From contig CAIRGO010000232.1 in NCBI GenBank assembly GCA_903878115.1, positions 1 through 36,442 of the forward strand: 36,442 nucleotides of DNA. Reading direction: 5' to 3'. This DNA is from Akkermansiaceae bacterium. GTDB lineage: Bacteria > Verrucomicrobiota > Verrucomicrobiia > Verrucomicrobiales > Akkermansiaceae. The notes beneath the pieces were generated by a model. The model did no database searches. It was not told where the DNA came from and worked only from the letters and a program-made list of their open reading frames with translations. Positions 1 to 36,442 of this stretch are shown in pieces. Numbering within the stretch: position 1 is the stretch's first letter; every line of letters starts with the position of its first letter. A program made the position numbers and the translations under genes.

Positions 1-157
1 AAAAATCCTGCCTTCCATCCGTTAAATCCGTCGTTAAAAAATCTTCCCTATCTCCTCTCCGTTGTCTAAAAAAGAACTGCACACTGATCACTTTTCTTCC
101 TTAGCGCCTTCGTGGCTTCGTGTAAAAATGTCTTTCCATCAAATACTTTCAACCACC
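1..157. repeat. Left-edge block of dispersed intergenic modules
   Basis: Non-coding. Bases 1-47 are a near-exact inverted copy of 3470-3516, and bases 85-112 are an exact 28-base inverted copy of 3543-3570. The two modules lie in a different relative order at the two places. The start of the block (AAAAATCCTGCCTT) also recurs at about 10098-10111. The stretch after base 100 is the reverse complement of the GCTAAG...GCGAAGG module found many times between 1.9 and 5.9 kb. No gene is supported here. Confidence 0.75.
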
Positions 158-1096
158 CTAACAAGGAATAGAAGTCCGCAATACCACACTCGGCAGCACG
201 GCGCTCAGATGCTCATGGCCCCGCGTCAACAACACCGTCGCCCCGCGCTCCCAACGCTGGCCACTGGCATCCTCTAAGGCTCCCTCAACAATCGTCAGTA
301 ACGAAAACCGCTCGCTGCGCGCATTACCCACCGTCGTGCGCGGCGCTAACACAAATTTCTCCACTAGGAAAAATTCACACAGCGCGATCACGTTCCCCTG
401 CGGCACATCCATCTGCGGCTCAATATCAGAAAAATCAATGCTCGCGAGCGATTCCGCCACATGCAGCTCTCGCGCTTTGCCATCCAGGCCCAGACGATTC
501 CAATCAAATACCCGATACGTCGTATCCGAGTTTTGCTGGATTTCAAATATCAACAATCCCGCACCAATCGCATGCAAGCGGCCCGATGGAATAAAGATCG
601 AGTCCCCACCACGCACCGCGATCGCATGCACTTGCTCCGCCACCGTCCCCTGCTCTATCGCCTTTTCAAAACTCCCACGGTCCACGCCCGTCCGCAGCCC
701 GACATACAATTGCGCGTCCGCCGCCGCCTCGGCGATGTACCACATCTCCGTCTTCGGCTCGCCCGCTAAGGACTCTGCCAAATGCGCCGGCGGATGCACT
801 TGAATCGACAAATCATCGCGCGCATCCAAAATTTTCACCAATAACGGAAACCGCTCGCTGTCCGGCAATCCTTCGCCAAACAACAACTCCCGCTGCTCGG
901 TCCACAACTCATGCAAGGTCTTCCCGGCATAGAGGCCCTGCGCCACCACCGATTGCTCCTGCGGCCGATCCACCAACTCCCAGGCCTCGCCATATACGCC
1001 ATCCTCTTTCGGCAAGGTCCGACCGTACACCGTCTCCAGCGCCCGACCACCCCACACCCGCTCCATCGCCAACGAAACAAAACTAATAACCGCCAT
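158..1096 (-). CDS. manA: Mannose-6-phosphate isomerase, class I (cupin type)
   Basis: Interconverts fructose-6-phosphate and mannose-6-phosphate, the entry to GDP-mannose and glycan precursors; cytosolic and metal dependent. The N-terminus has the family signature MERVWGGRALETVYG, followed by GEAWELVDR. The metal-binding cupin residues are visible in QVHPPA, KTEMWYI and SGRLHAIG. At about 312 residues it has the usual length of the short bacterial form. The open frame extends to a GTG at 1177 that overlaps the vapC stop, but the extra N-terminus (MITDHFTLSPLSHFF) is translated from the repeated GTGATCACTGATCAC module, so I prefer the ATG at 1096, just before the conserved start. Identification is firm; the start is an inference. 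Confidence 0.9.
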   Translation of the reverse strand: MAVISFVSLAMERVWGGRALETVYGRTLPKEDGVYGEAWELVDRPQEQSVVAQGLYAGKTLHELWTEQRELLFGEGLPDSERFPLLVKILDARDDLSIQVHPPAHLAESLAGEPKTEMWYIAEAAADAQLYVGLRTGVDRGSFEKAIEQGTVAEQVHAIAVRGGDSIFIPSGRLHAIGAGLLIFEIQQNSDTTYRVFDWNRLGLDGKARELHVAESLASIDFSDIEPQMDVPQGNVIALCEFFLVEKFVLAPRTTVGNARSERFSLLTIVEGALEDASGQRWERGATVLLTRGHEHLSAVLPSVVLRTSIPC

Positions 1097-1173
1097 AAGC
1101 CCAATCTTATTCACCCTCATAACGCTGGCAAGAAAGAAGTGGGAAAGTGGTGAAAGTGTGAAGTGATCAGTGA

Positions 1174-1605
1174 TCACTCAGCACTTTCACTCACTTTCAA
1201 GATCTGTGTATCGGGGAGACGGGTGGCGGCTTTTTCGAAGGTGACGAGAGGCAAGCGGGCCGATTGAGCCTCGGAGTGAATGAGGCGATCAAGGAAACCT
1301 GGTTTGGCGGTGGCTAGGCCATCGGTTGCGAGAAGTGGCAGCAGCACGGGATGCACGAGGAATGTGGGCAGGGACAGAAGGAGGTGCAGACCGCGCAGCA
1401 CATCGGCCTTGGGCATGCCGTAGTGGTGTTGGCAGGCGTAGTATGCCTCAAGAACGACAAGATGGGAGACGAAAACTTTTGCTCCCGCTGCCTCGATCTC
1501 TGCGAGGAAGCGGCGGGCGACTTTGGAAAGATCCTGCGACTGGCCGGTGAGAAGTCGCATCACCACGGAGGTATCGAGTGCAGCGCGAATTTCAGCGTTG
1601 TTCAT
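1174..1605 (-). CDS. vapC: VapC-like PIN-domain ribonuclease toxin
   Basis: A 143-residue PIN-domain protein. The acidic residues expected to bind metal are visible: D11 in ALDTSVVMRLL, E53 in VVLEAYYA and D106 in GFLDRLIHSEA. VapC toxins cut specific RNAs (often initiator tRNA or the sarcin-ricin loop of 23S rRNA) when freed from the antitoxin; the target cannot be read from sequence. It overlaps the upstream antitoxin gene by 14 bases, the normal toxin-antitoxin arrangement with the antitoxin translated first. Its stop lies against the manA region, so read-through into manA is possible. The family call is firm; toxicity is inferred. Confidence 0.88.
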   Translation of the reverse strand: MNNAEIRAALDTSVVMRLLTGQSQDLSKVARRFLAEIEAAGAKVFVSHLVVLEAYYACQHHYGMPKADVLRGLHLLLSLPTFLVHPVLLPLLATDGLATAKPGFLDRLIHSEAQSARLPLVTFEKAATRLPDTQILKVSESAE

Positions 1606-1858
1606 TCCAGTTGTTCGTTACGGATTCGCGCATGGCAGCGGTGCTGTGATCCGTGACAGAGCTCGGCACAAGGTGGGCAAGCGGAGCTTGGAAGTTTTGC
1701 CAATCCACGGCTATGACAGTGGGTGCTTGTTGTTGTTTCTGACGCAACCATTGCTCAAAGAGCTGGATGGCGACATCGCGTAAGGTGCGGCCATCGCGTG
1801 CGGTTTGTGCTTTCACTTCGCGGTAGAGCTCGTCGGGAATTTGAAATGTCGCTTTCAC
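1592..1858 (-). CDS. vapB: VapB-like ribbon-helix-helix antitoxin
   Basis: An 88-residue protein. The first 45 residues (ATFQIPDELYREVK, then GRTLRDVAIQLFEQWL) form a ribbon-helix-helix DNA-binding fold, and the remainder is a polar tail of the kind that wraps the toxin. The start codon is GTG at 1858; no Shine-Dalgarno sequence precedes it, and the suggested promoter sits so close that the mRNA may be nearly leaderless. It is first in the pair and overlaps vapC. VapB-type antitoxins neutralise the PIN nuclease and repress their own promoter with it; an inverted repeat just upstream is a candidate operator. Confidence 0.85.
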   Translation of the reverse strand: MKATFQIPDELYREVKAQTARDGRTLRDVAIQLFEQWLRQKQQQAPTVIAVDWQNFQAPLAHLVPSSVTDHSTAAMRESVTNNWNEQR

Positions 1859-1861
1859 AAA

Positions 1862-1893
1862 GCCAGCTTACTGTATTGCTGGCACCATGTCAA
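1862..1893 (-). promoter_or_regulatory. Candidate vapBC promoter and operator
   Basis: Read on the minus strand, a perfect -35 hexamer TTGACA (1893-1888) is followed after 17 bases by a weak -10 (TAAGCT). Across the spacer and -10 lies an inverted repeat GCCAGC-10-GCTGGC (1862-1883), ending four bases before the vapB GTG. Position and symmetry fit an autorepression site for a ribbon-helix-helix antitoxin. The -10 is poor, so the promoter call is tentative. Confidence 0.45.
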
Positions 1894-2112
1894 GTGACGA
1901 AGAATGGAATGCTGAAGAATAGGAACTACCGATGGATGGGGATTTTTTGATGCTGAGTAACCGCTAAGTTCGCGAAGGGCGCGAAGGCGCAAAGGGTTGA
2001 GTTGATTTGATTTCCGAATGACGAATGTTAATTTTTGATTTTTGATTTTTTGAAATGCTTTTCTCTGATCACTGACTCCTGACTCCTGGTGTTTGATAGG
2101 GGGTTCGTTGAT
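1894..2112. repeat. Intergenic module block (GCTAAG/GCGAAGG and TTTCCGAATGACGA types)
   Basis: Contains, in order, GGGATTTTTTGATG...TAACCGCTAAG (from 1938), a GCGAAGGGCGCGAAGG module (about 1970-1995), a TTTCCGAATGACGAATGTT module (about 2011-2030) and a run rich in ATTTTTGATT and CTGACTCCTG. The same modules return at 3.3-3.8 kb and 4.7-5.1 kb. No coding capacity was recognised. Confidence 0.7.
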
Positions 2113-2466
2113 TCATAATTGCCGGATCACAGGCTTGTCTTTCGCTCTTGGTTGCCGTCGTTCAGAAAACAATGCTTCTTTCGCCTCAAAACTTAGCCCA
2201 TCATAGATCACCCCTGTCAGATCTTTCAAGCGCGAGGTAAGTCGGGATTTTGGGTTCCAACTATACACCAGTGTACGTCCCTGACGTTTGCACACGATCA
2301 CTCCCGATCTCTCAAAGCGATCGAGTTGTTTTTGAACTCCATCGAGAGAAACCGCAAAATCTCGTGCTGCCGCACGCCCATAAGTTTCTCCCTGATGAAA
2401 TAACGACAATAGGACGGCTTCTGCTGCCTTGCCTCCGAATAAATCTTGTAACGCTGTCGCAATCAT
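2113..2466 (-). CDS. Winged-helix DNA-binding protein paired with a nucleotidyltransferase
   Basis: A 117-residue protein. Residues about 10-75 read as a winged helix of ArsR/MarR type: AAEAVLLSLFHQGETYGRAAARDFAVSLDGVQKQLDRFERSGVIVCKRQGRTLVYSWNP splits into helices, a recognition helix and a beta wing ending in GRTLVYSWNP. The tail is basic. It is divergent from the nucleotidyltransferase-like gene starting at 2497, with only 30 bases between the start codons, so one regulatory region serves both. Such winged-helix/nucleotidyltransferase pairs are often annotated as toxin-antitoxin or defence modules, with the winged helix as repressor or antitoxin. The fold is fairly clear; the function is inferred from context. 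Confidence 0.7.
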   Translation of the reverse strand: MIATALQDLFGGKAAEAVLLSLFHQGETYGRAAARDFAVSLDGVQKQLDRFERSGVIVCKRQGRTLVYSWNPKSRLTSRLKDLTGVIYDGLSFEAKEALFSERRQPRAKDKPVIRQL

Positions 2467-2496
2467 GACCGATAAAGCAAGTCAATAATCTAAGCC

Positions 2497-3041
2497 ATGC
2501 AGCCGCCTAACTGGAATGAGTGCAATGAGGAAGAAGCTTGGCGTTATGTGGCTTGGCATCTTGAGGGCGAGGGAATTCGTTCTGTGCTTGTCGGTGGTGC
2601 CGTAGTTGCGATTTATAGTGAGGGCCTTTATCGCTCTGGGGATTTGGACATGATGCCTGACGATATGGGGCGGGCTAAGCTCCCAGAAGCACTTGATAAA
2701 ATCGGTTTTGTTTCCCGTAATTCAAGGTACTTTAAGCATCCTGACTGTGCTCATCTTTTTTTGGAATTTCCTCGCGGCCCCGTTGAAATCGGCGAACAGT
2801 ATCCAGTGATTCCTGCGGAAATCAACGTGGACGGTAGAACATTACGGTTGTTGTCCCCTACCGACTGCGTGAGTATCGCTTAGCTGGATACATTTACTGG
2901 AAGCCTCGTTCTTACTTTGATCAGGCGCTTCTCCTTTGTCGTAGGCAGAATCAAAGCGTAGATCTAGAGGCAGTTCGTGAGTGTTGTGTGAAGGAGGGTG
3001 GCATTGCTGCTTACGATGAACTCATCGACAGATTGAAGTAA
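2497..3041 (+). pseudogene. Nucleotidyltransferase-fold protein, broken by a one-base frameshift
   Basis: The first 128 codons (2497-2883) encode an N-terminus with the nucleotidyltransferase signature VLVGGAVVAIYSEGLYRSGDLDMM (GG, then DLD). They end abruptly at a TAG right after LLSPTDCVSIA. In the +2 frame the protein continues from about 2874 as YRLAGYIYWKPRSYFDQALL and on through a helical C-terminus to a TAA at 3039-3041. The family normally runs straight on from LSPTDCV into RLAxYxxW. The start-to-final-stop distance is 545 bases, one short of a multiple of three, so a single base has been lost at about 2872-2875. It is either a recent pseudogene, a programmed frameshift or a sequencing error. 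Paired with the divergent winged-helix gene. Confidence 0.8.
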
Positions 3042-3326
3042 TTTCACAATATAGGAGAAGTCTGAGTCATGACGTAGAACGCTGTGCTAGAAACGCGAGA
3101 TGCTTCCGTAACGTTCAAGGGCTCTCTTGTAATGGCGTGATTATTTGAGAACAGAAGTGAAACCGCGAAATGCGCGAAATTACGCGAAAGAGAGAAAAAA
3201 ACGGAAAGCAGAAATAGAGAAATGGGAAACTGGCTTTTCTCTTCCTGATCACTGATCACTGATCACTCCACACTCGCCTTCGTTTGATTTCCGAATGACG
3301 ATTGTTGATGTTTAATTTTTGATTTG

Positions 3327-3446
3327 TTAGATTTTTCCGATTCCTGATTCCTGATTCCTATCCGCTGTCTTATCTTTCAGCGCGAGGACTTCGCGTTTGA
3401 GTTCTGCGGCCAGTTCTTCTTCGGTGGGGAGAAAAAATGCTCCACC
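3327..3446 (-). pseudogene. Possible C-terminal remnant of a lost gene
   Basis: On the minus strand an open stretch without a usable start reads GAFFLPTEEELAAELKREVL followed by ALKDKTADR, ending at a TAA at 3327-3329. The regular acidic/basic heptad-like composition looks like real protein, unlike the repeat modules around it. The upstream end runs straight into a GCTAAG-type repeat module, suggesting that the module replaced the rest of the gene. The parent family is not recognised with confidence. Confidence 0.35.
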
Positions 3447-3638
3447 GCTAAGCCGCGAAGGTTTGAGATGGAAGATTTTTTTAACGACGGATTATACGGA
3501 TGGAAGGCAGGATTTTGTTAATTTGATTGACCGCTAAGTTCGCGAAGGCGCTAAGGAAGAAAAGTGATCATTGTGCACCCTGTGATAATTGTTCAGAATG
3601 GTGGCGTTGATGCTTTTGTTGATGGTGAAAATACATTT

Positions 3639-3660
3639 TATATTTGATATATCAAATATA
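3639..3660. promoter_or_regulatory. Perfect 22-base AT-rich palindrome
   Basis: Two perfect 11-base arms, TATATTTGATA and its complement, meet without a spacer. Nothing else in the gap has this symmetry. It could be an operator left from a lost regulatory gene or the mirror end of an inserted element. No gene start is close: the next is at 3976. Confidence 0.45.
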
Positions 3661-3975
3661 GTGTTTGAGGTGAGATCTTAGGAGGTTGAGGTTTCATGGA
3701 TTAGAAGGCCTGCTCACTGATGACTGATCACATCACACTTTCCCTCGTTTGATTTGATTTCCGAATGACGAATGTTGATTTTTGATTTTTGATTTTTTTT
3801 TTGAAATGGCTTTTCTCTTCCTGCTCACTGATGACTGATCACTCCACACTCTCCCCCCTGTTTCCTGACCCCTGACTGGCTTTTCTCTTTCTGCTCACTG
3901 ATCACTCCGCACTTTCATTGGAATACGCGAAAAATGGTGATTGAAAAAAAATCGTTCCTTGCTCATACTCTTGTT

Positions 3976-4224
3976 ATGCCGAAACCAAACTCTTCTTCCT
4001 TGGCCGCTGCTGCAAAGGTGCGGACCGCACGCCGACGAGCGAGTTGGAAAGTCGTGGTCGCTGACAGCTTTGCCGAGGCGGAGGCTGAAACCCGTGCCTA
4101 CTGGCGCGCTGCGACACCCGCCGAACGGCTGAACGCTCTCGAAAAACTCCGCGAACCTTTTTATGGCAAAGATCAAATTGGCGGCAGACTTCAAAGATTT
4201 CTTGAAGTTGTGCCTGCGGAATGA
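3976..4224 (+). CDS. Small partner protein of a nucleotidyltransferase (antitoxin-like)
   Basis: 82 residues from the ATG at 3976 (MPKPNSSSLAAAAK). A basic, low-complexity N-terminus is followed by the segment EAEAETRAYWRAATPAERL, then ALEKLREPFYG and RLQRFLEVV. This YW...TPxERLxxLExLR...G...RLQRxLxVV pattern is one I associate with short proteins encoded directly before AbiEii/DUF6036-type nucleotidyltransferases and annotated as antitoxins. It overlaps the downstream gene by 62 bases, so the two are translationally linked. The frame opens earlier at 3934, but that extension has no support. The role as antitoxin is inference from arrangement. Confidence 0.65.
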   Translation: MPKPNSSSLAAAAKVRTARRRASWKVVVADSFAEAEAETRAYWRAATPAERLNALEKLREPFYGKDQIGGRLQRFLEVVPAE

Positions 4225-4612
4225 AGTCCGCTTTCTCATCATCGGCGGCTATGCTGTGATTCATCACTCGCGCCCTCGTTACACGGGGGATCTCGATATC
4301 TGGATCGATTCCTCGTTGGAAAACGCGCAGCGCGTTGTCACCGTGTTGCAGGAATTCGGATTTCCATCGGATACGGTGTCTACAGAAATGATCACTGACG
4401 GAAAAAAGATCATTCGAATGGGCTTCGAGCCGATGCGTTTAGAGCTGTTTACTCGTATCCTGGGTATCGAGTTTCATGGCTGCTATGAACGGCGGGATCT
4501 TGTGAAGATTGGGCGCTTGCAAGTACCTTTTATCGGTCTTGAAGACTTAAAAATCAATAAGCGGGCCAGCGGCCGCCCCAAAGATATGCAAGATATCGAG
4601 GAACTGCCCTAG
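4163..4612 (+). CDS. Nucleotidyltransferase-fold protein (AbiEii/DUF6036-like)
   Basis: 149 residues. The nucleotidyltransferase core is clear: VRFLIIGGYAVIHHSRPRYT followed by GDLDIWI gives the GG motif and the DLD metal-binding pair. The end, LKINKRASGRPKDMQDIEELP, is the usual C-terminus of this small family, so the gene is complete. Members transfer nucleotides to RNA or protein, and several are toxins or abortive-infection effectors; the substrate here is unknown. It overlaps the small upstream partner by 62 bases. Together with vapBC and the broken 2497-3041 gene it makes three toxin-antitoxin-like modules within 3.5 kb. Confidence 0.75.
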   Translation: MAKIKLAADFKDFLKLCLRNEVRFLIIGGYAVIHHSRPRYTGDLDIWIDSSLENAQRVVTVLQEFGFPSDTVSTEMITDGKKIIRMGFEPMRLELFTRILGIEFHGCYERRDLVKIGRLQVPFIGLEDLKINKRASGRPKDMQDIEELP

Positions 4613-5147
4613 GTGCTATAATCCTAGGGAAAGCTGCGACAATGATTCCGGATTTTGTTACCACGGATGGACAGGATGATAGGGATTTTTTGATGTTGAT
4701 TAACCGTTAAGCTGCGAAGTTACGCGAAAGGAAAAATGAGCGGAAAATTGGAAGTGGAAAACTACTCACTAACAACTTCTTCCCATTATGTCTTTCATTT
4801 CGTGGCTTCGTGTGAGAAGCTGTCTTTTCGTGAATGGATGGAGCTTTGGATTTCTAAGTGCTGTGAATTTCTCGGTGCTGTGAATTCCCCCCGCATGAGG
4901 CAAGCCTCATCTGCCACAGGGTGCAGGCAAGCCGTCCGCACTCCGGGCGCAAAGGTTTGATTTGATTTGGGAACCACGGATGGACGCGGATGTAAAGTCA
5001 GGTTGAAATGGTTAGCGCTGAGGCTTGAGTTGATTGACGAATGAAGGCGAAAATGATGATTCACCGCTATGCCGCGAAGGGCGCGAAGGTTTGAAGAAGA
5101 TTTCCGAATGACAATTGTTGATGTTTGATGTTTGATTTGGGGGCGCA
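4613..5147. repeat. Intergenic module block with an AA-centred palindrome
   Basis: No gene recognised. It carries GGGATTTTTTGATGTTGATTAACCG (from 4682, matching 1938), GCGAAG...GCGAAAGG (about 4712-4731), an inverted GTGGCTTCGTGTGAGAA module (4801-4817), the 16-base palindrome ATGAGGC-AA-GCCTCAT (4895-4910), GCCGCGAAGGGCGCGAAGG (5071-5089) and TTTCCGAATGACAATTGTTG (5101-5120). Open frames in this block are short and follow the repeats, so they are not called. Confidence 0.65.
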
Positions 5148-5331
5148 GGGAGCAGTGGGAAATTTACATCTTCTTCGCTGAAGTTGTTGCGGAAAGTCCC
5201 CACCGCACTCGGCAAGCCGAGTCAAGCCACGGGAGAAAGTAAGCCTCCGGACGTGGCGATGGCAATTGCTAGAAGACACCGCCTCCTCCTTAGTATTGCT
5301 ACGGGAGGACAAGAAGATGGCCGTGCTCCCT
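5148..5331. other. 184-base highly structured element (candidate RNA or MITE-like relic)
   Basis: The ends pair: GGGAGCA (5148-5154) with TGCTCCC (5325-5331), and inside them CATCTTCTT (5167-5175) with AAGAAGATG (5312-5320), a perfect nine-base match. Between them sit further hairpins: ACTCGGC-AA-GCCGAGT (5207-5222), GCCACG (5226-5231) with CGTGGC (5252-5257) enclosing GGAG/CTCC, and CCTCC (5283-5287) with GGAGG (5305-5309). This nesting suits a folded RNA on either strand. It could equally be a small inverted-repeat element in this repeat-rich gap. No match to a known RNA family was recognised. Confidence 0.45.
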
Positions 5332-5340
5332 TCCGTTTGA

Positions 5341-5356
5341 TTCGACTAAAGTCGAA
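5341..5356. repeat. REP-like 16-base palindrome TTCGACT-AA-AGTCGAA
   Basis: Seven-base perfect arms around AA, followed by ACTACTTTGC. An identical copy with the same downstream ACTACTTTGC is at 10046-10061. It belongs to the AA/GA-centred palindrome family also found at 4895, 5207, 5559, 5945 and 28133. Confidence 0.7.
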
Positions 5357-5516
5357 ACTACTTTGCATTCATGCGTGTCGATCCGTAGTTAAAATTTCTT
5401 TATCAAAACTTTGTGATCTTCGTGCCTTCATGTGAGATTCTCTTAAAAAATCTGTGTCGATCTGAGCAATCTGTGGTTAGAAAAATATCTTGGTTTGTGA
5501 TCAGTGTCGTTTCTTT

Positions 5517-5585
5517 GTGGCGCCCGCTTCGGGGCTGGGGAGATGGTTGGCCTTTGAAGCGGACTGAAGTCCGCGCTCCTTTGAT
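5517..5585. repeat. Dispersed repeat with palindrome GCGGACT-GA-AGTCCGC, copy 1
   Basis: GTGGCGCCCGCTTCGGGGCT is followed by ...CCTTTGAAGCGGACTGAAGT and CCGCGCTCCTTT. The palindrome is at 5559-5574. A second copy with the same flanks is at 5910-5972, a truncated one at 10073-10098 and the palindrome with its GCGCTCC tail again at 28133-28153. Confidence 0.7.
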
Positions 5586-5685
5586 GAAAATATTTTTCTT
5601 TCTCAAATCATCCTAGCTTGCTGGTAATTTTTTGCGTGAGGAAAAATAAGAGTTGCGTGATGAGGGATCTGCGTGTTTGCTGTCG

Positions 5686-5790
5686 CCGCTGTCAGGGGCC
5701 ATGGAGGTTCGGCAGGCGAATCCCGCCAGGTCTTAATCGAAGCAACGGTAGTTTGTCCGTTCTTGCCGTGGACTCCCTGGCAGCACTTTT
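5686..5790 (+). ncRNA. ffs: Signal recognition particle RNA (4.5S type)
   Basis: RNA scaffold of the SRP, which binds Ffh and FtsY and targets nascent membrane proteins. The closing stem pairs GCTGTCAGGG (5688-5697) with CCCTGGCAGC (5775-5784). Next CCATGG (5699-5704) pairs with CCGTGG. The conserved Ffh-binding hairpin is visible as CCCGCCAGGTC...GAAGCAACGGTA, matching the consensus CAGGTC..GGAA..GAAGCAGCGG at the same length. A run of seven T follows the closing stem and serves as terminator. The length, about 105 bases, is that of the short bacterial form. The usual GGAA tetraloop is replaced by TTAAT. It lies just upstream of tgt-yajC-secDF, also part of protein export. An open frame across this stretch is a shadow. 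Confidence 0.85.
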
Positions 5791-5909
5791 TTTCGCAGAG
5801 CGGGAAATAAGGCAGATCGCACCCTTCCGTAAAAAATCCACTCTCAAAAACTTCGTGACCTTAGCGGCTTCGCGTGAGAAAATTGCCTTTTATCATCTGA
5901 CGCGTTTTT

Positions 5910-5972
5910 TGTGGCGCCCGCATTGGGGCTTCTTGGGCTTTGAAGTGGACTGAAGTCCGCGCTCCTTTTTTA
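5910..5972. repeat. Dispersed repeat with palindrome GTGGACT-GA-AGTCCGC, copy 2
   Basis: GTGGCGCCCGCATTGGGGCT, then GGGCTTTGAAGTGGACTGAA and GTCCGCGCTCCTTTTTT. Same layout as 5517-5585; the palindrome is at 5945-5960 with one G-T position. It ends directly before the tgt start, and its trailing T-run could help stop transcription coming from ffs. Confidence 0.7.
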
Positions 5973-5980
5973 GGCAGTGA

Positions 5981-7177
5981 ATGATAAAAATTACCATTTT
6001 TCGTAAAATCAGGCTTTCCATATCGATGGCATTGCTTTTGACTCCGCTAGTGCCGTACACTTTACTCAAGACTGATTCCACATCCAACGCTCGATTGGGA
6101 CGATTGGATTTGCCGCATGGGGTAGTCGAGACGCCGATTTTTATGCCAGTGGGCACGCAGGGCTCGGTGAAAACCTTGCATCCTGATGACTTAGATGCTC
6201 TGGGCGCCCAGATTATCTTGGGCAATACCTATCACCTATGGCTACGTCCGGGGCATCAATTGATCAAAGATTTTGGCGGACTGCATTCCTTTGCCTCATG
6301 GGACAAGCCGATCTTGACCGATTCGGGCGGGTTTCAGGTGTGGTCATTGGCCAAATTGCGCAAGATCACCGAGGAAGGTGTGCGTTTTCAAAACCACCTC
6401 GATGGCGCAAAGATGCTGCTCACGCCCGAGCTGAGCATGGAAATTCAGGCCGCGATTGGTTCCGACATTGCGATGCTATTCGACGAATGCCCGCCCTACC
6501 CTTGCGAGCAAAAATATGCCGTTGATTCGATGGCCCTGACCACCCGCTGGGCGCAACGCTGCAAAGACTGGGTAGTGAAAAACGAGCCACGGTCTGGAAA
6601 TGGCCGGCAACATCATTTCGGCATCGTGCAAGGATCTGTTTATCCAGAACTGCGCGCACAATCAGCGACCGAGCTGGCGGCGATGGATTTCGATGGCTAT
6701 GCGATTGGTGGCGTGAGTGTGGGCGAGCCAGAAGAAGAAATGTTTCGCGCCATCGATCATGCAATCCCCTATTTGCCAAAGGAAAAGCCGCGCTATGCGA
6801 TGGGGCTAGGCACTCCGCCGCAGATTTTGGAAATGATTGGCCGCGGTGTGGACATGTTCGACTGCGTGATGCCCACTCGTGTGGCGCGCCACGGCATGGC
6901 GTTTACGTTAGACGGGCCGATCCACATTAAGAACCTCATTTTCGAAAAAGACCCTCGTCCGCTGTGCGAAAGTTCCCATCCCCATGTGTCGCGATTTTCC
7001 CGCGCCTACATCCGCCATTTGTTCCGAGCAGGAGAAATTCTCTCTTTACGGTTGCTTTCTTTCCATAATCTGCATTTCTATTTGCGCCTCGTGTCCGACG
7101 CCCGCCAAGCAATCGCGACAGACAGCTTCACAACATTCAAAGATTCATTCATCAAACGCTACCTAAAACAAACATGA
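5981..7177 (+). CDS. tgt: Queuine/preQ1 tRNA-ribosyltransferase (TGT)
   Basis: Exchanges guanine-34 of GUN-anticodon tRNAs for preQ1, a step of queuosine synthesis. Family motifs are strong: LLKTDSTSNARLG, ETPIFMPVGTQGSVK, LTDSGGFQVWSL (D114), FDECPPYP, GGVSVGEP and the nucleophile D294 in MFDCVMPTR. The zinc site is unusual. The normal CxCxxC is SSHPHV (331-336) here, while the fourth ligand, H362 in FHNLHFY, remains at the expected spacing of 26 from position 336. The start at 5981 has AGG six bases before it; the family's usual beginning would also fit the ATG at 6026. Overlaps yajC by four bases (ATGA), the classic tgt-yajC-secD order. Confidence 0.93.
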   Translation: MIKITIFRKIRLSISMALLLTPLVPYTLLKTDSTSNARLGRLDLPHGVVETPIFMPVGTQGSVKTLHPDDLDALGAQIILGNTYHLWLRPGHQLIKDFGGLHSFASWDKPILTDSGGFQVWSLAKLRKITEEGVRFQNHLDGAKMLLTPELSMEIQAAIGSDIAMLFDECPPYPCEQKYAVDSMALTTRWAQRCKDWVVKNEPRSGNGRQHHFGIVQGSVYPELRAQSATELAAMDFDGYAIGGVSVGEPEEEMFRAIDHAIPYLPKEKPRYAMGLGTPPQILEMIGRGVDMFDCVMPTRVARHGMAFTLDGPIHIKNLIFEKDPRPLCESSHPHVSRFSRAYIRHLFRAGEILSLRLLSFHNLHFYLRLVSDARQAIATDSFTTFKDSFIKRYLKQT

Positions 7178-7503
7178 CCAACGCACTATTCTCCATCATC
7201 GCACAAGCAACGCCGCCCGCAGCTCCAGGTCCTTCTGGTCTTCTGGGCAATCCTATTGTCATGGTCCTTGCGATGATCGTGATGTTTTATTTCCTGCTCA
7301 TCCGCCCACAACAAGTGCAACGCAAGCAACTGCAACAACGCATGGATTCACTGCAAGCAGGTGACCGCGTCGTGACTTCCGCCGGCATTCACGGATTGGT
7401 GCACAACATCAAAGACAAAACCGTCATTCTTAAAATCGCCGATAACACCATGGTGGAATTTGATAAATCCGCTGTTGCTATTGTCCTGAAAAAAGAAGCA
7501 TAA
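7174..7503 (+). CDS. yajC: Preprotein translocase accessory subunit YajC
   Basis: 109 residues. One transmembrane helix (about 28-46, PIVMVLAMIVMFYFLLIRPQ) is followed by the YajC signature RPQQ..RKQLQQRMDSLQAGDRVVTSAGIHGLV and a small beta domain. YajC binds SecDF and YidC at the inner membrane and aids, without being essential for, protein export. It starts inside the last codons of tgt (four-base overlap) and ends 34 bases before secDF, so the three form one operon. Confidence 0.93.
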   Translation: MTNALFSIIAQATPPAAPGPSGLLGNPIVMVLAMIVMFYFLLIRPQQVQRKQLQQRMDSLQAGDRVVTSAGIHGLVHNIKDKTVILKIADNTMVEFDKSAVAIVLKKEA

Positions 7504-7537
7504 TTTTCCCCCACACGCATCAACCATCATCGCACAC

Positions 7538-9961
7538 ATGAATTCATTGCTACAAATTACCCCTCCTGAACCCGCATGGTGGGAAAATCTCCTCGCCAAT
7601 CCGCTCACGCTGTTTTGTTACGGGCTCGTTTTGCTCGTCCTCTTCGGCTGGTATTTTGCCACCGAGCATGAGAATCGCAAACGCAACGTCGGCACCTTGT
7701 TGCTATTTTTGGTCGTTGTGCTCTGCACCTACGCGATCATACCACCGTCGCAAAAGCTCAAAGCAGCGATCGACATCCAAGGTGGATCTTCCTTCACAAT
7801 GCAGGTGCAACCACGCGAAGATGAGGACGGCAAAATGGTCCCCGTTACCGAGCTGGACACAGAAAACGCCATCACCATCATCGAAACACGACTCAGCCAA
7901 GGTGGCATCGCCGAGCCAGTGGTATTCCGCCAAGGCGTGAGCCGCTTCGTGGTGCAGATGCCTGGTATCAAACCAGAAGAAGCGCAACGAATTCGCAAAT
8001 TGTTAGAGACCGCCGCGAAGTTAGAGCTCCGCCAGGTGCATCCGAATTCTGATTCCTTGGTGTCAGACATTGAAAGCGGTAATCACATTGAACCGGGTTA
8101 CAGACTCTTCGATTACAAATACAAAATCAACGAAGGTGAAGCCGACGAGCAAGAACTGACGCGTAAAATCCTACTCAACCGCCGGCCGGCAGTAGAAGGC
8201 AGAGACATTCTCAGTGCCTATCCAGATGCCACGGGTGGCGGACGGGTTGACATCACACTCGATGGAAAAGGCGAAGATAAAATGATCGCGCTGACCGGTC
8301 CGATGACCGCAGGACGTGATCGCATCGCGATCGTGCTGGATGGTCAGTGCATTAGCGCACCTACAGTGCAATCAGTGCCACTCGGCAAGCAATTTCAGAT
8401 TACTGGACTCAATGCGAAAAACGAAGCTTCAGAACTTGCGAAAAACTTGATGAACCCCATCAATAACCCGCTGAAAGTCGACAACGAACAAACCGTTTCC
8501 CCTACTTATGGAAAAACTGTGGTCAAACAAGGACTGCTCTCTGGCATCGTCGGCTTGCTCGCTACCTTCGTATTTATTCTGCTCTACTACCGTCTTGCAG
8601 GTTTCATTGCACTAGTCGGACTGATCGTAAACACCTTGATGTTATTCGGTATCATGGCGATGTTTGGCATGGCCTTCTCACTTCCCGGCATCGCGGGTAT
8701 GGTGCTCACCATTGGTATGGCGGTGGATGCGAACGTGCTGATTTATGAACGTTTGCGTGAAGAAATCGAAGCGGGCAAATCAATCAAAAACGCCATCGCT
8801 GTCGCATATGAAAAAGCCTTTACTGCTATTTTCGATTCGAACTTCACATCATTGATCACCGCATTGATTTTATTCTGGCGCGCTAGCGGCACCGTAAAAG
8901 GATTCGCCGTAACGCTGACAATTGGTCTCGTATCTTCCCTCTTCGCATCGATCCTCGTGACCCGCGTATTGTTCCGTTGGGGTGTAGATTTGAATATGAT
9001 CAAACGCTTCAAATTCCTCAACCTGATCAAAGGTGCCAACTTTGACTTCCTCGGCAAACGCAAACTTGCGGCACTGCTCTCATTGGCAATGGTGGTCGTT
9101 TCGATTGCCATCGTAGCGATCAAAAAAGAGAAATCGTTAGGCATTGACTTCACTGGCGGCACACTAATTACCTACGTTGTTGGTAACAATGACGTGCTGC
9201 ATCAAGTAGAAGTGGAAACGGCACTAAAAGGCATGACGTTGAAAAAAGATGCTTTCGTGCAGGAGCAAACACAGCCAGTCACTGGACGTTTGCTAACCGT
9301 GCGCTGCGACAATGATGACGCTACAGCGATATTGGAGAAAATAGAGGCTACTTTCCCCGAGATTACTAAGCTAGAAAAACCAAGCCGCGAGGAAGTCTCC
9401 GCATTGCTTGGTAAAGAATCACTGCGTGACTCCTGCTATGCGTTGATAGCTGGTATGGCATTGATTTTCCTCTATGTTGCCTTCCGCTACCGTCTCTCAT
9501 TCGCCGTGGGTGCCTTGATCGCGCTATTCCATGACGTTATTATCAGTGCTGGTTTCGTGGTGCTTTTTGGCAATCAACTTTCGCTGATTCACATCGGTGC
9601 GATTTTGACCATTGCTGGATACTCGATCAACGACACCGTGATTATTTTTGACCGGATTCGTGAGTCACTGCGTTACAGCACAGGCTCACTAAAAGACATC
9701 ATGAACGAGGCCATTAATGCTACACTTTCACGGACGATCCTCACCTCCGGTGCGACCCTGTTCTCGGTGATGGCGCTGTATTTCTTCGGTGGCCCGTCGA
9801 TGCGTGATTTCTCACTGATGATTCTGATCGGGATCGTGGTAGGAACTTACTCATCGATCTTCGTGGCCTCTGCCCTTGTTCTGTGGTGGTCGAAAGTAAC
9901 GAATGCCGACTACAGCGAAGTGGAAGCAACGGAGACGACTGCGGTAGAAGTGGTCGGATAA
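7538..9961 (+). CDS. secDF: Fused SecD-SecF protein-export membrane protein
   Basis: 807 residues, SecD and SecF in one chain. SecD half: first membrane helix near 25-50, a large periplasmic P1 domain (about 60-320), then five helices with the motif GMVLTIGMAVDANVLIYERLREE near 387-409. SecF half: a helix after KRKLAALLSLAM (about 508), a short periplasmic domain with SLGIDFTGGTLI, then helices with GAILTIAGYSINDTVIIFDRIRE near 687-709. Both halves keep the acidic membrane residues tied to proton flow. SecDF pulls substrates out of SecYEG on the periplasmic side using the proton gradient. Fusions occur in several phyla and fit Verrucomicrobiota. Last gene of the tgt operon, followed by a terminator. 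Confidence 0.95.
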   Translation: MNSLLQITPPEPAWWENLLANPLTLFCYGLVLLVLFGWYFATEHENRKRNVGTLLLFLVVVLCTYAIIPPSQKLKAAIDIQGGSSFTMQVQPREDEDGKMVPVTELDTENAITIIETRLSQGGIAEPVVFRQGVSRFVVQMPGIKPEEAQRIRKLLETAAKLELRQVHPNSDSLVSDIESGNHIEPGYRLFDYKYKINEGEADEQELTRKILLNRRPAVEGRDILSAYPDATGGGRVDITLDGKGEDKMIALTGPMTAGRDRIAIVLDGQCISAPTVQSVPLGKQFQITGLNAKNEASELAKNLMNPINNPLKVDNEQTVSPTYGKTVVKQGLLSGIVGLLATFVFILLYYRLAGFIALVGLIVNTLMLFGIMAMFGMAFSLPGIAGMVLTIGMAVDANVLIYERLREEIEAGKSIKNAIAVAYEKAFTAIFDSNFTSLITALILFWRASGTVKGFAVTLTIGLVSSLFASILVTRVLFRWGVDLNMIKRFKFLNLIKGANFDFLGKRKLAALLSLAMVVVSIAIVAIKKEKSLGIDFTGGTLITYVVGNNDVLHQVEVETALKGMTLKKDAFVQEQTQPVTGRLLTVRCDNDDATAILEKIEATFPEITKLEKPSREEVSALLGKESLRDSCYALIAGMALIFLYVAFRYRLSFAVGALIALFHDVIISAGFVVLFGNQLSLIHIGAILTIAGYSINDTVIIFDRIRESLRYSTGSLKDIMNEAINATLSRTILTSGATLFSVMALYFFGGPSMRDFSLMILIGIVVGTYSSIFVASALVLWWSKVTNADYSEVEATETTAVEVVG

Positions 9962-9988
9962 GAATTCTCCGCTTTAGGCTTTTTTATA

Positions 9989-10018
9989 AGGACGGCACTC
10001 CGGTGCCGTCCTTTTTTT
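9989..10018 (+). terminator. Rho-independent terminator after secDF
   Basis: A perfect ten-base stem AGGACGGCAC / GTGCCGTCCT (9989-9998 with 10003-10012) around a TCCG loop, followed by seven T. It starts 27 bases after the secDF stop. On the minus strand the stem has no comparable T-run, so it mainly serves the plus-strand operon. Confidence 0.92.
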
Positions 10019-10045
10019 ATGTGTGGGGGGATGCTTGATTTTTGA

Positions 10046-10112
10046 TTCGACTAAAGTCGAAACTACTTTGCTTAGGCTTTGAATAAAGTCCGCGCTCCTA
10101 AAAATCCTGCCT
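10046..10112. repeat. Compound intergenic repeat between secDF and dnaB
   Basis: Three separate families joined: TTCGACT-AA-AGTCGAA plus ACTACTTTGC (as at 5341), then GGCTTTGAATAAAGTCCGCGCTCC (a degenerate copy of the 5517/5910 repeat), then AAAAATCCTGCCTT (as at window base 1). It shows directly that these modules combine end to end. Confidence 0.7.
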
Positions 10113-10120
10113 TTAAGCAA

Positions 10121-11554
10121 CTAACCAGCCTGCTCAGGCGCTGGAGCACCAGTCTCAAATCTCATCAAGGGAGCAATGAATGTCAGCGGTATCGGACCAG
10201 TTTCACCGTTACGATTTTTTGCCAGCAACAACTCGGCTTTGCCTTCTTCTTCTTTGCGCTCTTCTTCGTTTTCGGCGTAGTAGGCACTTCGATAAAGCAA
10301 CCCAATCAAGTCGGCATCTTGCTCGATGGAACCAGACTCCCGCAAGTCCGACATCCGCGGCGTGCCGCCTGAACGCCCCTCGGGACCACGGTTCAACTGC
10401 GCCAAAACAATAATCGGAATGCCTAACTCTTTTGCCAATCCTTTCAAACCAGCCGAAATCTCCGCAATCTCCCGCTCACGCGAGTTCGATGCCTGTTTGC
10501 TAAGCGATCTCATCAACTGAAGATAGTCAATCGCAATCAACTGAATGTCTTCATCACGCTTTTTCCGACGCGCTTTGGCACGCAAATCATTGATTGTGAT
10601 GCCTGGAGTATCATCGATGAATAATTTTGACGCGGCGATCGCCTCGGACGCGCGCTTTATATCTAACAGATCTTTTTTCTGAGGTTTGTAGCCCTTGTGC
10701 ATGTCTGAAATCTTGAAACGTGCGCGAGAGAATACCAGACGTTGCACCAATTGGAACGATGTCATCTCGCAAGAAAATACCATCGAAGGTTTTTGCAGAT
10801 CGACGCAGATATGTTCTACGATATTCATCATGAACGATGTTTTACCCATCGAAGGACGTGCTGCGATAATGAACATTTCTCCCGACTTCAATCCATTCGA
10901 CATACGGTCCAGCACTTCATACCCAGTGGAAAAACCTTGCGCGGCTTTTTCACCCGCACACAATGCGGCAAAGTATTCCATTACTTCTTGCACCGCTGAT
11001 TTGATCGTCACGGCACGTGTCACCTCGGCGCTTTCACGAATGGCTAGCACATTCGTCTCCACGCTATCCAACAATCCAGGTACATTTTCTGGATTGTCAT
11101 ACGCCTGCGCGATGGCTTCATTGCAGGAATTGATGATCGAGCGCAGGGTGTATTTGTCCTTCACAAAGCTCAAATGCGCTAGAAAATGTCCCGCATTAGG
11201 AGCGTATGAATAGAGCTCGGTGAGAGCTGCTGGGCCACCGACACTCTCTAACAATGATTTGTCAATCAACTTCTGAACTAACGAAACCAATTCGATTTCC
11301 ACACCTTTTTCGAAGCACTCTAACAAAACATCAAAAAGCATCCCATGTGCAGGCAAATAAAAATGCTCTTTCGTTAGTTTCTCCTCGACGGCAGTGCCAA
11401 TGTATTCGTGCGGATTCTGCAGCATCGAACTCAAAATCGATTTCTCAGGCCCCAAGGCATGAGGCATGGCACGCATCACATCGTCCACTCGTTCCACCCC
11501 GCCTTGCTGTAAGTTCGGCGCTTGATTTCCTGTTTCTTTTGCGTTGTCAGCCAT
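10121..11554 (-). CDS. dnaB: Replicative DNA helicase DnaB
   Basis: 477 residues, the usual length. The N-terminal domain (about 25-130) begins HALGPEKSILSSMLQNPHEY, the DnaB N-terminal helical fold that binds primase. The C-terminal RecA-like motor has Walker A ARPSMGKTSF, Walker B IQLIAIDYLQLM, the LAQLNRGPEGR motif and the SDLRESGSIEQDADLI motif with its arginine finger region. It unwinds DNA at the replication fork as a hexamer. It stands alone on the minus strand, convergent with the tgt operon and divergent from the 11732 gene. The last residues are a short proline- and alanine-rich tail. Confidence 0.95.
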   Translation of the reverse strand: MADNAKETGNQAPNLQQGGVERVDDVMRAMPHALGPEKSILSSMLQNPHEYIGTAVEEKLTKEHFYLPAHGMLFDVLLECFEKGVEIELVSLVQKLIDKSLLESVGGPAALTELYSYAPNAGHFLAHLSFVKDKYTLRSIINSCNEAIAQAYDNPENVPGLLDSVETNVLAIRESAEVTRAVTIKSAVQEVMEYFAALCAGEKAAQGFSTGYEVLDRMSNGLKSGEMFIIAARPSMGKTSFMMNIVEHICVDLQKPSMVFSCEMTSFQLVQRLVFSRARFKISDMHKGYKPQKKDLLDIKRASEAIAASKLFIDDTPGITINDLRAKARRKKRDEDIQLIAIDYLQLMRSLSKQASNSREREIAEISAGLKGLAKELGIPIIVLAQLNRGPEGRSGGTPRMSDLRESGSIEQDADLIGLLYRSAYYAENEEERKEEEGKAELLLAKNRNGETGPIPLTFIAPLMRFETGAPAPEQAG

Positions 11555-11731
11555 AATGTTGTGAGATAGAAGATTGCCTCATTCGCCTGCCATTCGTCAA
11601 TCTTGGTAACATGTGAATAACTTTTCCGTCGGTATAACACTGATAAATCCAACAAAATTTGCCCAAAATTTTTTTCTCGAAAATTGCGCGCTACAATTTA
11701 GTCTTCGCAAGCAACCACGAATCTTTCTTAC

Positions 11732-12424
11732 ATGACTCCACTGATTTTCTCATGCGAACACGCCACATGCACTGTGCCCGAGGCCTACAAAGAAGCACTT
11801 CGCAATGACGGAGATCTTGTGACTTCTGCGCAAGGATGGGATATCGGCTCACTCAATCTGGCGCAAGGAATGTCGATGAAGTTTCGCACTCCTTTGGTGC
11901 ATTCTGAAATGACTCGTTTGCTGATCGATTGCTACTTGCAAGAAAACAATCCGGATCGCTGGAGCCATCTAGCGATGAAGTTAAACGAGACGCAGCGTGA
12001 AAAGCTGCACGAGCGGCAATTGTTGCCTTATTTGCAAATACTGCGTCAACGCATCACTACGGAACTAGAGAGGAATGCATCGGTCATTCACATTTCCGTT
12101 CATACTTTTGATCCACAGACCAAACCAGATTTGCATCTAAGCCTCATCTTCGGTGAGGGTAAAGTGTTTGAATCCACCATAGGTATCAATTGGCTCAATC
12201 AGATCAAAGCAGCAGCGCCAGAGCTTACTTGCAGAGCAAATGTAATGTTTTATCCGGAGCATACCAAAACTCTGCTGGATACTTTACGAAGCGAGTGGCC
12301 ATCAGATCAATACATCGCGATAGAACTTCAAGTGAGTAATCAGATCTTTCTCGAAGGTAATCCGATGCGATGGGATAAATTAAAAGCCATGTTACAAAGC
12401 ACGCTGATTGCGGTGATTCATTGA
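11732..12424 (+). CDS. N-formylglutamate amidohydrolase-family protein
   Basis: 230 residues matching the N-formylglutamate amidohydrolase fold: LIFSCEHATCTVPEAY at the start, GWDIGSLNLAQGM, then TPLVHSEMTRLLIDCYLQ and a histidine in VIHISVHTFDP. In histidine degradation such enzymes release glutamate and formate, but no hut genes are near, and many homologues hydrolyse other N-acyl compounds. No signal peptide, so cytosolic. It is a single gene between divergent dnaB and a convergent operon. The AT-rich 177-base gap before it presumably holds its promoter; no clear -35/-10 pair was found there. Confidence 0.75.
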   Translation: MTPLIFSCEHATCTVPEAYKEALRNDGDLVTSAQGWDIGSLNLAQGMSMKFRTPLVHSEMTRLLIDCYLQENNPDRWSHLAMKLNETQREKLHERQLLPYLQILRQRITTELERNASVIHISVHTFDPQTKPDLHLSLIFGEGKVFESTIGINWLNQIKAAAPELTCRANVMFYPEHTKTLLDTLRSEWPSDQYIAIELQVSNQIFLEGNPMRWDKLKAMLQSTLIAVIH

Positions 12425-12462
12425 TGAGTTGATGTCGACTCATCTCAGCGCACGATAGAAAA

Positions 12463-12651
12463 TCACGACAGCAGCTCATCGCGAAAATCTTTGTGCAGAT
12501 CTGCTGAGGGCTGCTTAATTTTCCTAGAGATCATGCGCCGATCTACAGGTTTGACACCGAAAATCCACAAATGAAATGGGATGCCTGTTTTGCGAGAATG
12601 ATCATTGATCTGTTGCTGCAAAGCACTTTCCTTGCTTGTTTTTTTGCTCAT
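12463..12651 (-). CDS. Small protein at the end of the exosortase operon
   Basis: 62 residues, basic and soluble: MSKKTSKESALQQQINDHSR, then KTGIPFHLWIFGVKPVDRR and a polar tail. It begins two bases after the stop of the membrane protein gene before it, so it is almost surely co-transcribed. No family was recognised. It is convergent with the 11732 gene, 38 bases apart. Operon position and sensible composition favour a real gene. Confidence 0.5.
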   Translation of the reverse strand: MSKKTSKESALQQQINDHSRKTGIPFHLWIFGVKPVDRRMISRKIKQPSADLHKDFRDELLS

Positions 12652-12653
12652 AA

Positions 12654-13463
12654 TTATTTTTCGCTATATGGGTTAACAGATGAGTTGGTAGCATCAACAT
12701 TAGCACCGCGAATTGCTGGTGTACCCTCAGGTTTATTTGTGTTAGACAAAGAAGCATCTGCGGAATCATACCAATGCTGGAGAAAAAACTTTTTCTCATC
12801 AAGGGTAAGGAATTTATCGGAACGACCTAAAATAGGACGCAGCGATGTGCTGAGCTGTAAAGTAACCAAAATAAAGACCATCGCCCACAACGTAAGGGGA
12901 CCAGACTGAGTGGATCCTTGTTGGCGAGCGCAATTGATCAAAAAACGTATGCCAAAAAATATCGATATCACCCACACAGCGAGGGTGAGAAATCCGATGA
13001 AGCCGAATGAAGACGATGATTCCACGAAAATCCATACGGCGGGAGCGAAACCTAACAAAAGTGAGCCCATCAGAGCCATCGCTCCTGTGAGACAAACCGC
13101 AAGTAAGCGTGGTGAGAAGCGTGAACCTGCAAGGGTGGAAAAGATATACAAACTCGGATAACAAATCAGCGAAGCAAAAATCATACCCATGATGATTTTT
13201 ACGGGTGCGGCCCAGAGTTGCTCGTGCCTGGCAAAACAGCCTAATACAAAGCCAAATGCCGACAATGAAATCAGCGCGATCCCTGCAAGACGCAGGGCTA
13301 CTTGACCGCCACAGCGTTCTAACACTGGCACGAGTTCTTTTGGTCGGCGCAATAGCCCCTCAAATATTTCCCGTAAACTAGGATTGTCAGAAAAAGGCAA
13401 ATCCACATTCGTAGATTGCATGACTGGTGGTAACGTTGGTATCAATGGTGTTTGCTCGTTCAT
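12654..13463 (-). CDS. Integral membrane protein, exosortase operon (paralogue of its neighbour)
   Basis: 269 residues. A cytosolic N-terminus with MNEQTPLIPTLPPV and a helix SLREIFEGLLRRPKELVPVL is followed by about five or six membrane helices (near 57-78, 87-110, 120-147, 153-172 and 188-206), then a hydrophilic tail that includes LRPILGR (208-214). The same LRP-x-x-G motif and the same FGF..G...R start of the first helix pair occur in the gene before it, so the two look like diverged tandem copies. The start codon overlaps the previous stop by four bases (ATGA). Function unknown; the fold resembles Yip1-like membrane proteins in layout only. Confidence 0.7.
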   Translation of the reverse strand: MNEQTPLIPTLPPVMQSTNVDLPFSDNPSLREIFEGLLRRPKELVPVLERCGGQVALRLAGIALISLSAFGFVLGCFARHEQLWAAPVKIIMGMIFASLICYPSLYIFSTLAGSRFSPRLLAVCLTGAMALMGSLLLGFAPAVWIFVESSSSFGFIGFLTLAVWVISIFFGIRFLINCARQQGSTQSGPLTLWAMVFILVTLQLSTSLRPILGRSDKFLTLDEKKFFLQHWYDSADASLSNTNKPEGTPAIRGANVDATNSSVNPYSEK

Positions 13464-14254
13464 ATACTTTTTGTTGTTAATATTTTCTTATGTTTCGAAT
13501 CGACGAAAATTTTGGCCCCGATGATGATGGCAAGGGCTGCGATCAATGCGCCCCATTCAAATCCATGACCACCGGTGATGGATTGCACCGAACGCCAGAC
13601 GGATTCATAGAATGTCCCTTCAAATGGATGATCGCGCAGAAAGGCAACATCCAAGTTAGGCGAACCAAAAAAGGGGCGAAGAATCCAGGAAAATTGAGCG
13701 CCTAACAGTCCATTCCCAGCAAGCCACGAGAATAACGTTAGTGTGGCCGCAGAGCGGTTTGTTGCTTTGCTCGCCAGCAAGCGATGCAAGTGAATGTTAG
13801 AGAAAACCCCCGCGCAGGCGATCAGTAATGTGTGAGCCAGCATATATGCGGCATGAGCCATGCCCGCATTTTCTGCCTGAGGTGAAGGTGCATTCAATGC
13901 GAGAAAAAAAGTGATCGGAGCAAGACTTCCTAACAAAATTGCTGCTACGGCAAAGGCCCATAACAATGCCATCAATGATTGCCGAAACCCTAGGCCAGTG
14001 TTGCACAAAACCCCTAACAGTCCATTCAACAATGCATTACAACCAAGCGTGCAGACAATCAATGCGGGCATTTTTACCGCCACATAAAGCCCCATCACCG
14101 GCGAGCGCCAATAGCCAACAGTAAAACCATAGAGCGCTAATCCCAAAAAGGAAAGCACACATAGCACCACCGTACGACGCCAATGCAATTCTTCTACCCA
14201 GGCAAGATTGGGCTGCAAGGTCTGTGTGATGATAGTTGCCAGCTTTTGATTCAT
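13460..14254 (-). CDS. Integral membrane protein, exosortase operon
   Basis: 264 residues from the ATG at 14254, which has a textbook GGAGG six bases upstream and overlaps the exosortase stop as ATGA; a longer open frame from 14353 lacks this. About six membrane helices lie between residues 28 and 190. They are followed by FSWILRPFFGSP (188-199), an FLRDHPFEGTFYESVW segment and a last helix near the C-terminus. The LRP motif and helix pattern match the downstream gene. Neither protein is recognised as a transporter or enzyme. Strict coupling to the exosortase suggests a role in the same surface-sorting or envelope process. Confidence 0.72.
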   Translation of the reverse strand: MNQKLATIITQTLQPNLAWVEELHWRRTVVLCVLSFLGLALYGFTVGYWRSPVMGLYVAVKMPALIVCTLGCNALLNGLLGVLCNTGLGFRQSLMALLWAFAVAAILLGSLAPITFFLALNAPSPQAENAGMAHAAYMLAHTLLIACAGVFSNIHLHRLLASKATNRSAATLTLFSWLAGNGLLGAQFSWILRPFFGSPNLDVAFLRDHPFEGTFYESVWRSVQSITGGHGFEWGALIAALAIIIGAKIFVDSKHKKILTTKSI

Positions 14255-15681
14255 AACAATCCTCCATTCACTGTGATCACCGTTTCCGCGCGCCATGGGC
14301 CATTCAGTGGATGACGTAACGCGGACCAATACCACGCCGAAACATCTGTCCAACTACTCTGGTCGAGGCTACTGACAATACGCTCATGAACATCAAAGCG
14401 ATGGCCTTCTTTCTGAATGCGATAGTGCCACCAGTGGCCGCCTTTTCGATCAACAAAAACTTTAGCAGCGCCAATCGAATATCCCGCGGCGCGCAAGCAG
14501 TCCGACGAGGGATGAAGTTGCCGTGTGGCATATGCCACATCACGCACAATCAAATGTAGTCCAGCAGATTGATAGACGCCGATCGAACCAGGAAAATGCT
14601 GTGAGAAATTCATTTCCTGAGCCGTTGGGTCGATTTTTGTTAGATCATAATCAACATCCATAAATTCATACGTGGTCAGAACTTCACTGGTGATCATGGA
14701 AGAAGAAGCTTGCCACGACTTCGTCGCTGCCAGTGCAGGCGAAATGATGGCCGCTGCAGCAAGCAACATCATTCGGGCTGGCCGCAACCAAACATGGCGC
14801 GGAGGCGTAACCACGGATCGACACTCACGAATCGGCAACCGTAGAATCAACAGTGCACTCAGCAAAAAGAAAATCAACCCAACCACCTCGTGCACAGCAT
14901 CGCCCTTTAACAAATGACCAGTTTCCTGAAAAGTCAGCACGCAGGCTCTGATGATGTTCGCGACCATTACCATCGGTATTGCTATGACAAATACCAAGAA
15001 GGTAGAAGCCGAAGACGACCTACGCCACGCAGCGAAAGTCGCAGCAAAAAAACAACCATGCCACAGAAATCGAATCCCAGAACAGGCTGGATCAACCGCC
15101 ACATGCTGCCCATTTACTACAATGGTAGTAGCATCGGCATGCGCTGAAAACCCCATCAAATTGAGCAAAATTACGGAGCATTCTGTCACTACCACTCGCA
15201 ATGGCCAACCGAGATAAAATTGAAGCGACGAGATGACAGGAAGACTTAGCAACAACAATAAGCACACTGCTGAGTTGCGTTGCGGCCCTATGAGCAACAC
15301 CATACCAATCAATGAAAATGCCGCACGCATCAGTGGCGGCAGATGCCATGTGCCAAGAGCAACGAGAAAAATCAATGCTGCTCCGGCCAATCGCAACTTA
15401 CTATCAGTGACAAATTTTTCTCGTTCGTGATTTTTACATAAAAACCAGCATGCTACCAACAGCGGAAGAATGCCCCATGGTTCATCACCGCCATCCTGCA
15501 ACCGCATAGCATACCATCGCAATACTGGCCAACTAGCTACAGCGACTAGTAACAGACTGATCCATGTCTCCTTGGAAAAATAACTGCAATGATCCGCAGA
15601 TTTCTTGCGAATATACAGCGAACCGAAACGTGGAAAAATGATGGTGTGATTCATGGCAAAACGTTCTGTGAACGACGCCAT
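14251..15681 (-). CDS. Exosortase/archaeosortase-family transpeptidase fused to an EpsI-like domain
   Basis: About 476 residues. Residues 40-285 hold about eight membrane helices with the exosortase catalytic triad: C200 in VDPACSGIRF, R245 in ANIIRACVL and H264 in GDAVHEVVGL. After a last helix (about 303-320) the rest is extracytoplasmic and contains RQLHPSSDCLRAAGYSI (388-403), the HPxxxC motif of EpsI/DUF3485 domains. Exosortases cut C-terminal sorting signals such as PEP-CTERM and pass the protein to the envelope, usually with exopolysaccharide export. No PEP-CTERM-like protein is in this window, so the substrate lies elsewhere. First gene of a four-gene operon. Starts: GTG 15684 or ATG 15681, with AGG just before. 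Confidence 0.82.
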   Translation of the reverse strand: MASFTERFAMNHTIIFPRFGSLYIRKKSADHCSYFSKETWISLLLVAVASWPVLRWYAMRLQDGGDEPWGILPLLVACWFLCKNHEREKFVTDSKLRLAGAALIFLVALGTWHLPPLMRAAFSLIGMVLLIGPQRNSAVCLLLLLSLPVISSLQFYLGWPLRVVVTECSVILLNLMGFSAHADATTIVVNGQHVAVDPACSGIRFLWHGCFFAATFAAWRRSSSASTFLVFVIAIPMVMVANIIRACVLTFQETGHLLKGDAVHEVVGLIFFLLSALLILRLPIRECRSVVTPPRHVWLRPARMMLLAAAAIISPALAATKSWQASSSMITSEVLTTYEFMDVDYDLTKIDPTAQEMNFSQHFPGSIGVYQSAGLHLIVRDVAYATRQLHPSSDCLRAAGYSIGAAKVFVDRKGGHWWHYRIQKEGHRFDVHERIVSSLDQSSWTDVSAWYWSALRHPLNGPWRAETVITVNGGLL

Positions 15682-15742
15682 CACACCTGATCAATGTGAA
15701 TCCTATATGAAGATACTATGAATTTTCACCGTAATCGCATTT

Positions 15743-16888
15743 TTATTTTTCTAGCAAAAAATCTATCATCGCGATGCTTTTGCCATTCGCCTTGATTTCT
15801 AACACATGCTTACCCGCATGGAAAACGCGAGTGGTGATGAAACGAAACGATTGTCTTCGCTCGGTCTGATGCAAGCTCATAGCGGGCAGAGTAATTTCTT
15901 TCCAGAGATACGTTTTCGGCGACAACGAACCATTTGCTTTTTGATAATGAATGACGATATCCAAGCGGATTTTTTGATCCTTTCTGCTCACTGATTTCAC
16001 GCTGAGAGAAAATTGCACATCGCCATGCATCGGCACTTTCGGCGTATGCAGATCGAGGATCACGTCCGCGAGCTTCGGTGATTTCATCTCATAGATTTCT
16101 AGGGCAGAACTGTGCCCTTGTTTTAATAAATTTCGGAGCGCATGACGCAGCATTTTTTTTCGTGGTATGGGCGCTTGGTGATGCCATTTTTGGGCGATAT
16201 CCAATACCAATTCAGGATGATCTTTCGCCACATCGTTGAGGTGATTCGCCACTGACTTTCTCACATATTCAGAGGGATCATCGCGTAAGGTCTGCAACAA
16301 CGGCAATGTGAGTTGTGGATTAGCAATCATCGCGGGCAATTGCATCGCCCATGGCAAACGTGGACGAGAACCTTCCGACACCAGACGACGCACATGATGG
16401 TTTTCGTCTTCTGTCCAGCGTGTAAGATGAGCAAGAGCACGTGGCACGTCGGCAAGAATCGCATGGCGGATGCCAAACTCTGCCGTGAAACGCATAGTGA
16501 GTTGGCGCAGCAGTTCCATCGAAAGAGAGAAATCGCGCACAGCATTTTTCCCAGCTATTTCTGCTAACGGCATAATTAGCCATCCTTGAATGCCTTCTGC
16601 AGTCGTTCCTTCCTTGCCAGAATTCGCATCACAATCGGGGTGCAAGGAACTCATGATCAAGTCAGCAGACTGCTCCCACGAACTGGGCAAAACAGCAACT
16701 AATGCTTGCTCAATCTGAAAAGATCGCTGCTTTAGCTCTAAAGAATCTAGCTCGCGCGTGGCGAGTGAGATGAATTTTTTCCGCGGAAAAGTAGGTGAAT
16801 GATTTGCGAAAACATCTGCCATTTGGCATATGGCGAGATTATTAAAGACGTTTTTGAATGGTTCCACGCGGAGCCATTCAAAAAACAT
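15743..16888 (-). CDS. alkC: AlkC-type DNA alkylation-repair glycosylase
   Basis: 381 residues. AlkC removes 3-methyladenine and related alkylated bases without flipping them out. The N-terminus VEPFKNVFNNLAICQMADVF matches the family opening, which supports the start at 16888 over the inner ATG at 16822. Residues about 40-265 form HEAT-like repeats with LVSEGSRPRLPWAMQL, YVRKSVANHLNDVAKDHP and LRHALRNLLKQGHS. The last 100 residues (PMHGDVQFSLSVKSV to the end) are an immunoglobulin-like beta domain, as in AlkC but not AlkD. It lies between the exosortase operon and lpxR; its start is 70 bases from the lpxR ATG, so the two divergent genes share a control region. Confidence 0.82.
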   Translation of the reverse strand: MFFEWLRVEPFKNVFNNLAICQMADVFANHSPTFPRKKFISLATRELDSLELKQRSFQIEQALVAVLPSSWEQSADLIMSSLHPDCDANSGKEGTTAEGIQGWLIMPLAEIAGKNAVRDFSLSMELLRQLTMRFTAEFGIRHAILADVPRALAHLTRWTEDENHHVRRLVSEGSRPRLPWAMQLPAMIANPQLTLPLLQTLRDDPSEYVRKSVANHLNDVAKDHPELVLDIAQKWHHQAPIPRKKMLRHALRNLLKQGHSSALEIYEMKSPKLADVILDLHTPKVPMHGDVQFSLSVKSVSRKDQKIRLDIVIHYQKANGSLSPKTYLWKEITLPAMSLHQTERRQSFRFITTRVFHAGKHVLEIKANGKSIAMIDFLLEK

Positions 16889-16918
16889 GCCTGCCAGCAG
16901 TCAAGAGAGTTTGTTAAA

Positions 16919-16924
16919 TATAAT
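16919..16924 (+). promoter_or_regulatory. Possible -10 element for lpxR
   Basis: A perfect TATAAT lies 34 bases before the lpxR ATG, which would give a leader of about 28 bases. No convincing -35 is found 16-18 bases upstream, so this is a weak call. The site is in the divergent alkC-lpxR control region. Confidence 0.35.
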
Positions 16925-16958
16925 TCGCTTACTGTGCAAATCATGCTATTGTCCCCTT

Positions 16959-18026
16959 ATGAAACAACTTGTAATGCTCGCAGCGGTGAGTCTAGGTGCT
17001 AATTTGCTGCACGCTGAATCCAGTCGTGACAGTCCATTTCCTGACTTTGGACCAGGTTATTTAACATTTTATTTGGACAATGATTTATTTGCCGATGAAG
17101 ATCAAGGATACACCAACGGTGCGCGTATCTCTTGGATTTCCGGAAATCGCAACCTCAAAGACATTGGTTCCATTCAGCGTGCCTTACGTCCCTTTACAGG
17201 TGATGAGCAATCGCTGCGCGCATTCCGCGGCATAACGGGATTTGATGACCCTAGTAGTGTGCAGTACAATTACGGCTTTTCGCTCACGCAGTTAATGTTC
17301 ACTCCAGAGAACTTCAGTTCGCTCACACAACCGGAAGGCGAAAGGCGTTACGCAGGCTGGTCGGCACTGGGATTTTCCTTGCATACCAAGGACGATCAGA
17401 CGCTAAATTCTGTTGAATTTTTAGTCGGGGCAACAGGAAAATTATCTTTCGCTCAAGAGACGCAAGACTTCGTTCACGACGCCAGAGATATCGATAAATT
17501 TCTTGGTTGGGACGACCAAATTCCTACGGAAATAACGGCGGACCTTAGCTTTGTGCAAAAGCGGCGTCTGCATTTTGGGGATAATGAGCATCCACTGGGT
17601 ATGGATGGAGTTGGCGAGTGGGGCATGCGCTTGGGTTCATTTCGCACAACCGCGCACATCGGAGGAATGATTCGAGTCGGCCTTTTCTTACCCGCAGACT
17701 TCACTGACCCGCGGCTCAGTGAAACAGCCTATGCCAATAAATATTTCAACAGCGAAACATCTCTGAAAAGCAATTGGTCACTATTTTTACTCGGAGGTTT
17801 CAGAGGCACCGCCGTCGCCCATGATGCCACGCTAGACGGTCCATTGTTTCATGATTTCTCTACTGGTAATACACGCGAGCCATTAGTGGGAGAAGTCTAT
17901 GCAGGCATTGGATTAAGGATCAAATCGGTAGAATTCGCCTATGCCCACACATGGCGGACGCTCGAATACGAAGAGCAAGTGGATCCAGCAAGCTACGGCA
18001 CGCTTAGCATGCGCTTCCAATTCTAA
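16959..18026 (+). CDS. lpxR: Lipid A deacylase LpxR-family outer-membrane protein (DUF2219)
   Basis: 355 residues from the ATG at 16959, chosen because it opens a clean signal peptide (MKQLVMLAAVSLGANLLHA) that the longer frame from 16830 would bury. The mature protein begins with FYLDNDLFADEDQGYTNGAR, the LpxR hallmark whose N and D line the active site. Beta-strand-rich segments end in SYGTLSMRFQF, with an aromatic last residue as in outer-membrane barrels. LpxR removes the 3'-acyloxyacyl chain of lipid A. It implies an outer membrane with LPS. The dus gene follows 15 bases later. Confidence 0.8.
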   Translation: MKQLVMLAAVSLGANLLHAESSRDSPFPDFGPGYLTFYLDNDLFADEDQGYTNGARISWISGNRNLKDIGSIQRALRPFTGDEQSLRAFRGITGFDDPSSVQYNYGFSLTQLMFTPENFSSLTQPEGERRYAGWSALGFSLHTKDDQTLNSVEFLVGATGKLSFAQETQDFVHDARDIDKFLGWDDQIPTEITADLSFVQKRRLHFGDNEHPLGMDGVGEWGMRLGSFRTTAHIGGMIRVGLFLPADFTDPRLSETAYANKYFNSETSLKSNWSLFLLGGFRGTAVAHDATLDGPLFHDFSTGNTREPLVGEVYAGIGLRIKSVEFAYAHTWRTLEYEEQVDPASYGTLSMRFQF

Positions 18027-18041
18027 CGATTCATCGAACGC

Positions 18042-19088
18042 ATGCGTGACTTGCTAGTCAAGCAAAGACCAGCGCTGGTTCTCGCACCAATGCAGAACGT
18101 GACCGATCTGCCATTCATGAGAGTGTGCGCTCGTCGTGGTGGACCAGACTGGTTTGTTACAGAATTTATTCGCATTCATTCGGTCGCAAAACTCGATCCT
18201 TACATTCTGCGCTCGATCACAGAAAATAGCACGGGAAAACCAGTTTTTGCCCAAATCATCGGCTCCGATACTGAGTCGATGGTGAGAGCAGCACGAGAAC
18301 TTGAAAATTATCCCATCGCTGGCGTCGATCTCAATCTTGGTTGCCCAAGTCCAACGGTCTGTGGCAAATCGGCTGGCGGTGGATTGCTGCGCCAACCAGC
18401 TGAAATTGACCGTATGGTGGGAGAATTGCGCCAAGCGATTCGTGGACGATTTACCATCAAAACGCGTTTAGGCTATCATGACCCAGCAGAATTTTCTCAA
18501 CTACTGGAGGTCTTTCGCAAGCATAGCATTGACGGACTCACCATTCATGCTCGCACAGTAATGGACCGGTATCTAACGCCAGTGCGACCTGACGGAATAC
18601 GCATGGCGGTAGAAACATTGTCATGTCCGGTAATCGCCAATGGCAATGTCGTCAATGCCAGCGCAGGGAAAAACTTCATCGATCGAACAAAAGCTCATGG
18701 GCTAATGATCGGCAGAGGGGCCATTCGCAATCCATGGATTTTTGATCAAATTCGTGCCCACTACGAAGGGACTTCCTCCGTTCAACCACGAGCGGTTGAT
18801 TTGTTAGAATATATTGAGGATCTCTACCATGAGCTTGCGCGCGAGTCTTATGATTTCGATGCCGTCAAACACGTGCAACGGATGAAAAAAACAATGATGT
18901 ATATTGCGCAGGGCCTGGGAGAAGATTTCGAGTATCAACTTCGCCGCGTTTCTCAGGAGGCTGAGTTTTTCGTGCTATGCCGAGCGCACTTGAACCATCA
19001 AACGCCGTTGATTGATATTCCCCCAGAAAAATCCAAATTATTCTGTGGCTTCCAAGAATTGTTAGATCAGGAAAATATCACGCCTTGA
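18042..19088 (+). CDS. dus: tRNA-dihydrouridine synthase
   Basis: 348 residues. Reduces specific uridines in the tRNA D-loop to dihydrouridine with FMN and NADPH. The FMN-barrel start LVLAPMQNVTDLPFM, the catalytic segment VDLNLGCPSPTVCGKSAGGG (cysteine in GCP), TIKTRLGY, LTIHARTV and the phosphate-binding LMIGRGAIRNPWIF are all present. The C-terminal helical domain recognises tRNA. GCPSPTV resembles the DusC-type signature, but assignment to A, B or C is not safe. It starts 15 bases after lpxR and is probably transcribed with it. Confidence 0.9.
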   Translation: MRDLLVKQRPALVLAPMQNVTDLPFMRVCARRGGPDWFVTEFIRIHSVAKLDPYILRSITENSTGKPVFAQIIGSDTESMVRAARELENYPIAGVDLNLGCPSPTVCGKSAGGGLLRQPAEIDRMVGELRQAIRGRFTIKTRLGYHDPAEFSQLLEVFRKHSIDGLTIHARTVMDRYLTPVRPDGIRMAVETLSCPVIANGNVVNASAGKNFIDRTKAHGLMIGRGAIRNPWIFDQIRAHYEGTSSVQPRAVDLLEYIEDLYHELARESYDFDAVKHVQRMKKTMMYIAQGLGEDFEYQLRRVSQEAEFFVLCRAHLNHQTPLIDIPPEKSKLFCGFQELLDQENITP

Positions 19089-19236
19089 TGCTCGCCATTT
19101 TCTTGATGCCACGCATCGTCATATCAAGTAGAGGAAACTCGCAATGACGAATGTTCTGATTACGATGAAAACTTGCGTGTAAAATATTCTCAATATTCCT
19201 AGTGGCAAAAAGCAAAATTTAAGGCACATTGCCCAC

Positions 19237-20448
19237 GTGCATACATTTCTGCCACCAAGGAATGATTTTCCTATTCTATCGCAACTCGTCAATCGTTCAC
19301 CATTGATCTATCTCGACAATGCCGCGACTACGCAAAAACCCATGGCAGTGCTTAATGCATCACGTCATTATTATGAAGCCATCAATTCCAACATTCATCG
19401 AGGTACTCATCATCTAGCGCGGGCCGCCACAGAAGCATACGAAAGCGCGCGCATTACCGTAGCAACTCACCTAGGCACTGCAGATGCTGCAGAAGTCATT
19501 TTTACTTCTGGCTGCACCGATGCGATCAATCTCGCTGCCTTTTGCCTATCTGCAGAGCTACGGCAAGGTGATGAAATCCTCATTTCTACATTAGAACATC
19601 ATTCGAACATAGTGCCGTGGCAAATGGCATGTCAGCGCAGTGGTGCGATTCTTAAGATTATTCCCTGTGATGAAAACGGAGTTCTTGATCAAACAGCATT
19701 CCATGAAATGCTGTCAGAGCGAGTAAAAATTCTAGCTATTACTTGGATCTCTAACGCATTTGGCACCGTCAATCCTGTGAAAGAAATGATCGCAGCTGCT
19801 CACGCACACGGCACCACCGTGCTGATCGACGCAGCACAGGCGGCTCCCCATTTGCCCATCCACGTCGGCGAACTCGATTGTGATATTCTAACATTTTCTG
19901 GTCACAAAGTGTATGCACCCACTGGCATCGGCGTATTGTGGGGCAAAAGAAGTTTGTTAGAAAAACTCCCACCCTACCGTGGGGGTGGCGAAATGATCAA
20001 AGAAGTCACCTTCGCGCATACCACTTACAACGAATTGCCTTTTAAGTATGAAGCTGGCACTCCGAATATTGAAGGAGCGATCGCCCTTGCGGCTGCGTTA
20101 GACTACGTGAATGCAATAGGTATCGTTACGATAAAAGAACACGAGACATCATTGATCCGAGAAGCCGAAAAGGCACTAAGTGCCATTGACGGGATGAGAT
20201 TTTACGGCCCTGCAGATCGCTGCGGAGCTCTTTCCTTCTCCATTGAGGGGATCCACGCCTATGATCTAGGAACGTTCTTGGATCAAATGGGAGTCGCCGT
20301 TAGAACTGGCCACCATTGTTGTCAACCACTCATGGCACGTTTCGCCATCAGCGGCACCACACGTGCATCATTTGCGCTCTACAATACGTTAGATGAAGTA
20401 GCTAGCTTTGCAGCGTGCGTTGAGCGAGCAGTTAAAATGTTACGTTAG
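19237..20448 (+). CDS. sufS: Cysteine desulfurase SufS (group II)
   Basis: 403 residues. A PLP enzyme that takes sulfur from cysteine for Fe-S cluster assembly. Visible: IYLDNAATTQKP, NIHRGTHHLA, EHHSNIVPW, DAAQAAPH, the PLP lysine K224 in FSGHKVYAPTG and the persulfide cysteine C361 in RTGHHCCQPLM. That position, within a short loop, defines the SufS/CsdA group as distinct from IscS. The start is a GTG. No sufBCD or sufE-like gene is in the window, so the gene is separate from any Suf operon. Its stop overlaps the convergent AEC gene by four bases. Confidence 0.93.
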   Translation: MHTFLPPRNDFPILSQLVNRSPLIYLDNAATTQKPMAVLNASRHYYEAINSNIHRGTHHLARAATEAYESARITVATHLGTADAAEVIFTSGCTDAINLAAFCLSAELRQGDEILISTLEHHSNIVPWQMACQRSGAILKIIPCDENGVLDQTAFHEMLSERVKILAITWISNAFGTVNPVKEMIAAAHAHGTTVLIDAAQAAPHLPIHVGELDCDILTFSGHKVYAPTGIGVLWGKRSLLEKLPPYRGGGEMIKEVTFAHTTYNELPFKYEAGTPNIEGAIALAAALDYVNAIGIVTIKEHETSLIREAEKALSAIDGMRFYGPADRCGALSFSIEGIHAYDLGTFLDQMGVAVRTGHHCCQPLMARFAISGTTRASFALYNTLDEVASFAACVERAVKMLR

Positions 20449-21362
20449 TTTCCAAACACCCATTTACTGCCAAATGAGATAATCCATGGGAGAGTGAGAA
20501 GACTTACAACCGTAGTGAAAACAATGATCTGCGCCGCGATGCCTGGCCTACCGCCATATATTTTTGCAATCAATAGAGGCGACATGGCCGCTGGCATTGC
20601 TGACTGAACAATGAGGACTTGTCGCAATTCAGTAGAAATCGGCAAGTATTTTGCCCCTGCTAAAATAATCATCGGGATGATAAAAAGCCGCAATACAGTA
20701 CCGCCTAACGCAATTTTCAACGTAGGCCTCTCCACTTTAACCATATCTAACATAACCGCACCGGTGATGATTAACGCCACGGGAAATGTTCCAGTGCCTA
20801 ACATCTTCATCGACTCTCTGATGGGGCCTTGGATATAAACATCCCAACGCAAACCGACTAACATCAAACCTAAGACCACCGAAATAGCCGGCCCATTGAT
20901 GAGTTTTTTCCATGGAATTTTTTTATCGTTTGACATCAGCATTACACCGATTGTCCAGATCGATAATTCAACCCCTAGATTGTGCACCATCAGCACCGAC
21001 ACTGCTGCCGCTCCATACAATGCCTGCACAATCGGCAATGCCGTGAAACCAAAGTTTTGAATACCTACTGAGAACGCGAAGGTCCTCAGGCCATTACCTT
21101 TTTCTAATCGTAATAAAGATCCAAAAAGCAATCCCACACACAATCCCACGCACAGTTCACAAAAGCCGACACCAAAACTCCAACCGAGCACCGCTCCATC
21201 GCGCATTGCTTCACTTCCTAATATTTTATCCAAAATAAAGCATGGATACATCACATGAAAAACCACGTGCATTACTGGTTCGTCATGATGGTTGCGAAGT
21301 AGCCCGCATCTCCTCGCAACCGCACCTAGGACAATCAAAATATAAGCAGGAAGAACTGCCAT
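20445..21362 (-). CDS. AEC-family permease (auxin efflux carrier type)
   Basis: About 305 residues from the ATG at 21362; the frame can also start at a GTG at 21401. Roughly ten membrane helices, starting with MAVLPAYILIVLGAVARR, with an inverted repeat of five-helix bundles. The N-half motif FSVGIQNFGFTALPIVQALYG and the C-half VQSAMPAAMSPLLIAKIYGG match the family's substrate-binding crossover regions. AEC carriers move organic acids such as malate or malonate, or auxin in plants; the substrate here is unknown. It is convergent with sufS and divergent from the DUF3820 gene. Confidence 0.83.
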   Translation of the reverse strand: MAVLPAYILIVLGAVARRCGLLRNHHDEPVMHVVFHVMYPCFILDKILGSEAMRDGAVLGWSFGVGFCELCVGLCVGLLFGSLLRLEKGNGLRTFAFSVGIQNFGFTALPIVQALYGAAAVSVLMVHNLGVELSIWTIGVMLMSNDKKIPWKKLINGPAISVVLGLMLVGLRWDVYIQGPIRESMKMLGTGTFPVALIITGAVMLDMVKVERPTLKIALGGTVLRLFIIPMIILAGAKYLPISTELRQVLIVQSAMPAAMSPLLIAKIYGGRPGIAAQIIVFTTVVSLLTLPWIISFGSKWVFGN

Positions 21363-21376
21363 GATAATATCGGAAG

Positions 21377-21754
21377 GTGCTAGCACGCCGACAGCATTCA
21401 CATTTGACTGCTACGATCAAGAGTGATTATGCTGCGTCCGTGAAAATAGAGGAAATTGACAGGGATGACTTTCGCCGATTACTAGATGATATCGGCACGA
21501 TGCGCATGCCTTACGGGAAATTCGGAATCAAAGAATGTCCTCCATCTGGCGTATGGATTTGTGATTTGCCGATCGAATATCTCGCGTGGTTCAAAGAACG
21601 TGGATTCCCCAAAGATCGACTAGGCGAATTATTATCAGCCGTCTATGACATCAAATCGCATGGCATGGACTCGCTGTTTGACGTGATGCGACAAGCGCAT
21701 GGTGGCCGTTCCAAACTCCGACCACAGCGCAAGAAAAAGTTCGACTTTGAATGA
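21377..21754 (+). CDS. DUF3820-family protein
   Basis: 125 residues. The core RMPYGKFGIKECPPSGVWICDLPIEYLAWFKERGFPKDRLGELLSAVYDIKSHGMDSLF carries the family's M-P-x-GK, DLP-YL-WF and LG-LL-YEIK pattern. The members are small proteins of unknown biochemical role, sometimes labelled quorum-sensing-regulated virulence factors. The N-terminal 21 residues are not conserved in type; a GTG at 21440 is an alternative start closer to the domain. The stop abuts the stop of the convergent gene at 21755 with no base between. Confidence 0.7.
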   Translation: MLARRQHSHLTATIKSDYAASVKIEEIDRDDFRRLLDDIGTMRMPYGKFGIKECPPSGVWICDLPIEYLAWFKERGFPKDRLGELLSAVYDIKSHGMDSLFDVMRQAHGGRSKLRPQRKKKFDFE

Positions 21755-24394
21755 TTACTTCGCCGCAGGCACTGCACGCACTGTTTGGTAGAAATCTAAT
21801 GAATCTCGGCTAGGCGTTTCTCCAAAAACCATTTTCGCGGCAGGAATTTGAATGCGATAGATCCGATCAATGATTTTTTCAGGAGTTGCGAAAAGTGGAA
21901 TTTCTACCATGACCGATTTGCCATCGGCACTTAATTTCACCGAAGAAATAACATCCACACGTTTCTCATTTTCACCTGAGCCGTATTTCATGGAATCATT
22001 GTAGGTCCACGATTCGATTTTCAAATCTTTAGGATCAATGGCTTTGATCGCGGCAGTTAAATGCAACGTAAAACCTTTGCTCTCGGTGCTCACTTTGCGA
22101 ATATCAGCAGGGATGGTTTTACCGTCCCATATGATGCACTGCAAACTGAAGGTATTTCCACCTTTCGATTGCCAACCGCGACCCGTCTGGCCGATCAGTA
22201 GGGAACCATCGGGCAAATAGCACGGACGCATGACGCCAGATGCTAGACCTTTCGCAAAAAGAGCTATGCCGCCTTGGTCCACATTACCCACTTTTTCCGT
22301 TGTGATGCGGAGCAGAGTGGAGATCGTTTGATCGCCGACAAACATGTCACCCTCGAAAGGACCGAATTTTTTTGTTAAGTTCCATGTTGGATTGCCAGGT
22401 GAATTTGCTAACTTTGAATAGGGTAACCAAACAGCGCATTTTTTCGCCTTATCCTTCATCAGGTCAGGAGCAATTTCTGGTGACCCTGGCTTCATGCCCG
22501 GCAACGAAACCAATCCGGAGGGATGCGCGAAGTAATCACCTTTTGTGATGTACTGAATTTTGGAAGATCCCGCATACTCACCTTGATTTTCGATATACAT
22601 CAATCGCCCATTGGGATCGATGCCCAGTCCAGCAGGGCTGCGTAAGCCGGATGCATATGGTTCGAAAATACCCGCGGGAGTTACCCTGCAATTCCAACCA
22701 CGATATCCTCCCATGCTACCCATGAAGGCTCCACCAGCACGATACGAAACGCTATCATCACTGTTGTGGCAGAGATTCAGGTTGAAGTAATAGTTGCCTT
22801 CAGCATCGCGCACCGGACCGTGAGTGTATTCATGATAATTGCCATGGAATCCATAATCATCACAAACTGTTTCAAATTTGTCTGCGCGACCATCGCCATC
22901 CACATCGCGAATTCTTGTGAGCTCTGGTTTCTGGGAAACAACAATCACATCACCAGCGTCATCCTCAATGACAACTCCCAGCGACTCGTATGTTCCCTCA
23001 GCAAATAATTGCCATTGTTTATTTTTAATTCTCCATACCCCTGCCGTGCGTGTGGACACCACGATTGTTCCATTTTTCGCCACGGCAATTCCCGTAGGCT
23101 CAAACAGCATCTTCCGCCCATAGGTATCAAGCGGTGTGGACCAGTTTTCGATCGAATACCCCGGTGGCAAATCTGCCTGCGCTGGTGCAGCTACCACCTG
23201 CTGGAGAGCAAAACTTTCCTGAACAGGAAAAAGCGGACGCGCCACTAAGCTGTCGCAAATTTTTGCTTCTAAAACATATTTGGTAGTCGATGCCGCGGGC
23301 AGGGTCCATTTGCCATCGGCGATCTGACCACCTTGCACCTTAATATCTGTTAGGCCTGCCGTACGAAGTTGGAACACTTGAGATTGGGCAAATTTACCTG
23401 TGATTTCAATTTTCAATCGACCTTCGACCGTGAAATCAATCACTTGATGAATGTCGTTTTTGCCGACGCGGAAATGAAACGATGGAACATCTTTCGGAGA
23501 GACATCATAACCAAGAAATGCGGCATCCCATGAGGCCAACTCGGCGAGAAAATCACCACCTTTTTGCAAATGTTTTTTCACAGCCGCATCATCGAGCACA
23601 TCTGGTTCTTTAAATTCAAAGTCCACCAGTTTGCCATCTGCTGTTAGAGGCGTGAGCAACGGCGAAGCATCTAACAAAACTGAGGATTGATAGCCAAGGT
23701 CAGATCCTGGCGTGCTACGGCCTTTTTGCTCCTTGGTCATATTCAAGAAACCACCACTCCAAATTTTACGCACTGAGAGAAAACGTGGATCAAAACTAAA
23801 ATTCATACCGTTCGGCAAGCCGACGTGAATGGCACGACCACTCGATTGCAGCAGCGGCGCACGCACAATCACAGGGCGTTTACTCACCAACACTTCAGCG
23901 GGTTGAACAAAAATTCCACCAGCCACTTCAGTCGACTCTTTTTCTGCCATCACCTGCGCAGGACCTTTTTTTCCCTCATCTGCCGAATGACGCAAATAAT
24001 GCCAGATCGATTCCATATCGGAATCTTTGATAATTTCAGCAGGAAATTGTGGCATGATCGCAGGATAGGCAGTTCCTTTCGTAGCACCTGATTCTGCTAT
24101 GGCCAATTGCTCCGCAGGCTTTCTTACGCTGCTCATGAAATAATCATGATCCGCCGTTACCGTGGACTTCTTACCCGCCGCATCAACCACTTCAATACTA
24201 CGCGGTTGCGTCTGAAATAAATTATACAATGATGGGCCAGTTTTAATCGAGTTATCATCCTTCGTGGATACGTGACATTCGGAACAACCCCATAGATGAA
24301 ATGTTTCATCGCCTTTGGCCACTAAATTGATTTGCTCGGCACGCAAACTCGCCGCACTAAAACACGCGGTAATAATAATTGCTGAATATTTCAT
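21755..24394 (-). CDS. Secreted cytochrome c / beta-propeller protein (PQQ-dehydrogenase-like)
   Basis: 879 residues from the ATG at 24394, picked because a signal peptide follows (MKYSAIIITACFSAASLRAE). Order: class I cytochrome c with haem motif C37-S-E-C-H41 and a distal methionine region IMPQFP (about 30-145); a middle beta-rich part (about 165-400); then a six-bladed propeller from YSIENWSTPLDTYGRKM with FEPTGIAVAKNGTIVVST, IRDVDGDGRADKFETV, SGLRSPAGLGIDPNG and LLIGQTGRGW. In Verrucomicrobiota and Planctomycetota such proteins are thought to oxidise sugars or polyols in the periplasm and pass electrons to cytochrome c. Substrate unknown. The mirror-image architecture occurs at 30038. Confidence 0.75.
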   Translation of the reverse strand: MKYSAIIITACFSAASLRAEQINLVAKGDETFHLWGCSECHVSTKDDNSIKTGPSLYNLFQTQPRSIEVVDAAGKKSTVTADHDYFMSSVRKPAEQLAIAESGATKGTAYPAIMPQFPAEIIKDSDMESIWHYLRHSADEGKKGPAQVMAEKESTEVAGGIFVQPAEVLVSKRPVIVRAPLLQSSGRAIHVGLPNGMNFSFDPRFLSVRKIWSGGFLNMTKEQKGRSTPGSDLGYQSSVLLDASPLLTPLTADGKLVDFEFKEPDVLDDAAVKKHLQKGGDFLAELASWDAAFLGYDVSPKDVPSFHFRVGKNDIHQVIDFTVEGRLKIEITGKFAQSQVFQLRTAGLTDIKVQGGQIADGKWTLPAASTTKYVLEAKICDSLVARPLFPVQESFALQQVVAAPAQADLPPGYSIENWSTPLDTYGRKMLFEPTGIAVAKNGTIVVSTRTAGVWRIKNKQWQLFAEGTYESLGVVIEDDAGDVIVVSQKPELTRIRDVDGDGRADKFETVCDDYGFHGNYHEYTHGPVRDAEGNYYFNLNLCHNSDDSVSYRAGGAFMGSMGGYRGWNCRVTPAGIFEPYASGLRSPAGLGIDPNGRLMYIENQGEYAGSSKIQYITKGDYFAHPSGLVSLPGMKPGSPEIAPDLMKDKAKKCAVWLPYSKLANSPGNPTWNLTKKFGPFEGDMFVGDQTISTLLRITTEKVGNVDQGGIALFAKGLASGVMRPCYLPDGSLLIGQTGRGWQSKGGNTFSLQCIIWDGKTIPADIRKVSTESKGFTLHLTAAIKAIDPKDLKIESWTYNDSMKYGSGENEKRVDVISSVKLSADGKSVMVEIPLFATPEKIIDRIYRIQIPAAKMVFGETPSRDSLDFYQTVRAVPAAK

Positions 24395-24538
24395 TTCGCG
24401 CGGATTGTCATCCATTAATCAGCAAACGTCAAAGCCGAAAACAGCCCATTTTTGAGTTGTCTAAGTAAGAGCGAAGAAATGTCATAAAGAAAAAACCTAT
24501 GCTAACCCAGTAAGCAAATTCGGATAAAAAATGACTTT

Positions 24539-25963
24539 TCACTTGCTCACCATCGGCAATACCACCGAGCCAAGCCATGTGACAGCCAAGCCTAACAACG
24601 AGAGCATGCTCAGCATCATCGAGAAATACTTCAACGTTTCTTTTTCGGTCATGCCGCTGAGGCGCGATACCACCCAGAAGCCGCTATCGTTCATCCAGCC
24701 TAACGCAAATGACGCAAAGCCGATACTGAGATAAATGTAAATCGGATGATACGGTAGGTCCGCGCCGAGCAGCGGATACATGATCGCCGAGGTTGTGATC
24801 ATCGCCACCGTGGACGATCCTTGTGCCACACGCATCACTAACGAAATCACGTAGGCTAACAGAATCATGCTAATCCCGACTCCTTCGGAAACATGCTTAA
24901 CTGCCGAGCCGACTCCTGCATTTTTGATCATCGAACCAAAAGCCCCGCCTGCCGAGGTGATGAGAATCACTAGCCCTGCCGTCTCTAATGGTTTTGCCAA
25001 GGTCTCACCGAGTTCACTCAAACGAATGCCTTTGCTTTGTTTCAGCAGCCACATCGAAAGCAAGGCACCGATCAGCAAGGCGATGTTTTTGTCACCAATG
25101 AAATCGATCAAATTGCGCAGCACCGATGTCTCACCCGCCGCAGGCATGCCGCCGAAAATTTTCCACATCGATGAGATGCCGATCAGTCCAATGGGAATCA
25201 AAATCGGCAGCAACGAGGCAAAAAACGAGGGCGCGTTGCCTTTCTGTGCGTCACTGGGTTTTTCTAACGAAACACGCAATGGAATCGTCACCCGTGCATT
25301 CATCCATCTTGCGATGAAATATCCCGCCCCCGAGGGAATGATGCCGACAAGCATGCTCACCAGAATGGAAAAACCGGCATCGATCTTTAAGGCGTCAACC
25401 ATCGCAATCGGCCCCGGATGCGGTACGGTGAGGCAATGTGGAATCACTCCGCCTGAGCAAATGCACAGGATGTAGAGCAGAAAATCTTTGCCCGTGCGCT
25501 TGTGCAGTGCAATCGCCAAGGGCACCATCAACATGAACATGGTATCGAAAAAAATCGGGATCGATAAAATGTAAGTGCTCACAAGCAAAGCCAGCCCCGC
25601 ACGTTCATCGCCAAAGGCCTGCAAGAAGCGCGTGACCACGCGATCCGCTGCTCCGCTAAGCATCAGGCAGCAGGCGATGATCGATGCCAGACCGATCGAC
25701 ATTGCCACATTTCCTGCCGTGGTGCCGAAGCCGGTCATTAGCAATTTTGTCACATCCATCACCGAGTTCACCGCGCGTGTGCCATCGGGCAGCAGGGTGG
25801 AATCCGGCACGATCGCCGAGAGCAATCCCGCGCACAATCCCGCCATCATCAACGCGAGAAACGGATGTAACTTGAGCTTGCTGATCGCCACAATGATGAA
25901 CAACACACTAAGTGCCAGCACCACAAATGGCCAGGCGAGGGGACTTGTGAGTGCCGCGATCAT
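24539..25963 (-). CDS. gntP: GntP-family gluconate/idonate:H+ symporter
   Basis: 474 residues, about 12-14 membrane helices from SPLAWPFVVLALSVLFIIVA to the C-terminus. GntP signatures are visible: LKLHPFLALMMAGLCAGLL, GFGTTAGNVAMSIGLASIIACCLMLSGAADRV, PIFFDTMFMLMVPLAIAL, PHPGPIAMVDALKID and MRVAQGSSTVAMITTSA. Imports gluconate, idonate or a related sugar acid with protons. Its ATG overlaps the SDR stop by four bases (ATGA), so it is translated in one operon with the two dehydrogenases, in the order of E. coli idnD-idnO-idnT. A gluconate kinase is not seen nearby. Confidence 0.9.
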   Translation of the reverse strand: MIAALTSPLAWPFVVLALSVLFIIVAISKLKLHPFLALMMAGLCAGLLSAIVPDSTLLPDGTRAVNSVMDVTKLLMTGFGTTAGNVAMSIGLASIIACCLMLSGAADRVVTRFLQAFGDERAGLALLVSTYILSIPIFFDTMFMLMVPLAIALHKRTGKDFLLYILCICSGGVIPHCLTVPHPGPIAMVDALKIDAGFSILVSMLVGIIPSGAGYFIARWMNARVTIPLRVSLEKPSDAQKGNAPSFFASLLPILIPIGLIGISSMWKIFGGMPAAGETSVLRNLIDFIGDKNIALLIGALLSMWLLKQSKGIRLSELGETLAKPLETAGLVILITSAGGAFGSMIKNAGVGSAVKHVSEGVGISMILLAYVISLVMRVAQGSSTVAMITTSAIMYPLLGADLPYHPIYIYLSIGFASFALGWMNDSGFWVVSRLSGMTEKETLKYFSMMLSMLSLLGLAVTWLGSVVLPMVSK

Positions 25964-26754
25964 GGGCGTTTTTTGTTAGGTGTGGCGCGCGTGGCTCCGG
26001 TGGAAATGCCGCCATCGATCAGCATGATTTGCCCGGTCATGTAACGGCTTTCTTCTGCGGCGAGAAAAAGCAGCGGACCATCAAGATCGCCGTCCGTCAC
26101 ATTGCCCGGACGTTTTAGCGGAATGCGATCACTGAGGTATTTGACCCATTCGGCATCCTCATACATCACTGCATTTTGCGCGGTCTTAAACCATCCGGGC
26201 GCGAGACAATTCACCGTGATGCCATGCTTGCCCCAGTCATCGGCGAGACTCATTGTCAGTTGCTTGGTGCCGCCACGGCTCGCGCCATATGGACCGAGCC
26301 CAGCATAGCCACTCACCGATGTCACCGAACCAATGTTGATGATGCGACCATAACCCGCAGGGATCATGAAGTGGCGGGCAACTTCTTGTGCCAGAAAAAA
26401 CGTGCCGCGCAAGTTGGTGTCCAGCACCAAGTTCCAATCCTCCCATGTCACATCAAGCGCAGGCTTACGCACATTGCAGCCCGCATTGTTGACGAGGATG
26501 TCGATCTTTTCCACCCGCTGTTTTGCTTCGGCTACGGCCGCGACGATGCTCTCGTGCGAACGCACATCGAGCGCAATCGTTTCACAGCGGCGGCCCAGGT
26601 CTTCCACTTGCTGTTTGATTTTTGTTAGAGCAGAAACATCACGACTGGTGAGAATCAGATCCGCGCCGGCTTTGGCGAGAGTGAGGGCAAATTGTTCGCC
26701 CAGTCCGCGACTCGCGCCGCTGATGAAGGCTGTTTGATTTTGGAGTGAAAACAT
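25960..26754 (-). CDS. idnO: SDR oxidoreductase, 5-keto-gluconate reductase type
   Basis: 264 residues, a classical short-chain dehydrogenase: NAD(P) motif GASRGLG (13-19), NNAG (89-92), N114, S143 in INIGSV and Y156. The C-terminus GQIMLIDGGISTGATRAT is typical of gluconate-5-dehydrogenase-like members. The position four after the catalytic tyrosine is R160 (YGASR), where the family has lysine. Between a zinc dehydrogenase and a GntP permease, the likely reaction is interconversion of 5-keto-gluconate and gluconate or a similar sugar acid. The function is inferred from operon order, so the symbol is tentative. Confidence 0.78.
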   Translation of the reverse strand: MFSLQNQTAFISGASRGLGEQFALTLAKAGADLILTSRDVSALTKIKQQVEDLGRRCETIALDVRSHESIVAAVAEAKQRVEKIDILVNNAGCNVRKPALDVTWEDWNLVLDTNLRGTFFLAQEVARHFMIPAGYGRIINIGSVTSVSGYAGLGPYGASRGGTKQLTMSLADDWGKHGITVNCLAPGWFKTAQNAVMYEDAEWVKYLSDRIPLKRPGNVTDGDLDGPLLFLAAEESRYMTGQIMLIDGGISTGATRATPNKKRP

Positions 26755-26761
26755 ATATCTT

Positions 26762-27799
26762 TTAGGGAGTGAGAATGACTTTCATCAAAGGTTCTTGGCC
26801 CGCTTCGAGTCGGGCGAAAAGTTCCGCGCCATCGGCCAAGGGCGCGCAGATGCTGAGCAAGGGTTCCACACGAATGCTGCCATCACTGATGCGTGCCACC
26901 GCCTCAGGATACTCTCCCGCACAGGCGCATGAGCCGCGCAACGTGATTTGCCGCGTCACCACTTCTTGCAAAGGAAAGGCCACCGATGCTTGCAGATTAC
27001 CCACCAACACCACATTGCCATTTTTTTGCACCGCACGCACCGCGAGATCGAACGGTGCTGCCGCGCCGACCACTTCCCAGGCCGCCTCCGCGCCATCGGC
27101 CCCGGCTGAGTCGCGGATTTGTTGCAGCGCATTTTCATCACGTGCAGAAATACCTTTGCTCGCTCCGAGATCACAAGCGATGGCCAAACGCCCGGCATCG
27201 AGATCGACCGCGATGATGTGTTGCCAACCGCGCGTGCGCAGCGATTGAATCACCAACAAGCCAATCAAGCCCGCACCAACCACCACCGCGCAGGATTTTT
27301 CTGAGCGTGGCCGCGGCGCCAAATCCACGGCATGCAAGGCAATCGCCGCTGGCTCGGCAAAGGCGGCTTTTTCAAAGGAAAGTGAATCAGGAATGCGATG
27401 CAAAATGCGCGTTGGCAAGGCCACATACTCGGCAAAACAACCGTGCCGACGGTAGTCTTTGCACGATACGCCTAACACTTTTCGATTCTGGCAAATGTTG
27501 AATTTTCCTTCGACGCATGCCTCGCACGAGCCGCAATATTCTGTCGAATCAAAGGTCACGCGCTCGCCGATTTTCCAATCAGAAACGCCAGCGCCGAGAG
27601 CCGCAATCACGCCCGCGGCCTCATGACCCATCACAATCGGCGGGATGCGTCGACCACTACTGCCATTCATCCCATGAATGTCACTGCCACAAATGCCACA
27701 GGCTTTGATCTGGATCAGAACCTCCCCCGCGCCAGGCTGCGGAGTGTCCATCGTCTCGAACGCAAAGGTCGAGGGAGCAATCAGGGTTAATGCTTTCAT
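26762..27799 (-). CDS. idnD: Zinc-dependent medium-chain dehydrogenase (L-idonate/sorbitol type)
   Basis: 345 residues from the ATG at 27799; the open frame reaches one codon further to a TTG. Catalytic zinc ligands are seen in KACGICGSDIHG and MGHEAAG; the structural zinc has four cysteines in YCGSCEACVEGKFNIC. The Rossmann motif is VVVGAGLIGLLVIQ with IAVDLDAGRLAIA, pointing to NAD(H). Members oxidise secondary hydroxyls of polyols or sugar acids. With the SDR seven bases downstream and GntP after it, oxidation of L-idonate to 5-keto-gluconate is the best guess; sorbitol, galactonate or threonine dehydrogenase activity cannot be excluded. Confidence 0.78.
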   Translation of the reverse strand: MKALTLIAPSTFAFETMDTPQPGAGEVLIQIKACGICGSDIHGMNGSSGRRIPPIVMGHEAAGVIAALGAGVSDWKIGERVTFDSTEYCGSCEACVEGKFNICQNRKVLGVSCKDYRRHGCFAEYVALPTRILHRIPDSLSFEKAAFAEPAAIALHAVDLAPRPRSEKSCAVVVGAGLIGLLVIQSLRTRGWQHIIAVDLDAGRLAIACDLGASKGISARDENALQQIRDSAGADGAEAAWEVVGAAAPFDLAVRAVQKNGNVVLVGNLQASVAFPLQEVVTRQITLRGSCACAGEYPEAVARISDGSIRVEPLLSICAPLADGAELFARLEAGQEPLMKVILTP

Positions 27800-27832
27800 C
27801 AATAAAGCGAAGACTACAGAATTTCCTCCGCC

Positions 27833-27892
27833 CGACTAGGAGAAAGTGTGTCCGTGGCGCCTAGTCGAAGGTGGAAGGTCCCGGCCTTCGAC
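27833..27892 (-). promoter_or_regulatory. Two mutually exclusive hairpins upstream of the idn-like operon
   Basis: CGACTAGG (27833-27840) pairs with CCTAGTCG (27860-27867), and GTCGAAGG (27864-27871) pairs with CCTTCGAC (27885-27892). All arms are perfect. The shared bases 27864-27867 mean that only one hairpin can form at a time. The site lies 34-93 bases before the idnD ATG, in the leader if transcription starts upstream. It could act as an attenuator or switch, or be a nested member of the local palindromic repeats. Confidence 0.4.
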
Positions 27893-27893
27893 T

Positions 27894-28043
27894 TTAAGAT
27901 CGTAAGGCTTCAACAATACTCATAAATCCCCCGCAAGCCATGCGGAGGTAGTCAAACGAGAGGCTTTCGGGATTGCAGAAGGTGCGTAAGCTTGGGGCGG
28001 CCATGACTTTGGCATTGATGGCATCGCGGTGCTCGCGGGTAGT
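27894..28043 (-). pseudogene. C-terminal remnant of an unrecognised gene upstream of idnD
   Basis: About 49 codons open on the minus strand: REHRDAINAKVMAAPSLRTF, then CNPESLSFDYLRMACGGFMS and IVEALRS, ending at a TAA (27894-27896). A TAA closes the frame on the upstream side. The sequence looks like genuine protein. It sits where the first gene of the sugar-acid operon would be, so it may be the tail of a lost enzyme of that pathway. A short real ORF from the inner ATG is possible but would be only 38 residues. Confidence 0.4.
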
Positions 28044-28305
28044 TTAACGATAGTAAGAGATTTTTTTTCGTTCTTCCTTGCTTTGCGTCTTGTTGGCTTT
28101 AGCCAGCGGGCATGAAACTTTTTTTGTTAGAAGCGGACTAAAGTCCGCGCTCCGTTTTTTCTCACTTTGAACAGCTTGAGGAATTCATCAACAATCGCTC
28201 CTAAAAAGGGCCAATGCGCCATGAGGCAATGACAAGAATACAAGATAAGTATTAAAGGCAATTTATACAGAAACTTTGCAGTAATTTCACTACACACAGA
28301 GCGTT
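28044..28305. repeat. Non-coding gap with REP-like palindrome
   Basis: Contains the perfect palindrome GCGGACT-AA-AGTCCGC at 28133-28148 with the trailing GCGCTCCGTTTTTT, the same unit as at 5559 and 5945 and 22 kb away from them. A TTCCTTGCTTTGCGTCTTG stretch near 28076 resembles the GCGAAGG-type module. Nothing else is recognised up to the stop of the gene at 28306. Confidence 0.6.
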
Positions 28306-29730
28306 TTAGGAAAGCGTTGCGACTGGCTTTTGCGTTAGATAACGATTTCCGCGCAGCAAAAACCAACAAATCCTTGAAAGCAGCACAAGCACGATGACTT
28401 CGATCAATAAAATCCCCCATACCACTGGAGGAATCGCAGCGCGCTGAGGGTCGGTGGCTGGGTTCTCTGGCAACATCGAAAGTTGATGAAGAATCACCAA
28501 CTCTGCAAAATACGGAGCGTGCTGGTGATCAGACACGAGTCGTGGCAATAACAAAATTCCCGAAGGCAATGGAACGGCGGAGGCTAACATTTCTGCACCT
28601 AAAGCCCCTGCCCTATGATGATCACCAAAGATTCGCGTGTAGCCGATGCCCAATCCTGTGGCACCAGTGCCAAAGCCACCGATGACCGGTCCTGAATCTG
28701 GATCAAAATAGGACGAAGGCATGCTGCCCTTCCGAGAAAACTCCCGCCACCCACAGGCACCATACTTTTCTTGCCAAAATTCGTCCACTAAATGTTGATA
28801 AGAAGCCTCCGCAGTGTCGGGGCTAAGTTTCGGCAAATATGAAAAGAAAAATCCGTTCGTACAACCACGCGTAGGCCCCTGTGGAATCCCCGTTTTTTGA
28901 TCGGCCATGTATGGTGGCAAATCGCCTATATCATTTTCCGCCATGCGCGCATAGGCAACTTTGGCCCATTCACTACGATCTTGCTGCAACACCTTACCCG
29001 CCTGATCGATCATCGCGATCCCACAGGCAACATCGCACGGAAAACACTGACTTGGGTAATCATCCACATATCCATGAGGAGATTGCGAAATATCATCGGC
29101 CAAGTCATCGACGATGTTCTGCAACAAAGGCAAATGTTGCCGATCACCCGTCAAGAGATGGTGAGCGGTGATCGAGCCTATCATCAAAGCCCGATAGAAG
29201 CAGTTCGGATCCTGCATGTAGTCATCGCCCCAATAGGTTTTAATCCAATGTGCGTGGTCGGCATCTAACATCAACCGCAGTGATGAGTCTATCGCCTCAC
29301 GCCCCGAGATCTTCGGCGCAACGCTAGCAAGCGATGGATCTTTTTCCCACTGCTGTTGCAATTTCACGGTCGCTTGCAGGTAAAAAAATGCCCCATACAC
29401 TGGCGATTCGGTGGCGGTAATTTGCGATATTGAAAGTGTCGATGCCACACGAGATTCAATGCGTTTTTCCACATACTCGGGAATTTTTCGCGAGAGCGAT
29501 CGGTGCAGAGAATAAGCAAAACGCGAAGGACTCGCCGAACGCAGTCCGTCATCGGTGAACAGGTAAAAACAAGTCACGAGTAGCGGATAAAGCACGAAGC
29601 AAATAGTGAGCGCTAGATAGATCAGCCCGGTTACTTTTCTCAATCGGCGACTGCGTGGAGAGAAGCGTGCGACGACCAACATCATGGACAAAACAACACC
29701 AATCAGTAACAACCAGAGCGAATCAATCAT
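28306..29730 (-). CDS. Membrane-anchored alpha-toroid-like protein of unknown function
   Basis: 474 residues from the ATG at 29730 (MIDSLWLLLIGVVLSMMLVV); the frame reaches a TTG at 29772. Two N-terminal membrane helices (about 5-22 and 33-58) are followed by a large domain (about 100-425) of alternating helices with CFYRALMIGSITAHHLL, GYVDDYPSQCFPCDVACGIA, RGCTNGFFFSYLPKL and SGPVIGGFGTGATGLGIGYT. One membrane helix closes the protein (about 435-457). The layout recalls (alpha/alpha)6 barrels such as linalool dehydratase-isomerase or glycan lyases. The three cysteines in QCFPCDVAC are notable. No neighbouring gene explains it; function not assigned. Confidence 0.65.
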   Translation of the reverse strand: MIDSLWLLLIGVVLSMMLVVARFSPRSRRLRKVTGLIYLALTICFVLYPLLVTCFYLFTDDGLRSASPSRFAYSLHRSLSRKIPEYVEKRIESRVASTLSISQITATESPVYGAFFYLQATVKLQQQWEKDPSLASVAPKISGREAIDSSLRLMLDADHAHWIKTYWGDDYMQDPNCFYRALMIGSITAHHLLTGDRQHLPLLQNIVDDLADDISQSPHGYVDDYPSQCFPCDVACGIAMIDQAGKVLQQDRSEWAKVAYARMAENDIGDLPPYMADQKTGIPQGPTRGCTNGFFFSYLPKLSPDTAEASYQHLVDEFWQEKYGACGWREFSRKGSMPSSYFDPDSGPVIGGFGTGATGLGIGYTRIFGDHHRAGALGAEMLASAVPLPSGILLLPRLVSDHQHAPYFAELVILHQLSMLPENPATDPQRAAIPPVVWGILLIEVIVLVLLSRICWFLLRGNRYLTQKPVATLS

Positions 29731-30037
29731 TACACAGTAAAAACCAACCGCGCTCCCCTTTGTTAAAATCAACGAAATAAAAACGCCGCGTCTTTTTTCG
29801 CACTATTTTTCTTCACCTTCTTGACGGTGAGTGCCCATCATCCATTTGATCGATGATGACGGTAACCAGCTCATCACTATCGATGCGTCGATTGCCGTAA
29901 TATCTGAAAATGTGCGCAGTGTCTATGAACACACGATCACACACAGAAACGCTAACGGGCAGTCAACCAGAAAAATAAAATCCATTTTTGGCCGATTATG
30001 CGCTAGATTTCTACCCGCTGCTGCGTAACATCTCCAC
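29731..30037. other. Intergenic region between divergent genes
   Basis: About 0.3 kb between the divergent 28306 and 30038 genes. It must hold both promoters, but no clear -35/-10 pair was found. A 65-codon open frame (29831-30028) is present but has no recognisable fold or ribosome site and is not called. No repeat modules of the types described elsewhere were seen. Confidence 0.4.
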
Positions 30038-32206
30038 ATGCAAAAAAATCTATCGCACGGAATTGTCGCAGCCTGTTGTATCGCACTCTCGACGGCAGCA
30101 ACTTCAGAAACGATTGTGGCTTCCAATCTCCGCGATCCTATGGAAATCACGATTGCCCCGAGCGGCGATCTTTTCGTAGTCGAGCGTGAAGGTCGAGTGC
30201 TGCGAGTTCACCCAACCACTGGGGCGATGTTTGTCATTGGCACCATTCCTGTAACCGCGCTGCGCATCCAAGAGAAAAGTTCGAACTGGGCTCGCGAAGA
30301 TGGATTGTTAGGCATCACCATAGATCCAGCATTCGAAACAAATCAACGACTGTATCTTTACTACAGCGCGCCCGACAAGATGCTCAATCGCCTTTCTCGC
30401 TTCACGTTGAATGAAGGTCTGATTGATTTAAAATCAGAAAAAATGATTTTGGAAATCCCTACTGATCGACGAGATAAAGTTTGCCACCAGGCAGGATCGC
30501 TCTCGTTCGGCACCGACGGACTTCTCTATCTAAGCACCGGCGACAACACCAATCCCTTTGAAAGTGGTGGTGTGGCCCCCATCGATGATCGTGATGGGCG
30601 TGATCATTGCAACGCCATGCGCAGTGCCGGTAATACAAATGATTTGCGTGGAAAAGTTTTGCGCATCAAACCCACCGAAAAAGGGTATGATATTCCAGCA
30701 GGAAATCTCTTCAAGCCAGGCACGCCAAAAACCCGTCCGGAAATTTTCGTCATGGGCTGTCGCAATCCATTCCGCCTTTCCCTAGATCCAAAAACTCATA
30801 CTGTATATTGGGGCGAAGTCGGTCCAGATGCAAACAGCCCCAACAACAAAGGTCCCGCTGGTCACGATGAAGTCAACCAAGCAAAAACAGCTGGCAACCA
30901 CGGTTGGCCATTTTGTGTGGGCAATAACAAACCTTATCCCATCGTTGATTTCGCCACGGGAAAAATCACCAGCACCACCGATCCCGCTGCTCCGATTAAT
31001 CCTGGCACCCACAACACTGGTTTGCGCGAATTACCACCGGCTCGCTCAGCTCTGATCTGGTATCCCTACGCTGACAGCGCTGAATTTCCCCTCGTCGGCA
31101 AAGGCGGCAGAAATGCAATGGCTGGCCCTGTTTTTTACTTTGACGCAAAACGTAAGTATAACATCTTCAACAAAGAAGATGATCATACACTGATCACCTA
31201 CGATTGGATGCGCAACAAAGCATGGAAAGTGAAACTCGATGCTCAGGAAAATATTTCTGGCATGACCGTATTCCTTGAGGGCCTTCAACACCCGATGGAC
31301 ATGGAAGTGGCAGCCGATGGCACCATCTATTTATTAGAATACGGCTCGGATTGGTATTTCAATACCAATGGCAAAATTCGTCGCATTCTTCCCGATCAAG
31401 GAAATCAGGCTCCTAAAATCGCGATCAAAAAAACCTCAGCTACGCAATTTGATGCAGTCGATGTGAGTGACCCTGAAAAAGAAGCCGTCACCATCAAGTG
31501 GTACCATTCTACCAACACCACAGATAAAGAAATCGGCAAAGGAGCAACGATCACCATAAGCGATATCACCAGCGGCGAACTGCGTGCCGTCGCTACTGAC
31601 CCAAAAGGCAGCTACTCTGTAGCGCGCTTTAGTTTTGAAGCGCCTGCATTGCCACCGCTCACCATCAAACTTGCAGGTAAGCCTGCATCTGCATCATTTG
31701 GGCAAACACTGAATTATGAGGTATCCGGAGCGAAAGACCAAAAAACGATCGCAGTGAGAGCCCGCTACATCCCCCCCACCGGACACGATGCAGGGGGGCC
31801 AGCGTTCTCGGATGATGTTACCAAACTCATCACCTCGCGCCAATGCCTTGCTTGTCATCAAATCGATACCACTTCCGTAGGGCCACGTTACTTTGATGTA
31901 TCCATGCGCTACCGCAGCGATTCACAGGCGATGGAAAAGCTACGCAGCAAATTAAAAACCGGCGGCGCAGGTGCTTGGGGAGAAATACCCATGCCACCAC
32001 AAGCTGCTGTGAGTGATCAAGAAGCCACAACCATTATCAACGCCATTCTCGGGTTATCAGCCGGATCTTCCGAGGCAAAAGGCTCAGCCAAAGGACAGCT
32101 CATCTTGCCGCCTGCTCCTGCTTCGGCAGCTCCCAATGGCGCTTGGGAAATCATCGCTGAAGCATCAGGCAACGCTCGCGCACGTATTCTCATTAACGAA
32201 AAATAA
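30038..32206 (+). CDS. Secreted PQQ-dependent sugar dehydrogenase with C-terminal cytochrome c
   Basis: 722 residues. A signal peptide (about 1-23, ending STAATS) is followed by a six-bladed glucose/sorbosone dehydrogenase propeller (about 25-460): RDPMEITIAPSGDLFVVERE, GLLGITIDPAF, HQAGSLSFGTDGLLYLSTGDN, VMGCRNPFRLSLDP and HPMDMEVAADGTIYLLEYG. A PKD/Ig-like domain follows (about 465-540) and then a class I cytochrome c with C604-L-A-C-H608 and a methionine in IPMPPQAA. Electrons from sugar oxidation can pass directly to the attached haem. It is the mirror arrangement of the 21755 gene, where cytochrome c is N-terminal. The LURP-one-like gene follows after 27 bases. Confidence 0.82.
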   Translation: MQKNLSHGIVAACCIALSTAATSETIVASNLRDPMEITIAPSGDLFVVEREGRVLRVHPTTGAMFVIGTIPVTALRIQEKSSNWAREDGLLGITIDPAFETNQRLYLYYSAPDKMLNRLSRFTLNEGLIDLKSEKMILEIPTDRRDKVCHQAGSLSFGTDGLLYLSTGDNTNPFESGGVAPIDDRDGRDHCNAMRSAGNTNDLRGKVLRIKPTEKGYDIPAGNLFKPGTPKTRPEIFVMGCRNPFRLSLDPKTHTVYWGEVGPDANSPNNKGPAGHDEVNQAKTAGNHGWPFCVGNNKPYPIVDFATGKITSTTDPAAPINPGTHNTGLRELPPARSALIWYPYADSAEFPLVGKGGRNAMAGPVFYFDAKRKYNIFNKEDDHTLITYDWMRNKAWKVKLDAQENISGMTVFLEGLQHPMDMEVAADGTIYLLEYGSDWYFNTNGKIRRILPDQGNQAPKIAIKKTSATQFDAVDVSDPEKEAVTIKWYHSTNTTDKEIGKGATITISDITSGELRAVATDPKGSYSVARFSFEAPALPPLTIKLAGKPASASFGQTLNYEVSGAKDQKTIAVRARYIPPTGHDAGGPAFSDDVTKLITSRQCLACHQIDTTSVGPRYFDVSMRYRSDSQAMEKLRSKLKTGGAGAWGEIPMPPQAAVSDQEATTIINAILGLSAGSSEAKGSAKGQLILPPAPASAAPNGAWEIIAEASGNARARILINEK

Positions 32207-32233
32207 TACTACCATCACTCAACGCTAACAACC

Positions 32234-32905
32234 ATGACCGACAATCCTTACGCGCCGCCGATCGATATCAATCCGCCGCCGATTCCTGTTGATAATATTT
32301 CACGCAGTTTCCAAGGGGTTCAATATCCGTTAAGTTTATCATTCAAAGTTTTTGCTTTCCGCCAACAAATCACTCTCACTGATGCCAATGGCCGCGTCGT
32401 TCTCTACACCAAGAGAAAATTTTTCAAAATCAAAGAGCATATTGAAATCTTCACCGATAAGACACAAACGGTGATGCTCGCGGAAATTCGCGCAAACAAA
32501 ATTATCGATTGGTCGGCTCGTTACAACTTTACCGATGGTGATGGCAGCGCGATTGGAAGTGTAGGTCGCAAAGGCTGGCGTTCGATTTTTAAATGCCACT
32601 ACCAATCATTCAATCCCGGAGACGAAATTCCTGATTATGATATTCATGAGGAAAATCCCATGGCGAAGGTGCTCGATGCATTGTTAGGAGAAATTCCTCT
32701 ACTGGGTATTCTAACAGCATTTCTGTTTCACCCACGTTATCTTGCTTCCAAAAACGCACTTGGCGCGATGAGACTCACCAAAAAAGCAGCATTTTTTGAA
32801 GGAAAATTCGAACTAACGAAACTGACGGAACTAACCCCGCGCGAAGAACTAAACCTCATTCTATCGTTCCTGATGCTGTGCATGTTGGAACGTCGCCGAG
32901 GCTAA
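32234..32905 (+). CDS. LURP-one/scramblase-like beta-barrel protein
   Basis: 223 residues. A proline-rich start (NPYAPPIDINPPPIPV) leads into YPLSLSFKVFAFRQQITLTD, then GRVVLYTKRKFFKIKEHIEIF, MLAEIRANKIIDWSARYNFT and IGSVGRKGWRSIFKCHYQ. This is the strand pattern of the Tubby-like/LURP-one-related fold, which in bacteria is of unknown role. A hydrophobic segment (LLGEIPLLGILTAFLFHP) near 155-172 may touch the membrane. It is 27 bases after the sugar dehydrogenase and may be co-transcribed. The last 50 bases overlap the convergent cupin gene. Confidence 0.6.
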   Translation: MTDNPYAPPIDINPPPIPVDNISRSFQGVQYPLSLSFKVFAFRQQITLTDANGRVVLYTKRKFFKIKEHIEIFTDKTQTVMLAEIRANKIIDWSARYNFTDGDGSAIGSVGRKGWRSIFKCHYQSFNPGDEIPDYDIHEENPMAKVLDALLGEIPLLGILTAFLFHPRYLASKNALGAMRLTKKAAFFEGKFELTKLTELTPREELNLILSFLMLCMLERRRG

Positions 32906-33263
32906 TTTCATTTTCGTCGTTAGTATAATAAAAATCGCTATCATCATGCTTCGGCACGGGAATATTGATGATCTTCATCTTGCCCACCGCTCGGTGATGA
33001 CAACCTGGTTTTATCATAATCGCGTCGAGTGGTTTCACAGGCACCATCTCGCCATCGAGTTCTAAAAAACCATCTCCTTCGATGATCAAATAAATCTCGG
33101 TGGTTTTTTTATGGTAATGAGTTGTAGGCTCTTCTGCGACTTCTAACAAATGCGCAGAGGCAGGTGCCTCAGGATCATCGACAAAAGCTCTGCGCGTCGT
33201 TCCACAACAGCACGCGATGGGTGATAAATCTGCGAAAGAAACACGATTGTATTTTTTGCTCAT
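32856..33263 (-). CDS. Cupin-domain protein
   Basis: 135 residues. Single cupin: cupin motif 1 HYHKKTTEIYLIIEGDGFLEL has the H-x-H...E metal ligands and motif 2 PGCHHRAVGKMKIINIPVP has the histidine. Small mono-cupins of this kind are dioxygenases, isomerases or sugar-binding proteins; no specific reaction can be named. It starts 22 bases after the large hydrolase gene on the same strand, so the two are likely one operon, perhaps linked to the sugar released. The C-terminal 17 codons overlap the convergent 32234 gene. Confidence 0.72.
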   Translation of the reverse strand: MSKKYNRVSFADLSPIACCCGTTRRAFVDDPEAPASAHLLEVAEEPTTHYHKKTTEIYLIIEGDGFLELDGEMVPVKPLDAIMIKPGCHHRAVGKMKIINIPVPKHDDSDFYYTNDENEISLGDVPTCTASGTIE

Positions 33264-33285
33264 AGCCGAGAAAAATCTGCATCAA

Positions 33286-36285
33286 TTAGGGCTTCATGTC
33301 CAACGCAATTCGTGAACTGTGAAGTGGTTCAGGAAAGGTATCTCCCTCAAAATGAGCCCAATCACGATCACTAGTCTGCACCGCAGCAGCATGGCGCGAC
33401 ATAACTTTTTTGCCATCGCTCAAGGTTACTATCAATCGAGGATTCCGAAATTTAAATTTATCTACGTTTGTAGCTCGGTGAATTTCTAACGAATTATTAT
33501 TCTTTAGCTGGGCGAGGAATTCTTTGGCAACGGGAATACTAACCGCCATCCAAGCATCGCCACAAGTGGGCAAAGTAGCGATTTTTTGGCCGTTGATGAA
33601 AATTGCTTTTTCTCCCGTGTCAGCGGGATTTACACCAAATAATTCCACTTCAATACTGGCGGACTTTATCCCCGCCCACTCAGCTGTTGTTAACTCACGC
33701 ACCTCGGGCATCGGCGCAATAAGCGCGGTTTCTGTGATCACTTTTTCCGTTTGCCTTCTTAATCCGGCCGCGATCGCCCAGGGAACTTTCGCTTCGTCAA
33801 ATACATCATCAACCGCACTGTGCTCTGTCAACACCCATGCCTCGGCAGTGATTGCTTTCCCTTCTGAGCTTACTAACTCTAAGTGACAATCTTTCTCCTT
33901 TGCGACTTCCAGTGAATAGCTAGCAATCTGCCAGTCGCGTGCCGACTTACTGATCATGCCATGCCTTGCATAGCCCGCGAAATTATTGATCGATGAATGA
34001 TTCGTAACCATCGGAGTAGCCAACGATCCATTCAATAACACCTGCGGAAGTTTTGGATATCCAAGCACAATCAATTCCGTCCGACCTTTCGAAGTAGAAG
34101 GAACGGAAATGGTCGTTGAGACTGAATTCGTTGATGATTTCTTTTCTCCGCTCATCCGAGTAGCAGCCAAGGCAGGCAACGTTGTCTTGGCAGAAGCTCC
34201 CGTAGATATTTCAAACGCTAGTGTTGCATAACCAGCTACTTTTACCGCAACGCTGCCTCCTGCTTTCGCGGTCACCGTCAAAATTTCATGATACGGATAA
34301 ACCACTCTCAATTGAAACGGAGTGCCTGATTTTGCTTCGCAACCGTAATCACTAGTAAATGGTATATTCACCGTCTGTTCTGCGGCAGCAGGATTACGAG
34401 TGACAAATACCGCACGATCTTTGCACCAGCCAATATATCCATAAACATGGCCTTCATCTGGTCTACTACCAACATAGTAGTTATTTTTCAGTTCATCAAA
34501 ATGCAGCTCACTCCAGCGATGAATCGAGCCTAGTGCGCGCCAGTGATCAGCTGATGCTACAGCCGGAGTGATATACCACTCTTTCATTTGCACGCCTCGT
34601 CCATAATACATCATGACGTGATCGGCCCACTCTCTGACTCCATCTTTAGGCCCCTCAAGCTGACGATTGGAATTCAAAATGATTCCATGCGTCATGATCC
34701 TCGATATAGGAATTAGCGGACGATCACTTGGTTCGCCCCACATGCGCCACAAATAGGCATCTCGATCAGTGGTAGCAGTATTTCGCACTGATAATTCTGG
34801 CCAATTTCCATTTGCACCGTCATCACCCGCTAACATCCAGATGGCATCACCATACATCAACCACCACGGAGAATACCACATCCAATTGGTGAGATTTTGA
34901 TAGATCTGTGGATTCGCCTCGCGCGTGGCCATTAACATTTCAATCATCGCATCGACGTTGGCTTCATGCCCATGTCGATCAGTGGGAAAATGTCCATTAC
35001 CCTCGCCCATATCGCATAAATGATTGAAATCGTGTTTGAAGTAAGAAATACCACCTTCGCCTGCGAGAAGTTTGAGCTGACTCACTATTTTGGCCTTATA
35101 TGTCGGATTGCTCATGGAATAATGGGCAAAATATTGTGAAAAATACTTGTTGGCTTTTGCTTTTGTGTAGCCCTGAGATATCCCCCAATCAATATTACTT
35201 TGCGTGCCATCTAACGAAAGCCATAAACCTAACGAAGATCCTTCTTTGCGAAGTTTTTCACTGAGCAATTTCAAATCAGCAAATCCATTGGGAAAATGTC
35301 CCGTTGAGGGTTCCCACACCGAACTATTATTTTGCCAACCATTATCAGGCACCATCGCATCGATTTTTACGCCATACGGTTTCATCGCTTGTTGAAAACT
35401 TTGCAAAATTGTAACGAAATTATCTCCTTTCAATAATTTACCTCCGCGATCGAACCAATTGTTGTAATGAGTAAAACTTCGATCTGCTTTCATCACCGTC
35501 TGCAAATAGCTGCAGAATGCCGTTTCACTATTGATATCTGGATTACCTCCACCGATCACGGCTGATTTACTTACAATAGTAGAGACTCCATCCGCGGACT
35601 GCACGGGTGAAGGAAAATGAAATAAGCGCACCAAGCCCTTGCGTGGAGCACCATCGATGTCTTTTCCATCTAACAAGATTACACTATGATTGCCCACTTT
35701 TTCAAAGTGATGTGAATCAGCCAAAGGGGTATTTCCATCGGTATGTCGACTATGCCCTGCTGGATATTCCAAACCGCAAAACCATCCACCATCAATCCAT
35801 ACTGGTTCTCCACGACCGCCGCGTGATGCATCTTGCTTCACGGAATAGCGCTCTACTTCCAATCGATCAACAGCAGGTTCTTTGCCCGAGGGAAATGTGA
35901 ACACCACACGCTTGCGAAGACAAGGCTCCTTGAGCGCAGCCATGTATTCCACATCGACGCGCTGTGGTGCGCCTTCTGGCAATACTTTACCACGGGGGTA
36001 TTCATATGTTACCACCAATGATTGCCCTAACGGATCTTGTTTTTTGATGGGTTTGCCAACGCATGTGAAATCTTTTGCCATCAGAACCTGATCGTTCATG
36101 AGTAGCACGGAAAATTCATCGCTCACCATTTTTAAGCCAGCGCCGCTGCTTATGTTTGTGATTTTACTAGTAGTCCAAGTGCCGTCGATTAATGTCAGAG
36201 TGCGCTGCAACGTTTCATTTGCGATGGATACTTCTTCTGCCGCAGCAGCTGTGGCAAAAATTACTGCGATAATAAAATGTCTCAT
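33286..36285 (-). CDS. Secreted alpha-galactosidase-like glycoside hydrolase (clan GH-D)
   Basis: 999 residues with a signal peptide (MRHFIIAVIFATAAAA). An N-terminal beta-sandwich (about 20-260) precedes a TIM barrel (about 265-620) with HYNNWFDRGGKLLKGDNF, KIDAMVPDNGWQNN, GLWLSLDG and the likely nucleophile D419 in SYFKHDFNHLC. D480, D488 or D489 in YGDAIWMLAGDDG are candidates for the acid/base. The barrel motifs resemble GH36/GH27 alpha-galactosidases. The C-terminal 380 residues are beta-rich, with a possible carbohydrate-binding or NPCBM-like module (TELIVLGYPKLPQVLLNG and onward). It would act outside the cytoplasm on galactose-containing glycans. Exact family and substrate are uncertain. 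Upstream is the rRNA operon end, downstream the cupin. Confidence 0.68.
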   Translation of the reverse strand: MRHFIIAVIFATAAAAEEVSIANETLQRTLTLIDGTWTTSKITNISSGAGLKMVSDEFSVLLMNDQVLMAKDFTCVGKPIKKQDPLGQSLVVTYEYPRGKVLPEGAPQRVDVEYMAALKEPCLRKRVVFTFPSGKEPAVDRLEVERYSVKQDASRGGRGEPVWIDGGWFCGLEYPAGHSRHTDGNTPLADSHHFEKVGNHSVILLDGKDIDGAPRKGLVRLFHFPSPVQSADGVSTIVSKSAVIGGGNPDINSETAFCSYLQTVMKADRSFTHYNNWFDRGGKLLKGDNFVTILQSFQQAMKPYGVKIDAMVPDNGWQNNSSVWEPSTGHFPNGFADLKLLSEKLRKEGSSLGLWLSLDGTQSNIDWGISQGYTKAKANKYFSQYFAHYSMSNPTYKAKIVSQLKLLAGEGGISYFKHDFNHLCDMGEGNGHFPTDRHGHEANVDAMIEMLMATREANPQIYQNLTNWMWYSPWWLMYGDAIWMLAGDDGANGNWPELSVRNTATTDRDAYLWRMWGEPSDRPLIPISRIMTHGIILNSNRQLEGPKDGVREWADHVMMYYGRGVQMKEWYITPAVASADHWRALGSIHRWSELHFDELKNNYYVGSRPDEGHVYGYIGWCKDRAVFVTRNPAAAEQTVNIPFTSDYGCEAKSGTPFQLRVVYPYHEILTVTAKAGGSVAVKVAGYATLAFEISTGASAKTTLPALAATRMSGEKKSSTNSVSTTISVPSTSKGRTELIVLGYPKLPQVLLNGSLATPMVTNHSSINNFAGYARHGMISKSARDWQIASYSLEVAKEKDCHLELVSSEGKAITAEAWVLTEHSAVDDVFDEAKVPWAIAAGLRRQTEKVITETALIAPMPEVRELTTAEWAGIKSASIEVELFGVNPADTGEKAIFINGQKIATLPTCGDAWMAVSIPVAKEFLAQLKNNNSLEIHRATNVDKFKFRNPRLIVTLSDGKKVMSRHAAAVQTSDRDWAHFEGDTFPEPLHSSRIALDMKP

Positions 36286-36364
36286 TATGAATTACAGATA
36301 CGCTATTTCAAGCCATGTCTTTCATAAGTCCGCTAGGCCCTATAGGACCTATATCTCATAAAAA

Positions 36365-36405
36365 AGTACAAAAAAGAGCCCCGCTCATGTTACCATGAAC
36401 GGGGC
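36365..36405 (-). terminator. Terminator of the rRNA operon
   Basis: On the minus strand, directly after the 5S 3' end, GCCCCGTTCATG (36405-36394) pairs with CATGAGCGGGGC (36389-36378), twelve pairs with one G-T, around a GTAA loop and followed by CTCTTTTTTG. It separates the rRNA operon from the hydrolase gene that reads the same way from 36285. Confidence 0.9.
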
Positions 36406-36408
36406 ATA

Positions 36409-36442
36409 TACCTGGCGACGACCTACTCTCACAAGACCTATC
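36409..36442 (-). rRNA. rrf: 5S ribosomal RNA, 3' end (partial, runs off the window)
   Basis: The last 34 bases, read on the minus strand, are GAGAGTAGGTCGTCGCCAGG preceded by GATAGGTCTTGT. This is the conserved 3' arm of bacterial 5S rRNA (GAGAGUAGG...GCCAGG), and a strong terminator follows at the expected place. The rest of the gene, and presumably 23S and 16S, lies beyond the right edge. Confidence 0.88.

Follow-up and report, generated by a model that had tools for sequence, protein, structure and literature searches.

The window, by which we mean the whole stretch of 36,442 nucleotides of Akkermansiaceae DNA analysed here, carries an operon of four genes on the minus strand: an exosortase gene (14251..15684, 477 aa), two genes for polytopic membrane proteins that we call M1 (13460..14254, 264 aa) and M2 (12654..13463, 269 aa), and a gene for a small basic protein, S62 (12463..12651, 62 aa). 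The open reading frames overlap by ATGA at both the exosortase/M1 and the M1/M2 junction, and the S62 start lies two bases past the M2 stop, which confirmed the four-gene layout described in the initial annotation. The same four genes occurred in the same order in two genomes of the same genus, G006 and G002, with identities of 42% for the exosortase, 60-61% for M1, 55-57% for M2 and 38-40% for S62. Because all four recur in order in these genomes, the operon is more than a chance arrangement. A HEAT-repeat gene (15743-16888) lies upstream of the operon, and the sister loci had no homologue of it.

The exosortase frame can start at GTG 15684, at ATG 15681, which had been chosen initially, or at ATG 15654, which is probably the true start and fits the sister genomes better. 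The protein matched PF09721 at 100.5 bits (gathering cut-off 25.7) and belongs to the exosortase family. The nearest NCBIfam model was NF012182 (Exosortase Q) at 152 bits, below its curated cut-off of 270, and the enzyme reached the cut-off of none of the XrtX models reported for it in NCBIfam, so it is filed as XrtQ-like only. Cys201 (codon 15082..15084), Arg246 (14947-14949) and His265 (14890-14892), all on the minus strand and the catalytic residues of the family, were invariant in 12/12 aligned exosortases, namely 11 orthologues, the window enzyme included, and the other exosortase of this genome. The C-terminal domain carries an HPSSDC motif (14497..14514, minus strand), as expected of the EpsI-like fusion noted initially, but for the five proteins searched neither Pfam nor NCBIfam gave a match to a model with the name EpsI. 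The domain resembled only the C-terminal part of XrtT, with an E-value of 0.014 for the window copy and of 1e-3 to 7e-10 for four relatives. The EpsI-type domain was separate from the exosortase frame in five genomes (G019, G020, G031, G032 and G042).

M1 and M2 carry the YGF/FGF and LRPFFG/LRPILG motifs from which a tandem duplication had been proposed. The M2 profile picked up M1 reading frames next after true M2 proteins, and hhalign aligned M1 with M2 at an E-value of 1.4e-5, making distant homology probable; with deeper profiles the values were 0.0017 and a probability of 16%, and paralogy is not proven. A search with M2 found no second copy in the genome. AlphaFold models reached a pLDDT of 85.7 for M1 and 82.7 for M2. 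Foldseek found nothing in the PDB at E ≤ 0.001 (best 0.80 for M1 and 0.32 for M2), PDB sequence searches with either protein gave nothing credible, and Pfam gave single weak matches only, the best being DUF5836 for one M2 member (E 0.0021). Known folds were rejected for both on these results, and with no credible match in Pfam, NCBIfam or the PDB the two are indeed undescribed, as had been suspected. The CreD profile PF06123 was absent from the matches of 40 M1 and 37 M2 members. S62 was conserved in G002 and G006, whose copies differed by 8, 7 and 16 substitutions at the three codon positions. Short reading frames with a similar [FW]RxELL tail followed M2 in the loci L188-L190, and none was found in L058, L059 or L065.

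Upstream of the operon, and missed in the initial annotation, lies the only exact TTCAY triple of the window, TTCAT-N6-TTCAT-N6-TTCAC with an 11-bp period (15696..15722, minus strand), a predicted CreB binding array ending 42 bases before ATG 15654. Its position was the same in the two sister genomes (-69, -71 and -72), while the bases between the repeats differed. Only three exact triples were found in the 4.41-Mb genome, one of them preceding this operon, and five sites had one mismatch; the reversed pattern gave 0 and 2 sites, respectively. According to PMC4689548, the cre tag is TTCACN6TTCAC, and a variant with one mismatch is accepted for Stenotrophomonas creD. The best pair of the window array is one mismatch from this consensus, which is absent in exact form, so the promoter qualifies as that of a predicted CreB-regulon member by the one-mismatch variant.

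In the regions upstream of 132 gene matches in 53 loci, with tandem repeats counted apart, the exact tag with a spacer of 6 occurred 13 times, always on the gene strand, versus 0-3 times for each of nine alternative spacer lengths; when one mismatch was allowed, there were 65 sites (62 on the gene strand) versus 3-12. Tags preceded most M1-M2 pairs and most of the VIT-VWA genes described below. A tag within one mismatch was present at 40 of the 42 M1 loci (19 exact; two, in L186 and L191, inside the exosortase gene), whereas other spacers reached 1-21 of the 42 with one mismatch allowed; no tag was found in L202 and L223.

Of the 21 exosortase loci inspected, 17 had, immediately upstream of the exosortase, a gene for a VIT-VWA protein that ends in a PEP-CTERM tail, and one more, in G245, had a divergent VIT protein whose tail is of the PEP type. 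No target adjoins the window operon; this possibility was rejected, and the one VIT-VWA homologue found in the genome sits on contig C303. Its tail matched TIGR02595 at residues 658-680 of 680 with 16.7 bits (threshold 16; 21.7 in the genome scan), which makes it a PEP-CTERM protein. It scored 396.9 bits against TIGR03788, the marine sortase target, below the cut-off of 551.65, and is not counted in that family. The initial annotation had seen no sorting-signal protein nearby. This is true of the flanks inspected, but 19 PEP-CTERM matches over the cut-off lie elsewhere in the genome, and among them is the C303 protein, which judging by gene order at the other loci is likely the dedicated target that had been missed.

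CreC was encoded in all 15 genomes bearing this exosortase and in 48 of the 288 genomes of the phylum; the Fisher p-values of the analysis are uncorrected for shared ancestry, and the counts entered there were transcribed by hand. In the genome of the window, CreC (505.9 bits, C196) adjoins a CreB-like gene, giving a creBC pair. The creC gene shared a locus with the exosortase in 6 of 21 cases (L057, L066, L067, L125, L126 and L127). In G245, one row behind a triple tag consists of creD, the VIT protein, the exosortase, an EpsI-type segment, creB and creC.

M1 was found in 28 of the 288 genomes, and at its 42 loci M2 was adjacent in 37. The pair had been taken to be part of a self-contained, dedicated sorting machine. 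The tight operon and a probably dedicated exosortase remain of that proposal, but the membrane pair is not reserved for the enzyme: 23 of the 28 M1 genomes had no match for this exosortase, 37 of the 42 M1 loci lacked it alongside, and 15 of the 21 exosortase loci had neither M1 nor M2 alongside. Since M1-M2 mostly lie beside no such exosortase, they largely occupy the unrelated contexts that the initial annotation had named as counting against it, and a role as exosortase-only partners was rejected on these counts and contexts. A model along these lines, with M1, M2 and S62 as subunits or anchor-side partners reserved for this exosortase and with an incidental link to CreBC, is unlikely on the same counts, yet it draws on the ATGA coupling and gene order kept in three genomes, on the recurrence of exosortase-M1-M2 in L188-L190, and on M2 alone following the exosortase in G017 and G029. 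M1 and this exosortase also occurred jointly in 5 genomes versus 1.5 expected, a figure not corrected for the tree. A small [FW]RxELL protein followed M2 in the 6 distinct exosortase-M1-M2 loci versus 2 of 54 other M2 rows, with a pattern picked after S62 had been seen. For the M1-M2 pair, creB and creC lay upstream in 13 of 42 M1 loci, as in creBC-creD; 17 of the 28 M1 genomes had no CreC, and five distant pairs lay near an HTH_34/ArsR-type regulator. M1-M2 track the CreB regulator more than the exosortase.

Two further explanations appear improbable. The exosortase could serve the general PEP-CTERM proteins of the genome instead of one target, as the 19 matches and the missing neighbour would allow, but the genome has a second exosortase, on C238, whose nearest models are XrtA and the general EpsH model, the VIT-VWA gene is the neighbour in most exosortase loci, and the promoter of the C303 gene holds one of the five one-mismatch sites of the genome. 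The TTCAY arrays could instead bind a different regulator, with the co-occurrence of CreC reflecting ancestry. Exact triples numbered 92 versus 3 in the control for CreC-positive genomes and still 46 versus 15 for CreC-negative ones, and neither the 400 bp next to the genome's own creB nor the surroundings of its weak creD-like gene contained a tag. Against a different regulator, exact tags preceded creB in L057, L107, L132 and L134, and as a positive control among 30 listed loci, the gene behind the triple tag was creD (416-436 bits), a classic CreB target, in 4 of 8 CreC-positive genomes.

We therefore favour, with a probability of roughly 0.7, a CreB regulon that links the display of a single VIT-VWA protein on the cell surface to envelope stress and in which M1-M2 form an inner-membrane pair akin to CreD. 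The operon would be one transcription unit of this regulon. Envelope stress or another CreC signal would lead phosphorylated CreB to bind the TTCAY array and raise the XrtQ-like exosortase together with the only substrate it is dedicated to, a VIT-VWA protein that is exported by Sec and ends in a PEP-CTERM tail (here that on C303). The exosortase would cut off the tail and pass the protein on to an anchor at the surface. The M1-M2 pair, adjoining the exosortase in a few lineages, may protect or organise the envelope. It is possible, though doubtful, that the system is a stress-inducible display machine of Verrucomicrobiota, in which CreBC switches on a private exosortase, the single VIT-VWA substrate of this enzyme, and M1-M2 as a new membrane pair that takes the place of CreD and physically assists display.

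To our knowledge, the signals that dedicated exosortases respond to are largely unknown, and the predicted CreB box supplies one such enzyme with a named regulator and a named substrate. The finding also gives context to two membrane families missing from the searched libraries. In the literature searched, with most subscription papers outside it, no paper joined an exosortase with a VIT domain or with CreC, and within the texts covered, matches for CreBC with Verrucomicrobi concerned stream ecology and an algal virus only. If the CreB reading is true, a regulon studied in a few Proteobacteria extends to protein sorting in another phylum.

The window system shares its exosortase family, catalytic residues and a PEP-CTERM target with the known exosortase systems (EpsH family, XrtQ, XrtN and XrtT), and the NCBIfam entry 'XrtN system VIT domain-containing protein' adds a likeness in the VIT domain. 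It differs from them in its XrtX scores below the cut-offs, in the predicted CreB control and in the M1-M2 genes alongside. An MSEP-CTERM protein lay near M1-M2 in G213, G216 and G231, preceded by a cre tag in G216. MSEP-CTERM proteins pair with XrtK, and this target is larger (950-1046 aa) than that of the window system; a link with M1 was rejected, with no significant genome-wide co-occurrence (4 of 28 M1 genomes). With the CreBC-CreD envelope regulon of E. coli, Pseudomonas and Stenotrophomonas the system shares the CreB box and the position of creBC upstream of inner-membrane proteins, whereas M1-M2 are not CreD and the predicted regulon is extended by an exosortase and the target of this enzyme. 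In Proteobacteria, the dedicated sortase system (marine_srt_targ, marine_sort_HK and marine_sort_RR) follows the same logic of a two-component system, one VIT-VWA target and one sorting enzyme, and the C303 target resembles marine_srt_targ (397 bits) without reaching its cut-off. The enzyme of that system is a cysteine sortase, which is replaced by an exosortase here, and the regulators are CreBC proper, as three CreC proteins tested scored 521-561 bits as CreC and 91-114 as marine_sort_HK. If the display-machine reading were true, this system and the proteobacterial one would be convergent counterparts, and an exosortase would do here what the sortase does there.

The four minus-strand genes of the operon, encoding the exosortase, two polytopic membrane proteins (M1 and M2) and a small basic protein of 62 residues, were confirmed on the sequence at the positions given in the initial annotation. 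The exosortase gene ends at 14251 in an ATGA overlap with M1, a second ATGA overlap joins M1 to M2, and the small protein starts two bases past M2. A predicted CreB array, TTCAT-N6-TTCAT-N6-TTCAC, lies upstream on the minus strand (15722-15696), and its best pair is one mismatch from the consensus. The exosortase probably starts at ATG 15654, rather than at GTG 15684 or ATG 15681, because the array then lies at -69, comparable to its positions of -71 and -72 in two genomes of the same genus (G006 and G002). According to PMC4689548, the sequence that CreB binds in front of creD is TTCACN6TTCAC.

The window exosortase scored 100.5 bits against PF09721, and its closest NCBIfam model was exosortase Q, at 152 bits, below the 270 cut-off. 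Cys201, Arg246 and His265 were invariant in eleven aligned orthologues, including this one, and in the second exosortase of the same genome. The closest models of that second enzyme (G000:C238:408-1367, L068) were XrtA and general EpsH. The C-terminal HPxxDC domain had been labelled EpsI-like, a label that was not upheld, as no EpsI model appeared among the Pfam or NCBIfam matches. This domain was found apart from the exosortase in G019, G020, G031, G032 and G042.

A strong exosortase orthologue, with a clear gap to weaker matches, was present in 13 of the 57 genomes searched, including the window's own. The 21 orthologue loci inspected were the own locus, 12 others from this search and those of eight of nine further genomes (G261 was left out). 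A homologue of a VIT-VWA protein of the own genome was encoded directly upstream of the exosortase in 17 of them, with a PEP-CTERM-type end in those tails that were read. At this place the eighteenth locus, G245, encodes a VIT protein of 870 aa whose tail is of the PEP type, and the three loci without an upstream VIT protein belong to the window genus. The own genome encodes one such VIT-VWA protein, likely the dedicated substrate, on contig C303 (680 aa; VIT 114 bits, VWA 60 bits). Its tail reads SVPEPG, while PEPS was found in 15 and PEPT in one of 16 other tails of this genome, which were recovered by script from 22 scan matches (four gave none, and one string proved not to be a genuine tail). 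The contrast is no more than a hint, because both PEPG and PEPS occur among the relatives' targets.

The tag was scanned from -400 to +60 of 132 gene matches in 53 loci, comparing spacers 2-11. Spacer 6 gave 13 exact tags, all on the gene strand, versus 0 to 3 for the nine other spacers; when one mismatch was allowed, the counts rose to 65 (62 on the gene strand) and 3 to 12, respectively. Tags lay before targets and M1-M2 pairs, before creB and a single MSEP-CTERM gene (G216), and before the exosortase itself in the window genus. The own genome has three exact TTCAY triples, at the operon promoter (C232) and on C301 and C329, where small proteins are encoded. Allowing one mismatch gave five sites: the promoter of the target on C303 and four others, which were taken for chance. 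The reversed-pattern control gave no exact site and two within one mismatch, and a second array match in the window, which differs at two bases, is no more than chance would give. On C301 (G000:C301:11610-11636, L149) the triple is followed, after about 33 bases, by a protein of 134 aa and lipoprotein-like appearance. On C329 (G000:C329:16255-16292, L150) tandem TTCAY repeats precede a 95-aa hydrophobic protein, which follows a glucosyltransferase-type gene that we take to be opgH-like.

The same 288 genomes of the phylum were used in every search, with thresholds of E <= 1e-12 for the exosortase and E <= 1e-80 for the kinase CreC. Matches were found in 15 genomes for the exosortase, 48 for CreC, 28 for M1 and 23 for MSEP-CTERM. 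CreC was present in all 15 exosortase genomes versus 2.5 expected, and the exact triple occurred in 33 of 48 CreC genomes versus 34 of the 240 others, both uncorrected for relatedness. Exact triple matches, with overlapping ones counted separately and tests likewise uncorrected, numbered 92 versus 3 for the control in CreC genomes and 46 versus 15 in the remaining genomes. Eight loci among the matches listed (30 tag loci) came from CreC-positive genomes; behind the tag were CreD in four (G141, G105, G261 and G245; 416-436 bits), MSEP-CTERM in one (G216), proteins lacking any Pfam match in two and an oxidoreductase-like protein in one. A near-identical TTCAY triple was common to eight genomes of one genus (G076, G082, G085, G088, G118, G165, G268 and G292), none of which was among the CreC matches of the 288-genome search, and this triple is possibly another kind of site.

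M2 adjoined M1 in all 20 loci fetched, which came from 20 of the 28 M1 genomes. Two short M1 peptide patterns, which reach near relatives only, were then run against 84,980 species and matched 42 loci. Their titles all name Verrucomicrobiota or its members, mostly Akkermansiaceae and Verrucomicrobiaceae. M2 was adjacent in 37; the other five had a contig end (L193, L219, L227) or a partial M1 (L225, L226). Judged from gene neighbourhoods, M1-M2 tracks CreB more closely than the exosortase, since creB and creC lay upstream of M1 on the same strand in 13 of the 42 loci (within 1 kb in 10; a weak downstream match in L197, which brought the script total to 14, is left out) and tags within one mismatch in 40 (19 exact), versus five loci with an adjoining exosortase of the window type. 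Other spacers gave 0-2 exact and 1-21 one-mismatch tags upstream of M1 in these 42 loci. The tags of L186 and L191 lie within the exosortase gene. Target, exosortase, M1 and M2 stand together in L189 and L190, and the L188 sequence starts within the exosortase. CreB is not the sole context of M1-M2, because CreC was absent from 17 of the 28 M1 genomes.

Structure models of M1 and M2 predicted five long helices in common and one extra at the C-terminus of M1; no PDB relatives and no Pfam family were found for either protein. In the exosortase-M1-M2 loci (window 12463-12651; L188-L190) M2 is followed by a short protein with an [FW]RxELL end; such proteins are rare after M2 elsewhere. In five distant genomes (L111, L113, L116, L119 and L120) the M1-M2 neighbourhood includes a winged-helix regulator (HTH_34 by a scan of the L111 protein alone) and a membrane protein of 200 aa that matched no Pfam family. 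A radical-SAM-type gene is also present in four of these loci (B12-binding/radical-SAM by a scan of the L113 gene alone). A single ORF, L111:6946-8982, combines an M1-like membrane region with a stretch resembling the radical-SAM-type genes of the other loci.

The G245 locus (L127:7276-12444) unites parts that are scattered in the window genome: creD, the VIT protein, exosortase, an EpsI-type segment, creB and creC are lined up downstream of a single triple tag. In G245 creD occupies the place where M1-M2 might stand. A CreC signal would lead CreB to bind the array, and the levels of exosortase and VIT-VWA protein would rise jointly. The VIT-VWA protein would be exported, its PEP-CTERM tail cut by the exosortase, and the protein then fixed at the surface. 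M1-M2 may guard the inner membrane, by analogy with CreD in Stenotrophomonas, whose loss harms envelope integrity according to PMC4689548.

The same logic of a kinase, a VIT-VWA target and a sorting enzyme is already known, by model names, from the proteobacterial dedicated sortase system.
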